From contig NZ_FMBK01000006.1 of NCBI RefSeq assembly GCF_900095025.1, positions 1-64,000 of the forward strand: 64,000 nt of DNA. The letters are read 5' to 3'. Of this stretch, positions 1-64,000 are shown in pieces (positions within the stretch are counted from its first letter, which is position 1; each line of letters opens with the position of its first letter). The notes beneath the pieces are model-generated. The model did no database searches. It was not told where the DNA came from and saw only the letters and a program-made list of their open reading frames with translations. This stretch comes from Acinetobacter albensis (GTDB lineage: Bacteria; Pseudomonadota; Gammaproteobacteria; Pseudomonadales; Moraxellaceae). Position numbers and translations under genes: made by a program.

Positions 1-101
<101 letters not shown>

Positions 102-118
102 TCAGTATTGATTGTGTG

Positions 119-148
119 AAAAAAGCGTCTCTTTGAGGCGCTTTTTTT
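119..148 (+). terminator. Rho-independent terminator after tuf
   Basis: A GCGTCTC/GAGGCGC stem (one G-T pair) with a three-base loop is followed by seven T. It sits 18 bases after the tuf stop codon. Confidence 0.85.
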
Positions 149-639
149 ATTGTCTTAAGAGTAGAGCTTAATCATTAAGTAAGTTATACAATTAAAAAAT
201 TTTAAGAGTGGAGGGGCTAAAATATTCAGTTTTCATTCAAATGATTTAATTTTGATACTTTTCATGAGTTCTTTTTAATTTTAAATAGTCGAAATAAAAT
301 ACCCAAAAACACATGTTTAATCCAGAATAAAAAAACTTTATTTCTCCTTCATCACATTTCCAGTTGGTTTTATTTCTTATTTTCAAACCTAATAAAATGC
401 CGAGGATGGATTTAGTATTGGCATCATCCTCCTAAATAAAAAGTTTAATTTTTAAATGATATTGTTAATCATTACTCATATAGATTAAAACAGGACTGTG
501 AAAATCTTATTGTCTAACAATTTATTTAAAAGCTGTCCTTATCTGATACTTCTCTGACCTGATCTGCAATTATTCTCTTCATTTAAACTCGTATGATGAA
601 TCATACGTTGTTATAACAAGAAGATAAGGAGTAAAACGC
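149..639. other. AT-rich intergenic region with interlocked inverted repeats
   Basis: About 490 bases without a credible reading frame between the tuf terminator and the next gene. Two structures stand out: two overlapping inverted repeats at 397-431 (ATGCC/GGCAT and GAGGATG/CATCCTC) and a perfect palindrome at 590-607 just upstream of the hydrolase gene. The rest is low-complexity AT-rich DNA in which I see no gene. Part of it is probably the promoter and leader of the gene at 640. Confidence 0.5.
590..607. promoter_or_regulatory. Palindromic operator candidate upstream of the metal-dependent hydrolase gene
   Basis: CGTATGAT-GA-ATCATACG is a perfect 8-bp inverted repeat with a two-base centre. 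It ends 32 bases before the start codon at 640, where a repressor dimer could cover the promoter or early transcript. A ribosome binding site (AAGGAG) lies between it and the ATG. No regulator gene is adjacent, so the binding protein is unknown. Confidence 0.45.
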
Positions 640-1515
640 ATGAATGCAAAAGTGAATATTTCGAATCGGGCAGGTGCAAGTTTCCCTGTGCGTCGCATGG
701 ATTTTGAGTTTGGTGATGTTCCGCGTTATTGGGCCGCAAATGATGCTGGGCTAACGCATTTCATGACTACTCTTTCGGCATTGTTTCCTGAAGGAGAACA
801 GTTTTTTGTCGACAGCACGCGAGCAGTTCGCAAACATCCAAAACTCAGCGATCCAGATTTGCAACGTGAAATCAGTGCTTTTATTGGACAAGAAGCCATG
901 CATTCTAAAGAACATTTGGCATTTAATTCTTCTGCTCAATCCTATGGTTATGATATTAGAACCATGGAGCAACAAACGGGTAAAGTCATTAGAACTGGAA
1001 CTAAAGTTCTTACAACACTGCTCAAGCCTTTTGGTGTGACTAAGGAAATGATTGATTTGACAGGAACCTGTGCTTTGGAGCATTTTACAGCAGTGATTGC
1101 CGCTGAATTACTACAGAATAAAGATGTACAGGCAATGTTTAATGACAGCACTATGCATCAGTTATGGATGTGGCATGCAGTTGAAGAAAATGAACATAAG
1201 GCAGTTGTTTTTGATGTGTATACCGCAATATATGGACATGGACTAAAAGCCTATACGATGCGTGCGATCGCGATGATTATTGCTATGGGGTTGATTTTTA
1301 TGACTCAATCTTATTTTACTGCTCAATTAATGAAAATTGATGGCAAGCTTACATGGAAAGACAGTAAATATATGTTGAAATTCATGTATGCACGTAAAGG
1401 ATTTATGACCCGTCAAATTCCTGAGCTGTTAGATTTTTTCAGACCAAATTTTCATCCAAATGATAGTGATACTGATCAATTACTGGCAGATTGGAAATTA
1501 AAATTAGGTTTGTAA
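640..1515 (+). CDS. Predicted metal-dependent hydrolase (PF10118 type)
   Basis: A 291-residue protein that resembles the COG3687/PF10118 'predicted metal-dependent hydrolase' family, whose substrate is not established. Family-type acidic and histidine clusters are visible: PEGEQFF near residue 50, GQEAMHSKEH near 84-93 and HAVEENEHK near 184-192. Such ExxH pairs in helices look like a ferritin-like di-metal site. A hydrophobic helix near 205-230 suggests membrane association. AAGGAG lies just before the ATG. It appears monocistronic, with a palindrome in its promoter region. The family call is fairly secure; the reaction is unknown. Confidence 0.75.
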   Translation: MNAKVNISNRAGASFPVRRMDFEFGDVPRYWAANDAGLTHFMTTLSALFPEGEQFFVDSTRAVRKHPKLSDPDLQREISAFIGQEAMHSKEHLAFNSSAQSYGYDIRTMEQQTGKVIRTGTKVLTTLLKPFGVTKEMIDLTGTCALEHFTAVIAAELLQNKDVQAMFNDSTMHQLWMWHAVEENEHKAVVFDVYTAIYGHGLKAYTMRAIAMIIAMGLIFMTQSYFTAQLMKIDGKLTWKDSKYMLKFMYARKGFMTRQIPELLDFFRPNFHPNDSDTDQLLADWKLKLGL

Positions 1516-1607
1516 TATCAGTTTTTATTTGAAAGGGCAGATAAAATTGCCCTTTTGTCAGTCTATGATGTCTCTATGCTCTATAATAATAACGACTCAA
1601 TTAAAAA

Positions 1608-2078
1608 ATGTTTCCTTACATGATCCGTTCAATGCATAGCTCTGATCTTGCGGCAGTGACCGCAATTGAACAACTCGTTCAAAGCCATCCTTGGAATGAG
1701 CAACAATTTAAAGAGTCTATAGGGGCTTATCACAGTACTGTGATTGAACAGGAAGGGGATGTAGTGGGTTTTTGTATATTACAACCCGTTTTAGATGAGG
1801 CAAACTTATTGCTTATGGCTGTCCATCCGAATCAGCAAGGTAAGGGTTTGGGATTTAAATTGCTCGAAGCGTCACTCAACCAATTAAAAAATAATCCTCT
1901 CCAAGTCTTTTTAGAAGTTCGAGAAGGTAATCAGCCTGCGATTGCTTTATATGAAAAATCGGGTTTCCATCAAATTGATTTAAGGAAAAATTATTATCCA
2001 AAAGCCGATGGCTCTCGTGAGCATGCCATTATTATGGTGAAATCTTGCAGTGATGACTTTGCTGCATTATTTAAATAA
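1608..2078 (+). CDS. rimI: Ribosomal protein S18 alanine N-acetyltransferase (RimI-like)
   Basis: A 156-residue GNAT-fold acetyltransferase. The acetyl-CoA binding motif A is visible as VHPNQQGKGLG (about residues 77-87), followed by the EVREGNQPAIALYEKSGF motif typical of RimI, which acetylates the N-terminal alanine of ribosomal protein S18. The length suits the family. Two starts are possible (1608 and the internal ATG at 1620), and neither has a strong ribosome binding site. It is convergent with bpt, with only 9 bases between the stop codons. Another small GNAT of the RimI/YpeA group cannot be fully excluded. Confidence 0.8.
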   Translation: MFPYMIRSMHSSDLAAVTAIEQLVQSHPWNEQQFKESIGAYHSTVIEQEGDVVGFCILQPVLDEANLLLMAVHPNQQGKGLGFKLLEASLNQLKNNPLQVFLEVREGNQPAIALYEKSGFHQIDLRKNYYPKADGSREHAIIMVKSCSDDFAALFK

Positions 2079-2087
2079 AGAGTTGTG

Positions 2088-2906
2088 TTATTTAATAATT
2101 GGATTATTCCATCCAGAGGGTAAAGTACTCATTAAGGAATTTCCTAATTGTTGAATTTCTTCGCGATTTAATACGCGATTTAAACGTCGCCATTGCCCAT
2201 CTATCAATAACTCCAAAGGTACATATTGGGATTTGTAGTTCATTTTGTGTGAATGTGGTACCCAATAGCCTAAATAGACATAAGGTAAACCTAATGCTCG
2301 CGCATGCTCAATTTGTTTGAGCACTGCAAATACGCCCAGAGAACGACGGCTTTGATCTGGGTCAAAGAAAGTATAAACCGCAGAAATACCATCATCGAGC
2401 GGGTCGCAACTGGAAACACAAATGAGTTTATCTTCTTGCCAAAATTCAAGAAAAAAACTGTCTGTACAGCTTTGCATTAAAAACTTTTCAAACTGATCGA
2501 GATTCGCTGGAAACATATCACCATCTGCATGGCGTTCATTAATATAGCGCTCATACAATGCATAATGTATTTCTTCAGAGGCATCTTGAGCACGGGTTAT
2601 TTTTAGTGTGAGGTCTTGATTGCGTTTCCAGGCTTTTCTTTGTGTACTATTCATTTCAAAGTCATTCACTGGAATGCGGCAAGATAAACATTGACGGCAT
2701 AGATGACATTCTGGACGATAGACAAAATCACCGCTACGTCTAAATCCGACACGAGATAGTTCAGATAAACTCACGACATCAATACGATGGGCAGGATCTA
2801 AAAAAACCATACGTGCTGATTTTTTTTCTAGATAGCTGCAACTATGAGGCGGTGTAATATAATACTGTAAATCATTTAACAGGGACTTTGGGTGATACGA
2901 GTTCAT
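2088..2906 (-). CDS. bpt: Aspartate/glutamate leucyltransferase (Bpt; ATE family)
   Basis: A 272-residue member of the arginyltransferase-like family. Bacterial Bpt transfers leucine from Leu-tRNA to proteins with N-terminal Asp or Glu, making them ClpAP/ClpS degrons in the cytoplasm. The N-terminal part carries the family's cysteine-rich segment (YRPECHLCRQCLSCRIPV), and the C-terminal half has the GNAT-like YVYLGYWVPHSHKMNYKSQY block. It lies 21 bases downstream of aat on the same strand, so the two N-end rule transferases are likely co-transcribed, as in Pseudomonas and its relatives. Confidence 0.9.
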   Translation of the reverse strand: MNSYHPKSLLNDLQYYITPPHSCSYLEKKSARMVFLDPAHRIDVVSLSELSRVGFRRSGDFVYRPECHLCRQCLSCRIPVNDFEMNSTQRKAWKRNQDLTLKITRAQDASEEIHYALYERYINERHADGDMFPANLDQFEKFLMQSCTDSFFLEFWQEDKLICVSSCDPLDDGISAVYTFFDPDQSRRSLGVFAVLKQIEHARALGLPYVYLGYWVPHSHKMNYKSQYVPLELLIDGQWRRLNRVLNREEIQQLGNSLMSTLPSGWNNPIIK

Positions 2907-2927
2907 AACAAGTTCCCTCTATTATTG

Positions 2928-3659
2928 TCATTCAAGGAGTCGTGCTTTTTGCACTATTGTTTTACTTGAAAATACACCCTCTTGATATTTTTTCCAATCT
3001 ATTGCAGGCTGTTTAACAACATCTTGTAACGAATTAAGATACGCTTGACGAGAAAGTGTACAAGCGCCTAAGCTTAAAAGGTGATCGTTGACCAATTGGC
3101 AGTCAATCCAAGGCAAATGATTTTCTTGACCAATGCGCATTAAAGTATAAAAAGCCATTTTCGAGACATCGGTTTGCGTACTAAACATAGATTCACCAAA
3201 ACAACCTTGTCCAATCGTCACGCCATATAAACCGCCGACTATTTTGCCCTCATCCCAAACTTCAATACTATAGGCATAACCTGCATCAAATAATTGACAA
3301 TAACCTTCAATAATTTCTTCAGAAATCCAAGTGTCTTCGGCATAGCTTCGCGGAAGTGAGCATGAGCGAATGACACGCTCAAAAGCATGGTTGACTGTAA
3401 TTTTATAATCGAACTTTTTCATATTACGAATTAATGACTTGCTCGGATGATAAGCAGCAGGATCAATGATGCAACGTGGTTCAGGACTCCACCAGCAAAT
3501 CGGCTCATCTTCAGAAAACCAAGGAAATAAGCCATGCGTATAGGCTTCAAAAAGTGTAGCAGGGGACAGGTCGGCACCAATACAAATGAGACCTTGTTCA
3601 TCAGGATCTGCTTCAATGGGGTTGGGGAAAATAAATTCAGAGGGAGCTAAGGTATGCAT
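2928..3659 (-). CDS. aat: Leucyl/phenylalanyl-tRNA--protein transferase
   Basis: A 243-residue Aat protein. It adds Leu or Phe from charged tRNA to N-terminal Lys/Arg of substrates, creating N-degrons for ClpS/ClpAP. Typical blocks are [20 protein letters not shown] near residue 45, the [20 protein letters not shown] core near 140-160 and [15 protein letters not shown] near 190. It precedes bpt by 21 bases in the same direction, giving a two-gene N-end rule operon. The trxB terminator lies upstream, so it has its own promoter in the interval 3660-3720. Confidence 0.93.
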
Positions 3660-3719
3660 TGAATTCAGCCTGAACGAAAAGATTGATATACATTAAATAG
3701 GATATGTAACTTCAGCATA

Positions 3720-3750
3720 TAAAAAACCGCCCAAAGTGGACGGTTTTTTA
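3720..3750 (-). terminator. Terminator between trxB and aat
   Basis: AAAAAACCG...CGGTTTTTT hairpin (CCGCCCA/TGGACGG with one mismatch) flanked by A- and T-runs. It lies 12 bases past the trxB stop in the minus direction. Confidence 0.8.
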
Positions 3751-3761
3751 GCAAATACACA

Positions 3762-4754
<993 letters not shown>

Positions 4755-5005
4755 TTATACGTGAAACTCTATACAAGTTGTGTGAGTTCAGCGTCGATAA
4801 TATTGATCAATGAAATCGATTTAAGCTATATAGGATAAGAAGATTGCGCTAGATTATTGGTTTTAAAAATAAGTAAGCAGTGAGCTCTACATAATATTGC
4901 ATCTTTTTCCTTGGAACAGGTGCATAATATCGAGTCTAATTGTGGAACTATTTTGCTTTAGTTTCTTGCAAAAACATAAATGAAAAATTGGTTACAGGAC
5001 AGTAT

Positions 5006-8000
5006 ATGACTGCGGTGTCGAGTGTTTATGCACAGCGCTTAATAATGACATTATTTTTAGTCTCATTTGGAATTTATTTATTCCTTGCAACAGTGACATA
5101 CACGCCTTTTGATCCAGGCTGGATGCATATTTCCAGTGATACTCAACAGGTGTCAAATGCCAGTGGTGTAGCAGGCGCATGGATAGCAGATTTACTTTTC
5201 GGCTTTTTAGGCTGGGCAAGTTTACTTATTCCGGTTTTTTTATTTGTTGAAGCCATTCAAGTTTGGTGGCCTTATAGTTTTTTAAATAAACCCTTTCGTT
5301 ATTCTGCACAGTTCTTTATTTTATTGGCCAGTGCGAGTTTATTATATTTATATTGGCAAGTGCCTGCCGATACTTTAGACAATTCATCGGGGGGGATTAT
5401 TGGTTATGAATTGGGAGAAAGCCTGTCTCAAATTTTAACCATTTATGGCGCTACCATTTTTCTGGTGATCTTTTGGTTTGTGTTATTTACACTCGCCTTT
5501 GGGGTGAAGTGGAATAGAACATGGGCCACGCTTAAAGCGACACCAGCATATCTACAAGATCTATTTTATAAAAATGTTCCTGAAACGGAATCTGCTTTTG
5601 ATCGTACTACGCCTGAAATTAAAAAGCCTTTAAATACTACTGAACAAAAAACGATAGTAAAAAATTTAAAGGCTGTGCCAGAATCTGTCAATGCGCAACC
5701 ATCTTTAGTGAGCGCACACGACCATGTTGCAGAGCGTTTGTTTAATGATATGGTTGAAAAAGAACATGATGCACAGCAACAGTTGATTGATGAAGAAGAT
5801 GAAGCTGAGTTTGAACAGGTTTTAGAAAAAGCCCATCGTTTAGAAGTAAATACCCAACGTGTTGTGGCGACAGGTGAAGTTTGGCGTGCATTAAATTCAG
5901 ATACGAACCAAACCCACAGACAAGATATAGACGCTTTATTAAAAGCAGCAGAAGAATCGGATACGCATACACCGAATCAACATTTTAATACGGTTATTCA
6001 GGATCAAACACAAACAAACGCCGCTCCTAGCTCTAAACAAAATTTAGATTGGGATGATGATGAGATTTTTGATGAATTATTGGCGGCTGTACCGAATGGC
6101 AAAACAGCAACAGATGTTCATACACCATTTAATCCGATAGACCGAGAATCTAGATCCACTCTAGCCGAAGAAAAAATTGCGGCAAGCTCTATTGTTGCTG
6201 CTGCACCTTTATTAAAAACGACACCGAAGAATCTAGCACAGGATACTCAGTTTGATGAATTGGATGATTTGCTGATAGAAGACTTGTTGGTCGATGAGGC
6301 TAAACCCTCAGCACAGCCTGCGCGTAATGTCAGTAGTTATGCCCAATCTTCTGCATTCGTCCGAGCAGAGATCAATACTCAACCGCAGCAATCGATAATT
6401 TCTGAAGATGAAAAAGCCTTAATTTCATCAAATAAAGATGTGTTTCGTGAAGTATGGCAGGAAACAGCTGGTAAACCTTCAGTGGATGAACTGGCTGAAG
6501 ATGATTTTGATTTAGATGCACCATTGACAGATGCAATGGGCCGTCCGATGTCGCTTTCGATGCAAGTGGCACAAAAACGCCGTGATTTACCAACTCTGCC
6601 TGGTTTAGAGTTGTTGGATAAAGTTGATCCTAATAAGAAAGTGAATTTTACTGCGGAACAGTTAGCGCGTTTGTCAGAGCTTTTAGAAATTAAATTACAA
6701 GAATTTAATGTCAAAGCCAAAGTTGTAGAAGCACAACCTGGTCCAGTCGTGACACGTTTTGAACTTGATTTGGCACCAGGTGTGAAAGCTTCAAAAGTCA
6801 CCAATATTTCGCGTGATTTAGCACGCTCAATGTCAATGGCATCTGTACGCGTAGTGGAGGTCATTCCAGGAAAACCATATATCGGAATTGAAGTACCGAA
6901 CAGTGCGCGTGAAATGGTACGTCTGATTGAGTTATTAACTATTCCTGCATTTACTGACCCCAATAGCATTCTTTCAATGGCGATGGGTAAAGATATTTCG
7001 GGTAATCCTGTGATTGCTGACCTAGGTAAAGCACCGCATATGCTGGTTGCAGGTACAACAGGTTCAGGTAAATCGGTGGCAGTGAACTCGATGATTTTAT
7101 CGATGCTATTGAAATATACGCCAGATCAATTGCGTTTAATTTTAATCGACCCGAAACAGTTGGAACTTGCCAACTATAATGATATTCCTCATTTATTGAC
7201 GCCTGTGGTCACAGACATGAAAGATGCGGTTAATGCTCTGAATTGGTGTGTGAATGAAATGGAGCGTCGTTATAAGCTGATGTCTTATTTGAAGATTCGT
7301 AAACTCAGTGACTATAACCGCAAGGTCGAGGAAGCGATTGCCAATGGCGAGGATTTAATCGATCCAACATGGAAAGCCAGTGATTCTGTTGTAGGTGAGC
7401 GTGCACCACGTCTCACGCCATTACCATCCATCGTGATTGTGGCTGATGAATTTGCTGACATGATTATGCAGGTGGGTAAAAAAGCAGAAGAAATGATTAC
7501 TCGTTTGGCGCAAAAATCTCGTGCTGCGGGAATTCACTTATTACTTGCGACTCAGCGTCCATCCGTCGATGTGATTACTGGTTTGATTAAAGCCAATATT
7601 CCAACGCGTGTCGCTTTACGGGTAAACAGTAAAATTGATTCACGTACCATTTTGGATGCAGGTGGAGCAGAAGACTTACTCGGACATGGTGATATGCTGT
7701 TCCTAGGACCAGGTAAAATTGAACCAGAACGTGTCCACGGTGCTTTTATTTCCGATGATGAAGTGAATAATATATGTGATGCATGGCGTGAACGTGCGGC
7801 TCCAAATTATGTCGATGAAATTTTGACGCCTTATGATGAGGAGCCAAGTTCGCGTGGGTTTGAAGATGGCGATGGTGGTTCAGATCGTGATGCTTTATAT
7901 GACCAATGTGTCTCCTTTGTTTTAGAAACACGTAAAGCATCCACGTCTTCGTTACAACGTAAATTCAGTCTAGGTTATAACCGTGCTGCACGGATTATCG

Positions 8001-8068
8001 ATCAGATGGAAGAAAGTGGTATCGTAAGTGCAATGGGCGCGAATGGTAAACGAGAAATTTTAGTTTAA
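5006..8068 (+). CDS. ftsK: DNA translocase FtsK
   Basis: The ring-forming dsDNA pump at the division septum that aligns dif sites and activates XerCD to resolve chromosome dimers. The N-terminus has about four membrane helices within the first 190 residues (FtsK_4TM), then a long acidic Glu/Asp/Gln-rich linker (about 190-500), the motor with Walker A AGTTGSGKSVAVNSM and Walker B IVIVADEFADM, and a C-terminal winged-helix gamma domain (RKFSLGYNRAARIIDQMEESG). The frame is open from 4940, but AGGA just before the ATG at 5006 supports that start, giving 1020 residues. A terminator follows directly. Confidence 0.95.
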   Translation: MTAVSSVYAQRLIMTLFLVSFGIYLFLATVTYTPFDPGWMHISSDTQQVSNASGVAGAWIADLLFGFLGWASLLIPVFLFVEAIQVWWPYSFLNKPFRYSAQFFILLASASLLYLYWQVPADTLDNSSGGIIGYELGESLSQILTIYGATIFLVIFWFVLFTLAFGVKWNRTWATLKATPAYLQDLFYKNVPETESAFDRTTPEIKKPLNTTEQKTIVKNLKAVPESVNAQPSLVSAHDHVAERLFNDMVEKEHDAQQQLIDEEDEAEFEQVLEKAHRLEVNTQRVVATGEVWRALNSDTNQTHRQDIDALLKAAEESDTHTPNQHFNTVIQDQTQTNAAPSSKQNLDWDDDEIFDELLAAVPNGKTATDVHTPFNPIDRESRSTLAEEKIAASSIVAAAPLLKTTPKNLAQDTQFDELDDLLIEDLLVDEAKPSAQPARNVSSYAQSSAFVRAEINTQPQQSIISEDEKALISSNKDVFREVWQETAGKPSVDELAEDDFDLDAPLTDAMGRPMSLSMQVAQKRRDLPTLPGLELLDKVDPNKKVNFTAEQLARLSELLEIKLQEFNVKAKVVEAQPGPVVTRFELDLAPGVKASKVTNISRDLARSMSMASVRVVEVIPGKPYIGIEVPNSAREMVRLIELLTIPAFTDPNSILSMAMGKDISGNPVIADLGKAPHMLVAGTTGSGKSVAVNSMILSMLLKYTPDQLRLILIDPKQLELANYNDIPHLLTPVVTDMKDAVNALNWCVNEMERRYKLMSYLKIRKLSDYNRKVEEAIANGEDLIDPTWKASDSVVGERAPRLTPLPSIVIVADEFADMIMQVGKKAEEMITRLAQKSRAAGIHLLLATQRPSVDVITGLIKANIPTRVALRVNSKIDSRTILDAGGAEDLLGHGDMLFLGPGKIEPERVHGAFISDDEVNNICDAWRERAAPNYVDEILTPYDEEPSSRGFEDGDGGSDRDALYDQCVSFVLETRKASTSSLQRKFSLGYNRAARIIDQMEESGIVSAMGANGKREILV

Positions 8069-8085
8069 AGTTTATGGTGATATTT

Positions 8086-8113
8086 AAGACCTGCATCTGC
8101 AGGTCTTTTTTTG
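8086..8113 (+). terminator. Terminator after ftsK
   Basis: GACCTGCA/TGCAGGTC hairpin with a two-base loop, followed by seven T, 17 bases after the ftsK stop. Confidence 0.9.
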
Positions 8114-8216
8114 AATCAGCAAAATATACTATAAAAATTAAATGAATAGTGATGGAGATACATGTTACATCATTGAGTATATAATTCAGATTAAAAAATG
8201 GAGAGACGCAGAAATC

Positions 8217-9119
8217 ATGAATGTTGTTGTGGCGTTATTTCCATTGATTATTTTAATTATGATGGGTTATGGATTTAAACGAATTGAATTTTTAACAGAC
8301 GAATTTTGGCGTGGAGCTGAAAAACTCAATTATATGATTCTATTTCCCATTTTACTGTTTAACAGTTTGGCGTATATCAAATTTGAAGTGGCAGCACTGA
8401 CGAAGGTGTTATTGGCACTTTTGATTATTATTGTGCTGAGCAGCTTAATGTTATGGGTAATGAAGGTCATTTTTAATATTCCTGTTGCACGTTTTGGGGT
8501 GTATGTGCAAAGTCAAATTCGTTTCAACACTTATATTGGCTTATCCATTACTTCTTTACTGTTTGGCACACAAGGCATGCAAATCTTTGCCATGATAATT
8601 GCCTTCGCAATTCCGTTGGTTAATGTCATATCTATTTTATCTTTTACCCAAGCTCAGCAGTTAAAACCGCAACAGATCTTTATCTCTATCATCAAAAATC
8701 CTTTAATTGGGGGCTGTATCGTCGGCATTATTTTTAATCTAATGCAAGGATCATTATTTTCAGGTGTAGAGCAAGTATTGAAATTTTTGGCCAGTATGAG
8801 TTTGCCATTAGGTCTTATTTCTGTGGGTGCGGCTTTGCAGTTTGCTCAACTGAAACAGGATTATGCACGTCTACTCATGAATACTTTAGGCCGCTTAATC
8901 GTCATGCCGAGTGTGGCTTATTTGATTTGTTCTTTGTTGGGGCTCAGTCACTTTGAAACAATGATTTTGGTGGTATTCTTTTCATTACCGACTGCATCGG
9001 CAGCGTATATTTTAACTCGATACTTAAAAGGTGACAGTCAATTGATGGCAAGCGTAATTAGCTTACAAACCTTAGGTTTTGCATTTACCTTTCCAATCCT
9101 AATATTCTTAATATCTTGA
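8217..9119 (+). CDS. AEC-family permease (auxin efflux carrier-like)
   Basis: A 300-residue integral membrane protein with about ten hydrophobic helices in the layout of the AEC/BART transporter superfamily. It has the MGYGFKR segment after helix 1, a mid-protein polar break, and the C-terminal FSLPTASAAYILTRYLKGD block typical of the family. Bacterial members export or import small carboxylates or amino acids; the substrate cannot be told here. The frame opens at 8142, but the ATG at 8217, behind GGAGAG and at the first membrane helix, is the better start. It shares a bidirectional terminator with the convergent small gene at 9192. Confidence 0.8.
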   Translation: MNVVVALFPLIILIMMGYGFKRIEFLTDEFWRGAEKLNYMILFPILLFNSLAYIKFEVAALTKVLLALLIIIVLSSLMLWVMKVIFNIPVARFGVYVQSQIRFNTYIGLSITSLLFGTQGMQIFAMIIAFAIPLVNVISILSFTQAQQLKPQQIFISIIKNPLIGGCIVGIIFNLMQGSLFSGVEQVLKFLASMSLPLGLISVGAALQFAQLKQDYARLLMNTLGRLIVMPSVAYLICSLLGLSHFETMILVVFFSLPTASAAYILTRYLKGDSQLMASVISLQTLGFAFTFPILIFLIS

Positions 9120-9141
9120 TGTAAAAATTTTAAAGTATGCA

Positions 9142-9180
9142 TAAAAAACCGATTTATTTTTAAAATAGATCGGTTTTTTA
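9142..9180. terminator. Bidirectional terminator between convergent genes
   Basis: A long stem, AAAAAACCGAT..ATTTT pairing with AAAAT..ATCGGTTTTTT, with A-run and T-run on both sides. It lies between the AEC permease gene and the PA4642-type gene and can serve both. Confidence 0.85.
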
Positions 9181-9191
9181 ACAATTATATA

Positions 9192-9479
9192 TTAGGCAAA
9201 TTTTGCAAGAACGTCTAAAAATTCGTCTTTTTGGCGAGGATAAGTCGCAATAACATCGTGAATACGCTGACCTTCAAGGTTGGTAGCATTAATATTACGC
9301 CCATCCGCTGCGAATTGAGTCAATAAGCGTTCGTAATCATTTGGACGCATGTGTTTAAATGCATGATAAAGCACATGAAAATCGGCATTCACACCTTCAG
9401 GAGGAAGCTGAGTTAAATAGGCAAATACACGCTCATCTGACCATTCTTCATTGAATGTGGCTGGCTGAGATAATGCCAT
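9192..9479 (-). CDS. PA4642-family small conserved protein
   Basis: A 95-residue soluble protein of unknown function that resembles the conserved PA4642 family of Pseudomonas and Acinetobacter. It has FNEEWSDERVFAYLTQLPPEGVN near the N-terminus and a central HALYHAFKHMRP-like histidine segment (FHVLYHAFKHMRPNDYERLL). The frame extends to 9521, but GAGGAG lies seven bases before the ATG at 9479, which fixes the start. It lies downstream of minE in the same direction, separated by a 190-base interval with a strong hairpin, so it is probably a separate unit. Confidence 0.7.
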   Translation of the reverse strand: MALSQPATFNEEWSDERVFAYLTQLPPEGVNADFHVLYHAFKHMRPNDYERLLTQFAADGRNINATNLEGQRIHDVIATYPRQKDEFLDVLAKFA

Positions 9480-9528
9480 GACAATCTCCTCAATTTGTTG
9501 AATAAAATAAATAAAAGGCAAAATATGA

Positions 9529-9561
9529 GACTAGATCAGCAAAGCATTGCTTTGCCTAGTC
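9529..9561. repeat. Two-part hairpin between minE and the PA4642-type gene
   Basis: GACTAG (9529-9534) pairs with CTAGTC (9556-9561), and GCAAAGC (9539-9545) pairs with GCTTTGC (9549-9555). A four-base bulge separates the helices and the loop has three bases. No clean T-run follows on either strand, so it is a weak terminator at best. It could be an RNA processing or stability element at the end of the min transcript. Confidence 0.5.
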
Positions 9562-9668
9562 GTAAGGCTTGAAGCAATACTTTAATTGGACTGAATAAGA
9601 TGAAACACCTCTTCAGCTATCCGCATATTTTGCCTTGATTCAATTTGCTTGACTAATCAATAATCAGA

Positions 9669-9941
9669 TTATCGCTCTTCAGGCAAATTGATATTCATTT
9701 CCAACATTTCGATATTCGCTTCAGAACGAACAGACATTTGAATATGTTGTTCATCTACACCGCGGACATAACGGTTGACCACTTGCATGATTTCTTTTTT
9801 CATCTGGTCAATTTTGTCTTGGCTTAAACGCTTACCTAAACCTTGCTCAGAGGCAACAATCACTTTTAAACGGTCTTTAGCAGTTTGTGCGCTTGAAGGT
9901 TTATCCTCGTTGTTGAATAATTTACTCCAGAATCCTGCCAT
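9669..9941 (-). CDS. minE: Cell division topological specificity factor MinE
   Basis: A 90-residue MinE. The N-terminal membrane-targeting amphipathic segment (MAGFWSKLFNNED) is followed by the MinD-activating region (AKDRLKVIVASEQG), and the C-terminal half is the dimerising topological-specificity domain. MinE stimulates MinD ATP hydrolysis and drives the pole-to-pole oscillation that confines MinC to the poles. It starts 3 bases after the minD stop, so the two are translationally coupled. Confidence 0.95.
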   Translation of the reverse strand: MAGFWSKLFNNEDKPSSAQTAKDRLKVIVASEQGLGKRLSQDKIDQMKKEIMQVVNRYVRGVDEQHIQMSVRSEANIEMLEMNINLPEER

Positions 9942-9944
9942 GTC

Positions 9945-10757
9945 TTACGCTCCAAATAGTCGTGCTAACCAACCCTTAGGTTTTACAGTAATATGACGGT
10001 AAGGACGTTCATCACCTAGAAAACGCGCCACTAAATCATCATAAGCCTGACCGGCTTCTGTTTCTTGAAAAAGAATAACAGGTTTGCCTTCGTTAGATGC
10101 TTGTAGCACAATCTCACATTCAGGAATAACGCCAAGCGTTGGTACGCGTAAAATATCTTTAGAAATATCGTCAATGGTTAACATTTCTTGTTTATCAGCA
10201 CGTTCAGGGTTGAAACGTGTAATACAGAGATGTTTACGGATACGACCTTCGTTTTGTTCAACTTTTTTAGTCTTGCTGTCCAACATACCAATAATACGGT
10301 CAGAGTCACGGACTGAAGAAATTTCAGGGTTGGTCACAATGATCGCTTCATCGGCATGATACATGGCAAGAATAGCGCCGCGTTCAATTCCCGCAGGAGA
10401 GTCGCAAATAATATAATCAAACTCTTGAGAAAGTTCATCCATCACACGTGCAACACCTTCATCGGTTAGGGCGTCTTTATCACGGGTTTGTGATGCAGGT
10501 AAAATGTATAAATTTTCGATATCTTTATCGCGAATCAGTGCTTGTTGAAGTCGAGCTTCATTATTTAACACATTTACAAAATCATAAACTACTCGACGTT
10601 CACAACCCATAATCAAATCAAGGTTACGTAAACCTACGTCAAAATCAATCACAACAGTTTTGTGACCGCGAAGGGCTAAACCTGTTGCAAAAGATGCACT
10701 TGTTGTAGTTTTACCCACGCCACCTTTGCCTGATGTTACGACAACAATTTTCGCCAC
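9945..10757 (-). CDS. minD: Septum site-determining ATPase MinD
   Basis: A ParA/MinD-type ATPase that recruits MinC to the membrane. It has a deviant Walker A, SGKGGVGKTTTSASFA, near the N-terminus, a D-x-G switch (VIDFDVGLRNLDL) and a C-terminal amphipathic membrane-targeting helix ending GWLARLFGA. The frame opens at a GTG at 10766, but AGGAG is eight bases upstream of the second GTG at 10757. Starting there gives MAKIVVVTSGKGG and 270 residues, the same length as E. coli MinD. It lies between minC and minE in one operon. Confidence 0.95.
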   Translation of the reverse strand: MAKIVVVTSGKGGVGKTTTSASFATGLALRGHKTVVIDFDVGLRNLDLIMGCERRVVYDFVNVLNNEARLQQALIRDKDIENLYILPASQTRDKDALTDEGVARVMDELSQEFDYIICDSPAGIERGAILAMYHADEAIIVTNPEISSVRDSDRIIGMLDSKTKKVEQNEGRIRKHLCITRFNPERADKQEMLTIDDISKDILRVPTLGVIPECEIVLQASNEGKPVILFQETEAGQAYDDLVARFLGDERPYRHITVKPKGWLARLFGA

Positions 10758-10823
10758 CGAATCCACTCCTGTTATGGTTCAAATCCCCTTTATACTATGG
10801 GGCTTTAGCTGTTTATTTATACA

Positions 10824-11558
10824 TTAAAATTCGAGAACTTCAAATACAAGCTCTTGCTGGTCATTGAGGTAAATATGCACAGATTTTTTTAAGACATGTT
10901 GAGGAATGTCATCTGCGACACAATAAGTACCTGCAATAGAGACCAATTCTGCTTCAAGGGAATGGCAAAATATACGTGCCACACCGTTCCCGCCTGCGCC
11001 GGCAATGACTCTACCACGGGCGCTACCATAAATATGTATATTTCCTGAAGCAATCACTTCAGCACCGCTGTTAAAGCCTGCGTTCAGAATAATATCGCCA
11101 TGATCCTGAACCAAGCATTGGCCTGTACGTAAGATTTCATTGTGATAAGAAGTCACATGATTGACGATTTGTTCCGATGAACTACTGTCATTTTCTTCTA
11201 ATGTCGGTAACTTCGATTTAAGTGATTCAGGTTTAACTGCAACCACTTGTTCGGTCGTGGCTTTAATGCGCTGTAAAGATTGATTGGCTGCGGGTAAAAC
11301 AGGGAATTGAATGGCAATTGCCTGATCGCTCAGTAAGCCATCAATGACGCCCATGGGTTGCAAATCTAAACTAATCAATAATTGGATCAGTGCAATCAAT
11401 TCCTGTTCGACAGTACTGTCAATCACCACTAAAGTGCCATGAGAAGCTGTATCTTGAAGCATTTGAGTCAATTGCTGGCGGATTGCGTGATGATCATTGG
11501 TGTCAAAAGTTAATCTCGTAAAATTAACCATTCTGCCTGTAATCCGTATATCAGCCAT
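10824..11558 (-). CDS. minC: Septum site-determining protein MinC
   Basis: A 244-residue inhibitor of FtsZ ring assembly and the first gene of minCDE. The N-terminal FtsZ-inhibiting domain covers about residues 1-100. The C-terminal MinC_C beta-helix is clear as [35 protein letters not shown] (about 155-190), a MinD-binding dimerisation surface. A longer-than-usual linker of about 40 residues joins them. The interval to minD is about 65 bases, so both are probably on one transcript. Short tandem repeats lie upstream at 11601-11642. Confidence 0.94.
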
Positions 11559-11600
11559 AATTATTCCTTAAGTCTTTTGACTCATTCATTTTATGTTCAA

Positions 11601-11642
11601 GTAGTGGGTAGTGGGGTAATTAGAGCAAATCCTAGAGCAAAT
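11601..11642. repeat. Short tandem repeats upstream of minC
   Basis: Two copies of GTAGTGG stand head to tail at 11601-11614, and two copies of TAGAGCAAAT lie at 11621-11630 and 11633-11642. They fall 40-85 bases upstream of the minC start in the likely promoter region and could be regulator half-sites or chance. Confidence 0.35.
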
Positions 11643-11686
11643 TCAATATTTTCTCTAGCAACGTTTGAAATATTTTTATTTTATGC

Positions 11687-12757
11687 TCATTCTTTCACTT
11701 GATTCTGTTGTTGCATCTGAATCAGCCATTGTTTGACCTGTACTTGCTTACGAATCGCAGCCAAACTTTCAAACACTGCAGACTCGACCAGTTTTTCCAA
11801 GTGAGGATTATCTTCAAGTTCCAGTGTGCTGATTTTATGGGCAATATGTTGATAAATATTTTGTCCACCATTCAGATTGTTTTTGTTTTGAGGGGTATTG
11901 GGTGTAAAAGGATCAATTAAACCTTGTGTAATATTTTCCCCAAGGCGCTGTCCAATACTTTGGATTTGTTGTTCTATACGACTACCAACCAAAGGAATAA
12001 GCCTCAGTAACTGGGTAAGCTCTGGTGTGTCCTCAATCGCTTGATTCACAATACTACCGACATTTTGGGCAATCAAATGACGTTGTGCTTGTAATTCTGT
12101 ACTTAAGGTATCTTGTAGAATATCGGCAAGAGCAGTTGCAAATAAGGTGCGATGATGTTCGACTAAATCATGAATAATAATTTTATGACTTGAGCTGGTT
12201 TCTAGTTCATTTTTTATGCCGTCTAATACATTAATGACAATTCGGTCGGATAACTCTTCCATGACCACACTGTAATAAAATTGTCCTTTCCTTTGTAAGG
12301 AGGTGGGTACAACTTTATAGCCCATTTCATGTAAACGGTAGGCAATGATACCCGCACGAAATAAACGTAAAAAACGTAAATGTGGGATAATGGCCAGAAC
12401 TTCATACCAGTGAATAAAGGGGAAAAAAAACCAGCGCTGATGATGGCGTTGTACAATCGCAATGCCCCAGCGAATGATTAATTCTGCAATCAGAAAAATA
12501 ATAAACCAAGCTTCTGTAGTCACTACCCAAGGATGCAAATGAGTACGGTAAAAATTCAGTACATCCAGCAACTGAATGCTCTGAAAAAACCAAGCACCTA
12601 TATTGCTCATCAGGAACAAATTTGCACCCAAGCAAAATAAGTTGAAAGTAATAATAAACACCATAAAGATGTCATAAATCAGGAAGAGTTTGAAAGACAA
12701 ACTCTGTGGATCTAGATGGTGATATTTAGATTTTGTTTTCATCGTGTTCTGCATCAT
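11687..12757 (-). CDS. Membrane protein with voltage-sensor-like N-terminal domain, no pore domain
   Basis: A 356-residue protein with four hydrophobic segments in the first 145 residues and a soluble, helix-rich C-terminal part of about 200 residues. The membrane part reads like S1-S4 of an ion channel: S1 about 24-50; S2 about 78-104 with E92 and R96; S3 about 109-125 with E119; and a fourth segment with R128, R131 and R134 at every third position. No pore helix or TVGYG-type selectivity filter follows. The gene begins 19 bases after the acyltransferase gene on the same strand, so the two are probably one operon. I do not recognise the C-terminal region. An 'ion transporter' label is plausible; the function is unknown. 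Confidence 0.6.
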   Translation of the reverse strand: MMQNTMKTKSKYHHLDPQSLSFKLFLIYDIFMVFIITFNLFCLGANLFLMSNIGAWFFQSIQLLDVLNFYRTHLHPWVVTTEAWFIIFLIAELIIRWGIAIVQRHHQRWFFFPFIHWYEVLAIIPHLRFLRLFRAGIIAYRLHEMGYKVVPTSLQRKGQFYYSVVMEELSDRIVINVLDGIKNELETSSSHKIIIHDLVEHHRTLFATALADILQDTLSTELQAQRHLIAQNVGSIVNQAIEDTPELTQLLRLIPLVGSRIEQQIQSIGQRLGENITQGLIDPFTPNTPQNKNNLNGGQNIYQHIAHKISTLELEDNPHLEKLVESAVFESLAAIRKQVQVKQWLIQMQQQNQVKE

Positions 12758-12776
12758 GGGTTAAAGCGTCACCAAT

Positions 12777-13703
12777 TTAGACTTGAGTGGCTCGATATTG
12801 CTGTTTCATATGTTCAATTAATTGGTCTTTTTCGACCCACAATTCATGTACCCAATGCTGAAAGCGTTCCCGATATTCAGCATCCTCTTCATAATTGCTG
12901 CCCAATACCCAACTTGGAATTTCAATTTTACGCAGATTAACCGCGATACGATTGACATCTCCTAACCAAAAATCACCATAACCTGGCGCACCGTCAGGAT
13001 AAACAATGGTCATATCCACCAAAGCATCAATTTTGTCACCTAAAATATTCAAAGCCAAAGCTAAACCGCCTGCTTTGGGTTTAAGTAAATGTTGATAAGG
13101 TGAGTGTTGCTCCGCATGTTTTTCTGGAGTAAAACGCGTTCCTTCTAAATAGTTAAGCAAAGTAAAAGGTTGGCTGAGTAACTGTTCACAAGCTTTACGT
13201 GATTCTTCCATATCACGAGTTTTTAATTCTGGATTTTTATCAATCTGTTCCTTGCTATGGCGCTTCATCATAGGGAAACCCAAAATTTTAAAAGCTTGTC
13301 CCACAAATGGAATAAAAATAAGTTCCCACTTGGTAAAGAAACGGGTCAGTGGCATTCGAGTTAAGCCAAAATATTGATTGACGGTGGTGTCGACCCAACT
13401 TTGGTGATTACAGGTCATCAAATAACGGCCTTGCATACTTAAGTCTAAATCATCATCAATGCTGATTTGCCATTCCAAATGCGGTAATACATGGTCAATC
13501 AGCCAGTTATTTACTCCTAACCAACTATTGGTAATATGAATATTGGTTTCATCGACTTTAGTTGATTGTTTAAAAAGCTTCGTCAATCCTAGGGCAAGCA
13601 CAGGCGGGCCATGGAAAAAAGTACTTCCCGTAATGACAGAGCCTACAGTCAGACCACGTGTTATTTTTTTTAATATGGGTTGCTTCTTGGTTTGCGATGA
13701 CAT
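12777..13703 (-). CDS. PlsC-type acyltransferase (YihG-like)
   Basis: A 308-residue membrane-associated acyltransferase of the glycerophosphate family. The HX4D catalytic motif is NHQSWVD (about 97-103) and the acceptor-binding motif is EGTRFTPEK (about 190-198). FPMMKRHSKEQIDKNPEL between them resembles YihG-type enzymes, which acylate lysophosphatidic acid or related lipids. A short hydrophobic N-terminal stretch (about 15-35) suggests membrane attachment. It is the first gene of a probable two-gene unit with the voltage-sensor-like protein. Exact acceptor unknown. Confidence 0.82.
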   Translation of the reverse strand: MSSQTKKQPILKKITRGLTVGSVITGSTFFHGPPVLALGLTKLFKQSTKVDETNIHITNSWLGVNNWLIDHVLPHLEWQISIDDDLDLSMQGRYLMTCNHQSWVDTTVNQYFGLTRMPLTRFFTKWELIFIPFVGQAFKILGFPMMKRHSKEQIDKNPELKTRDMEESRKACEQLLSQPFTLLNYLEGTRFTPEKHAEQHSPYQHLLKPKAGGLALALNILGDKIDALVDMTIVYPDGAPGYGDFWLGDVNRIAVNLRKIEIPSWVLGSNYEEDAEYRERFQHWVHELWVEKDQLIEHMKQQYRATQV

Positions 13704-13947
13704 ATAAAAACTGTCCTAAGATGAAGTCGTGTAAATTTTTCAGTAGTTAATATAATTGTAGAACTCAAAATAAAAAAGCCTATTCATTCAACTGTGAAGT
13801 AATTGTGACGAAGTGAGTGCACAACACATCAAAAAATATGTCTAAATGTAACAAGACGTTTTTTTATTTACAAAAAATCAATGGTATGCCAGTTTTTTTT
13901 AATCCATCATCTCGCTATACAACAAAACACAAAGAAGGAGGCATGCG

Positions 13948-14580
13948 ATGCGTGCATTAGTAATTTCAACTGTAGTTGGGGCTTTGGCACTTTCAGGCTG
14001 TCAAAATATGGAATATGACAAAGCAGCAATCGGTACTGGCTTGGGTGCCTTACTGGGTGCAGGTCTTGCATACTCTAATGCAGACAAAGATAAAATGGGT
14101 CAAGCTGCCGCAATTGGTGCAGTTGTAGGCGGTGGTGCAGGTTTGCTTCTTGATAAGAAAGAAAAACGTCTTCGTCAAGAATTGGCAGGTACAGGCGTAG
14201 ATGTTGGTCGTAACCAAGATGGTTCGATTAATCTAGTGATGCCAAGTGTTACATTTGCAACCAATTCATCAACGATTCAATCTCAGTTCCAATCTGCATT
14301 GAATGATGTTGCTAAAGTACTTCGTGAAGATGGTACTTCAAGCAAATTGGCTTTAGTAATTCATGGTCACACTGACAATACTGGTAGTGATTCAATCAAC
14401 AATCCATTGTCTCAAAACCGTGCTAACTCTGTGAAAAACTATTTAGCTTCACAAGGTATTTCAAGTTCACGTATGACAGCGAAAGGTTATGGTTCGTCTT
14501 CTCCAATTGCTGACAATTCAACAGCTGCGGGTCGTGAACAAAACCGTCGTGTAGAAATTTCAGTTTACGAAACTAAATAA
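13948..14580 (+). CDS. OmpA-family outer-membrane lipoprotein (YiaD-like)
   Basis: A 210-residue exported lipoprotein with lipobox LSGC (Cys18) after a short hydrophobic signal. Next come two glycine-rich stretches (IGTGLGALLGAGLAY and AAIGAVVGGGAGLLL, a glycine-zipper-like region at about 28-68) and a C-terminal OmpA peptidoglycan-binding domain with VIHGHTDNTGSD and LSQNRANSVKNYL. It probably links the outer membrane to peptidoglycan, as YiaD and other OmpA-like lipoproteins do. AGGAGG lies upstream of the ATG, and a terminator follows the stop. Confidence 0.85.
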   Translation: MRALVISTVVGALALSGCQNMEYDKAAIGTGLGALLGAGLAYSNADKDKMGQAAAIGAVVGGGAGLLLDKKEKRLRQELAGTGVDVGRNQDGSINLVMPSVTFATNSSTIQSQFQSALNDVAKVLREDGTSSKLALVIHGHTDNTGSDSINNPLSQNRANSVKNYLASQGISSSRMTAKGYGSSSPIADNSTAAGREQNRRVEISVYETK

Positions 14581-14598
14581 ACTGAGTTGAGTAATCAA

Positions 14599-14626
14599 AG
14601 AGGCCACCTTCGGGTGGTTTTTTTAT
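14599..14626 (+). terminator. Terminator after the OmpA-like lipoprotein gene
   Basis: GCCACC-TTCG-GGTGGT hairpin with a UUCG-type tetraloop and seven T, 20 bases after the stop codon. Confidence 0.88.
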
Positions 14627-14649
14627 GAATGTCAAATTCGTATTTTAGG

Positions 14650-14679
14650 TTATGCAAGATTGGCTCAGATGACTATAAT
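14650..14679 (+). promoter_or_regulatory. Promoter candidate for rep
   Basis: A perfect TATAAT at 14674-14679, with TTATGC about 18 bases upstream as a weak -35. Transcription would begin near 14686, downstream of the earliest in-frame ATG (14660), which supports the start at 14708 for rep. Confidence 0.5.
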
Positions 14680-14707
14680 CGAGCTCGAATCTAAACAAGG
14701 AAATACT

Positions 14708-16747
14708 ATGTCGTCGGCAAGTCAACTCAATGACAAGCAACTTGAAGCCATGAAATACACTCAAGGACCCTTGTTAGTACTTGCAGGGGCAGGTTCAGGT
14801 AAAACTTCGGTGATTACCCGTAAAGTAGCGCACTTGGTTCAGAATTGCGGGATTCCTGCACATCGTATCACTGCTATGACGTTTACCAATAAAGCGGCAC
14901 GTGAAATGAAAGAGCGTGTCGGAAAATTGTTGTCTCGTGAAGAAGCTAAAGGTCTTTCAGTTTCAACTTTTCATACTTTTGGTTTAAATCTACTTCGATT
15001 AGAACTTAAACATACGCCTTTAAAAAATAACTTTTCAATCTTAGATGCCGATGACTGTAAGCGTATTCTTATGGATTTGATGCACCGAGATAATTTATCA
15101 GGTGCAGAAAGTAAAGAATTGATTGCGAAAGCCATGAGAATGATTTCGGATTGGAAAAATGATTTGATTCCGCCCGAACAAGCGCATACCACCTGTGAAA
15201 CAGCGGAAGATGTTCAATTTGCGCATTTGTATCAATTGTATGAGCGTAATTTACGTGCCTACAATGCGGTGGATTTTGACGACTTGATTGTGATGCCAAC
15301 GCGCCTCTTACAAGAAAATGCTGAAGTACGCGATAAATGGCAAAATCGAGTTCGTTATTTATTGGTGGATGAATATCAAGACACGAATACTGCACAATAT
15401 ATTTTAGTCAAGCTCTTGGTTGGGGTGATGGGACAATTCACTGCCGTTGGTGATGATGACCAATCTATTTATGCATGGCGTGGTGCAAAGCCTGAAAACA
15501 TGGCTTTGCTGAAAGAAGATTTTCCTAATTTAAAGGTCATTAAGCTTGAGCAAAATTATCGTTCAACCAGCCGTATCTTAAAAGCAGCAAATACAGTCAT
15601 CGGTAACAATCCGCACATTTTTGAGAAAAAACTGTGGTCAGATAAAGGCCATGGCGACATTATTCGAATTATTACTTGTCGCAATGATGATGATGAAGCT
15701 GAACGCGTGGTTAAAGATGTCATCACACATAAATTGATGAATGGTAAAAGCTGGAAAGACTATGCAATTTTGTATCGGGGAAATTTCCAAGCCCGTGTTT
15801 TAGAAACGCAACTGCGTCAAATGCAAATCCCATATAAATTATCGGGTGGGCAGTCATTTTTTGGTCGTGCTGAAATTAAAGATGTGATGAGCTATTTACG
15901 TATCATCATTAATCCAGAAGATGACAGCGCTTTTTTACGTATTATTAATACCCCGAAACGAGCGATTGGCCCAGTTACATTAGAAAAATTGGGTTTATTT
16001 GCTCAAGAAAACCATTTGTCTTTGCTGACAGCGGCGAATGATCAGCGGTTGACTATGGTGATTCCTAGAAAAGCCACCACGCAATTGGCAGAATTTGCCG
16101 ATTTTATCGGGAACTTTACCCGTAACTTACTAGAAGATGATGAGCCAGTACCCATTATTCGCCAAATGATGCTTGAAGCAGGCTACATCGATTATGTGAA
16201 AGAACAGGCAGCCACGCCAGCGCAAGAAAAAACCAAACTAGATAATATTGAAGTGCTTTATAGCAGTATTCAAAGTTTGATTAATCGTGCAGAAGATGTA
16301 GATGAAAAAAATATTGAAAGTGTGATTCGTAAAATGGTCTTGCTGGATATGTTAGAGCAGCAGCAGGAAGAGGAAGATACGGATAAGGTTAATCTTTTAA
16401 CGCTTCATGCTGCAAAAGGGCTTGAATTTCCTTATGTATATATGATTGGTCTAGAAGAAGAATTATTGCCACATAAAAACTCGATTGCGGCAGAAACCAT
16501 TGAGGAAGAACGCCGTTTAATGTACGTAGGCATTACCCGTGCGCGACAAGGTTTAACACTGACTTTGGCTGAACAACGTAAAAATGGTGGTCAAATGAAA
16601 CAAATGACGCCAAGCCGTTTTTTAGATGAATTACCTCAAGATGATTTGGACTGGTTGGGCCGTAAGAAAAAGTTAGCGGGCAATATTGATCCAAAATTAC
16701 AAGCTCAGCATTATCTTGAAAATTTACGTGCGCTGATTAAGCGATAA
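14708..16747 (+). CDS. rep: ATP-dependent DNA helicase Rep (UvrD/Rep superfamily 1)
   Basis: A 679-residue SF1A 3'-5' helicase that helps replication forks past bound proteins. All core motifs are visible: Q motif LNDKQLEAM, Walker A AGAGSGKT, Ia [14 protein letters not shown], Walker [62 protein letters not shown] and [16 protein letters not shown]. The length matches Rep (673 in E. coli) rather than the longer UvrD. The frame extends to 14660, but AAGGA before the ATG at 14708 and the TATAAT between the two candidates favour 14708. dut follows 35 bases later. Confidence 0.92.
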
Positions 16748-16782
16748 TTTACTCTTTAAACCATGCTATTAGGAAAGAACAG

Positions 16783-17235
16783 ATGAAAGTTCAAGTAAAA
16801 GTACTCGATAAACGTTTAGGCAATGAATGGCCAATGCCGAGCTATGCGACTTCGGGGTCAGCAGGTTTAGATTTGCGAGCTTGTGTGGATGAAACAACGT
16901 TGATTGAACCGGGTCAAACGATCTTGGTGAAAACGGGATTGGCAATTTATATTGAAGACACTCAGTTTGCAGGATTAATTTTGCCACGTTCTGGTTTAGG
17001 GCATAAACACGGGATTGTTTTAGGCAATTTGGTGGGGTTGATTGATTCAGATTACCAAGGTGAATTAATGGTATCGGTTTGGAACCGTAGTCAAACTGCA
17101 TTTACTTTAGAGCCTGGGGAACGTTTAGCACAATATGTTCTTGTTCCTGTGGTACATGCTGAGTTTGAACAAGTGGAAGAGTTTGTTGCAACTGAACGTG
17201 GTGCAGGCGGATTCGGGCATACAGGTCAAGGTTAA
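16783..17235 (+). CDS. dut: dUTP diphosphatase (dUTPase)
   Basis: A 150-residue homotrimeric dUTPase that hydrolyses dUTP to dUMP and pyrophosphate, keeping uracil out of DNA. The five family motifs are present: [12 protein letters not shown] (I), [12 protein letters not shown] (III), [11 protein letters not shown] (II/IV region), [13 protein letters not shown] and the C-terminal P-loop-like [13 protein letters not shown] (V). AGGAAAG lies upstream of the ATG. The gene precedes algC and argB as in Pseudomonas, though a hairpin and more than 400 bases separate it from algC here. Confidence 0.95.
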
Positions 17236-17653
17236 AATAAAAAATTAAGCAAATTTAACCTGATTCATTCATTTTGATTAATCAGGTTAAATTTTAATTC
17301 GATGTCTAATGTGATTGAAAAAATAAATTTTTAAATAAAAATTTGATTCTTAATTCCTTTTAATGATTATCTTGTTATTTATATTGATTTTGTGTTTTTA
17401 TGTAAATAATTGTTTTTGAAATAAAAATTTACGATAAAAATATTTTTTTAAATTTGATAAAATAATTAGATTTCAATTGAATAGCTATTCTTCAATATTG
17501 ATTTTGTAAAACTTTATTCACATTGATTAAAAACAGCGAATCCTTTTAAAATATCAGCCTTGTCACAAAAGATGATTTATATAATGTGAATTATAAAAGA
17601 CTCAGCATTTTATAAATATTTTGATGGGCTATTGTTTACTAGAAGAAGCTAGC
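17236..17653. other. AT-rich intergenic region between dut and algC
   Basis: About 420 bases with no credible gene. It holds the dut hairpin (17251-17294), then very AT-rich DNA with runs of A and T. The algC promoter is presumably in the last 100 bases, but I could not pick a convincing -35/-10 pair. Confidence 0.5.
17251..17294 (+). terminator. Long perfect hairpin after dut
   Basis: AAATTTAACCTGATT (17251-17265) is the exact reverse complement of 17280-17294, giving a 15-bp stem with a 14-base loop. It begins 15 bases after the dut stop. The T-run is short and mixed (TTTTAATT), so termination may be partial; the stem could also protect the mRNA end. Confidence 0.6.
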
Positions 17654-19078
17654 ATGAATTTTCAGAATAAGAACTTCCCATTACAAATTTTTCGGGCTTA
17701 TGATATTCGTGGAAAAATATCTTTTTTAACCCCTGAGCTTGTAAAAGCCATTGCCTATGGATTGGTTACCCAATATCAGAAGGCAGGACAAGTGCAAATT
17801 GCAATTGGCTATGATGCACGATTAACCAGTCCACAATATGCAGAAATTATCAAAAAAGTCTGCGATGATCATGGAATAAAAGCCACTTTAATTGGCTGCT
17901 GTTCAACCCCTTTACTGTATTTTATTGCGCGTCAGTTTGGCGGAAATGGGATTATGCTGACTGCCAGTCATAATCCAAAAACAGATAATGGAATCAAATG
18001 GATTCTTCAAAGCGAACCACCTTCTCCTGAGATGATTCAAGAAGTGGCTGCCACTGCCAATACTGTATTTGAACCTACAGAGAAAATTATTGTTTTGCCC
18101 ATTGAACATCAAGTTGTGGTCAAATACTGTCTTGAGTATCAACAAGCACTGTTACAAGATATCCAGCTCAAACGTTCTTTTAATGTGGTTCTTGATGGTT
18201 TAAATGGTTCAGCCGGACGTTGTGCTGCCTTGGTTTTTGATAAATTGGACTGTGAGTTAACCACTTTGCGTTGTGAAGCAAATGGTGAATTTCCAGATCA
18301 TGCACCGGATCCATCACAAGAAAAACATCTCCTTCTTTTAAAGAAAACAGTTTTGGAGCAGCAAGCTGACATTGGCATTGCGCTTGATGGTGATGGTGAT
18401 CGAGTTGTTCTGATTGATGAAAAGGGCACTATTATTTCGGCAGATCGTTTACTCTCGTTATTTTCTGAAATGTGTTTAAAAACACATCCGGCGCATGAAG
18501 TGGTCTTTGATGTAAAATGTTCGACCATGGTTGGCAACACCGTACGTCATTTAGGTGGGCAGCCGAAAATGATTCGTACTGGAAGCTCTTTTTTACGTCG
18601 TTATATGTCGCACTCTAAAGGAAAAGCTGTTTTTGGTGGAGAGTACGCAGGTCATTACGTTTTTAATGATGGCCGTGGTTTTGGTTATGACGATGGTTTA
18701 TACGCGGCTTTACGAGTACTTGAGTATTTAAGTGAGCATCCTAATTTAACGCTATCAGAAGCACTTCTCGCTTATCCAGAGCGTTGTTGTACCGAAGATA
18801 CTTATATCAGTACTTATAGTGAAGAACCAGATGCCGTGCTACATGATGTAGAAATTAAAAGTCATGATTTTGGTGCTAAATTAAGTAAAATTGATGGTAT
18901 ACGACTTGATTTTAAAGATGGATTTGGCATTATTCGAGCATCAAATACGGGTGAGTATTTTACGGTACGCTTTGATGCGGACAATCCTGTAAGATTAAAC
19001 GATATTCGAGATACATTTTTTTCCATGTTAAATGAGCGATATCCTAAAATTGCTCAAGATATTTTAAATGCTCAATAA
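17654..19078 (+). CDS. algC: Phosphomannomutase/phosphoglucomutase
   Basis: An alpha-D-phosphohexomutase that interconverts mannose- or glucose-6-phosphate and the 1-phosphates, feeding GDP-mannose, LPS and exopolysaccharide synthesis. The catalytic phosphoserine loop is TASHNP, the Mg2+ site is ALDGDGDR, the sugar-specificity loop is GGEYAGHYVF and the phosphate-binding C-terminal part has RASNTGEYFTVRFD. The frame opens at 17621; the ATG at 17654 (474 residues) places the conserved FRAYDIRG near residue 13, as in AlgC. argB follows 10 bases later, as in the Pseudomonas dut-algC-argB order. Confidence 0.9.
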   Translation: MNFQNKNFPLQIFRAYDIRGKISFLTPELVKAIAYGLVTQYQKAGQVQIAIGYDARLTSPQYAEIIKKVCDDHGIKATLIGCCSTPLLYFIARQFGGNGIMLTASHNPKTDNGIKWILQSEPPSPEMIQEVAATANTVFEPTEKIIVLPIEHQVVVKYCLEYQQALLQDIQLKRSFNVVLDGLNGSAGRCAALVFDKLDCELTTLRCEANGEFPDHAPDPSQEKHLLLLKKTVLEQQADIGIALDGDGDRVVLIDEKGTIISADRLLSLFSEMCLKTHPAHEVVFDVKCSTMVGNTVRHLGGQPKMIRTGSSFLRRYMSHSKGKAVFGGEYAGHYVFNDGRGFGYDDGLYAALRVLEYLSEHPNLTLSEALLAYPERCCTEDTYISTYSEEPDAVLHDVEIKSHDFGAKLSKIDGIRLDFKDGFGIIRASNTGEYFTVRFDADNPVRLNDIRDTFFSMLNERYPKIAQDILNAQ

Positions 19079-19088
19079 GGAGAGGTGA

Positions 19089-19985
<897 letters not shown>

Positions 19986-20010
19986 TAAACAATACCTCAG
20001 AATTTTGATT

Positions 20011-20046
20011 AAAAGTCCGTCATTTACTGAAACGACGGACTTTTTT
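20011..20046 (+). terminator. Terminator after argB
   Basis: AAGTCCGTC/GACGGACTT stem with a 12-base loop and six T, about 26 bases after the argB stop. Confidence 0.85.
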
Positions 20047-20268
20047 ATTTCAACTTAAGCCTAAGTTGGGTAAAGAAAAATTTTAGATTATGTTGAGATA
20101 CAACAGCCGATGAGTTTTTGATATTCACGACATGATGAAATATAGATATCATGAGAAGTCTTTGGCTCAGCATTAAAACGGGAATATTTAGTGTGAATTG
20201 AGGTTTGCATCACTTTATAGTCTGTTGCAAAATAGAAAAATCCTATACTTGCTGTTTTGATTGAAATT

Positions 20269-21117
20269 ATGTGTCAGTTACTCGGAATGAATTGTGCTAC
20301 ACCAACGGATGTGACTTTCTCATTTCGGGGTTTTTCTCAACGCGCTGGAATTACCTCAGACCATTGTGATGGTTTTGGTATCGCTTTTTTTGAAGATAAA
20401 GCGTGTCGGCTGTTCGTGGATAACCAATCCGCAGTGGATTCTCCTATTGCTGAACTCGTTCGGAATTACCCGATCAAATCACGTAATGTCATCGCTCATA
20501 TTCGTAAAGCCACTCAAGGTAAAATTACTTTAGAAAACTCACACCCTTTTAGTCGTGAACTGTGGGGGCGGCAATGGATTTTCGCGCATAATGGCGATTT
20601 ACATGATTTTGATCCTCATTTATCGGGACGTTTTATTCCGATTGGCAATACCGACAGTGAGCGAGCTTTTTGCTTTTTACTGGATCAGATGGTGATTAAA
20701 TTTGGTTATCATGAACCCAAACTTGATCAAATTTTTGATTTGCTTGCTGATGTATCTCCGAAAATAGCAGAACATGGAACCTTTAATTTTTGTCTATCCA
20801 ATGGTCAGGCTTTATTTAGTTATGCCATTACCAAATTACATTGGTTGGTACGTGAATATCCCTTTCAACCTGCGCAATTGATTGATTTAGATGTAGAAGT
20901 TGATTTTAGCCAAGTCACTACCCCAGATGACCGAGTCGCAGTGATTACCACTGAGCCTCTCACCCAAAATGAATCATGGACAGCATTTAAAGCGGGAGAA
21001 ATGATTTTATTTCAACATGGATGTCCTATCCGGAAACAACTCACTCATGTTGAGCGCTTAGAACGTGAAAAATTAAATCCTGAGCTTCGAAGAGTTACGC
21101 GTGCTGATCAATATTAA
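20269..21117 (+). CDS. Class II glutamine amidotransferase (YafJ type)
   Basis: A 282-residue Ntn-type glutamine amidotransferase. The start is set by chemistry: the frame opens with a TTG at 20257, but the ATG at 20269 puts Cys at position 2 (MCQLLGMNC), which becomes the N-terminal nucleophile when Met is removed. Further family blocks are DGFGIAFFED, VIAHIRKATQG and FAHNGDL (about 107-113). Proteins of the YafJ group hydrolyse glutamine and may act on gamma-glutamyl substrates; the acceptor is unknown. No synthetase domain is attached and no partner gene is adjacent. Confidence 0.85.
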   Translation: MCQLLGMNCATPTDVTFSFRGFSQRAGITSDHCDGFGIAFFEDKACRLFVDNQSAVDSPIAELVRNYPIKSRNVIAHIRKATQGKITLENSHPFSRELWGRQWIFAHNGDLHDFDPHLSGRFIPIGNTDSERAFCFLLDQMVIKFGYHEPKLDQIFDLLADVSPKIAEHGTFNFCLSNGQALFSYAITKLHWLVREYPFQPAQLIDLDVEVDFSQVTTPDDRVAVITTEPLTQNESWTAFKAGEMILFQHGCPIRKQLTHVERLEREKLNPELRRVTRADQY

Positions 21118-21455
21118 TGATTATAATATTTTATTAAAGAAAGACTTTTTGATTCGAATAATCATTTTGAATGAATAATAATGGTTTTTTTAATCAAATG
21201 AATCTATAGAGTTATTTATTTGGTTAAAGATAAAAATAAGATGATTTAAGTTTGATTTTTTAATTATATTGGTTAAAAAATACTTTATTCTTTTGGTTGG
21301 TGTTTTCATTAAAATTAATAAATATCATTCGCTTAGATTTTTTATGTCAAATAATAAGTAAACCCGACTATTTTGGTTTATTTTTATTTTATAAAAATCA
21401 ATATATTATAATTTTAAATAATGATTGGCATATATTTCAAAGGGGCGGAAATAAA
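21118..21455. other. AT-rich intergenic region before bacteriohemerythrin
   Basis: About 340 bases, strongly AT-rich, with no credible gene. TTGGTTAAA occurs twice (21220-21228 and 21269-21277), 49 bases apart; this may be chance. The frame of the next gene stays open through the last 160 bases, but its translation there is not protein-like. Confidence 0.4.
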
Positions 21456-21905
21456 ATGAAGTGGGTTCCAGAATATAATACAGGGATTGATGTCATTGAT
21501 GATCAACACAAAAGAATTCTTGATTACATTAATGAGATTAATAGCATGGTCGGAAATACAGATCATGAAAAAATAAAAAATATTTTAAATCATATTATTG
21601 ATTATACGCAGTCACATTTTACATTTGAAGAATCATTACAAGAAGAGGCAGATTATAAATATCGTGTGCCACATAAACGTGTTCATGATTTATTTATTAA
21701 AAGAATTGAGTCCTATCGAGATCGTTTTGAAATGGGGCAAGCAATTGAAAGTGAGTTACATGAAGTTCTGTCTAAATGGTTGATTAATCACATACAGCAC
21801 GATGATGCTGATTATGTCGGTGCAGTCAAAGAAAATATGATTGGAATTATTAAACAAAAAGAACAAAAAAAGGGTAAAAACTGGTTTGCACGGTTTTTTT
21901 CATAA
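21456..21905 (+). CDS. Bacteriohemerythrin
   Basis: A 149-residue single-domain hemerythrin that binds O2 at a non-haem di-iron site. The ligand pattern is complete: H in DDQHKRIL, HFTFEE, H in HKRVHDLF and the terminal HIQHDDAD, i.e. the H...HxxxE...HxxxH...HxxxxD arrangement. The N-terminal MKWVPEYNTGIDVIDDQH is typical. The frame extends to 21297, but GGGGCGG lies nine bases before the ATG at 21456. It ends in a basic Lys-rich tail plus WFARFFS. Likely cytoplasmic O2 storage or sensing; no partner gene is adjacent. Confidence 0.9.
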   Translation: MKWVPEYNTGIDVIDDQHKRILDYINEINSMVGNTDHEKIKNILNHIIDYTQSHFTFEESLQEEADYKYRVPHKRVHDLFIKRIESYRDRFEMGQAIESELHEVLSKWLINHIQHDDADYVGAVKENMIGIIKQKEQKKGKNWFARFFS

Positions 21906-22045
21906 AAAAAATAAAATTATAAAAATAAAGAAAGAATAATAATTTTGCGCTGCAAATCATTTGAAAAGATGGTTTGCATTTTTTATTTTTGATTTTCGCT
22001 GACGACAAGGGCAAAATAGCAGAAGACTTTTTTTAGGACCGCATC

Positions 22046-23128
22046 ATGCAGGATCAGGCTCTGTCACGATGGCTATCGCCGCTGATGGCATTTTGTTTAT
22101 CTTTTATTATTATTGCAAGTTTAGCACCTGTTGTTGGCATTCATGCTGATCGTCAAATTGATTTTTGGTTGCTTTGGCTAAGCACAATGCTGATTTTGGC
22201 TTTACCAATTACTTATTTAGAAATTGCGTTGGCAAAACGCTCAAAAATGACGGCATTAAATGCCTTGTCAAGTTTGACCCGTGATGCAGATGCTTCACAA
22301 AAATGGCGTTTAGTCGGTTGGTTGGCCGTGGGATTTATTCCGTTTTTAGCGGGAAGCATCTTGTCAAATGCCAGTCAGCTACTTAGACAATTTGCATTCC
22401 AGAACGTAAATGTAAATCTTGTTTTTATCGGTTTAGCAATTGCAGCGATTGTGATTTCATTTATATCAAGAAAAATCATTGTTTTATGTACTGTAATTGG
22501 TGTGTTGGCAGCAATTGTAGTTGCACAATTACAGGGAACGGCTCTAGTGGCTTGGCATGTAACCCCAGTTCAATTAAGTGAATGGGGCAGTGCGACGGTT
22601 TTAGCTTTAGTCGCAAGTGGTTTGGGAATGGGTTTATATTGGCAAACCAGCTTAGCCACAATTAAACAGCAAGATGTCGCCACTAAAACGGTACTGCCGA
22701 TTTGGATTGCACAATTACTGGCTGTCATTGCTTTTGGCTTTTTTGCAGTCAATTCCTTAGTGTCAGGCTTTGCATTTGTGATTGCTGTACTTGGTGGAGC
22801 TGCTTTACTGCTCAATTTGGTGCGTGAACAACTCTTAGAGCGACAGTTTAATTTGGTACTGCAATGGTTACTTATCGTGGTGGCGTTGTGTGTCTGGATT
22901 GTTCCTGCCATGCATCCTGTATTGAATACCTTATTAATGCTTTGGGGGTTAATCATTTGCTTAATTTACGCCATTTTTGCAGGATGGATTATGAAAATTA
23001 GTCATCTGCGTAAATCAATGAATTTTAGCAATGAGCTATTTTATAATTTATGGCGTATTGCAGTTCGTGTAATTTTACCGCTTTCAATTATTGTGGCTAT
23101 ATTTATCATCATTGGACAAGGGTTCTAA
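22046..23128 (+). CDS. Neurotransmitter:sodium symporter-like membrane protein
   Basis: A 360-residue protein with about ten to eleven hydrophobic segments. The N-terminal third (PITYLEIALAKRSKMTALNAL, then KWRLVGWLAVGFIPFLAGS) resembles TM2-TM3 of SNF-type sodium symporters, whose canonical TM2 has PLxxxExALGQ. At 360 residues it is clearly shorter than typical bacterial SNF transporters (about 440-500). The stop codon overlaps the rnfH start (TAATG), so the two are translationally coupled. Substrate and activity are unknown; it may be a divergent family member. Confidence 0.55.
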   Translation: MQDQALSRWLSPLMAFCLSFIIIASLAPVVGIHADRQIDFWLLWLSTMLILALPITYLEIALAKRSKMTALNALSSLTRDADASQKWRLVGWLAVGFIPFLAGSILSNASQLLRQFAFQNVNVNLVFIGLAIAAIVISFISRKIIVLCTVIGVLAAIVVAQLQGTALVAWHVTPVQLSEWGSATVLALVASGLGMGLYWQTSLATIKQQDVATKTVLPIWIAQLLAVIAFGFFAVNSLVSGFAFVIAVLGGAALLLNLVREQLLERQFNLVLQWLLIVVALCVWIVPAMHPVLNTLLMLWGLIICLIYAIFAGWIMKISHLRKSMNFSNELFYNLWRIAVRVILPLSIIVAIFIIIGQGF

Positions 23129-23451
23129 TGAGTAAGCTAGCACAGGTTTGGGTGGCATATGCGGCTCAAACTCAACAATTTCATATCAGTCTTGCTTTTC
23201 AAGAGGGTATGACGGCTTTGGATGCTGTTGAACAGAGTGGAATCTGTAGCCAAACAGATTTGCCTGAACCTTTATTATTGGGAATTTTTGGTACGCGTCT
23301 ACAAAATCTTCAGCAGAAACTACAAATCGGTGATCGTGTAGAAATTTATCGAACACTCACGATTAATCCAAAAGATATCCGTCGAAAACGTGCTGCGGAA
23401 AACCCTGTGGGGCTTTATTGTCGTGGAAATCGCTTTAAACAATTGAAGTAA
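23128..23451 (+). CDS. rnfH: RnfH-family ubiquitin-like protein
   Basis: A 107-residue beta-grasp protein of the RnfH/UPF0125 family, often found beside bamE and the ratA toxin gene in gammaproteobacteria. Blocks are VWVAYAAQTQQFHISLAF at the N-terminus, LGIFGTRLQNLQQKLQIGDRVEIYRTL in the middle and NPKDIRRKRAAEN at the end. The ATG overlaps the stop of the upstream permease by one base. It is convergent with bamE. Function unresolved. Confidence 0.88.
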   Translation: MSKLAQVWVAYAAQTQQFHISLAFQEGMTALDAVEQSGICSQTDLPEPLLLGIFGTRLQNLQQKLQIGDRVEIYRTLTINPKDIRRKRAAENPVGLYCRGNRFKQLK

Positions 23452-23454
23452 TAA

Positions 23455-23480
23455 GAAAACCCCTCATTGAGGGGTTTATT
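23455..23480. terminator. Bidirectional terminator between rnfH and bamE
   Basis: AAACCCCTC-ATT-GAGGGGTTT hairpin, with T-rich sequence on the plus side and an A-run before it, placed between the convergent stops. Confidence 0.85.
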
Positions 23481-23495
23481 TTTATTTTAAAGCAG

Positions 23496-23894
23496 CTATA
23501 GTGGGGGCGCAGTTAGAATCGCTTCTTTCGATCCTGGTAAGCCCGGTTGAGATTCTGGAATGGTTTCCAGTCCTTCAATTTTTTGTACAATACCATTTTG
23601 ATCGAAGTAAATTTTTAAATGCTGACCATGTGCTGCAGGGATTTTAGCTTTTTTAGCGTAGGTTCCTGGAATATAGTTGTAGATGTAGTCCCAACGTAAC
23701 GGGTTCATTGGATCTGAAACTGTCGGACTACCAAGCAAAAAACGTACTTGTTGGTGGCTCATACCGACTTGAATTTTTGAAGCTTGTGCTTGAGTTAATG
23801 GTGTCCCTTGAGGGATATCAACTTTGTATACGCCCAAGGTCGAACAGCCTGCGAGCAGTGAAGTGACGAACAACGTCAACATGATTTTTTGCAT
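23496..23894 (-). CDS. bamE: Outer membrane protein assembly factor BamE
   Basis: A 132-residue lipoprotein of the BAM complex that inserts beta-barrels into the outer membrane. It has lipobox LLAGC (Cys16) and the SmpA/OmlA domain with IQVGMSHQQVRFLLGSPTVSDP and RWDYIYNY. It is divergent from fur across about 110 bases, the same arrangement as omlA-fur in Pseudomonas and Xanthomonas. The C-terminus extends about 20 residues beyond the domain (PESQPGLPGSKEAI), which may be a genus-level tail. Confidence 0.93.
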   Translation of the reverse strand: MQKIMLTLFVTSLLAGCSTLGVYKVDIPQGTPLTQAQASKIQVGMSHQQVRFLLGSPTVSDPMNPLRWDYIYNYIPGTYAKKAKIPAAHGQHLKIYFDQNGIVQKIEGLETIPESQPGLPGSKEAILTAPPL

Positions 23895-24006
23895 TTTGCT
23901 ACACTATCCCAAATTAATTATGATGCATTTGATCCAAGGATAGATCATACTGCATCTAAACTTTGTTGCATATTCCAACTTTAAATTTGTTGAGAGACCT
24001 TTTTAC

Positions 24007-24444
24007 ATGCCTATTTCAAATCAAGATTTACGCAAAGCTGGACTTAAAGTTACGCTTCCACGAATTAAAATATTAGAATTATTAGAAAATTCAAAACAAC
24101 ATCATTTAAGTGCGGAAGACATTTATAAAACTTTACTTGAACAAGGTGAAGATGTCGGTTTAGCAACTGTGTATCGAGTGTTAACACAGTTTGAAGCTGC
24201 GGGAATTATTCAACGTCATCATTTTGAAAACAATCATTCAGTTTTTGAAATTATGCAAGAAGATCACCATGATCATATTGTTTGTCAAAATTGCAATAAA
24301 GTCGTTGAATTTACAAATGATGTCATTGAAACTCAACAGCATGAAGTGGCTGAAAAATTTGGCTTTACTTTAACAGGCCATTCGCTCAACCTTTATGGTT
24401 ACTGCGACTCGAAAGAGTGCCAAGATGCATTGCGTAAAAAATAA
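24007..24444 (+). CDS. fur: Ferric uptake regulator Fur
   Basis: A 145-residue metal-responsive repressor of iron uptake genes. The N-terminal winged helix (LRKAGLKVTLPRIKILELLE) is followed by GLATVYRVLTQFEAAGI, the metal-binding HHDHIVCQNCNKVVEF with CxxC, and a second Cys pair (CDSKEC) near the C-terminus. It is divergent from bamE and has its own terminator. I did not find a clear Fur box upstream. Confidence 0.95.
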   Translation: MPISNQDLRKAGLKVTLPRIKILELLENSKQHHLSAEDIYKTLLEQGEDVGLATVYRVLTQFEAAGIIQRHHFENNHSVFEIMQEDHHDHIVCQNCNKVVEFTNDVIETQQHEVAEKFGFTLTGHSLNLYGYCDSKECQDALRKK

Positions 24445-24462
24445 TTTTGCTTAATGGCAATT

Positions 24463-24496
24463 AAAAACAGGCTTCGAAGGAAGCCTGTTTTTTTAT
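24463..24496. terminator. Terminator between fur and pilU
   Basis: AAACAGGCTT/AAGCCTGTTT stem with a six-base loop, then seven T on the plus strand and five T on the minus strand. It lies between the convergent stops. Confidence 0.88.
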
Positions 24497-24498
24497 TT

Positions 24499-25620
24499 TT
24501 AAGATTGACCATCAAAGGTAATATTGGTGCCAGCATGCATTAAACGATCAGCCCCTTCTTCTGAGAGTTTGATTTGTAAACGCAAATCGTTTGGTGAGTC
24601 CGCATGTTTCAGTGCATCTTTGTAGGTAATTTGCTTGGCCTTATATAAATCAAATAAAGCTTGGTCAAAAGTTTGCATACCCAGTTCGCGTGAGCGCTTC
24701 ATCAAATCCTTAATTTCATGCACATCTCCTTTGCGGATCAGGTCTGAAATTAATGGAGAGTTAATCAGAATTTCGATGGCCGCTCGACGTGAATTGCCAT
24801 CTATGGTCGGAATCAACTGCTGAGCCACCATGGCTCTTAAATTAAGCGACAAGTCCATAAAGAGTTGGTTATGACGGTCAGCCTCAAAGAAATGAATAAT
24901 ACGATCAATAGCTTGGTTGGCGTTGTTGGCATGCAGTGTTGCAAATACTAAGTGACCCGTTTCAGCAAAGGCAATCGCATAGTCCATGGTTTCACGTGAA
25001 CGAATTTCCCCAATCAAAATTACATCGGGTGCTTGACGTAAGGTATTCTTTAACGCAATTTCAAAAGAATCTGTATCAATACCGACTTCACGCTGGGTAA
25101 TAATACAGCCCGCATGTTCATGAATAAATTCAATCGGATCTTCAATGGTAATGATATGACCTTTGGAATTATGGTTACGATAACCAATAATAGAAGCCAA
25201 AGACGTTGATTTACCTGTTCCCGTTGCTCCTACAAAGATGATAATACCGCGTTTCGTCATCGCCAGTTCTTTTAAAATAGGCGGTAACTTGAGCTCATCC
25301 ATAGTTGGAATAACCGTTTCGATACGACGTAATACCATGCCAGGATGATCACGTTGTTGAAAAGCACTGACACGAAAACGCGCAGTTTTATCACGATTAT
25401 TAATGGCAAAGTTACATTCACGGGTTTCAGCAAATTCTTTACGTTGCTTGTCACTCATGATTGAATTTAAAAGCTGACCCACTATTTCTCCTGTCAGCTT
25501 TGTTTTTGCAATCGGAAGAATCTGACCATTAATTTTCATAGAAGGTTCAACATCAGCAGTGAGAAATAAGTCTGATGCTTGTTTTTGAATCATCAAATTG
25601 AGTAAGTCGTTAAAATCCAT
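24499..25620 (-). CDS. pilU: Type IV pilus twitching ATPase PilU
   Basis: A 373-residue retraction ATPase paralogous to PilT. It has Walker A VGATGTGKST (about 130-139), the Asp box ITIEDPIEF, Walker B LIGEIRSRETM and the His box LVFATLHANNANQAIDR. PilU assists PilT-dependent retraction in twitching and DNA uptake. It lies 25 bases downstream of pilT. In place of PilT's AIRNLIRE it has SPLISDLIRKGDV, and it has the extended C-terminus usual for PilU. Confidence 0.94.
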   Translation of the reverse strand: MDFNDLLNLMIQKQASDLFLTADVEPSMKINGQILPIAKTKLTGEIVGQLLNSIMSDKQRKEFAETRECNFAINNRDKTARFRVSAFQQRDHPGMVLRRIETVIPTMDELKLPPILKELAMTKRGIIIFVGATGTGKSTSLASIIGYRNHNSKGHIITIEDPIEFIHEHAGCIITQREVGIDTDSFEIALKNTLRQAPDVILIGEIRSRETMDYAIAFAETGHLVFATLHANNANQAIDRIIHFFEADRHNQLFMDLSLNLRAMVAQQLIPTIDGNSRRAAIEILINSPLISDLIRKGDVHEIKDLMKRSRELGMQTFDQALFDLYKAKQITYKDALKHADSPNDLRLQIKLSEEGADRLMHAGTNITFDGQS

Positions 25621-25645
25621 AATAAGTTCCTAAATCCATTTAAAC

Positions 25646-26683
25646 TTACAAGAAGGCTTCTGGTTGTTTTGCCATTGTCCGTGCTGTTTGGGGACTAATC
25701 ATGCCTTTAGCCACTAACGTTTTTAAACTTTGATCCAGCGTGGTCATGCCGTAGTTGGCACCTGTTTGAATAGCAGAATACATTTGAGCCACTTTATTTT
25801 CACGAATTAAGTTACGAATCGCTGGAATCCCAATCATGATTTCATGTGCAGCCACACGTCCACCACCATTTTTCTTCAGTAAAGTTTGAGAAATCACGGC
25901 TTGTAAGGATTCAGATAACATGGCACGAACCATATCTTTTTCTTCAGCAGGGAAGACGTCAATCACACGGTCAATGGTTTTTGCCGCAGAAGTAGTATGT
26001 AGCGTACCAAAGACCAAGTGGCCTGTTTCAGCAGCCGTTAAAGCCAAACGGATGGTTTCAAGGTCACGCATCTCACCGACCAAAATAATGTCAGGATCTT
26101 CACGCAAAGCTGAGCGTAATGCTTCGTTAAAACCATGTGTGTCACGATGAACTTCACGCTGATTGACCAGACATTTTTTTGATTCGTGTACAAATTCAAT
26201 CGGATCTTCTACAGTTAAAATATGGTCATAACGATGATCATTAATATAATCGACCATTGCTGCGAGTGTGGTCGATTTCCCCGAACCTGTTGGGCCTGTA
26301 ACCAAAACAATGCCACGAGGAAAGTTACAAATATCTTTAAAAATTTGCCCCATGCCCAAGTCTTCGATGGTTAATACTTTGGATGGAATGGTACGGAATA
26401 CTGCACCTGCACCACGGTTTTGGTTAAAAGCATTGACACGAAAACGTGCTACACCGGGAACTTCAAAAGAAAAGTCAGTTTCTAATTTTTCTTCAAAATC
26501 ACGGCGTTGTTTATCATTCATAATGTCATACACCAATTTGTGTACTTCTTTATGTTCCAAAGCTGGTAAATTAATACGGCGAACTTCACCGTCGACTCGA
26601 ATGAGGGGGGGCATGCCCGCGGATAAATGTAAGTCAGATGCTCCATTTTTAGCCGAGAAGGCCAGTAACTCTGTAATGTCCAT
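25646..26683 (-). CDS. pilT: Type IV pilus retraction ATPase PilT
   Basis: A 345-residue hexameric ATPase that depolymerises the pilus for twitching motility and natural transformation. It has the N-terminal PAS-like domain (SDLHLSAGMPPLIRVDGEVRRI), Walker A TGPTGSGKSTT, Asp box LTVEDPIEF, Walker B LVGEMRDLETI, His box LVFGTLHTTSAAKTIDR and the retraction motif PAIRNLIRENK. The frame reaches 26701, but GGGGAAA sits before the ATG at 26683, giving MDITELL and the usual length. It is divergent from the YggS-type gene. Confidence 0.95.
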   Translation of the reverse strand: MDITELLAFSAKNGASDLHLSAGMPPLIRVDGEVRRINLPALEHKEVHKLVYDIMNDKQRRDFEEKLETDFSFEVPGVARFRVNAFNQNRGAGAVFRTIPSKVLTIEDLGMGQIFKDICNFPRGIVLVTGPTGSGKSTTLAAMVDYINDHRYDHILTVEDPIEFVHESKKCLVNQREVHRDTHGFNEALRSALREDPDIILVGEMRDLETIRLALTAAETGHLVFGTLHTTSAAKTIDRVIDVFPAEEKDMVRAMLSESLQAVISQTLLKKNGGGRVAAHEIMIGIPAIRNLIRENKVAQMYSAIQTGANYGMTTLDQSLKTLVAKGMISPQTARTMAKQPEAFL

Positions 26684-26807
26684 AATTTTCCCCAAGACCA
26701 TTTAAATGTTATTTATTTTGTTAGAATAATAAGGCTTTCCCTGAGCTTAACCAACAGTTAGTTTATCGGCAAAGAAAAAAAAGATGAATGAAGTGAGAAT
26801 CTCGTCA

Positions 26808-27494
26808 ATGAATAATTTTCTAGCGTCACGAAGTCAAGTTTTACAGAAGATTGAAGTAGCATGTAAATATAGCCAACGTGATCCCAAAACTGTAGCGTTA
26901 TTGGCAGTTTCCAAGACGCATCCCAGTGAAACTTTACGTGAAATGTATCACGCGGGTCAGCACAAATTTGGAGAAAATTATTTACAAGAAGCGTTAGATA
27001 AAATTCAGAGTCTGAACGATTTGGAGATTGAATGGCATTTTATTGGTCATGTACAACGCAATAAAACGAAGCATTTGGCTGCAAACTTTGCTTGGATACA
27101 TGGAGTAGATCGTTTCATTATTGCTGAGCGCTTGTCGAATCAGCGCGAAGATACGCAGATTGCACTCAATATATGTTTGCAAGTCAACATTGATGGGCAA
27201 AATACCAAAGATGGTTGTCATCCCAATGATGTTGCAGATTTGGTGAAACAGATCAGTCAGCTTTCACATTTAAAACTGCGTGGTTTAATGGTTATTCCAG
27301 CACCAGATAATTGTGGTGCTTTACTTCAAGCTAAACAACTTTTTGATGAAGTTAAACAGCATCATGCTTATCCTGAAGATTGGGATACCTTAAGTATGGG
27401 CATGTCTGGTGATATGGTTGAAGCGATTGCGGCAGGTTCTAGCATGGTTCGAATCGGTACGGCATTGTTTGGGACGCGTGACTATTCTGTTTAA
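26808..27494 (+). CDS. yggS: Pyridoxal-phosphate homeostasis protein (YggS family)
   Basis: A single-domain fold-type III PLP protein (YggS/PROSC) that buffers PLP and has no clear catalytic activity. The PLP lysine is in LLAVSKTHP, and GENYLQEALDKI, EWHFIGHVQRNKTK and LSMGMSGDMVEAIAAGSSMVRIGTALFG are all family blocks. The frame starts at 26784, but the ATG at 26808 places the PLP lysine at residue 36 as in E. coli YggS and gives 228 residues. Neither start has a strong ribosome site. The gene often lies beside pilT in proteobacteria, as here. Confidence 0.9.
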   Translation: MNNFLASRSQVLQKIEVACKYSQRDPKTVALLAVSKTHPSETLREMYHAGQHKFGENYLQEALDKIQSLNDLEIEWHFIGHVQRNKTKHLAANFAWIHGVDRFIIAERLSNQREDTQIALNICLQVNIDGQNTKDGCHPNDVADLVKQISQLSHLKLRGLMVIPAPDNCGALLQAKQLFDEVKQHHAYPEDWDTLSMGMSGDMVEAIAAGSSMVRIGTALFGTRDYSV

Positions 27495-27843
27495 ACAGCC
27501 AGTTCAAGTCTAATTTTCTACAAGCACAGGTTATGTTGTTGTACGTTTTAGCTTACATCAGATGGTGTCTTTTGCCGCTAGTATCAAGAGCATGAATTTC
27601 TTATTATAGTTTTATCAGGAGACAGGATGTTTCCCTTATAAGAATAATAAAAGATAACAACATGGATGTGCTAGGTAGGACAGGAGTTATACCTAATACC
27701 GAATCTAGAAAGCCTCGACAGGATGTCGAGGCTTTTTTAGTTTTGAAACTTTTATTTGAGTTGTTTGAAGGCGCATGTGAATAAAGCTGAAATTAAAAAG
27801 GCTCGTTCTTTTTCCTCATTTGAGGAACCATAACCAACTGGGA
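27495..27843. other. Intergenic region with a strong terminator; possible small RNA
   Basis: About 350 bases between yggS and the end of sbcC. A strong terminator on the plus strand (27710-27738) lies over 200 bases past the yggS stop, leaving room for a long 3' UTR or an independent small RNA. A TATTATAG element at 27602-27609 could be a -10 box, but no good -35 is visible. An inverted repeat TTCCTCATTTGAGGAA lies at 27812-27827 near the end of sbcC. I see no convincing coding sequence. Confidence 0.4.
27710..27738 (+). terminator. Strong plus-strand terminator between yggS and sbcC
   Basis: AAGCCTCGACA-GGA-TGTCGAGGCTT is an 11-bp perfect stem with a three-base loop and six T on the plus strand. 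It ends either a long yggS transcript or a separate small RNA. Confidence 0.85.
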
Positions 27844-30800
27844 TTAGCCTGTGATATGAATACGACTTGCGCCTGCACCAATTGAGTTGACTTGAATTTG
27901 TACAGGAATACGTTCGTGCATATCTTGAATATGAGAAATTAAAACCACTTTACGTCCTTGGCTTTGCAGCTGATCTAAAGCATTCATCACCAGATGCAAC
28001 GATGCAGGATCCAGTGTGCCAAAACCCTCATCGATAAATAAGGATTCTAGTTTCATTGAGCCTGATGCCATATTTGCAATTGCCAATGCCAAGGCTAAAG
28101 ACACCAAAAAAGTTTCACCGCCTGACAACGACAGGACAGGACGTATTTCACCATTCATATCATGATCAATGATGGCCAGTCCAAGGCTATCAGGAATACG
28201 TTGCAATTGATAACGTGCAGCTAAGGGCTGCAATTGCTGATTGGCGTATTCAACTAAAATATCTAAATGATATTCTTGTGCCATTTTTTGAAATTTTGTG
28301 CCTTCTTTACTTCCGATCAGTTCAGAAATTCGTCCCCAACGATATTCTTCAGCAACGATTTTTTCAATATGTTGTTGATATTTGGCGGACTGTGCCAGAG
28401 CTTGATGCTGCAAACGCTGTTTGGCATCCAGTTCATTAAATTGTTCTTGTAGATGTAGAAGTTCGGCCTCGAATGTATGCAGTTGCTGCTGTACATCTTC
28501 AAAGCTCAATTCAGGTTGCTGAGCTTGATGTTTTTCAAATTGATGCTCTAAGGTATCCAATACACTTTTAGCACTTAAAACCGCTTGCTGCTGTCTTTCC
28601 ACATACAAACGAATATTTTGTGCTTCTTGAGAAGAGAGACTTAAGCAATGTTGAATGTCGTCAAGACTAAAGTGGGCATGTTGCTTTTGCCATGACGCAA
28701 TGTGGGCTTCAAGCTGCTCTAAGCGCTGTTCAAATTGGTTGGCGGTGGTTTGATACTCTTGTTGCTTCAGTTGTGCTTGCTGGAAGTGCTGGTCACTTTG
28801 GCTGAAGTGCTGACGTTGTTGTTCAATGTTTTGTTCAAGTTCAATTTTTTCGTTGTCTAAGGCCAATAACCATTTTTTCCCAACATCAAAGCCTTGATCA
28901 TTAAATGGCGCAATCAGATTTTTAATACGCTGACGCAAAACAGTCCCTTCAGCACTAGTGGCATGATTTTGTTGTTCGAATTGCTGTATTTGTAATTGAT
29001 AGAACTGTAATTCTTTTTGGGTATACGCAAGTTGTTGTTGCAGGTTTTGTTGTTGCAATCCCATTTTCTCAAGTTGCTGTATGGTGTGGCTACGCGTTTG
29101 AATATCTTGAATCAGTTGTTGGCTTAAATGAGCATTTTTTTGCCACTGGATGAGTAATGGTTGATCAAATTGTTTGAGTAAAGGTTCAACACATTGTTCA
29201 AGTTGATTAAATTGTTGTTCGACCATCTCTAGGGTCTGAATATCTTGATTGAGTGTACGGCTTTGTTGAATGTACTGCTGCAATTGTTGCTGTTGTTCCG
29301 CGTACTTTATCTGCTGTTGCTTAATCTCATGCTTCAATTGGTTGAGCTGTGATTGTAATGCATCGGGTTTAAGATCAGTATTTACCTCCAAATGCTGTTG
29401 TTGAATAATGTGTTGGATCTGGCTGAATTGAAGTTGCTGGTTTTGAACTAACTCTTCTAAGCGTAAGGTTTTTTGCTCTATGAGTGTATGTAATCGTGAC
29501 TGAGCAAGAATCAGTTTTTGCAAAGCCTCATGAGCTTGTGTTTCTTCATTTTGCCCCTGCTGTAACTGAATATCTTGCACATGTTGTAATGCAGAATGCA
29601 AAAGTTCTTGATGACTAACAAAAGGATGTTCATTACTGCCACACACCATACAAGCTGTATCAGGCTGTAGCTGAGCACGTAAATTTTGCACACTTTGTGT
29701 TTGCAGTAAACGTTGTTGTGCAAAGAGTTCTTGCACCTGTTCGCGGGCCTTTTGAGCGCTTAAATACTGTTGCTGCGCCTGTTCGATATCATGTTGTAGT
29801 GTCTTACTTTGCACCAAAAATTGCGCATGGTGTATTTGAATCTGTTGTTGCTCTTGCTGATCCTTGAAAATTTGTTGCAGTAAGAAAAGAGTTTGCTCCA
29901 CATGGTGCAAGCAATCTTGGGCTGAAGATTGCTGCTGCCGCAACGTACTCTGTTGCTGCTCCATGTGGTTTAAATCACCGTACTGTTGTATTAAAACGCG
30001 TTGTTGAAGGTATCGTTCAGCCAGTTGCTGTCTTAGTTCAGCGCTTGAAGATTGCGTATAAGCTTCATTTTTTTGCTGAATTTGCTGCTGTAATTTTTCA
30101 AATTGTTGTAAGCGCTCAATGGTGGCTTGAGGTTCACGATCAAAAACAGCTAAATTTTGGCTAGTCAAGAGTTGTTGTTCAAGTTTTTGATGATCTTGCT
30201 GAATGAGCTGTAATTGCTGCTGGAGTATCGATTGTTGTTGAGTAAAGGGTTGAATTTGATTCGTCAGAATCTGCTCTATTTGGGTTTGAGTATTTTTATA
30301 TTGTTTGATTAAAACGTCAATTTGATTGTCTAAATCTAAAGTTTGCTCAAGCGTTGGTTTGAATTCTACATGTTGTTGTTGCTGAGTTCTAAGTGCAACG
30401 ATAAGCGCCTTCAGTTGGGTCTGATGTTGAAAATATTGCTGTTCTAAGCTGTGAAATTGAGTTAAAAAAATAGTTTGTTGTTGTTTAAGTTCAACCCTCT
30501 GTTGCTGAATGTTTTTCTGTTGCACAAAGGCATCACGAATGCTTTGAAATTGATCAAGTTTTTCTAATAGAGCTTTCTGTGCTGCCATTTTTTCATTGGC
30601 GTCAACTTGTACCCAATAAAATTCCTTTTTGGCTTGAATCTCTGTGTGTAATACGTGTTGTTGCTGATGCCAGCGTAGGTCATTTTGTAATAATTTTTCT
30701 GCCTGTTGCTGACTTCTTAATTGGAGTCGACTTTGCTCATGCTGTTGTTTAAGCTCTACCACTTGTTCTTCGCTGAGGAGTTCTATATGTCCAATCAAAC

Positions 30801-31452
30801 TTTGTAATTGTTCTTTTTGCTGACGAATCTCTTTGGTTTTTTCAAAAGCTTTTTGACTGACGACACTAAAGATATGCGAGTTGGTTAAATATTCTAGTAA
30901 ATCTGCGCGGTCTTGGTCTTTGGCTTTTAAAAATGCGCCGACTTCTGACTGTGCTAATAGCACCGCACGGGTAAATTGTTCAAAGCTTAGTCCAATTAAT
31001 TTTTCAATGGTAGGCGTACATTCAGAAATTTTTTGCGTCAAAATACGTTGATCTTCGACACAACGAATAGCACGATCTACTTTTAAATTCCCATCCATTT
31101 TATTACGCGCACGTCGAATATCCCAACGTGCAATATAGCGTTTTTGATCCAAAGCGATAAATTCAAGTTCAGCAAAGCCTGTGGTCGTACCACGGCGTAA
31201 AATATTTTTTGAATCTTTAATTGAGATCCCTTGTCCACTTGGGTCTTTTAAACTACCTACTGCACCATTTAAGCGTGGAATTTGATCATAAAGTGCCAAA
31301 CACATGGCATCTAATAATGTGGATTTACCTGCACCAGTTTTACCTGTGATGGCAATTAAACCTGCATTCGATAGAGGTTCAGACTCAAAATCAATACTGT
31401 GTTCACCCGCAATAGAGGCCAAATTACATAAATTTAAACGTAAAATTTTCAT
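27844..31452 (-). CDS. sbcC: Exonuclease SbcCD, ATPase subunit SbcC
   Basis: A 1202-residue SMC-like Rad50 homologue. With SbcD it trims DNA ends and cleaves hairpins. Walker A GKTGAGKS is at residues 37-44, the zinc-hook CMVCG lies near residue 600 between two long Gln/His/Glu-rich coiled coils, and the ABC signature LSGGETFLVSLALALA (about 1107) and Walker B LFIDEGFGTLD follow. It is longer than E. coli SbcC (1048), with the extra length in the coiled coils. It starts 9 bases after sbcD, so the two form one operon. Confidence 0.94.
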   Translation of the reverse strand: MKILRLNLCNLASIAGEHSIDFESEPLSNAGLIAITGKTGAGKSTLLDAMCLALYDQIPRLNGAVGSLKDPSGQGISIKDSKNILRRGTTTGFAELEFIALDQKRYIARWDIRRARNKMDGNLKVDRAIRCVEDQRILTQKISECTPTIEKLIGLSFEQFTRAVLLAQSEVGAFLKAKDQDRADLLEYLTNSHIFSVVSQKAFEKTKEIRQQKEQLQSLIGHIELLSEEQVVELKQQHEQSRLQLRSQQQAEKLLQNDLRWHQQQHVLHTEIQAKKEFYWVQVDANEKMAAQKALLEKLDQFQSIRDAFVQQKNIQQQRVELKQQQTIFLTQFHSLEQQYFQHQTQLKALIVALRTQQQQHVEFKPTLEQTLDLDNQIDVLIKQYKNTQTQIEQILTNQIQPFTQQQSILQQQLQLIQQDHQKLEQQLLTSQNLAVFDREPQATIERLQQFEKLQQQIQQKNEAYTQSSSAELRQQLAERYLQQRVLIQQYGDLNHMEQQQSTLRQQQSSAQDCLHHVEQTLFLLQQIFKDQQEQQQIQIHHAQFLVQSKTLQHDIEQAQQQYLSAQKAREQVQELFAQQRLLQTQSVQNLRAQLQPDTACMVCGSNEHPFVSHQELLHSALQHVQDIQLQQGQNEETQAHEALQKLILAQSRLHTLIEQKTLRLEELVQNQQLQFSQIQHIIQQQHLEVNTDLKPDALQSQLNQLKHEIKQQQIKYAEQQQQLQQYIQQSRTLNQDIQTLEMVEQQFNQLEQCVEPLLKQFDQPLLIQWQKNAHLSQQLIQDIQTRSHTIQQLEKMGLQQQNLQQQLAYTQKELQFYQLQIQQFEQQNHATSAEGTVLRQRIKNLIAPFNDQGFDVGKKWLLALDNEKIELEQNIEQQRQHFSQSDQHFQQAQLKQQEYQTTANQFEQRLEQLEAHIASWQKQHAHFSLDDIQHCLSLSSQEAQNIRLYVERQQQAVLSAKSVLDTLEHQFEKHQAQQPELSFEDVQQQLHTFEAELLHLQEQFNELDAKQRLQHQALAQSAKYQQHIEKIVAEEYRWGRISELIGSKEGTKFQKMAQEYHLDILVEYANQQLQPLAARYQLQRIPDSLGLAIIDHDMNGEIRPVLSLSGGETFLVSLALALAIANMASGSMKLESLFIDEGFGTLDPASLHLVMNALDQLQSQGRKVVLISHIQDMHERIPVQIQVNSIGAGASRIHITG

Positions 31453-31461
31453 CGATTGTGC

Positions 31462-32718
31462 CTATTGATCGGGTGTAGCATGTTCAAGCGTCTGTTGAGC
31501 ATCATGTAAAAGTTGAAGGAAATCGCGTTGTACTTCGTCATCTACTTGATAGCCCATTTTTTCCCAAAGTGTTTCAAATAATTGTTCTGGGGTAGGCGGT
31601 TCTAAATTCATTTTGCTTTGTGCATCAAGGCCATGATCTTGCTGAATCGGTTTACGATAGATACGCACCAAACGGTATCGATTGGGTGGCAAAGCCTGTT
31701 CTATTTGTTGGCGTAAATCGAGCGGCGGCGGGACAAGTGAATAGTATTCCACATCTACATATTCACGTTGCTCGATCGCAGAAATTTCTCCAGTGGCTAA
31801 AGCGCGTAACTTCTGCATTACTTCATCAAGTTCGCCTGAAATTTTATGCAAATGAATACTGCGTGGCACTTCAAGTACATTCAACCTAAGCCGTGTATCA
31901 TCTTGCTGATGAGGTTGAATTTTAACTTCAACCACCTGATGCTTGTAGTTGATTTCACTAAAAGATAAAGGAATCGGGGAGCCACTATAACGAATATGAG
32001 CGTGCTGAACTTTTTGAGGTTTGTGTAAATGTCCAAGTGCGACGTAATCAATGACTTCATCAAATAATGTGGTAGAAAGGGCTTCTTCATTACCGATTAT
32101 TATTGGGCGCTCAGAGTCTGAGGTTTCACCCCCTTGCATATGTGCATGTGACATTAAAATCAGGGCTTGATCTGCTGTTTTACGTTCTTTGGCTTCACGG
32201 ATCAATTGCTGATGTAAATAGGCAATTGCATTTTGACTATTACTGGTATGTTCATTAAATCCAGTGATTTCTGCAGGACGTAAAAAGGGCAGGGTCAAAC
32301 ACCATGCCACGATATTCTTGTTTTCATCATAAATGGGTAACATTAAACGATCTAAATCGAGTTGACCCGCTGCATTCTTATGAATCACACCGACAGTTTT
32401 GGCATTATATTTTTCTAGTAAAGGCTCGACCTGTTCAATTCGATAACCTGAGTCATGATTGCCTGCAATCATCAGCGTTTGCATATGGGGTGCACAAGCA
32501 TGAGCATCGGCTAAAAATTGATAAAGTTGTTTTTGAGCCAAAGATGCAGGATTAATCACATCGAAAATATCCCCTGCAATGAGTAAGGCATTGGGTTGTT
32601 TTTGCTTGATTTGTTCGAGTAACCATTTTAGAAACTGTTCATGTTCATACTGACGTGAGTGATTATAAAAAAACTGACCCAAGTGCCAGTCTGATGTATG
32701 AAAAAAATGAACAGCCAT
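31462..32718 (-). CDS. sbcD: Exonuclease SbcCD, nuclease subunit SbcD
   Basis: A 418-residue Mre11-type Mn2+ nuclease. Metallophosphoesterase motifs are FHTSDWHLGQ (about 5-14), IAGDIFD (about 47-53), IAGNHDSG (about 84-91), MSHAHMQGG and ALGHLHKPQ. The C-terminal third is the SbcC-binding cap region. It is the first gene of sbcDC. About 310 bases separate it from the divergent diguanylate cyclase gene. Confidence 0.94.
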   Translation of the reverse strand: MAVHFFHTSDWHLGQFFYNHSRQYEHEQFLKWLLEQIKQKQPNALLIAGDIFDVINPASLAQKQLYQFLADAHACAPHMQTLMIAGNHDSGYRIEQVEPLLEKYNAKTVGVIHKNAAGQLDLDRLMLPIYDENKNIVAWCLTLPFLRPAEITGFNEHTSNSQNAIAYLHQQLIREAKERKTADQALILMSHAHMQGGETSDSERPIIIGNEEALSTTLFDEVIDYVALGHLHKPQKVQHAHIRYSGSPIPLSFSEINYKHQVVEVKIQPHQQDDTRLRLNVLEVPRSIHLHKISGELDEVMQKLRALATGEISAIEQREYVDVEYYSLVPPPLDLRQQIEQALPPNRYRLVRIYRKPIQQDHGLDAQSKMNLEPPTPEQLFETLWEKMGYQVDDEVQRDFLQLLHDAQQTLEHATPDQ

Positions 32719-33031
32719 ATGCTATGAAACTCATGAAAAGTGCCCCGATATACTATAGGCAAATTTCTGACATTAAAGCTAGTTCTATTGTCATTTAGAG
32801 GGGATATTATATTTCTATTTTTTTAGTTTTAAGATAAAAGTCCAGTATCTCTTTTTATTTTTTTGATTAAAAAATATACTCATTATTTAAGCTGAGATAA
32901 ATTCTATTTTAATTAAACAATATACAATACAGAATACCTTGCACTTGTTATGCAAGATCAACAGTTCAATAAAATCGGCATTGCATCTTAAGCCTATTCG
33001 GTAATGATTCAGATATGCTGATTAACATAAG
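32719..33031. other. Divergent promoter region between sbcD and the diguanylate cyclase
   Basis: About 313 bases, AT-rich, presumably carrying promoters in both directions. A small inverted repeat, CTTGCA (32938-32943) and TGCAAG (32951-32956), lies about 75 bases upstream of the cyclase start. No gene is apparent. Confidence 0.4.
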
Positions 33032-34021
33032 ATGAGTCAGCCAATGCAAAATAGCCCATTCAAAAATAATCATGTATACAACGAAGTGGTATATAAAACT
33101 TTAATTGAATCGACTCTGGCCATCCCATGGAGTATCGATTGGGACACGAAGCAATTTACCTATATTGGCCCACAAATTGAAAAATTGCTGGGTTGGCAAC
33201 AGCAGTCATGGAAGTCGGTACAAGACTGGGTTGATCGTATGCACGAGTTAGATCGTGATAAGACCTTCAGCATGTGTGTCGCACAATCAATTGCAGGAAT
33301 TGATCATGAAGCAGATTACCGTGCTTTAAAAGCGGATGGATCGTATCTTTGGATTCGAGATGTGGTTCATGTCATCCGTAAAGAAAATGGTGATGTAGAT
33401 TCACTGGTTGGGTTTATGTTTGATATCTCTGAACGTAAAAAACAAGAGCAGCAATTAGAAATACTCCAACGTCAGCTAGAAGAATTTTCCTATAAAGATG
33501 GTTTAACTGGAATTGCCAATCGCCGTTTATTTGATGAGTTTTTTGCACGTGAATGGCAAAGTGCAATCCGTTTACAACAACCGCTGTCTATTTTACTGAT
33601 TGATCTGGATTATTTTAAACAATATAACGATCAACATGGTCATCTTCAGGGCGACCAATGTTTACGTGAGATAGCACAATTATGGACAACATGTTGTAGT
33701 CGCCCACGAGATTTGGTTTCACGTTTTGGTGGAGAAGAATTTGCGATTGTTTTACCTGAAACAGACGAAACTGCTGCAATTCAAATTGCTGAAAGTTTGC
33801 TACAGGCATTAAACAATGCCAAATTACCGCATTGTGCTTCGACTATTTCTGATTATGTGAGTTGTAGTATCGGGGTGAAAACCATCATCCCTACAGAACA
33901 ACAAGACAGAGTCGGGTTTTTAAGTGAGGTCGACCAGAATTTGTATCATGCGAAACAAAATGGACGGAATGGTTATCAAGCAGGAGAGGTACATACTTTG
34001 CAAGATTTAACAGGTTCATGA
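33032..34021 (+). CDS. Diguanylate cyclase with PAS sensor domain
   Basis: A 329-residue protein that should make cyclic di-GMP from two GTP. The N-terminal PAS/PAC domain (about 20-135; FTYIGPQIEKLLGW, ADGSYLWIRDVVHVIRKENG, GFMFDISERKKQE) is followed by a short coiled-coil linker and a GGDEF domain (about 150-320) with KDGLTGIANRRLFDEFF and the active-site RFGGEEFAIVLPE. An RPRD five residues before GGEEF fits the RxxD inhibitory site. There is no EAL domain and no membrane segment, so it is cytoplasmic, with the PAS signal unknown. Confidence 0.9.
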   Translation: MSQPMQNSPFKNNHVYNEVVYKTLIESTLAIPWSIDWDTKQFTYIGPQIEKLLGWQQQSWKSVQDWVDRMHELDRDKTFSMCVAQSIAGIDHEADYRALKADGSYLWIRDVVHVIRKENGDVDSLVGFMFDISERKKQEQQLEILQRQLEEFSYKDGLTGIANRRLFDEFFAREWQSAIRLQQPLSILLIDLDYFKQYNDQHGHLQGDQCLREIAQLWTTCCSRPRDLVSRFGGEEFAIVLPETDETAAIQIAESLLQALNNAKLPHCASTISDYVSCSIGVKTIIPTEQQDRVGFLSEVDQNLYHAKQNGRNGYQAGEVHTLQDLTGS

Positions 34022-34149
34022 TTCTGACGTTATCAAGTCACAAAAACACATTTATCCTAAATTAAAATCAGATGAATAAAGCAAATATGTGTGGCTTTAA
34101 ATTTCCGATAAAATTTTATAATCATCAAAAAATGGACTTTTTATAGTGA

Positions 34150-34188
34150 AGATGCCCGTCAGTTTGTCAACTGACGGGCATTATTTTT
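34150..34188. terminator. Terminator between the diguanylate cyclase and the MBL-fold hydrolase
   Basis: ATGCCCGTCAGTT-tgtc-AACTGACGGGCAT is a 13-bp perfect stem with a tetraloop and a T-rich tail, placed between convergent genes. Confidence 0.85.
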
Positions 34189-34207
34189 GATAAAGCACTT
34201 TTATGCA

Positions 34208-35185
34208 TCAGTCTTTAAAATGGATTGGAATCCACTGGTAGCGTTGATCATCTGCTGAATAAATATGCCCAATGCCGGGAAAAGGCAAATGTGGTGCAGC
34301 AATGGTTTGTCCATTTTTAGCATAATCTTTAAATTGTTTTAAACGGGTTTGTACTGCTTTTTTCGGGTCGATATCATAATCGATTGCCGTTTCTGGTTTA
34401 TCGAATTGCACGGTATGTGAGTGCACAATGTCACCAATAAATACCACGGTTTCATCTTTGGTTTTTAGCGCATAGCTAAAATGTCCCGGCGTATGCCCCG
34501 CGGTATTCATCACTTTAAAGCCCTGAACTTGATCGCCCAATTGATACGTTTTAAATCGTTGTTTGGCTTGATAAGGTGCAATCGCCTGTTTAATTTTTTC
34601 AACAGTCCCTAAGTAACCTGCTTGTTTGTCTTTCGGGAGTTTGCTGGCTTGTTTCGGATTTAGCCAATAGTTCGCTTCATCGTTCGAGACATAAACCATT
34701 GCATTGGGAAAGTTAGCGATTCCATTTTGGCTAATACCGCAAACATGGTCTGGGTGTAAATGTGTCAATAAAATCGTATCAACTTGTTCTGGTTTGTGGC
34801 CTGATGCTTTTAAGTTGCTTAACACTGAACCCAAATGTGTACCAAAACAAGTGGCAGCACCGCTATCCACCAAAACCAGTGAATGACTTGTATTTACTAA
34901 AAAGGCATTTACAGAGGTTTGTACACCTTTAGCTTGGTCAGCAGCATATTTCTTTAAAATGTCATGTATTTCTTTTTCTGGAAGGTTTTGAAATAGTTTA
35001 GGCGACATGAAATTGGTGCCATCGAGCAGGGCAGTGATTTGTACATCACCCGCTTGGTATTGGTAATAGCCTGAAACTTGTTTTTGTTGGGGGATGGTGG
35101 ATTCGGCAGCTTGGGTGGTGATGGCTGTTGTGTTTAGGGCTAGAGTAAGAAAAAGCGGGTTTAGATTTTTCATAATTAATTTCAT
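34208..35185 (-). CDS. Exported MBL-fold metallo-hydrolase
   Basis: A 325-residue protein with a signal peptide (hydrophobic to about residue 25, cleavage likely near TTQAA) and a metallo-beta-lactamase fold. Zinc motif THLHPDH (about 140-146), downstream ligands in NTAGHTPGHFSY and FIGDIVHS, and the terminal PFPGIGHI resemble the secreted methyl-parathion-hydrolase/OPHC2-like group, some of which cleave lactones or organophosphates. The substrate here is unknown. It begins 14 bases after the RelA/SpoT-type gene on the same strand, so both may share a transcript. A second ATG at 35173 is an equally good start. Confidence 0.8.
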   Translation of the reverse strand: MKLIMKNLNPLFLTLALNTTAITTQAAESTIPQQKQVSGYYQYQAGDVQITALLDGTNFMSPKLFQNLPEKEIHDILKKYAADQAKGVQTSVNAFLVNTSHSLVLVDSGAATCFGTHLGSVLSNLKASGHKPEQVDTILLTHLHPDHVCGISQNGIANFPNAMVYVSNDEANYWLNPKQASKLPKDKQAGYLGTVEKIKQAIAPYQAKQRFKTYQLGDQVQGFKVMNTAGHTPGHFSYALKTKDETVVFIGDIVHSHTVQFDKPETAIDYDIDPKKAVQTRLKQFKDYAKNGQTIAAPHLPFPGIGHIYSADDQRYQWIPIHFKD

Positions 35186-35199
35186 CAGTGATTTGTTTT

Positions 35200-36189
35200 T
35201 TAAATATTTTTACTGCGATATTTTTTTACGATATGTGCAAGGGGATATGTTTTTCTATCATTAAAGAAATCATCACTGATAAGTTCCATTAATTTTCTTA
35301 CAGCACCGGCCTGATGCCATAGTAGATCTTCATCATGATTATCTATCTCTTTGATAGTTTCATTTTCTATTTGTTTTAGAATGTCTTTATATTGGAAATA
35401 ATTGAGGATCAAATTCTTAAATGAAATATTGTACTTAAGCATTTCCTTTAAAACGCTTCTTGTTTCTTTAATATCAGATTTTCTATCCTCAAATGCATAA
35501 TCTAAAAATGCTTGAAGATTATCTAGATTTAATTCTAAGTTTTCATCAAATTGTTGCTTTCTTTTCGCTTCCTTGATGAGTTGACTTTTGTTTTTAGCAA
35601 TTGCATTCTTAATTTCTTCAAATTTAATATCTGCATCCTCTAGGACAGCACTTATAAAAGAGAATTTTCTACGTAGTTCTTTGGGAATATCCACTTCTGA
35701 TTTATAAGCTAATTTGTGTTCAATTTCAGCCCATGAATGCATTAAAATGGTTCGAACTTGAATTTCAAATTTTAAATCATTGAGTCCTCTGTAGTTAGGG
35801 GTGCTTGTCCAAGAATCTTTAATTGTTGCAATGAAATGAGTAGAACGATATCCAAATTCGGTAGCATTTAATAGTTCTTGTTTAGACTGATTTTCAGTTA
35901 CATCAAACTCTTTTAAAATTATATCTTTAATTTTTTCAATATCATTTTGGAAATAACAAATAATACGAATTCCGCAAATATCCTCAATCTCATTTATTGG
36001 TTTTTCATATCCTTTCCTTTCAATTTTTTCTAAGTAAGATTGTAATTCTTTGACTCGATTTTTTATAGAAAGATAAGGTATATCTTGTTCATTAAGAAAA
36101 ATTTCTAATGACTGTTGGACATTTGAACCTAATTTTTCGTAGTTTGGTTTAAGTTTTTTAAACTCATCTGAGAATTTAGTATTTGACAT
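35200..36189 (-). CDS. Stand-alone RelA/SpoT-type (p)ppGpp synthetase
   Basis: A 329-residue protein with an N-terminal RelA_SpoT synthetase domain (about 25-165) and no HD hydrolase, TGS or ACT domain. Synthetase motifs look intact: R45 and K47 in IKNRVKELQS, D70/G73/R75 in EDICGIRI, the G-loop GYRSTH (113-118) and EIQVRTILMHSWAEIEH (142-158). A helical C-terminal part of about 160 residues is unassigned. Such solitary synthetases are housekeeping SAS enzymes, or toxSAS/CapRel-type toxins that alarm or defend against phage; I cannot decide between these. The DNA is visibly more AT-rich than metG next door, which hints at acquisition. An 8-bp inverted repeat lies upstream. Confidence 0.85.
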   Translation of the reverse strand: MSNTKFSDEFKKLKPNYEKLGSNVQQSLEIFLNEQDIPYLSIKNRVKELQSYLEKIERKGYEKPINEIEDICGIRIICYFQNDIEKIKDIILKEFDVTENQSKQELLNATEFGYRSTHFIATIKDSWTSTPNYRGLNDLKFEIQVRTILMHSWAEIEHKLAYKSEVDIPKELRRKFSFISAVLEDADIKFEEIKNAIAKNKSQLIKEAKRKQQFDENLELNLDNLQAFLDYAFEDRKSDIKETRSVLKEMLKYNISFKNLILNYFQYKDILKQIENETIKEIDNHDEDLLWHQAGAVRKLMELISDDFFNDRKTYPLAHIVKKYRSKNI

Positions 36190-36289
36190 ACATGTATTGT
36201 CTTTTGATATTTAGCACTATTAAATTTTAGATCTCAGTTAAAATCAATACTTTCCATACTATTTTATAAGAAGAGAATATTTGATTGTT

Positions 36290-36313
36290 TTACTTTTATC
36301 GTACCAAAAGTAA
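36290..36313. promoter_or_regulatory. Inverted repeat upstream of the (p)ppGpp synthetase gene
   Basis: TTACTTTT (36290-36297) and AAAAGTAA (36306-36313) form an 8-bp inverted repeat with an 8-base spacer, about 100 bases upstream of the synthetase start. It may be an operator. Confidence 0.35.
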
Positions 36314-36412
36314 TAAACCCTTTTTTTTTGTTAAAGTGTACGTCCCTGTATTTTTAACGAATGATTGACGTCGATGCCACAGGTCAATTGATAAGAGGTG
36401 AGGTTAGTAATA

Positions 36413-36443
36413 AAAAAGCCCCTACAATGTAGAGGCTTTTTCT
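36413..36443 (-). terminator. Terminator after metG
   Basis: AAAAAGCCCCTAC/GTAGAGGCTTTTT hairpin (one mismatch, three-base loop) with a T-run in the minus direction, about 20 bases past the metG stop. Confidence 0.8.
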
Positions 36444-36461
36444 TATCTCAGTGTCTAAATC

Positions 36462-38522
36462 TTAAGACACTTTATCACCCGCTTTAGCGCCAGATTCAGG
36501 TGAAATCACCCAAACACCTTCGCCATTGCCCGCAGCGAGCACCATACCGTTTGAAATACCAAAACGCATTTTACGTGGAGCAAGGTTAGCGACCATGACC
36601 ACCAATTTGCCTTTAAGGTCTTCAGGTACGTAGAACTCACGAATACCACTGAATACATTGCGTGGTTCAGCTTCACCGACATTTAAAGTCAATTGAAGCA
36701 ATTTGTCAGAGCCTTCAACGTGAGCCGCATCTAAAACCTCAGCAACACGCAGGTCAACTTTCATAAAATCTTCAATGCCAATAATCTCTGCTTCGCCAAC
36801 TTTAAGTTCAACTTTGGCAGGTGCAGCCTTCTTCTCTTTTTTCTTTTCAACTTTGACAGGTTCAGCCGCAGCTGCTAAAGAGTCTTTAGAAGCATCCACC
36901 ATTGCCGCAACCGCTTTCGGGTCGACACGTTGCATGAGCGGTTGGAACAAAGCAATTTCATGATCAACCAAGGCAGTTTGAGCAGAAGCAAAGTCAAAGC
37001 GGTCTAATTTTAAGAAGTCTTGAACTTGCCCCGCCAAAGTCGGCAACACAGGAGCAAGATAAACCGCCAATTGACGGAAGAGGTTAATCCCCACAGAACA
37101 TACATCATGTACTTGCTGTTCTTCACCTTCAATTTTCGCAAGCGCCCAAGGCTTTTTCTCATCAATGTATTGGTTTGCTTTATCTGCCAATGACATGATT
37201 TCACGAATCGCGGCAGAGAACTCACGCGCTTCATACTGAGATGCAATTGAAGCACTCGCATCAATAAAGCTTTGAACAAGTTCTGGCTCTGCACAAGTTG
37301 CACTTAGCTTATTATCAAACTTAGTATTGATAAATTTGGCACAACGGCTGGCAATATTCACCACTTTACCGACCAAGTCTGAATTCACTTTCTGAACAAA
37401 ATCATCCAAATTCAAATCAGAATCTTCAACTTTATCCGACAGTTTAGAGGCAAAGTAATAACGTAAATATTCAGGGTTTAAATGTTCAAGGTAGGTTTCA
37501 GCTTTAATGAATGTACCACGTGATTTCGACATTTTTTGACCGTTTACAGTCAAGAAACCATTCACGAATAAACCTGATGGCGTACGGTAATTTGCACCTT
37601 CAAGCATTGCAGGCCAGAACAATGCGTGGAAGTAAACGATGTCTTTACCAATGAAGTGATAGACCTCATTTTCAGAATCTTTTTTCCAATAATCATCAAA
37701 GCTTAAGTCTGGACGTTTGGTTTTAATATAGTTTTCAAAACTCGACATATAACCAATTGGCGCATCGACCCAAACGTAGAAATATTTATTTGGCGCATCT
37801 GGAATTTCAAAACCGAAATATGGCGCATCTCGTGAAATATCCCAATCGTTTAAGCCATTTTCAAACCATTCATCCAGCTTGTTGGCAATAGAAACAGGTA
37901 GACGACCTTCATCACGTGTCCATTTCTGTAGATATTCAGCAAAATTTGGAAGTTTAAAGAAGTAATGATCAGACGATTTTTCAATTGGGGTTGCACCACT
38001 TAAAGTCGATTTAGGTTCGATCAACTCAATTGCATTATACGTCGTGCCGCAGACTTCGCAGGCATCGCCGTATTGGTCTTCCGCTTTACATTTCGGGCAG
38101 GTGCCTTTAATAAAACGATCCGATAAAAACATACTTTTTTCAGGATCAAACAATTGCGTCACAGGACGAATGGCAATATTGCCTGCTTCACGGTTTTTGA
38201 TGTAAATCTCAGACGAGCGATTTTTATTTTCTTCACTATTGGTCGAATCGTAATGATCAAAATGTACACCAAAACCGTCAAAATCACGGATATGTTCTTT
38301 TTGCACATTGGCAATTTGTTGTTCTGGTGAAATGCCATTGGCTTCTGCACGAAGCATAATGGCTGTACCGTGAGCATCATCCGCACAGACATAAGTCACG
38401 TCATGTCCCATTGCACGCATGGCACGAACCCAAATATCAGCTTGGATATAACCGAGCAAGTGACCCATATGAATGGGGCCATTGGCGTATGGTAGGGCGT
38501 TGGTGACTAAGATATTACGCAC
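36462..38522 (-). CDS. metG: Methionine--tRNA ligase
   Basis: A 686-residue class I synthetase. It has the HIGH-type motif [14 protein letters not shown] at the N-terminus, a zinc knuckle [18 protein letters not shown] (about 143-160), the KMSKS loop [11 protein letters not shown], the anticodon-binding helices, a Lys/Ala-rich linker (KKKEKKAAP) and a C-terminal EMAP/Trbp111 tRNA-binding domain ([20 protein letters not shown]). The length suits the E. coli type (677). It is single-gene with its own terminator. Confidence 0.96.
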
Positions 38523-38788
38523 GGATATAACTCTCTCATTCGTATTTTATGCAAGGTGGATGATTTTACCTGAGTTAATAGCAAGATGCACAAAGGAATA
38601 GCGGAAATGTGTTCAAAAGATACTTAAAGTCAGTGTGCGTTAATCGGCGTGATTGAGTATTTATAGCCAATTTGAGTAAGATACTGAAAAAGAAAATCAA
38701 GAAAAAATATTTTGCCTAAAAATGCCTAAAGCTATGTGCTGACTTTTATGATCAAACTCTAAAGTAGATTTTAAAACGGACGAATGAG

Positions 38789-39208
38789 ATGTTTAGCCTG
38801 TTACTGGCTATGACCATTATTTTATTTGTTGTATTGTCGATTTGGCTCGGAAATATGAGAGATGAAAATAATTCAAAACAATTGAGACAGAGTCAAAATA
38901 ATGACCATCAAAATTTCCCGTATCTGGCTAAATACGTGTTCTTTTATCAGCGCATGCATTTGAGTGATAGTGGCAATTGGGTAGGGGATTCCTTGAGCTG
39001 AACACACCAAAGCAGTTTCTATTCACGTTGCAACAGCAAGCATATCTAGAACAAAGTGATCAAATTGAATCTATCAAACCAACCATTAAAAATTGCTGGC
39101 AAAGATGTGCGACCTCATAATGATTGGGCAATTTCTGAAAACGAAAAAATGTTATTGAGTGTGTATAAAATTGATTCGTGGAAGCAGCTAAGCTTGAATA
39201 AATGGTAA
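38789..39208 (+). pseudogene. Small membrane-anchored protein gene broken by two frameshifts
   Basis: The first frame gives 70 residues with an N-terminal membrane anchor (MFSLLLAMTIILFVVLSIWL) and stops at 39001. The next frame continues without a stop as ELNTPKQFLFTLQQQAYLEQSDQIESIK... to about 39100. The original frame then resumes as AGKDVRPHNDWAISENEKML...LNKW and stops at 39208. The pieces join end to end with protein-like composition, as expected if one gene of about 138 codons has picked up two compensating indels. I do not recognise the family. The intact first ORF alone could also be a real short protein. Confidence 0.5.
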
Positions 39209-39302
39209 AAGCTTCAAATCTTGAACAGTAAACTTCGTTATAGCAATTTTCTTCTATATTCGCTCGCCAATAATAGGGATAATGGTCTTAAAGAGATAAT
39301 GT

Positions 39303-40127
39303 ATGAGTTATAAGCACATGATCGATGCTGATTTTGAAGATGGTTTTGATGATTTTGAACAAGAAGTCACCCGAATTCCTCAACACGAAAAAGGTAAACA
39401 GCTCGGGCAAAGCATTTTGCAAAATGCGGGTCAATATCTACAATCGATGTCGGCTGCTGAACACAAACATCTCATTCAGATGTTAAAAGGACTTGCAACT
39501 CAGGAGCCATATTTTGAAGTGTTGGCAAATCAGTTAGATCAGCCTGTGGAGAATAAAGTTGCCAATGATGCCTTAAACTTAGTCCATATTTGGACGTTAA
39601 TGAATCAGCATGAAAGCGATGTCGACTCTAATCTTCTGGACGTTATTCAAACAGACTATTTTCAAGTTGAATTACTTGAAGCTTTTGATGCACTTGAAAC
39701 GGGTGAAAATAAAATCCAACGCCGTTTGGTGATTGAGGAAGCATTTAAGCTTTATGATATGCAGTGTTTTGCGGGTTGTGTTCCACTTTTATACGCTCAA
39801 CTGGAAGGATTGCTCACGGATGTGCTGCTTGCAAGGGGTTATTTAACGCAGCATCAAACCAAATTTATTGATGTATATAAAATTGTACCGGGACTTAAAG
39901 GCAATGAAATAAAAAGTTTGTGGCACAAAGCAAAAATTGCCTGTGAATTGAATACTTATTTTTCAGAATTGGCCGCATATAAAATGGATAACAGCTCGAC
40001 TGTAACCATGACACGGCATAATATTCTACATGGTACAGACGTCACGCAGTTTAACCAAGAACGTAGTTTTATCTTGTTTATTTGGTTGTTTTCAGCAATC
40101 AGTTTTATGAGTACAGTTAAAAACTAA
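39303..40127 (+). CDS. Unknown protein with HEPN-like RX4H motif
   Basis: A 274-residue, mostly helical, soluble protein with an acidic N-terminus (DADFEDGFDDFEQE). I do not recognise a named family for the N-terminal half. The C-terminal half has MQCFAGCVPLLYAQLEGLLTDVL followed by R238-HNIL-H243-G, a spacing and sequence that match the RX4-6H catalytic motif of HEPN ribonucleases (the RNxxxHG form). HEPN proteins often act in toxin-antitoxin or abortive-infection systems. No obvious antitoxin or nucleotidyltransferase partner lies next to it. It is 94 bases downstream of the broken gene at 38789. Confidence 0.55.
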   Translation: MSYKHMIDADFEDGFDDFEQEVTRIPQHEKGKQLGQSILQNAGQYLQSMSAAEHKHLIQMLKGLATQEPYFEVLANQLDQPVENKVANDALNLVHIWTLMNQHESDVDSNLLDVIQTDYFQVELLEAFDALETGENKIQRRLVIEEAFKLYDMQCFAGCVPLLYAQLEGLLTDVLLARGYLTQHQTKFIDVYKIVPGLKGNEIKSLWHKAKIACELNTYFSELAAYKMDNSSTVTMTRHNILHGTDVTQFNQERSFILFIWLFSAISFMSTVKN

Positions 40128-40242
40128 TCCAACGAAGACTGAAGTGAAAGCGAGCAGTTCTTGAATTGAACTAGAGGTATTTCACTTAAGTTGATTTTTA
40201 TTTTATATCATTACTCGTTTAGTGGGTCAAAATGAACGACAT

Positions 40243-40437
40243 TTAGAGTTCACGCCACACTTCATTTTGATCTTTAAGTGATACGGTAAAATTAAAGTCT
40301 GAATCATCACATACCAATAAACCAGTCGGCGTTTGCATCAGTACTTTCAAAATTGTACCTTGTTCAAACACTAAAGAAGGACAATTTTCTTTTTCAAGAG
40401 TAATCGGTTTGAGTAACTCAATAACTGTTTTACGCAT
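40243..40437 (-). CDS. Small conserved-looking protein of unknown function
   Basis: A 64-residue acidic soluble protein (MRKTVIELLKPITLEKENC...). It has alternating beta-strand-like segments (GTILKVLMQTPTGLLVCDD, FNFTVSLKD) and may form a small beta-barrel. GGGAAG lies upstream of the ATG at a suitable distance, which supports translation. It stands alone, with an inverted repeat at 40519-40541 upstream. Function unknown. Confidence 0.55.
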   Translation of the reverse strand: MRKTVIELLKPITLEKENCPSLVFEQGTILKVLMQTPTGLLVCDDSDFNFTVSLKDQNEVWREL

Positions 40438-41087
40438 ATTGCTTCCCGTTAGCAGTAGTTCTGATGTCGTGAAATTATAGCATAAGTTGCTATATATTTA
40501 ATCTATTTCAGTTGTTTGCCCAATAAAGGTGCATTATTGGGATAAATGGAAATGCTTCATATACATCAAATAATTTAATCATCATTCTCTTATTTAAAGT
40601 TTCTTTGGCTTAAATGACAAGTATATGGATGTCTTAAATGAGTTTTAAGATTGGTTTAATCAACAGGGATGAATATAGAAAACTACAGAGTTTGAAAACG
40701 CCATCATTGATTTCTTTATAAAGACTAAAGCTTTTATATGGTTGTAGTGTTTTACTCAATATTGGTTTTTTATTTGTAGCCCATTTTTTGTATGTCAGAC
40801 CAGATCTGTATTTTATGCTCATCAAAATAAAGCTGATGCTAAATAGAAAGAAACATAAAGACGATAAGCATGAGGTCAATACATCCCCTTAAACTTTTTG
40901 TCTATTTTAATTTATAAATTTTTGAACAAAGCATTCTAAAAAAACATTTCACAAACAGTCAATATATTGCTACAAAGATGAAAACACGAGAATAATGGCC
41001 AATCCGTTTTAAAGGTTCAAATTTTACTTTTGATCTTTTGAAGCAGGATTCCGTTGCACACTAAAAATAAAGGATCACCCGCCAGTA
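40438..41087. other. Long intergenic region before sbmA
   Basis: About 650 bases. It holds a perfect hairpin, CCCAATAA/TTATTGGG at 40519-40541 with a seven-base loop, some 80-100 bases upstream of the small gene at 40437. It also has a doubtful minus-strand frame at 40634-40879. The rest is AT-rich and without visible structure, and presumably includes the sbmA promoter. Confidence 0.4.
40634..40879 (-). CDS. Doubtful small membrane protein (TTG start)
   Basis: An 81-residue frame with a hydrophobic N-terminal segment (LSSLCFFLFSISFILMSIKY) and a Lys/Tyr-rich remainder. It begins with TTG, but AAGGGG lies six bases before it, which is why I list it. The composition could also be that of AT-rich non-coding DNA. 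No family recognised. Confidence 0.25.
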   Translation of the reverse strand: MTSCLSSLCFFLFSISFILMSIKYRSGLTYKKWATNKKPILSKTLQPYKSFSLYKEINDGVFKLCSFLYSSLLIKPILKLI

Positions 41088-42284
41088 ATGTTTAAATCTT
41101 TTTTCCCAAACCCCAAATGGTTCTTTTTATCACTGATACTCTGGTTCGCCTTTAATTTAACGCTTTGGTATACAGGTGGGAATGGATGGGGCACATTTTT
41201 AGGTTTTGCTGAAAATTATCATAAAGCAGAATTACCTATTGGTGTTAGTCGCTTTTGGACACCTGCATTTTTATGGTTTTATTTATGGTTCTTGGTTTCT
41301 ACCGTCATTTTTGCATTATTTTGGCGTTTTAAATCGGATCATCCTTGGCAGAAATGGTCCGTATGGGGTTCGGCTTTTATTTTATTTAATATTTGGTTTT
41401 CTGTTCAGGTGAATGTGGTTGTAAATGCATGGTATAACCCATTTTATGACCTCATTCAAAAAATGTTAAGCAGTGGTGGGGGAGATGTTAACGATTTATA
41501 TCAAGGCGTTATGACCTTTTTATATGTTGCAATGGTCTATGTCACGATTGCGGTCTTTAATTTATTCTTTGTGAGTCATTATGTGTTCCGTTGGCGTACT
41601 GCCATGAATGATTACTATACAGCTCATTGGGAGCAGTTGCGTCATATTGAGGGTGCTTCACAGCGTATTCAAGAAGACACCATGCGCTTTGCCAAAACCA
41701 TGGAAAGTTTAGGGGTGAGTTTGGTGGAAGCACTGATGACCTTGTTGGCATTTTTACCTGTTTTGTTTGCGCTTTCTGTGCATGTAAAAGAAATTCCTGT
41801 TTTTGGTGAAATTCCTTATGCTCTGGTTTGGGCCGCAGTCGGTTGGGCACTTCTGGGTACATTCATTTTAATGTTGGTCGGCTATAAACTGCCCGGTTTA
41901 GAGTTTAATAACCAAAAAGTTGAAGCCGCTTATCGTAAAGAATTGGTCTATGGTGAGGATTATGCAGATCGAGCAGATCCCTTAACCCTGAATGAGTTGT
42001 TTAGCAAAGTTCGATTTAATTATTTTCGCTTATATTTCCATTATGCCTATTTTAATTTAGTGCGTATTTGGTATATGCAATTGGATAATTTATACGGTCT
42101 GTTTGTGCTTTTTCCAAGTATTGCTGCGGGCGCAATTACGTTGGGTTTAATGATGCAGATTAGTAATGTTTTTGGCAAAGTACGTGAATCTTTTCAGTAT
42201 TTAATTGCTTCATGGCCGACGATTATTGAACTACTTTCTATTTATAAGCGTTTGCGTGCATTCGAATCGACTTTAGATCCCTAA
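41088..42284 (+). CDS. sbmA: Peptide antibiotic transporter SbmA
   Basis: A 398-residue inner-membrane protein of the SbmA/BacA family, which imports proline-rich peptides, microcins and bleomycin using the proton gradient. The N-terminus [15 protein letters not shown] closely follows E. coli SbmA. About seven to eight hydrophobic helices are visible, with the ABC-transporter-like [34 protein letters not shown] block (about 165-200) typical of the family. No ATPase domain is present, as expected for SbmA. The length is close to E. coli (406). Confidence 0.92.
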
Positions 42285-42300
42285 GATCACATTTTTATTT

Positions 42301-42341
42301 AAAACCGCATTTTCAAATAGTGAATGAAAATGCGGTTTTTT
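42301..42341. terminator. Bidirectional terminator between sbmA and the chromate transporter
   Basis: AAAACCGCATTTTCA (42301-42315) pairs with TGAAAATGCGGTTTT (42325-42339) in a 15-bp perfect stem, with A- and T-runs on both sides. Confidence 0.88.
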
Positions 42342-42352
42342 ACATTAAAATT

Positions 42353-42871
42353 TTATAAAAATGCGACACCTAAGCCTGCGCCAATCAGCATTAACCAAAT
42401 CGGATGAATATTCTTAAAAAAGCCTAATCCTGCCGTAATGACCACAATAATGACCAATAAAAGATTATAAGCAGAGCTTTCAGCAATAATCCATGCACTG
42501 ACCAAAACTAGTCCAACCGTAATCGGTTTTAAGGCTTTTTCAAAGCGTGATCGAAAAGGGTGATCTTTAAAATTATTCCAAAACTTTAAGGCAAAGATGG
42601 TCAGGACTGAAGAGGGGCCAAATTTAGCAATTGAGGTGACCAGTAAACCCATCGGCCCTGCAACATGCCAACCGATGAGCGGCACAATCATCATATTGGG
42701 GCCAGGTGCGGCTTGTGCCATAGCAAACATTGAACTAAATTCTGATGCAGTCATCCATTGATGAATATTGACCACTTGATTTTGCATTTCGGGCAAAATG
42801 GCATTGCCACCGCCAAATGCCAACAGCGATAATTGCGTAAATACCAAGGTCAGAGTGAATAAAATAATCAT
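42353..42871 (-). CDS. Chromate transporter half-protein (CHR family), second gene
   Basis: A 172-residue membrane protein with about five to six helices and the CHR motif near its N-terminus (LLAFGGGNAILPEMQN). It is one of two short-chain CHR proteins that together equal a full ChrA. Its start overlaps the end of the first gene by 4 bases, so the two are translationally coupled and probably form a heterodimer. CHR proteins export chromate; in organisms not exposed to it, the physiological anion may differ. Confidence 0.82.
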   Translation of the reverse strand: MIILFTLTLVFTQLSLLAFGGGNAILPEMQNQVVNIHQWMTASEFSSMFAMAQAAPGPNMMIVPLIGWHVAGPMGLLVTSIAKFGPSSVLTIFALKFWNNFKDHPFRSRFEKALKPITVGLVLVSAWIIAESSAYNLLLVIIVVITAGLGFFKNIHPIWLMLIGAGLGVAFL

Positions 42872-43431
42872 GCTTTTCGAACTCCTAAAATAAACAGATT
42901 AACTGCCACTAAAATGAGTAAGGTCAGTGCCAATGGCAACTTTAAGAAAAGCATAAAAATAATGGTCAAAGTCAGCGTAAAAAGGGTTAAATAACTTTTC
43001 AAAATAGGTTTTAGCATTTTTAAACCGGTTGCAAATAACAGTCCTGCGGCAGCGGCAGCCAAGCCTTGAATCATGTGTTGCACAGTTGGAATACTTTGAA
43101 AATGTGAATAAAGCTGATAAATCAAGATCACAATTAGGGTGGGCGCAAAGATTAAACCCAGCACAGAACTCAACGCACCTTTAATCCCTTGAAACTCCAT
43201 GCCAATCGCGACAGCCATATTAATGATATTGCCACCTGGCAAGATTTGACAGACTCCCAATAAATTGGTGAATTGCTCTGAACTGAGCCATTTTTGTTCT
43301 TTCACAATCATGTGATGTGCAAGAGGCAGTACGCCACCAAATCCCATCAGACCAAGTTTCATAAAGCCTGTAAATAATTCCATAGTGGTTGGGTGTTGTA
43401 CCTGTTCTACAGAAATAACCTCAGTATTCAT
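42868..43431 (-). CDS. Chromate transporter half-protein (CHR family), first gene
   Basis: A 187-residue membrane protein with the CHR motif GLMGFGGVLPLAHH (about 30-43), then EQFTNLLGVCQILPGGNIINMAVAIG and further hydrophobic helices. It overlaps the second half-gene by 4 bases. It is divergent from the LysR-type gene at 43530 across about 100 bases, which suggests control by that regulator. Confidence 0.82.
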   Translation of the reverse strand: MNTEVISVEQVQHPTTMELFTGFMKLGLMGFGGVLPLAHHMIVKEQKWLSSEQFTNLLGVCQILPGGNIINMAVAIGMEFQGIKGALSSVLGLIFAPTLIVILIYQLYSHFQSIPTVQHMIQGLAAAAAGLLFATGLKMLKPILKSYLTLFTLTLTIIFMLFLKLPLALTLLILVAVNLFILGVRKA

Positions 43432-43507
43432 GTCTTGATCTCCTCTTTGATGGGAGCATTATGCGCTTGTTAAAATATGATGAAAAATGCTATTTTTAGC
43501 ACCAAGC

Positions 43508-43522
43508 ATACTTAAAAAGTAT
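43508..43522. promoter_or_regulatory. LysR-type operator candidate between the chromate genes and the regulator
   Basis: ATACTT-AAA-AAGTAT is a perfect palindrome that contains the T-N11-A pattern of LysR binding sites (T at 43509, A at 43521). It lies just upstream of the regulator start at 43530 in the divergent interval. Confidence 0.5.
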
Positions 43523-43529
43523 ATCTAAA

Positions 43530-44441
43530 ATGGATTTTCATAAACTTAAAGCTTTTGTTGCTGTCGTCGAGGAAAGTAATATCTCCCGAGCCGCCATTCG
43601 TATGAATATGCAACAACCGCCTTTAACCCGAATTATTCAACAGTTAGAACAAGAACTGGGTGCGACATTACTGAAACGCTTACCCCGTGGTGTGGAGGTG
43701 ACGGAAGCAGGAAAGGCGTTATATCAAGAAGCCTTGACGATATTGGCACATGCTCAAGCCATTCCGAAACGAGTACAAAATATTGCTCAAGGTCTAGAGG
43801 GGCAGATCAATATTGGATTTACCAATTCAGTGGGTTTGCATTCATTTTTACCTGCATTGCTGCGTCAGTTTCGTGAAGCCTTTGCAGCCGTTTCGATTCA
43901 TCTTGAAGAAGATGGCAGTAATTCATTAATAGACTCGATTATTAACGAAAAAAATGACATCGTCTTTTTGCGTAAACCGGCACCGATAGGTTTAGGACTC
44001 AATAGCTTACATATTTTGGATGAACCTTTAATTGTGGCTATGCCGAATAATCATCCTTTAGCAGGAGTAAATACCCCCATTCAGTTGTTGGGTTTAGAGC
44101 CTTATGATTTTGTGTTATACCGCCGCTTAGCTGGGCAGGATTTATTTGATAATATTTTAGCCAGTTGTTACCAAGCCGGTTTTAGTCCGAATATTGTACA
44201 AGAAGCCCCTCGTTTAACCTCAAGCCTCAACTTGATTGCAGCAGGGATTGGACTTTCAATTGTGCCTGAGGCGATTCAAGATTTTTGGAATAAACAAATT
44301 GTGTATAAAACCTTACAAGCTGATACGCCCTGTATTGCACCCATTTATGCGGTCTATCGAAAGGATTTAAACAATGTTCGCATCCAGCATCTGTTGAAAT
44401 TATTCCATAATATTGAAATGATAGATGCTTCGATAAAATAG
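43530..44441 (+). CDS. LysR-family transcriptional regulator
   Basis: A 303-residue LysR-type regulator. The N-terminal winged helix-turn-helix is MDFHKLKAFVAVVEESNISRAAIRMNMQQPPLTRIIQQLEQELG, followed by the linker helix and a periplasmic-binding-like effector domain (about 90-295) with VAMPNNHPLA and AAGIGLSIVPEAIQ. The helix-turn-helix form resembles the CatM/BenM/CbnR side of the family. It is divergent from the two chromate-transporter genes, which it may control. Ligand unknown. The DUF1176 gene follows 20 bases later in the same direction. Confidence 0.88.
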   Translation: MDFHKLKAFVAVVEESNISRAAIRMNMQQPPLTRIIQQLEQELGATLLKRLPRGVEVTEAGKALYQEALTILAHAQAIPKRVQNIAQGLEGQINIGFTNSVGLHSFLPALLRQFREAFAAVSIHLEEDGSNSLIDSIINEKNDIVFLRKPAPIGLGLNSLHILDEPLIVAMPNNHPLAGVNTPIQLLGLEPYDFVLYRRLAGQDLFDNILASCYQAGFSPNIVQEAPRLTSSLNLIAAGIGLSIVPEAIQDFWNKQIVYKTLQADTPCIAPIYAVYRKDLNNVRIQHLLKLFHNIEMIDASIK

Positions 44442-44461
44442 AAAAATAGGACCACAATAAG

Positions 44462-45535
44462 ATGAAAATTATTCATGGCTTGATGAGTTTCGGGGCACTT
44501 TTTTTGACCCTGCCAACTACCTTTGCACAACCTATTCAAGGTACTTCTTTTTCTCATTTAAATTGGGAAGTTTATTGTAGTAATACAGGAACCTGTCGTG
44601 CTGCGGGTTATCAAGATGATAATCATCAAGATTATCCTGCATCGATTTTACTCACACGTAAAGCTGGTGCTCAACAAGCGCTACAAGTAGACTTTGCTTT
44701 GTCGAATAATGATCAAGCCTTTGATCAAAATAAACTTAAAAATATCCATTTTTATATAAATGACAAAGACTACGGCGTAGTGTCGATAGATGGTTCTGAA
44801 GCCCCATTAATTGGCACTCTGAATATAAAACAGCGCAATGGATTACAACAACAGGCCAAACAAAATGCAAAAATCGTGTTTAAAAATGCCCATTACACAT
44901 GGCAGATTTCCGACGCTGGCATGACTGCTGCGTTGTTAAAAATGGACGATTTTCAGAAACGTATCGGAACTGTAGGGGCTTTACTCAAACGCGGTAAAGC
45001 CAGTGAGTCAAAGGTTTTGACTGCACAACCTAAATTAATGATCAGAAAAGTAAAAACAGCAGAGAAACCATATTTAACACTTCAGCCTCAAAGTAAACCG
45101 TATGCAAATTTGCATAAAATTTTAATGGCAGCGAAACCAAGCATGAAAGACAGTGGTGATTTTTGCGAAGGAATTTATACAGAAAAAGGCGCGCAATCCC
45201 AAGCCATTGAATTATATTCACTAAGTAATCATAAAGTGTTGGCCACTACAACATGTTGGCGAGGTGCTTACAATGAAGGTTATGGAGCATGGGTCATTGA
45301 TCGATCTTTAAAAGGCAAAGCCACGTTTGTGACAGAGTCTGCATCTGATTTTGGAAACGGCGAAATCGGTAGCGCACAAAAAGGGCGGGGTATTGGAGAC
45401 TGTTGGGCCATGAGTGCATGGATTTGGAATGGTCAAGTCTTTGTACAATCTCTCGATCGTTGGTCAGGAATGTGTAAGGGAATTGCTGCTGGCGGTGTGT
45501 GGAATTTAGATCGAATTGAATCAGTGGTGAGATAA
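44462..45535 (+). CDS. Exported DUF1176 protein
   Basis: A 357-residue exported protein with a signal peptide (MKIIHGLMSFGALFLTLPTTFAQ, cleavage near residue 22) and the DUF1176 pattern. It begins with the WEVYCSNTGTCRAAGYQ segment with paired Cys and ends with CWRGAYNEGYGAWVIDRSLKG and the SLDRWSGMCKGIAAGGVWNL block. Members are periplasmic and of unknown function. It is close behind the LysR gene and may be read through from it. No lipobox. Confidence 0.8.
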   Translation: MKIIHGLMSFGALFLTLPTTFAQPIQGTSFSHLNWEVYCSNTGTCRAAGYQDDNHQDYPASILLTRKAGAQQALQVDFALSNNDQAFDQNKLKNIHFYINDKDYGVVSIDGSEAPLIGTLNIKQRNGLQQQAKQNAKIVFKNAHYTWQISDAGMTAALLKMDDFQKRIGTVGALLKRGKASESKVLTAQPKLMIRKVKTAEKPYLTLQPQSKPYANLHKILMAAKPSMKDSGDFCEGIYTEKGAQSQAIELYSLSNHKVLATTTCWRGAYNEGYGAWVIDRSLKGKATFVTESASDFGNGEIGSAQKGRGIGDCWAMSAWIWNGQVFVQSLDRWSGMCKGIAAGGVWNLDRIESVVR

Positions 45536-45820
45536 TATCACCTCGTATCAGATCCATTAAGGCTTGGAAGTACAGCAGATATATTTTTAATATTCTAAGA
45601 TCTGCAATTCTTTCGAAAAATATTTCCGATACATTTTTTGAAGTGTTATCTGGTTCATATTTAAGACTGAAATACTTAAAAAATTGGCAGTTTATCGGTG
45701 TTTTAGTCTTAAAAAATGAAATTTAATACAGTAAAATCAATAACAAAGTTGAATTTACATATTTGAATGTTGCTCATTTTCCTATATTTTCTGAATGAAA
45801 GTAGAATTGAGCATCGATAC

Positions 45821-46831
45821 GTGAATTTTAAAACACTGATCTGGATGATTGGAGTGGGGATCGCTTTACATGGCTGTACGAGCTTGAAAAAATTCAGCTC
45901 AGAAGACCCGATTACACAATTTGCGACTCCACAAGAATTCATTCTTCAAAAAAATATTAACCATGCCAATGGAAGTACGAAAGAGTATGTCTATGTATGG
46001 GGAGCAAAACATAAGGAAATTGAACCACAATCTCTATATCCAAGAAAATATTTAAATCAGTATTGTTCTGCCAAAGAGGGTAAATTTAAACTTTTATATA
46101 AAAGTTCGATGACTCTGGTGCCGAATAGTTCAGATAAAAAACGCTTATTGGCTGCGGGTGAGGTAAAGCAAGGCATAGGGGCTTACCAATGTGAGCAAGC
46201 CGACGGAAAAAACTGGATTGTTTCGATTGAACCCGTTGCTGAACATAAATTAAAAGAAGGCAGTGAGACACGTGTAGTGGTGTTGCAAACGAAAATCTTG
46301 AGCATTGATGAAGCCCAAAGTTTGTATAAAAATAAGGCAGAAAATATCAATATAGGGGATAAAAAACCCCATTTAAATGAGCAAAAAAATAAAAAGTTAA
46401 GCAATAAGATGACTGTTAAAAAAGATCTTGAAGCTAAAAAAGATCTTGAAATCAAACAAGATATAGGTCTGCAAAAAGAACAGAAAATCAATTCAGAAAC
46501 TCTAGTCAAGCCAGCATCTCAAGGATCTGAGACGCCTCAGCAACAGCAACTCAAAGCCTATGTAGCAGCACGTCGTGATTTGAGTAAAGGTCAAAATCTG
46601 GTCAATGCCTGTAATAACGCACAGTATGCTTATAACTATGGGAAATTAAAGGCAACCAGCGCCAGTGTATATAAAGATTCAGGGATGTTGGTGGCGCGTT
46701 GTTTAACCAGTGTGCCTGCTTATAGCAGTCGTTTTTCTAATCCCAAAGGACAAGCTGTAAAAATTTTACAGAACTTAGCTACTCAGCATAATCATGTAGG
46801 TGCAAAGCAGAAGTTGACTCAATTGAAGTAA
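45821..46831 (+). CDS. Predicted lipoprotein of unknown function
   Basis: A 336-residue protein. The frame opens at 45767, but a GTG at 45821 gives a clean lipoprotein signal (NFKTLIWMIGVGIALHGC, lipobox ALHGC), which I prefer. The first half (about 50-165) is a globular part with EYVYVWGAKHKEIEPQ and conserved-looking Cys residues. A Lys/Glu-rich low-complexity linker with a short repeat, KKDLEAKKDLEIK, lies near 205-215. The C-terminal part (ARRDLSKGQNLVNACNNAQYAYNYG) is helical. No family recognised. Confidence 0.6.
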   Translation: MNFKTLIWMIGVGIALHGCTSLKKFSSEDPITQFATPQEFILQKNINHANGSTKEYVYVWGAKHKEIEPQSLYPRKYLNQYCSAKEGKFKLLYKSSMTLVPNSSDKKRLLAAGEVKQGIGAYQCEQADGKNWIVSIEPVAEHKLKEGSETRVVVLQTKILSIDEAQSLYKNKAENINIGDKKPHLNEQKNKKLSNKMTVKKDLEAKKDLEIKQDIGLQKEQKINSETLVKPASQGSETPQQQQLKAYVAARRDLSKGQNLVNACNNAQYAYNYGKLKATSASVYKDSGMLVARCLTSVPAYSSRFSNPKGQAVKILQNLATQHNHVGAKQKLTQLK

Positions 46832-46919
46832 AGGATTCCAGTTAGGTTACAGAGTCATAACAGGTGCGCATATACGCTCTATGATACAAATAAGTGAATT
46901 GATTTCTGGAACTTAGTTT

Positions 46920-47441
46920 ATGTCACATCCTGTTTATGCTTTCAGCCATCGTCGCTTTTCTCATTTAAGTCGTTCATTTTTTATGGCGGCAGTTGTATTG
47001 GGCGCGACACAATTTACACTTGCTGGACCTACGGTAGATCAACTCAGTGATTGTTTGGTGAAATCGACCACTCCAACAGATAAAACTGCGGTGTTGCAGT
47101 GGACCTTTGCTGCGCTGTCTGTCCATCCTGACCTAAAGGCTTATAGCAATGTCACTGATGAGCAGAGAACACAGTTGGATCAGAAATTGGCTCAAACTTT
47201 ACAGCGTATATTGGTCGAACAGTGTTCTGTACAAGCCAAAGCCGTGATACAGGCGGAAGGCTTACAAGCCGTGGGAGATAGTTTTCAAGAATTAGGCAGT
47301 ATTACTGGCGAAGAAATTTTAAAGAATCCAGAAGTGAAACAGCAGTTAAAAGGCGTGGTGCGTTATTTGGATTTAAATAAATTGATGATGACTTTTTTAA
47401 CCCCTGATTTGTTTAATAAGTTAGGTGTAATTCGTAAATGA
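46920..47441 (+). CDS. Exported protein of unknown function
   Basis: A 173-residue protein with a long signal peptide (hydrophobic FFMAAVVLGATQFTLAG near residues 20-36, after a basic His/Arg-rich start) and a helical mature part. Two Cys (SDCLVK and EQCSVQ) could form a disulfide in the periplasm. No family recognised, though its composition is that of a normal coding sequence. It stands alone, ahead of a strong terminator. Confidence 0.6.
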   Translation: MSHPVYAFSHRRFSHLSRSFFMAAVVLGATQFTLAGPTVDQLSDCLVKSTTPTDKTAVLQWTFAALSVHPDLKAYSNVTDEQRTQLDQKLAQTLQRILVEQCSVQAKAVIQAEGLQAVGDSFQELGSITGEEILKNPEVKQQLKGVVRYLDLNKLMMTFLTPDLFNKLGVIRK

Positions 47442-47444
47442 TTT

Positions 47445-47475
47445 AAAACCCCCCTCTAAGTTTGAGGGGGTTTTT
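47445..47475. terminator. Terminator after the exported protein gene
   Basis: AAACCCCCCTC/GAGGGGGTTTTT hairpin with a seven-base loop, directly after the stop at 47441. It also follows the minus-strand gene remnant at 47498, so it can act in both directions. Confidence 0.85.
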
Positions 47476-47497
47476 CAACGAAATTTAAACTTTTAGT

Positions 47498-47606
47498 TTA
47501 ATGAATATGCCTTGTCGTTATATTCATAACGGTTGACATCGTATTTTTGACCATTCCACTGATAAACAGTAAGGCATAGATCTGCGCCACCATTTTCTAT
47601 ATTTGG
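47498..47606 (-). pseudogene. C-terminal remnant of an unknown gene
   Basis: On the minus strand, about 36 codons read PNIENGGADLCLTVYQWNGQ and on through KYDVNRYEYNDKAYSLN to a TAA stop. Composition and pattern are protein-like, resembling the C-terminal end of a secreted protein, but an in-frame stop lies immediately upstream and no start is present. The intact terminator beyond the stop fits the tail of a once functional gene whose front part has been lost, perhaps replaced by the insert that carries the gene at 47770. Confidence 0.45.
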
Positions 47607-47769
47607 TCAGTCGTCTTTTCCTTTTGTTTTTAGATAAGAATGGATTTATTTTAATTTTTTTTGTGTAATTACTATATCAAATAAGTATTAAAAAACCCGA
47701 TTCATAGTAGGTTTCCGTTTTTAGAAATAGATCAGCTTAGCCAAGAATTTTTTTGCACGCATATTGGTA

Positions 47770-48420
47770 TCACGATGCCATATCAACTTGATCATTATGT
47801 TGTACTAAAGAATTTGTAGTGGCTTGTGTTATCTCAGCGTTAGTGATTGTCGCTAAAAATTTTAAAGCCTCTTTCATATCATCTCCCTTTCTCAAGGCCG
47901 AAATAGAAAAGATAATGAATGAAAAGCCAATTAAGCCATCAAGCCATTGAATATTCCAAAAATGAAATTTACCAGTAAAAATAACAATGGCGAATATTAA
48001 AAATATGGCATAAAGAAAATAATATATTCTAGAAATGAGCTTTGAAACTCTCCTTTTTTTTGAATAAATGATTTTATTGTCTTGTTTTCTAATGTCAATG
48101 AATCTACTTCCCCAATAATATTGTTCCGTAGTCCTATCAAAGTTTGCTAAATCGTTTTCATGCAAATCTATTAGGTGATGAAGTAAGTCTGAACTCATAT
48201 CTATTGAGCGACTAATATTTTGAGCAGCCTTGTCTCTTAATAATCTTGGATATTTATCCGTATCGACTCGATAAAATTTTTCAAAATATTCAGTAAAGTT
48301 TTCTAGCTCATCTTTAAATTTTTTGCGCTTATGCTCACCAATTGCATGTAGAGTTTTAGGTATAGAGAATATAGCAACAATGAGTGCGATAATTGCGGCT
48401 ATGGGATTTATAAATTCCAT
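47770..48420 (-). CDS. AT-rich membrane protein of unknown function
   Basis: A 216-residue protein with one N-terminal membrane helix (NPIAAIIALIVAIFSIP, about 5-21), a charged cytoplasmic region of about 110 residues, and two further helices (about 133-150 and 160-176), followed by a hydrophilic tail. No family recognised. The DNA is visibly more AT-rich than gatB beside it, and it lies next to a gene remnant, which suggests horizontal acquisition. No partner gene is adjacent. Confidence 0.6.
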   Translation of the reverse strand: MEFINPIAAIIALIVAIFSIPKTLHAIGEHKRKKFKDELENFTEYFEKFYRVDTDKYPRLLRDKAAQNISRSIDMSSDLLHHLIDLHENDLANFDRTTEQYYWGSRFIDIRKQDNKIIYSKKRRVSKLISRIYYFLYAIFLIFAIVIFTGKFHFWNIQWLDGLIGFSFIIFSISALRKGDDMKEALKFLATITNAEITQATTNSLVQHNDQVDMAS

Positions 48421-48455
48421 TCTAATTATTCAAAGTTATGATTTTAATCATTATA

Positions 48456-48488
48456 TAAAAAAGCCCCGATAAATCGAGGCTTTTTTAT
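48456..48488 (-). terminator. Terminator after gatB
   Basis: AAAAAAGCCTCGAT/ATCGGGGCTTTTTT in the minus direction (one G-T pair, short loop) with a T-run, about 20 bases past the gatB stop. Confidence 0.85.
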
Positions 48489-48505
48489 CAAATTAAAATA
48501 TTAGC

Positions 48506-49984
48506 TTAACCAATCAATTTCTTCATCAATTCATTCACTTGAGCAGGGTTAGCTTTACCCTTAGACTCTTTCATCACTTGACCGACAAGACCGTTAAATG
48601 CCTTCTCTTTACCCGCTTTGAATTCTTCAACCATCTTCTCATTGGCAGCAAGCACATCTTTAATAATCGCTTCAATCGCACCTGTATCAGTTTCCTGCTT
48701 CAAGCCTTTTTCCGCAATAATCTCATCCGCAGTTTTGCCTTCTTCCCACATAAAGCCGAATACTTGCTTCGCAATTTTACCGCTAATGGTGTTATCCACG
48801 ATACGTGCAACCATGCCGCCTAGCTTTTCAGCCGAAACAGGAGAGTCTGCTAGTTCTAAGCTTGCTTTGTTTAAAGCACCAGAGAACTCGCCCATCACCC
48901 AGTTTGCAGCCACTTTACCTTGAGCCGCACCGCCAGCAGAAGTCACGACAACTTCATAGAAATCCGCCAGTTCACGAGAAAGCGTAAGTACGTGTGCATC
49001 ATATTCAGTCACGCCAAAGTCCGCGATGAAACGTGCACGACGTGCTTTAGGTAACTCAGGTAACTGAGTACGCGCCACTTCAATTTGATCGTCAGAGATA
49101 ATCACAGGCAATAAGTCAGGGTCTGGGAAGTAGCGATAGTCATTCGCTTCTTCTTTCGAACGCATTGAACGCGTTTCCATCTTCACCGGATCAAACAAAC
49201 GCGTTTCTTGGTCGATCTTACCGCCATCTTCCAAAATCTCCATTTGTCGTTCAATTTCAACATTGATCGCTTGTTCGATGAAACGGAATGAGTTGAGGTT
49301 TTTAAGCTCACAACGAGTACCGAATTCATTGCCCGGACGACGTAAAGACACGTTACAGTCACAGCGGAACGAACCTTCTGCCATGTTGCCGTCAGAAATA
49401 CCCAGCCAACGCACCAAAGTGTGAATCGATTTAATGTAGGCTACCGCTTCTTCAACTGAACGCATATCTGGTTCAGACACGATTTCAAGTAAAGGTGTAC
49501 CCGCACGGTTTAAGTCAATGCCTGACATACCTTCAAACTGGTCATGGATTGATTTACCCGCATCTTCCTCTAAATGTGCACGAGTTACGCCAATGCGTTT
49601 CACTGTACCATCTTCAAGTTGAATGTCGATGTGACCTAAGCCAACAATCGGGTTGTCCATTTGGCTGATTTGATAGCCCTTAGGCGAATCTGGGTAGAAA
49701 TAGTTTTTACGTGCAAATACCGATGCTTGGTCGATATACGCATCAATGCCCAAACCAAAGCGAATCGCAAGATCAACCACTGCTTTATTTAATACAGGTA
49801 ATACGCCCGGCATCGCCAAATCCACAAGGCTGGCTTGTGTATTAGGATCTTGGCCAAATGTCGTTGAAGAACCAGAGAAGATTTTAGAATTGGTCGCAAG
49901 CTGAGTGTGAATCTCGATCCCAATTACGACTTCCCAACCATCAATCAAAAGCGATTTTTGAGCTGTTTTTTGAGTGTTCGACAT
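48506..49984 (-). CDS. gatB: Asp-tRNA(Asn)/Glu-tRNA(Gln) amidotransferase subunit B
   Basis: A 492-residue subunit that phosphorylates and binds the misacylated tRNA in the GatCAB complex. Family blocks are [16 protein letters not shown] at the N-terminus, [39 protein letters not shown] (zinc Cys pair), [13 protein letters not shown] and a C-terminal GatB/YqeY helical tail. Its ATG follows the gatA stop directly, so the two are coupled. Confidence 0.96.
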
Positions 49985-51463
49985 TTATGCATTCTCCTCA
50001 GCAATTGCAGCGCGTTTGCTATGCCAATCGGTTGCTTGTTGATACTGATGCACCACAGACAATAATTGGGATTCCGACCAATAGTTACCAATCAACTGTA
50101 AGCCTACAGGCAGATTCTCTTTATCAAAACCAACAGGCGCATTAATTGCAGGCAGACCTGCCAAGTTCACAGCAAGGGTGTAGATATCACCTAAATACAT
50201 TTCAGTCGGGCTGAGATTTGCCCCAATTTTATACGCTGTGGTTGGTGCCGAAGGGGCCGCAATGACATCTACCGATTCAAACGCTTTTAAGAAATCTTGT
50301 TGAATCAGACGACGTACTTTTTGTGCTTTCACGTAGTAAGCATCATAGTATCCAGCAGATAGCGCATAAGTACCAATCAGGATACGACGCTGAACTTCTT
50401 TACCAAAACCTTCTGAACGTGAACGTTTGTATAAGTCCATCAAGTCCACAGGATTTTCACAGCGGTAACCGTAACGAACACCGTCAAAGCGTTGTAAGTT
50501 TGAAGATGCTTCAGCAGGTGCAATCAAATAGTAGGTCGGAACATAGGCATCTGTCATGTTGAGATCAATCTCAACCAAGACTGCGCCCATTTCTTCTAAT
50601 TTTTTCAGTGATTCTTCAACACGTGCTTTAACTTCAGCATCTAAACCTTGAACATTGAAATATTGTTTTGGAATACCAATGCATAACCCTTTTACAGATG
50701 TGCCGTTTAGGTTTGCAACATAATCATCAACGTCTTTTTCCATAGAAGTTGAATCTTTTGCGTCATGACCTGCCATCACGTTCATGAGATAAGCACAGTC
50801 TTCAGCCGAACGAGCCATCGGCCCGCCCTGATCCAAGGATGATGCATACGCGATCATACCGAAACGTGATACACGACCATACGTTGGTTTCAGCCCTGTA
50901 AGACCACAGAATGATGCAGGCTGACGAATTGAACCACCTGTATCTGTACCTGTGGCAAACGGTGCCAGATCAGCTGCAACAGCCGCCGCAGAACCACCCG
51001 ACGAGCCACCCGGAACATGATCGAGTGCCCATGGATTTTTGGTTGCGCCAAAGTAAGAACTTTCTGAGGTCGAACCCATCGCAAATTCGTCCATGTTCAC
51101 TTTACCTAAAGTGACCAAACCTGCATCTTTGCCCTTTGTTACAACGGTTGCATCGTAAGGTGAGATAAAGTTATCCAGGATTTTAGAGCCTGCGGTGGTT
51201 TTAATGCCTTGGGTACAGAAAATATCTTTATGTGCAATGGGAATGCCTGTCAGGAATGTCGCATTACCCGCTTTACGTAGCGCATCCGCAGCATCTGCTT
51301 GAACAAAAGCCTGTTCAGCAGTCACGGTGACATAACTTTGGACATGTGCATCAATTTTTGCAATGCGTTTTAAATAATGTTCAGTGAGTTCACGAGAGGA
51401 GAATTTACCTTGAGCTAAACCCTCAGCGATTTCGCGAACCGATAAGCGATGTAAATCTGTCAT
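49985..51463 (-). CDS. gatA: Asp-tRNA(Asn)/Glu-tRNA(Gln) amidotransferase subunit A
   Basis: A 492-residue glutamine amidase of the amidase-signature family. It has the catalytic Lys in [12 protein letters not shown] and the Ser-cis-Ser pair in [20 protein letters not shown]...[15 protein letters not shown]. It releases ammonia from glutamine and channels it to GatB. It sits between gatC (52-base gap) and gatB (no gap) in gatCAB. Confidence 0.96.
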
Positions 51464-51515
51464 AAGAAATATTTCTTTACGTTTAATTTAATAAAATAGT
51501 TCAACTGAATGTAAA

Positions 51516-51830
51516 TTATTCAATCACACGTGGTACTAAATACAAGCCATCTTGCACAGCAGGTGCAACAGCTTGATATTGTTCACGATGATTTGTTTCA
51601 GAAACCACGTCTTCACGCAAGGGTTGTGCATGGTCAAATGGACTTTTAAGCGGCTCGACACCTTCGGTATCAATGCCTTTTAAGGTTTCCATCATGCCTA
51701 AAATTTTATTTAAACTTTGAGCATATTCAGCAGATTGCGCGTCATCAAGCGATAAACGAGCAAGATGGGCGATTGCTGAAACTGTTTGTGCATTTAAATC
51801 TGCAGAATGCTGTGCATCCGGTGTAGACAT
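51516..51830 (-). CDS. gatC: Asp-tRNA(Asn)/Glu-tRNA(Gln) amidotransferase subunit C
   Basis: A 104-residue helical clamp subunit that stabilises GatA on GatB. The pattern [43 protein letters not shown] and the terminal [25 protein letters not shown]-like tail (here TNHREQYQ...) are typical. It is the first gene of gatCAB, divergent from mreB across about 130 bases. Confidence 0.93.
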   Translation of the reverse strand: [104 protein letters not shown]

Positions 51831-51942
51831 AACATCACCTGATCAGTATTAAAAAAAAATCAAAATATCGTGCGTTATAATAAGCGATTGACTTGTTCAA
51901 AGCATCACATTTAGTTAAAGTTGCCACCTTGCGCCCACATAA

Positions 51943-53010
<1,068 letters not shown>

Positions 53011-53026
53011 GTAAGGGATTAGGCGG

Positions 53027-53884
53027 GTGCAAACAAATCTGTTTTCTAGACAACCGCCATCTTTTCGCTCATTTATCATTGCGGTCATTACATGTTGGGT
53101 GGTGCTATTTTTTAATTGGCGCATGCCACATGTAATTAAACCCGCGCGTGATGTCTTGTATGCGGCATATAATCCCATATATGCCCTAGCAAGTTATCCA
53201 GTGTTATCGCGAGAATGGCTGAATCAACAAACCAAGTCTGAGGTCCAGTTGCGACGTGAAAATACCGCAATGCAAGCCGAGCTATTACAGGCACAAGTCC
53301 GCCTACAAAAACTCTCTGAACTTTCTGCTGAAAATACCCGCTTAAGAGGTTTGCTCGATACGCCATTGATTATTGATGGTCGTATGGAAATTGCAGAAGT
53401 GATTGGAACGGATGCAGATCCACTTCGACATATTATTGTGATTAACCGTGGTGCCAGTAGCCAACTCAAAGTGGGTCAAACAGTATTGGATGACAAAGGC
53501 ATTATGGGGCAGATTATTAATGTCTATCCGCATAGTAGTCGAATCATGTTGCTCTCTGATAAAGAACATTCCCTTTCGGTACGTTTAGAGCGTACAGGTA
53601 TGCGTGCGATTGTATCGGGTACTGGCGATTTAGGTCATTTAAAAATGGAATATGTGCCGACCAGTGCCAATATTAAAGTGGGCGATAAAGTCTATAGTTC
53701 TGGGCTTGGAGCACACTTTCCTGCAGGTTATTTGGTAGGAACAATATCGAAAGTCAATCGACATAATTCCGGTGAATTTGCCAAAATTGAGGTGACTCCA
53801 GCAGCGCAATTGGCAGGCGGACATCATGTTGTGGTTCTATTTTCTGATTCGTTAGCGATGGAGCAACCGTATGCTAATCGCTAA
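53027..53884 (+). CDS. mreC: Rod shape-determining protein MreC
   Basis: A 285-residue bitopic membrane protein that scaffolds PBP2/RodA in the periplasm. It has one N-terminal membrane helix (FIIAVITCWVVLFFNW, about 17-32), a coiled coil (about 70-110) and two beta-barrel domains (INRGASSQLKVGQTVLDDKGIMGQI..., VKVGDKVYSSGLGAHFPAGYLVGTI-type). It starts with GTG behind AGGCGG, 16 bases after mreB, and overlaps mreD by 14 bases. Confidence 0.94.
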   Translation: MQTNLFSRQPPSFRSFIIAVITCWVVLFFNWRMPHVIKPARDVLYAAYNPIYALASYPVLSREWLNQQTKSEVQLRRENTAMQAELLQAQVRLQKLSELSAENTRLRGLLDTPLIIDGRMEIAEVIGTDADPLRHIIVINRGASSQLKVGQTVLDDKGIMGQIINVYPHSSRIMLLSDKEHSLSVRLERTGMRAIVSGTGDLGHLKMEYVPTSANIKVGDKVYSSGLGAHFPAGYLVGTISKVNRHNSGEFAKIEVTPAAQLAGGHHVVVLFSDSLAMEQPYANR

Positions 53885-54362
53885 ATTACGTTCGCAAAAA
53901 AATCGTGATCCTTTAATTGCAATTATCCTGTCCGTGATTGTGTGTTCTGTATTGATGGTTTATCCATTGTCTTATGCCATTTCAGGCGCACGCCCATTAT
54001 TTATGTTATTGGTGATGCTGTTCTGGGTCATGTGTCAGCCGACTTGGTGCGGCATTTGGTTTGCATTTGGTACTGGGGTATTTGTTGATCTACTAATTGA
54101 TGCCCCCTTGGGGATGAATGCTTTAAGTTTTGTCACCGTTGCTTTTGTTGCCAGATTTCTGACCCGTGAACGCCGTATTTTAACTTTTGGTAATTTGTGG
54201 GTCATCAGTTTTATGGCTGTATTGGCGCATTTATTCATGACGTGGATAGCTCAAATTATGGGGGGAATGCAGTTTTCAATTGCAAGACACTGGCAACCTC
54301 TATTAAGCAGTATTTTCACTTTTCCTGTAATTTACTTTTTACTGAAAAAATGGCGCATTTAA
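53871..54362 (+). CDS. mreD: Rod shape-determining protein MreD
   Basis: A 163-residue inner-membrane protein with about five helices, partner of MreC. FAFGTGVFVDLLIDAPLGMNAL (about 60-85) is the conserved MreD core. It overlaps the end of mreC by 14 bases and the start of the maf gene by 13 bases, so the shape operon runs on into maf and rng, a common gammaproteobacterial order. Confidence 0.9.
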   Translation: MLIAKLRSQKNRDPLIAIILSVIVCSVLMVYPLSYAISGARPLFMLLVMLFWVMCQPTWCGIWFAFGTGVFVDLLIDAPLGMNALSFVTVAFVARFLTRERRILTFGNLWVISFMAVLAHLFMTWIAQIMGGMQFSIARHWQPLLSSIFTFPVIYFLLKKWRI

Positions 54363-54914
54363 TTTTAGCGTCAAGTTCTCCGCGTCGTCGAGAACTGCTG
54401 CAACAACTTGGACTCCAATTTGACGTTTTTAGTCCCGAGGTTGATGAGTCGGTTTTAATCGGTGAGGGCATTGCTGGATATGTTCAACGGCTGGCTTGTA
54501 TCAAAGCAGATGCGATTTCAGCTCAATTTCCAGATGCAGTCGTCATTGCAGCAGATACTAGTGTGGGTGTGGAAGGTAATTTTAGGAAAACCCGAATCGA
54601 AACAACATGCTTTTGAAATGTGGCATGCTATATCAGGACGAAAACATGATGTATTTTCAGGCGTATGTGTCGGTACAAGTAAACAAAAATCAAGTATAGT
54701 GGTGCAGACCCACGTTGAGTTTCAATCTTTAACTCTCAATGATATGGAAGAATATTGGGCAACAGGCGAACCTGTGGGAAAAGCGGGCGCTTATGCCATT
54801 CAGGGTATTGCAGCACGTTATATTCCGTGTATAGACGGAAGTTATAGCAACGTGGTGGGCCTACCTTTATATGAAACAATACAGTTATTAAAAGCCCTTA
54901 AGGTTCTAAATTAA
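54350..54914 (+). pseudogene. maf: Maf-family nucleotide pyrophosphatase gene, frameshifted
   Basis: The gene starts well (MAHLILASSSPRRRELLQQLG, then VVIAADTSVGVEGN with the catalytic Asp) but shifts frame near 54578-54582. The first frame ends at 54616 after an unrelated tail, while the next frame continues the family sequence (ILGKPESKQHAFEMWHAISGRKHDVFSG...) to 54914. GGTAATTTTAGG where GGTAATATTTTAGG would restore the frame fits a two-base deletion. Intact, it would be a normal Maf/YhdE of about 188 residues that hydrolyses dTTP/UTP or modified nucleotides. Either a recent mutation or a sequencing error. Confidence 0.85.
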
Positions 54915-54952
54915 CGGGTAAAAAGAATTTTTATAATGTTTTGAGTTTTATT

Positions 54953-56407
54953 ATGTCTGACGAATTGTTGATTAACGTCACCCCTATGGAATGTCGGGTG
55001 GCCTTAATCCAAAATGGTACGGTCAATGAACTATTTTTAGAACGCACAGTAAAACGTGGTTTAGTAGGTAATATTTACAAAGGCAAAGTTGTGCGTGTGC
55101 TTCCTGGTATGCAAGCGGCATTTGTCGATATTGGTTTATCGCGCACTGCGTTTTTGCATATTAACGACATGGTGTGGCCACGAAATCAACCTACACCAAA
55201 TGTGTTTGAATTGTTACAGCCCGGTCAAATTCTCACGGTTCAAGTGATGAAAGATATGCTTGGCACCAAAGGGGCACGTTTAAGTACAGATTTATCTATT
55301 CCCTCACGTTATTTGGTTCTGATGCCTTATGGTCATCATACTGGCGTATCTCAGCGTATAGAAGCTGAAGAAGAGCGTGACCGCTTACGTTCTATCATTG
55401 AAAATATTCAAACTGAACATAAATTACCAGGAAGCGTGATTGTACGCACCGCTGCAGAAGGTATTCCAGAAGCAGACATTGCGCAGGACATGGCATATCT
55501 GGCTAAGTTGTGGGAGTTTATTCAGCGTAAGCAAAAAGTGATTGCTGTACCTTCATTGATTTTCGAAGAATTACCGTTACCACAACGGGTCATTCGAGAT
55601 TTAGCCAATGCAGATACCACAAAAATTTCGGTTGATTCACGTGAAATTCATGCCAAATTACAAGAATTTGTCATGGAGTTTGTACCCAGTATGCAGAATA
55701 AGGTCATTCACTATCCGGGTGAACGTCCTATTTTTGATTTGTACAATGTAGAAGATGATATTCAGAAAGCACTTCAAACCCGTGTCGCGTTAAAGTCTGG
55801 TGGATATCTGATGATTGATCAGACGGAAGCAATGACCACAATTGACGTTAACACGGGTTCTTATGTTGGGGGGCGAACACTCGAAGACACTGTATTTAAA
55901 ACCAATATGGAAGCGACTCAAGTAATTGCACGACAGCTGCGTCTGCGTAATTTGGGCGGCATCATTATTATTGATTTCATTGATATGCAAGAAGCTCAGC
56001 ATCGTGAAGATGTAATGAAACAATTTGATCGCATGTTAGAACGTGACCACGCCAAAACTAAGATTACCCAAGTGTCAGAGTTAGGCTTGGTTGAAATGAC
56101 ACGCAAACGAACTCGTGAGTCTTTAGAACATTTAGTCTGTGAATCATGTTCGACTTGTCAGGGGCGTGGATATGTGAAAACTGCTGAGACAGTATGTTAC
56201 GAAATCTTTCGAGAAATCTTAAGATATGCGCGGGCTTTTGAATCTAAAAGTGGCTTTACTGTCGTAGCTCACCCTGCAGTGATTGACCGATTATTAACAG
56301 CAGAAGCGCCTGCAGTGGCGGATTTAGAGCATTTTGTTGGACGGGTAATCAAGTTCCAAGTGGAAAATTTATATACGCAAGAGCAATACGATATCATTCT
56401 GAGCTGA
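54953..56407 (+). CDS. rng: Ribonuclease G
   Basis: A 484-residue endoribonuclease of the RNase E/G family that matures the 16S rRNA 5' end and turns over mRNAs. It has an N-terminal S1 domain (RGLVGNIYKGKVVRVLPGMQAAFVDIGLSRTAFLH), the 5'-sensor, the DNase I-like catalytic part with TTIDVNTGSYVG and IIIIDFIDMQ, and the zinc-link CESCSTCQGRGYV. There is no long C-terminal scaffold, which separates it from RNase E. The frame opens with a TTG at 54941; the ATG at 54953 gives the usual MSDELLINVTPMECRVA. Confidence 0.95.
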   Translation: MSDELLINVTPMECRVALIQNGTVNELFLERTVKRGLVGNIYKGKVVRVLPGMQAAFVDIGLSRTAFLHINDMVWPRNQPTPNVFELLQPGQILTVQVMKDMLGTKGARLSTDLSIPSRYLVLMPYGHHTGVSQRIEAEEERDRLRSIIENIQTEHKLPGSVIVRTAAEGIPEADIAQDMAYLAKLWEFIQRKQKVIAVPSLIFEELPLPQRVIRDLANADTTKISVDSREIHAKLQEFVMEFVPSMQNKVIHYPGERPIFDLYNVEDDIQKALQTRVALKSGGYLMIDQTEAMTTIDVNTGSYVGGRTLEDTVFKTNMEATQVIARQLRLRNLGGIIIIDFIDMQEAQHREDVMKQFDRMLERDHAKTKITQVSELGLVEMTRKRTRESLEHLVCESCSTCQGRGYVKTAETVCYEIFREILRYARAFESKSGFTVVAHPAVIDRLLTAEAPAVADLEHFVGRVIKFQVENLYTQEQYDIILS

Positions 56408-56539
56408 AATTGTAACAGAATGTCGTTAAACACTTGTTACATCTGAAATTTTACTTTCGATCTTTAATTTTGAATACTAGTCGTACGTATTAGCCAAAGC
56501 CAAATTCTCCCTTTTTGGCTTAGCAAAAAGAGGTATGAC

Positions 56540-56710
56540 ATGAATATGAGTCAAGTAATTATTAATCAAAGTTTGAAAGTTTTAGACAATAAACCTGCAC
56601 ACAGTGGTTATATTGTAGATGAGCAAGGTAAAGAAGTTCAGATTACGGCTGCGATGATTCGTTCAGTCTGTCATCAATTATTAAATCAATGTCGTACAAT
56701 TAAAAACTAA
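56540..56710 (+). CDS. PA1571-family small protein
   Basis: A 56-residue protein, MNMSQVIINQSLKVLDNKP..., with SGYIVDEQGKEVQITAAMIRSVCHQLL, a pattern I recall from the short PA1571 family of Pseudomonas and Acinetobacter (unknown function). AGAGG lies seven bases before the ATG, and a hairpin follows the stop. It is likely its own transcript between rng and the convergent wax synthase gene. An alternative start is the Met at codon 3. Confidence 0.7.
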   Translation: MNMSQVIINQSLKVLDNKPAHSGYIVDEQGKEVQITAAMIRSVCHQLLNQCRTIKN

Positions 56711-56734
56711 GGGGCAGAAAATGCCCCTTGGTTT
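56709..56734 (+). terminator. Hairpin after the PA1571-type gene
   Basis: AAGGGGCA-gaaaa-TGCCCCTT hairpin overlapping the stop codon, followed by a broken T-run (GGTTTATT). A weak terminator, possibly shared with the convergent gene. Confidence 0.6.
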
Positions 56735-56764
56735 ATTGCTTGTTTATTTTTTAAGAATTTGCGG

Positions 56765-58144
56765 CTAACTTACCGCTTCAAGCTTTGGGGATTGTTGTTC
56801 CACAATTTTTTCAAAACGTTGAATTTCTTCCTCTAAATGGGTCAGTAAATTTTGCATTTTAGGTAATGCATTCCGACAACCTGTTAAACCCACTTCTAAT
56901 TTATCTAAATAACTGGTCATGGTAATATTCAATGCCTGTCCATCCAAAACAATAGACGCTGGATAAAGTGCATCAAGCTTAGCGCCATTCCAATACAAAG
57001 GTTCACGTGGACCTGGCACATTAGAAATGACAATATTGAAGGCTTGGCGTTTAGGCATTAAACCTGACGCGATATTCAGTCCTGCTGGACCATAAACAAA
57101 GGCACTATAATTCAAAATCTGTTGGGAATTCATTCGTTTAAAACGATTTTTTGCATTTTGCATACTGCGCTTAATCACGTCTAAACGCTCTAGCGGATCT
57201 TCTTTGTCAGTGCCTAAATTGGCTAAAATCATGGTAATTCGATTTGAAACTTCAGAATCATCATCGCGGATAGACGCAGGCACCATAGCAATCAGTGGTT
57301 TTTTAGGGAGCGCAGTCTGACTAATCAGATATTCACGCAATGCACCAGAGCAAATAGCCAGCACTACATCGTTAATAGTCACACCCAATTCTTTAGCAAT
57401 TTTGCTTAAACGTGCCAATTCAAATGATTGAGCTGCAAAGCGACGAGAAGAACTGACGCGTTGATTTAAAATACTGCTTGGTGCCTGAAAACTTGAAACA
57501 TAGTCGGGATTACGTCCCATGTCTTTGATAATGGTTTGAGAGAGCTCTCGAAAGACAGTAGGGGTTGCTTCAAGTTGCTGTTTAACCCCATTCATAATTT
57601 TTTTAAATCGGCTTGATTTCGGTTCTTTTAAGCGTTTAGCACGAGGTCCTTCTACACACCAAGGCGGTACAATGCGGTTCCCATGAGGGTCATGAGAAAG
57701 CGATTTTTCAACCAAGCGCATGCCTGCAATACCATCCACCATCGCGTGATGAATTTTAAAGTACATGGCAAAGCGATTGCCTTCGATCCCTTCAATGATA
57801 TTACAAGTCCAAAGTGGTTTTGCCCGATCAATTAAAGCGCTGTGTTCTTGAGAAATATAGGTTAATAATTCACGAATTCGACCCGGATGAGGAAGCGCAA
57901 TATGACGGAAATGATGATCTAAATCAAATTCTTCATCTTCATCCCAAAAAAAACCATTGAGTTTATTATTAAAAGGAGGCACTGGGATAGATTTAGAGTT
58001 ACGAATATCGGCAACTAAATCTTGAATAAAAGTTTCAGGGGCATTGTCAGGGATTTGAAATAGAAAAAGTCCCCCAACATGCATGGGTTGTTGTCTTTTT
58101 TCTAGTGATAGAAAAATAAAATCAATCGGATGTAAAGGACGCAT
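56765..58144 (-). CDS. atfA: Wax ester synthase/acyl-CoA:diacylglycerol acyltransferase
   Basis: A 459-residue bifunctional WS/DGAT that makes wax esters from fatty alcohols and triacylglycerol from diacylglycerol, for storage in lipid inclusions. The catalytic HHAMVDG is at residues 132-138, PLW at 110-112 and ND in VTINDVVLAICSG near 270. The sequence follows the A. baylyi AtfA I remember almost block for block, including MRPLHPIDFIFLSLEKRQQP. It is monocistronic, convergent with the PA1571-type gene. Confidence 0.95.
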   Translation of the reverse strand: MRPLHPIDFIFLSLEKRQQPMHVGGLFLFQIPDNAPETFIQDLVADIRNSKSIPVPPFNNKLNGFFWDEDEEFDLDHHFRHIALPHPGRIRELLTYISQEHSALIDRAKPLWTCNIIEGIEGNRFAMYFKIHHAMVDGIAGMRLVEKSLSHDPHGNRIVPPWCVEGPRAKRLKEPKSSRFKKIMNGVKQQLEATPTVFRELSQTIIKDMGRNPDYVSSFQAPSSILNQRVSSSRRFAAQSFELARLSKIAKELGVTINDVVLAICSGALREYLISQTALPKKPLIAMVPASIRDDDSEVSNRITMILANLGTDKEDPLERLDVIKRSMQNAKNRFKRMNSQQILNYSAFVYGPAGLNIASGLMPKRQAFNIVISNVPGPREPLYWNGAKLDALYPASIVLDGQALNITMTSYLDKLEVGLTGCRNALPKMQNLLTHLEEEIQRFEKIVEQQSPKLEAVS

Positions 58145-58320
58145 AGCGTGGAATGCCTCACTGCAATTTCATAGGTCGTTCTTATATGAACAAACTTGTT
58201 AGAATTATAAAAACCGTTTTTCAAGTATAACTTTTTTCAAATAGAAAGAAACAGGTTTCTGTATAATCGGTTAAAGGTGAAAACCAGAAACCACCATGAT
58301 CGATGGTTTCTTAAAAGTTA

Positions 58321-59052
58321 TTATTTTAAGTTACCCGCATGCAAACCGCATTCTTTATGGGTCGCTTCTTCCCACCACCAACGACCTTCACGTTCATGCT
58401 GATTTGGAAGAACAGGGCGAGTGCAAGGCTCGCAACCAATTGAAATAAAACCACGTTCATGTAATGGATTATAAGGAATTTCCATCATGCGAATATAACT
58501 CCAGACATCTGCACTTGACCAGTTTGCCAATGGATTATATTTAATCAGCTGTTTACCCAAGCCAGAAAATCCAGCATCGGCTTGTACCACAGGAATTTCA
58601 TTACGCGTACCCGGGCTTTGATCTTTACGTTGTCCCGTAATCCAGCCATCTAGAGTCGCCAATTTTTTGCGTAAAGGCTGAACTTTACGAATACCACAAC
58701 ATTCCTGATGGCCATCTTCAAAGAAACTGAATAATCCTTTTTGTTGAACCAGATTTTCAATCGCTTGAGTTTCAGGAAAACAAATTTCGATATCAATTTT
58801 ATAGTGTTTACGCACTTGTTCAATAAATTGATAGGTCTCTGCATGTAATCGTCCTGTATCTAGGCTGAAAACACGAAAAGGCTTACCCAAATTTGATGCC
58901 ATATCAATCAACACTACATCTTCAGCACCAGAAAATGAAATAGCAATTTCACCATCTTGGTTTAACGCCAATTCTAAAATTTCACTGGGTGATTTATCGG
59001 CATATTCAGATGCGAGCGCATCGACAAGGTCAATGGTGGGGATTGTAGTCAT
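58321..59052 (-). CDS. cysH: Phosphoadenylyl/adenylyl-sulfate reductase CysH
   Basis: A 243-residue reductase of the assimilatory sulfate pathway that converts APS or PAPS to sulfite with thioredoxin. It has the PP-motif region [15 protein letters not shown], the CC pair in [12 protein letters not shown], a second pair in GCEPCTRPV and the terminal KECGLH with the redox Cys. The extra Cys pairs hold a 4Fe-4S cluster, which marks the APS-reductase type (family knowledge). It is divergent from thrH. Confidence 0.93.
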
Positions 59053-59251
59053 GATCGTTCCTGGCTAATAGGCTTGGACACTTAAAAACCTATATTAATT
59101 TAATTCACAACAATTTTAATAGAATTAGAATAATCTGCTTAGCACTAAAAAATAAATACTTATGAATTAAATAGATTTAAAAAACAACATTTCATTGACC
59201 TATTTTTAAGCTATGATAACGCAAAATTTATTACTGACGTTGGGAGAACCC

Positions 59252-59869
59252 ATGGAAATCGTATGTCTTGATCTTGAAGGTGTGTTAGTTCCAGAAATTT
59301 GGATTAACTTTGCCAAAAAAACTGGCATAAAAGCATTGGAAGCGACCACACGTGATATCCCTGATTACGATGTGTTGATGACCCAACGCCTCAATATTTT
59401 AAAAGAGCATGGTTTAGGGTTAAACGATATTCAAGCTGTGATTGCAGATATGGGGCCTTTTCCGGGTGCTAAAGAATTTATAAAATGGGTCAGTACTCAT
59501 TTTCAATTGATTATTCTTTCCGATACTTTCTATGAATTTGCTCATCCGTTAATGCGACAGTTGGATTGGCCAACCATTTTTTGTCATAAATTGGAAACTG
59601 ATGAAAATGGGATGATCTCGGCTTATAAATTGCGTCAACCTGATCAAAAGCGCCAAGCTGTGAAAGCATTACATGGTTTAAACTTCCGCGTTATTGCAGC
59701 AGGTGATTCATATAATGATACAACTATGCTTGCTGAGGCAGATCATGGTTTCCTCTTTGATGCACCTGATAATGTCATTGCCGAATTTCCGCAATTTCCA
59801 CCTATTCATGGCTATGAAGCATTAAAAGAAGCGATTCGTAATGCCTCAGTGCGCGATATTCCAGCTTAA
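59252..59869 (+). CDS. thrH: Phosphoserine phosphatase/homoserine phosphotransferase ThrH
   Basis: A 205-residue HAD-family enzyme that dephosphorylates phosphoserine and can pass the phosphate to homoserine. Motif I is CLDLEGVLVPE, motif II LIILSDTFYEF, and motifs III/IV K in LRQPDQKRQ and AAGDSYNDTTML. The frame opens at 59213, but GGGAG lies seven bases before the ATG at 59252, which matches the usual ThrH length and start. It is convergent with the FadL-type gene, with a shared terminator. Confidence 0.92.
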   Translation: MEIVCLDLEGVLVPEIWINFAKKTGIKALEATTRDIPDYDVLMTQRLNILKEHGLGLNDIQAVIADMGPFPGAKEFIKWVSTHFQLIILSDTFYEFAHPLMRQLDWPTIFCHKLETDENGMISAYKLRQPDQKRQAVKALHGLNFRVIAAGDSYNDTTMLAEADHGFLFDAPDNVIAEFPQFPPIHGYEALKEAIRNASVRDIPA

Positions 59870-59886
59870 TCTTTAAGTCTATAGAA

Positions 59887-59917
59887 TAAAAAAGGCGCTC
59901 ATAAAGCGCCTTTTTTA
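59887..59917. terminator. Bidirectional terminator between thrH and the FadL-type gene
   Basis: AAAAAAGGCGCT-CATA-AGCGCCTTTTTT hairpin with A-run and T-run on both sides, between convergent stops. Confidence 0.9.
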
Positions 59918-59946
59918 ATTAAACTAAATTTATATTTCATACAAAA

Positions 59947-61137
59947 TTAGAAACGGTAACCGATTTTCATACCATAACCAAATGCAGTATTGTCTTCAAA
60001 TTCGGCGACTTTATTTCCGCCCGTTTGTGCAGTTGCATCACCTAGCCAGAAATATTTAACACCCGCTTGAATAAAATAGTTTTCAGCAGGGCTGTATTGG
60101 CCACCTAATCCTACGCTCCAATAGCCTTCAGTTGGCCCAAGAGTCGTCACGGGATTTCCTGCACCAGAATCATATCCAATGGCTGCTGTACCTGACCATT
60201 GACTGTTAAATTTATGACCTAAACCGACGGTTGCAGACCATTGATCATCAGAATAATCAATGAGATTTTGTGCTTTGCCTCGAGCTTGTTGTGACAGTTG
60301 CGCGAGTAAAGGCGGAGTTACCACAAAGTTATCCCAGTGTACCCAACGAATATTGGCGAAGGCTAAAGTGTTTTGAGCAATACCTGTTTGTAAATCAAGA
60401 TTGACAGATTGTGGCGTAATGGCTTCAGTTTTACCTACTAAACTGAATGGAACAGTAACGATACCACCACCCATTGATGGTGGGAGGGTAATCAACGGTG
60501 ATGCAGTTTCATGAGAATCTGCATCATGTTTGATTTCTGATCTATAGGTCATTGCCGCTTTTAATGCTATTTCTGGAACTTGATAAGCAAAACCAGCAAT
60601 CCAGCCAAATGCAGCTTCTTCCTCAACTTTAATATTATAAGTGCCCAGTGCGGCTTTTCCACCATACGCTAGACCACGTAATTTAATGTCTGCTTCTACA
60701 GTTTGGTACACTGGACCTGCATAAAAGTTCCAGTTTTTATGAGGTTGATAGCCAATTAAAGCCGTAATATTTTGTGTCTTTACTTCTACACGGGTGCCTT
60801 CTATTTGGTCACCAAACATCAAACTATCTTCTGAATATTGAGCATCTGCGCCATAGGGTTGATCGTACAATAAGCCTAAAGAAATTTTATCTGAAGCTTG
60901 AACTTTAATCGCTGCAGAAGGGAAATAGTAATCTTCAGCCATATCATCGACTTGATTACCCAATAAATCCGTACCTTCAACACTCGGGTCTAATACAGAA
61001 ATACCCGCTTCAGCATAATTTTCTGGTTGTAAAAAAGCTGAAATTGACTGGCCTGAACGGTCTAAACCACCCGCAAAAGTTGCTGTCGCTGGAAATAAAC
61101 TGAGTAAAATAGCGGTTTGAATAGAATTAAACTTCAT
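59947..61137 (-). CDS. FadL-type outer membrane protein (copy 2)
   Basis: A 396-residue outer-membrane beta-barrel of the FadL/OmpP1 family, which lets long-chain fatty acids or other hydrophobic compounds across the outer membrane. It has a signal peptide (cleavage near ATFAGG), the N-terminal hatch DRSGQSISAFLQPENYAEAGIS, the S-kink region GQSVNLDLQTG-like (TPQSVNLDLQTGIAQNT) and a terminal aromatic residue (YRF) for BAM recognition. It is a clear paralogue of the gene at 61472. It has its own promoter region, in which GAGTAAATACTC (61202-61213) resembles a motif upstream of the other copy. Confidence 0.9.
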   Translation of the reverse strand: MKFNSIQTAILLSLFPATATFAGGLDRSGQSISAFLQPENYAEAGISVLDPSVEGTDLLGNQVDDMAEDYYFPSAAIKVQASDKISLGLLYDQPYGADAQYSEDSLMFGDQIEGTRVEVKTQNITALIGYQPHKNWNFYAGPVYQTVEADIKLRGLAYGGKAALGTYNIKVEEEAAFGWIAGFAYQVPEIALKAAMTYRSEIKHDADSHETASPLITLPPSMGGGIVTVPFSLVGKTEAITPQSVNLDLQTGIAQNTLAFANIRWVHWDNFVVTPPLLAQLSQQARGKAQNLIDYSDDQWSATVGLGHKFNSQWSGTAAIGYDSGAGNPVTTLGPTEGYWSVGLGGQYSPAENYFIQAGVKYFWLGDATAQTGGNKVAEFEDNTAFGYGMKIGYRF

Positions 61138-61201
61138 GGATACTTTTCCCTGATATCACTTTGTAACTTAAAGTGGGTGAAAAGTAACATAAATAAAAAA
61201 A

Positions 61202-61213
61202 GAGTAAATACTC
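61202..61213. promoter_or_regulatory. Palindromic motif upstream of FadL copy 2
   Basis: GAGTA-AA-TACTC, a perfect 5-bp inverted repeat, 65 bases upstream of the start at 61137. A near-identical motif lies upstream of the other FadL gene (62898-62909). It is a candidate site for a shared regulator. Confidence 0.45.
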
Positions 61214-61422
61214 GGTTAAGATAATTTAATGAACTGGCTCATTCAAAAAAAATAATTTGACTGGACTTAATACTTAAATAATATTCATAAATATTATTTG
61301 ATTGCATGAATTAAATAACATGATAACTTTTTAAATTAAGGGGCTTTATTGTTTATTCCTTTTGGTTGAATTTGAGACATATAAAGAGAAGAGCATAAAA
61401 AATTTTATTAGAATCTGATAAT

Positions 61423-61451
61423 AAAAAACCCTAGAAAGCTAGGGTTTTTTT
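61423..61451 (-). terminator. Terminator after FadL copy 1
   Basis: AAAAAACCCTAG-aaag-CTAGGGTTTTTT hairpin, 20 bases past the stop of the gene at 61472 in the minus direction. Confidence 0.9.
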
Positions 61452-61471
61452 GAAAAATATTGGGCATTAAA

Positions 61472-62764
61472 TTAGAATTTATAACCCATTTTTAAGCCAT
61501 ACGCGATAGCATCATTATCTTCAAAATTTGCTACATAAGAAGCTGTACCAAAGTCCGAAGCAACTTGAGCTTTGGCATCACCTAACCAGAAGTATTTAAC
61601 ACCACCAGCAATGAAAGTTTGTGGTGTTGGGCTAAATTGAGCACCCAAACCAACATTCCAGTAACCTTCAGTTGGACCCAATGTAGATACAGGATTGCCC
61701 GCACCAGAGTCCCAACCTATAGAAATATTACCAGCCCATTGTTCACTTAACTTACGACCTATACCAACAGTTGCTGAGATTTGATCATCTGTGTATGCAA
61801 CTAAATCAAATCCTTGAGATTTACCAGGAATGAATTTTGATGCATGACCAAAATCATTTGGACGAATAGAGAAATCTTTCCAGTTCACCCAACGAACATT
61901 TGCGAATGCTACTGTATTTGCCATTACACCTGTTTGAAAATCTAAATTTACAGATTGAGGTGTTGTTATTTCAGTTTGACCTGGTGTGTATCCAAGAACA
62001 GGATTAATTGTTGCAGCTAACCCACTAGTACCTAAACTTTCAGTTACTTGTACTTCGTGTTCAATTTCAGAACGATAGGTAACAGATGTTTTTAAAGCAA
62101 TTTCAGGAATTTGATATGCAAAACCTGCAAGCCAACCAGTAGCACCATCTTCACCAATATTGGCATTGTAATCACCAAATGCTGCTAAGCCACCGTATGC
62201 AACACCACGTAATTGAACATCACCTTTTACAGTTTGATAAACGCCACCACCATAAATGTTCCAGTTTTCAGTCGGTTGAAAGCCTAAAATTACTGAAATA
62301 TTCTGGGATTTTACTTCGACAGCTGTTCCTTCTGTACCATTATGAAATGCACCTTGATTAGCAAATGGAGCTAATGGGCCAGGTAAAGCAGCTGTTTTTT
62401 TTGTATCTGTTTTATATTCAGCATCAGCACCAAATGGTTGGTCGTAAATTAAACCAAAAGAAAAGTGATCAGTAAGCTGTAGTTTTAGTGCAGCGCTAGG
62501 AAAGTAATAATCACCAGCCATTTCACCAACACTTGTATTTTCAAGCCCGATAGCTACTGCTGGTGCTGCAGGATTTGGAGTCCATCCACTTTTTACATTA
62601 CCCGAAACATTAGGGTCTAAAACTGAAATACCTGCTTCAAAATAGTTGCCTGGCTGTAAAAAAGCGGCAATTGATTGACCTGAACGATCAAGAGCGGCTG
62701 CGAATGCACCTGTCATGGGTACTGTTGCAAGAATAATCGCGGTAGTTAGTGTTTTTAATTTCAT
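61472..62764 (-). CDS. FadL-type outer membrane protein (copy 1)
   Basis: A 430-residue FadL/OmpP1-family beta-barrel, paralogous to the gene at 59947. It has a signal peptide (cleavage near GAFAAALD), the hatch DRSGQSIAAFLQPGNYFEAGIS, the TPQSVNLDFQTGVMANTVAFAN block and a C-terminal YKF. It is about 35 residues longer than copy 2, mainly in two loops (about 55-75 and 130-145), where ligand or surface differences may lie. A presumed substrate is long-chain fatty acids or alkanes. Its own terminator separates the two copies, so they are separate units. Confidence 0.9.
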   Translation of the reverse strand: MKLKTLTTAIILATVPMTGAFAAALDRSGQSIAAFLQPGNYFEAGISVLDPNVSGNVKSGWTPNPAAPAVAIGLENTSVGEMAGDYYFPSAALKLQLTDHFSFGLIYDQPFGADAEYKTDTKKTAALPGPLAPFANQGAFHNGTEGTAVEVKSQNISVILGFQPTENWNIYGGGVYQTVKGDVQLRGVAYGGLAAFGDYNANIGEDGATGWLAGFAYQIPEIALKTSVTYRSEIEHEVQVTESLGTSGLAATINPVLGYTPGQTEITTPQSVNLDFQTGVMANTVAFANVRWVNWKDFSIRPNDFGHASKFIPGKSQGFDLVAYTDDQISATVGIGRKLSEQWAGNISIGWDSGAGNPVSTLGPTEGYWNVGLGAQFSPTPQTFIAGGVKYFWLGDAKAQVASDFGTASYVANFEDNDAIAYGLKMGYKF

Positions 62765-62897
62765 TCTTTATCTTCCCTAGAACGATACATATGTTATGAC
62801 ATTTTTTGTGAATGCTTTTTTAATATCTGGAGAAATTAACTTTAAAAGCTAAGATCGATTGTTACTCCATGTGACAAAAATAGCACAATTAAATAAA

Positions 62898-62909
62898 GAG
62901 TAAATGCTC
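62898..62909. promoter_or_regulatory. Palindromic motif upstream of FadL copy 1
   Basis: GAGTAAATGCTC differs by one base from the motif upstream of copy 2. It is 134 bases upstream of the start at 62764. The flanking A-rich sequence (AAATAAA-AGAGTAAAT) is also shared, which suggests a retained regulatory site. Confidence 0.45.
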
Positions 62910-63085
62910 TAGAAAAATAAAAAAATATGAAAAGTTATTTTATTACTTTTTTAAAGTTAATTTTATATAATAAATTTATATCAAATATTTGAAATATAAT
63001 AAAAAAATATAAATAATTTAAAATATTTTTACACTTTTGATTGGTTAAAAATTACCCAAATTTTATGTGAATACTTAACAATAAT

Positions 63086-63103
63086 TTGTGATTTTAATCA
63101 CGT
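63086..63103. promoter_or_regulatory. CRP/Vfr-like binding site
   Basis: TTGTGATTTTAATCACGT has the TGTGA-N6-TCAC half-site layout of the CRP family, with a 7-bp perfect inverted repeat (GTGATTT... in GTGATT-TT-AATCAC). It lies roughly midway between the FadL and lipocalin starts, over 300 bases from each. Confidence 0.45.
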
Positions 63104-63425
63104 TTTATATTTTCTTTAACTTAAAAAAACAGAAATAATTATTTTAAGACATTGAATTTGTATTTTTTTGAAAATTAAATTTTAAATAAATTGGAAAGTC
63201 CGACTATCGCCTAGGGCGAATGATGCACTCTATACCAGTTAAAATATTTAAACAGGTTCGTATTGTTATACATTAGTTCTAACAAAAGTATTGGTTAAGG
63301 TATTTGCCTACACTTTTTTTAAAATACTGAAACAGCATTGATATAAAGAATTTCTTTTTTTTCTTCACGCTTTATTCACAGCCAGATAAGCTATTTTATA
63401 AAAATAAATTTCCAAGGTCACAAAA

Positions 63426-63986
63426 ATGACAAATGTATTTAAATCTTTATGTGCGGGTAGTGTATTGAGTTTGAGTATTTTTACTTTATCTTTTCATACG
63501 CAGGCAGAGACTGGAGTACTGAAGGCAGTTGAAAAAATTGACGTGAATCAATACGCGGGTCAATGGTATGAAATTGCGCATTTGCCCATGTTTTTTCAGC
63601 GAAAATGTGTCAGTGATACAACAGCTCAATATACGGTTAATTCAGATCAGACCATAGGTGTACTGAATAGTTGTCGCACAGAAACAAATGAAATGATCAG
63701 TTCTAAAGGTGTGGCTTATGCTCAAAATGCAGGTAACAGTAAACTGAAAGTGAGTTTTTTGCCTTCAGGCCTAAGATGGCTACCTTTTACTAAAGGTGAT
63801 TATTGGGTATTAAGAGTGGATCCAAACTATAAAGTTGCCTTGGTTGGTGGTCCAAGCCATAAATATTTATGGATTCTGTCACGTGATTCAAAGCTTGACC
63901 AAGCAACGTATCAATCTTATTTGCAGACAGCCCGTGAATATGGCTACGATGTATCAAAGTTAGTTCAAACACCTCATCAACCCTGA
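63426..63986 (+). CDS. Lipocalin-family protein (Blc-like)
   Basis: A 186-residue exported protein with a signal peptide (hydrophobic to about residue 28, cleavage near TQAE). The lipocalin structurally conserved regions are visible: the GxW motif in QYAGQWYEIAHLPMFFQRKC, then KVSFLP and YWVLRVDPNYKVALVGGPSHKYLWILSR. Bacterial lipocalins such as Blc bind lysophospholipids or fatty acids at the outer membrane. Unlike Blc it lacks a Cys at the cleavage site, so it is probably soluble in the periplasm. It is divergent from the FadL genes. Confidence 0.87.
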   Translation: MTNVFKSLCAGSVLSLSIFTLSFHTQAETGVLKAVEKIDVNQYAGQWYEIAHLPMFFQRKCVSDTTAQYTVNSDQTIGVLNSCRTETNEMISSKGVAYAQNAGNSKLKVSFLPSGLRWLPFTKGDYWVLRVDPNYKVALVGGPSHKYLWILSRDSKLDQATYQSYLQTAREYGYDVSKLVQTPHQP

Positions 63987-64000
63987 TATTTCTAATCTGC

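Follow-up and report, generated by a model that had tools for sequence, protein, structure and literature searches.

The window analysed here is the whole stretch of 64,000 nucleotides at the start of the Acinetobacter albensis contig NZ_FMBK01000006.1. A gene divergent from metG was found in this window, with the following features at the locus.

36462..38522, minus strand: metG, the divergent neighbour (context)
39278..39283, plus strand: conserved −10-like GATAAT, 40 bases before M6
39303..40127, plus strand: coding sequence, 274 amino acids from the first ATG; the probable real start is M6 at 39318 (269 amino acids)
39318..39377, plus strand: N-terminal acidic tail, residues 6-25, with VTRI at its end
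39402..39692, plus strand: helical N-terminal half (residues 34-130), a proposed sensor/control part
39693..40124, plus strand: HEPN-like domain, residues 131-274, as indicated by the model and fold matches
39804..39806, plus strand: E168, conserved acidic residue of helix 2, present in 51 of 51 rows
39837..39917, plus strand: helix 2-3 insert, residues 179-205, mean pairwise identity 0.83
40014..40034, plus strand: R238-HNIL-H243-G244, the RX4H motif that closes helix 3, predicted to be catalytic

The first ATG (39303) overlaps a GAGT sequence, and GAGT precedes M6 in most relatives. Since M6 is also kept in all 51 Acinetobacter orthologue rows, the start is probably M6. Counted from the start to I25, the acidic tail has a mean net charge of −4.7 (range −8 to −2 in the 51 rows); the plasmid relatives P0002 and P0003 show no such tail. 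Of the 51 sequences, 37 have a GATAAT in the 120 bases before the start, against 4.1 expected from shuffles, and in these 37 its position is nearly always −38 to −44. It belongs to a conserved upstream pattern, ATATT...cAATAACAG.GATAAT. Conserved alignment columns number 76 of 297 upstream of the gene and 8 of 658 in the 300 bases downstream. Thus, the GATAAT element and the conserved upstream but unconserved downstream stretch show that the HEPN-like gene has its own promoter.

The gene had been described from the sequence as alone beside metG. It does stand alone, but a frame-shifted remnant (approximately 38653-39175) separates it from metG. This remnant (plus strand) is a broken copy of a protein of 190-236 amino acids, with tblastn pieces in frames 2 and 3; the protein is intact beside metG elsewhere (12 intact ORFs in 11 Acinetobacter genomes). 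Behind metG, a minus-strand gene (35200-36189) encodes a RelA/SpoT-domain protein (PF04607, E 4.5e-27). It has no match in the flanks of 50 related loci and is thus taken as a local insertion.

The sequence-only reading had proposed a HEPN RNase-like motif, R238-HNIL-H243-G, which is indeed present in the 274-residue protein (R238 codon, 40014-40016; H243 codon, 40029-40031). An RX4-6H pair can easily arise by chance, since shuffles of the protein hold a mean of 0.67 such pairs and 49% of them hold at least one; the stricter pattern R[NHD]x3HG is seen in just 0.12%. The R238/H243 pair is kept in 51 of 51 orthologue rows, while the only other RX4-6H pair, R178/H184, is found in one of the 51. 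Thus, the conservation indicates that the RX4H motif is real. R238, H239, N240, H243, G244, and E168 are invariant in 30 loci, in the alignment of 28 of them (two were omitted due to an upstream stop inside the matched range), and in the 51-row alignment. A selected alignment of 12 rows, which adds two Acinetobacter plasmid proteins and one Pseudoalteromonas piscicida protein, leaves E53, A87, F120, G158, E168, G169, T172, L206, D229, R238, L242, H243, G244, R254, and W261 invariant. In a 13-row alignment of four orthologues and nine divergent relatives (including the L082 protein, plasmid proteins of Cupriavidus, Xanthomonas, Planococcus, and Cytobacillus, and phi3T_86), only R140, A147, Q166, G169, R238, H243, and G244 are invariant. 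The residue after the arginine is H or N in all 13 rows. HEPN RNases are described as carrying RX4-6H with a polar residue (N, D, or H) following the arginine (PMC3710099).

It had also been noted that the motif follows a hydrophobic helix with a glutamate. The helix (residues 156-177) and its glutamate (E168) exist, but they lie 70 residues before the motif rather than directly preceding it. E168 is a glutamate in every orthologue row and, in the 13-row alignment, a glutamate in 10 and an aspartate in three. The acidic residue of HEPN domains is typically, though not universally, found within Ex3[KR] (PMC3710099); this pattern is absent here, where the sequence is E168-GLL-T172 and T172 is invariant in orthologues. 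Pairwise identity is highest (0.83) in residues 179-205 and 237-246 and lowest (0.46) in residues 29-66, with means of 0.46-0.59 across residues 29-130. From the helix 2-3 insert up to and including the motif, the protein is at its most conserved.

A second AlphaFold2 model, built from the window protein and 50 relatives, has a mean pLDDT of 77.3 and a pTM of 0.78. Residues 1-33 are predicted to be unstructured (pLDDT below 50), and the N-terminal half is modelled as helices 34-48, 51-64, 70-78, 88-102, 111-116, and 118-129. The C-terminal part is modelled as a four-helix domain (137-152, 156-177, 232-243, and 252-269), in which the insert between the second and third helices forms a beta hairpin (181-184 and 187-190) and short helices. 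E168 is in the second domain helix, and R238/H243 are at the end of the third, before helix 252-269, where the pLDDT is moderate (59 for the block 231-240 and 74 for 241-250). A motif ending helix 3 together with an acidic residue in helix 2 is the described HEPN layout (PMC3710099). With the second model, HEPN RNases fill the seven top rows of VIA-align, namely Csm6 (Z 9.1 and 7.7), RnlA (6.8-6.5), and LsoA (6.1); fumarase-type and unrelated helical bundles come next, at Z 5.7 and less, and by the tool's own guidance a Z below 13 for helical bundles may reflect no more than a common arrangement, so values of this size are not decisive. Csm6, RnlA, and LsoA are present in the list of the first model as well. 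The Roquin ROQ domain, whose structures I take to contain a HEPN domain, topped the first list (Z 8.8) and was rejected, being absent from the 50 rows of the second model. The fumarase-type bundles, which make up most rows below the HEPN ones in both lists, were set aside as a common helical arrangement. With Foldseek, neither the PDB nor the viral structures yielded a match of E 0.001 or lower.

The agreement of the motif, its helix position, and the retrieved folds is good but not final evidence for a HEPN domain. The original HEPN reading stands, with a HEPN-like predicted fold and with R238 and H243 conserved among homologues, and the protein is very probably a HEPN RNase of some kind. A protein of HEPN or another helical fold that binds nucleotides or RNA and does not cut is very unlikely: some HEPN domains are non-catalytic, but such domains tend to lose RX4-6H (PMC3710099), and here it is invariant.

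No family of Pfam, NCBIfam, or PADLOC matches the protein, and none credibly matches the 13 divergent-alignment rows. In particular, hmmscan against Pfam matched no HEPN family, and PF13910 (DUF4209) gave no match over its cut-off. The PF13910 model does match a P. piscicida protein; a search with it through 200 genomes gave only two matches, which were insufficient for a profile. Several faint matches were judged to be due to chance. These are Pfam Sod_Ni (E 0.16), Hrs_helical (8 of 28 members, best E 0.0014), DUF5436 (6 of 28 members, best E 0.0038), and 22 PHROGs families (best E 0.0029, at most two of 28 members each); these and the remaining Pfam rows for the 28 members were inconsistent among members, fell on the helical N-terminal half, or stayed below the cut-off. 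Sequence searches of the PDB with the 28-row and 13-row alignments gave just rows at E 0.14 or worse. Literature searches showed no paper on this gene among the titles listed. The family is without a model in the three scanned libraries but is of a known kind, the HEPN RNases.

Is the gene mobile in Acinetobacter, as might be expected of a defence gene? A protein search gave matches in 39 of 144 relatives. By profile search, 46 of 109 genomes of the genus carry the gene (about four in ten of the species examined), while metG was found in 108 of the same genomes. In 45 of the 46 carriers, metG is a divergent neighbour at a distance of 171 to 3482 bases; in the remaining one, the gene is on another contig. 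Likewise, metG is in the flank of 48 of 50 named loci (the exceptions are L071 and L076). One locus, L053 (NZ_JADVOP010000070.1), is labelled A. baumannii ACIN00150, and this species label may be wrong. A metG tree with 108 rows places every one of the 46 carriers in a single group of 58 (support 84, drawn open). Presence and absence of the gene need eight changes on this tree, compared with a shuffled mean of 35.3 and with none of 500 shuffles as low; the firmly supported branches force at least four changes. The distribution on the tree suggests that the gene probably entered one large clade a single time and was lost from it several times. No remnant was found by tblastn in the 62 non-carriers, up to 2.5 kb beside metG. 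Loss can be recent, since one genome with the gene (G058) and one without it (G060) have almost the same metG.

The median omega is 0.092 for 46 close pairs drawn from 30 sequences (29 of the 50 loci and the window), with 0.146 for the N-terminal half and 0.056 for the C-terminal half. For 56 carrier pairs, it is 0.098, compared with 0.045 for metG in the same pairs. The gene in Acinetobacter is immobile, vertically inherited, slowly evolving, and under purifying selection. A fixed locus and strong purifying selection are unusual for a defence gene.

These traits make a cellular role a serious rival for the chromosomal Acinetobacter form, since the gene is fixed and slowly evolving and its insert 179-205 is nearly frozen, as though matched to one ligand. 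The protein would then be a housekeeping HEPN RNase whose target is one specific cellular RNA, for instance in translation or stress control, and it would not act against phages. The place beside metG, the confinement to one clade with losses, and the low omega, above all in the C-terminal half, fit such a role. However, the several traceless losses imply that the gene is not essential, diverged relatives lie on plasmids, and the adjacency to metG may be accidental. Altogether, a housekeeping role appears possible but rather unlikely. A further scenario is very unlikely, in which a formerly mobile HEPN effector was domesticated in one Acinetobacter clade as a fixed cellular RNase. Its insert would have been fitted to one RNA or ligand, and the acidic, unstructured tail would occupy the basic HEPN cleft in place of RNA, a built-in mimic that keeps the enzyme off until a partner pulls the tail out via VTRI.

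Next to be considered is whether the protein has a partner. In the 50 named loci, no neighbour besides metG recurs widely enough to be one, and the window proteins that recur as neighbours in most of these loci are only metG and its flank. The commonest next gene, which encodes a Lys/Gln-rich protein, is found in 61 of 108 flanks, 23 of these in carriers. Neither an antitoxin nor an adjacent MNT nucleotidyltransferase gene was found in the 50 loci; there is no RnlB antitoxin there, and no small partner ORF recurs beside the gene. The RNA families of Rfam, including RF03085, gave no match in 38400-41200 at E up to 1. HEPN toxins such as HEPN-MNT and RnlAB are common (PMC3710099), and AbiD/F have the neighbouring non-coding RNA RF03085 (PMC12165695). 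One could therefore propose the toxin of a toxin-antitoxin pair, with a neighbouring protein or RNA as the antitoxin. This is highly improbable given the lack of a recurrent neighbour or Rfam match at these loci, the unconserved bases downstream, the RelA/SpoT-domain gene restricted to the window among the loci compared, the slow evolution, and the fixed locus. As regards the suggestion of an abortive-infection-type toxin, the Acinetobacter gene is unlike a typical toxin-antitoxin gene, because it is immobile, vertically inherited, and slowly evolving. The earlier suggestion that its control must be internal fits the loci, since no partner gene recurs in any context seen.

I found diverged relatives in other settings. 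A profile of the 28 loci found no relative beyond its own genome in 293 genomes of the order or 398 of the phylum, and 50,697 phage records gave no match to the Acinetobacter gene. There was also no relative in the viral contigs searched. The protein of a second Acinetobacter locus, L082, which is located on a 3.26-Mb contig, shares residues 139-266 (E 1e-9, in a single comparison) and differs in its N-terminus; it likewise has no further relative in the 398 genomes. The P. piscicida protein was found in one further genome among 312. The plasmid relatives align from residue 36 or 53. The proteins with the pattern Q-x-[ED]-G ... R-[HN]-x3-H-G (L082, L097-L100, and phi3T_86) have the C-terminal domain in common, with seven residues invariant in the 13 rows, while their N-terminal parts differ; they are recorded as unnamed or hypothetical proteins. 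The distant members come from plasmid and phage collections, so their mobile context partly reflects where the searches were made.

The gene stands alone in each of the contexts seen. The pMsp65 relative is separated by one gene from DUF4391, helicase, and DNA-methylase genes, and that of an A. nosocomialis plasmid is near umuD and a DUF192 gene. The P. piscicida relative is beside a caspase-domain gene and a DUF4209 gene, and that of a fourth lineage is between genes resembling bioD and apbE by eye. The P. piscicida cluster (L095, 2604-12828) resembles a defence island. Its long ORFs look site-specific recombinase-like by eye and have no Pfam match at 0.001; a 96-residue ORF looks Cas2-like by eye, a reading that was dropped because it found no support in Pfam. 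The 11-kb Planococcus plasmid pNM11 (L098, 3383-7592) has a HEPN-domain relative and a DUF4145 protein. In the SPbeta-like phage phi3T, phi3T_86 (L217, 3752-4465) is a HEPN-domain relative with R-H-x3-H-G; the arbitrium genes aimR/aimP follow a few genes after it.

Taken together, I somewhat favour the view that the gene encodes a single-gene, self-controlled protective HEPN RNase with an N-terminal sensor half, like Tha, and that its family is an undescribed one; the RNase activity, the dimer, the autoinhibition, and the protective role (in defence or stress) are inferred. The C-terminal half (approximately residues 131-274), a HEPN four-helix domain, would act as a dimer like other HEPN RNases. 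R238 and H243 of each subunit would line a shared cleft, assisted by E168 and the polar H239/N240, and RNA would be cut without metal to give a 2′,3′-cyclic phosphate. The N-terminal helical half (34-130) may hold the enzyme off, with the acidic tail added in Acinetobacter orthologues, until a signal such as a phage component or another stress makes it release the enzyme. One gene would thus comprise both sensor and effector, as in Tha.

Among the effectors of bacterial immunity, HEPN RNases are some of the most widespread, yet nearly every one described so far is either mobile or comes with a partner. The gene described here belongs to a family that Pfam, NCBIfam, and PADLOC do not model, and across a large clade it is kept as one gene at a fixed chromosomal site. 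Since its N-terminal half must hold the control, it offers a compact case of how a one-gene RNase stays off. It also raises a question: can an immune effector turn into the cell's own regulator? The new profile would help to find similar single-gene candidates on plasmids and phages.

How does the protein compare with known systems? It shares the R-N-x3-H-G motif with the DUF4209/C6orf70 HEPN family, and the best viral Foldseek row is a DUF4209 protein, A0A8S5MX66 (E 0.04, probability 0.98). However, it has no Pfam DUF4209 match, and the hhalign probability against one member is 0.2. The HEPN domain of Csm6 is the best fold match (6tug, Z 9.1, 3.1 Å over 133 residues), but no CARF sensor domain was recognised in the protein and no CRISPR context was noted in the loci read. 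The predicted fold of residues 116-273 is also like that of RnlA/LsoA of the RNase LS family (Z 6.8-6.1, rmsd 3.6-4.0 over 116-128 residues). An RX4H site is present in RnlA too, with R318, a mutant of which is a listed entry, and H323. Unlike RnlA/LsoA, the Acinetobacter gene has no adjacent antitoxin gene.

Tha-1 of Staphylococcus phage 80alpha is a protein of 301 amino acids with an unassigned N-terminal part and a C-terminal HEPN domain with R-NSIM-H; it has RNase activity and DALI matches to Csm6 (PMC11087260). Tha follows a single-gene plan, is switched on by phage tail proteins, and is carried on prophages with an inhibitor gene (PMC11087260). The Acinetobacter gene differs in being fixed on the chromosome beside metG instead of lying on a prophage with an inhibitor gene. 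A single BLASTP comparison with the one Tha-1 sequence gave E 0.045, on the motif itself, and the hhalign probability was 1.2, neither of which is significant. The two are alike in being single proteins of similar size with a C-terminal HEPN domain, R-x4-H-G, and Csm6 fold matches, and Tha-1 is the closest known system in design.
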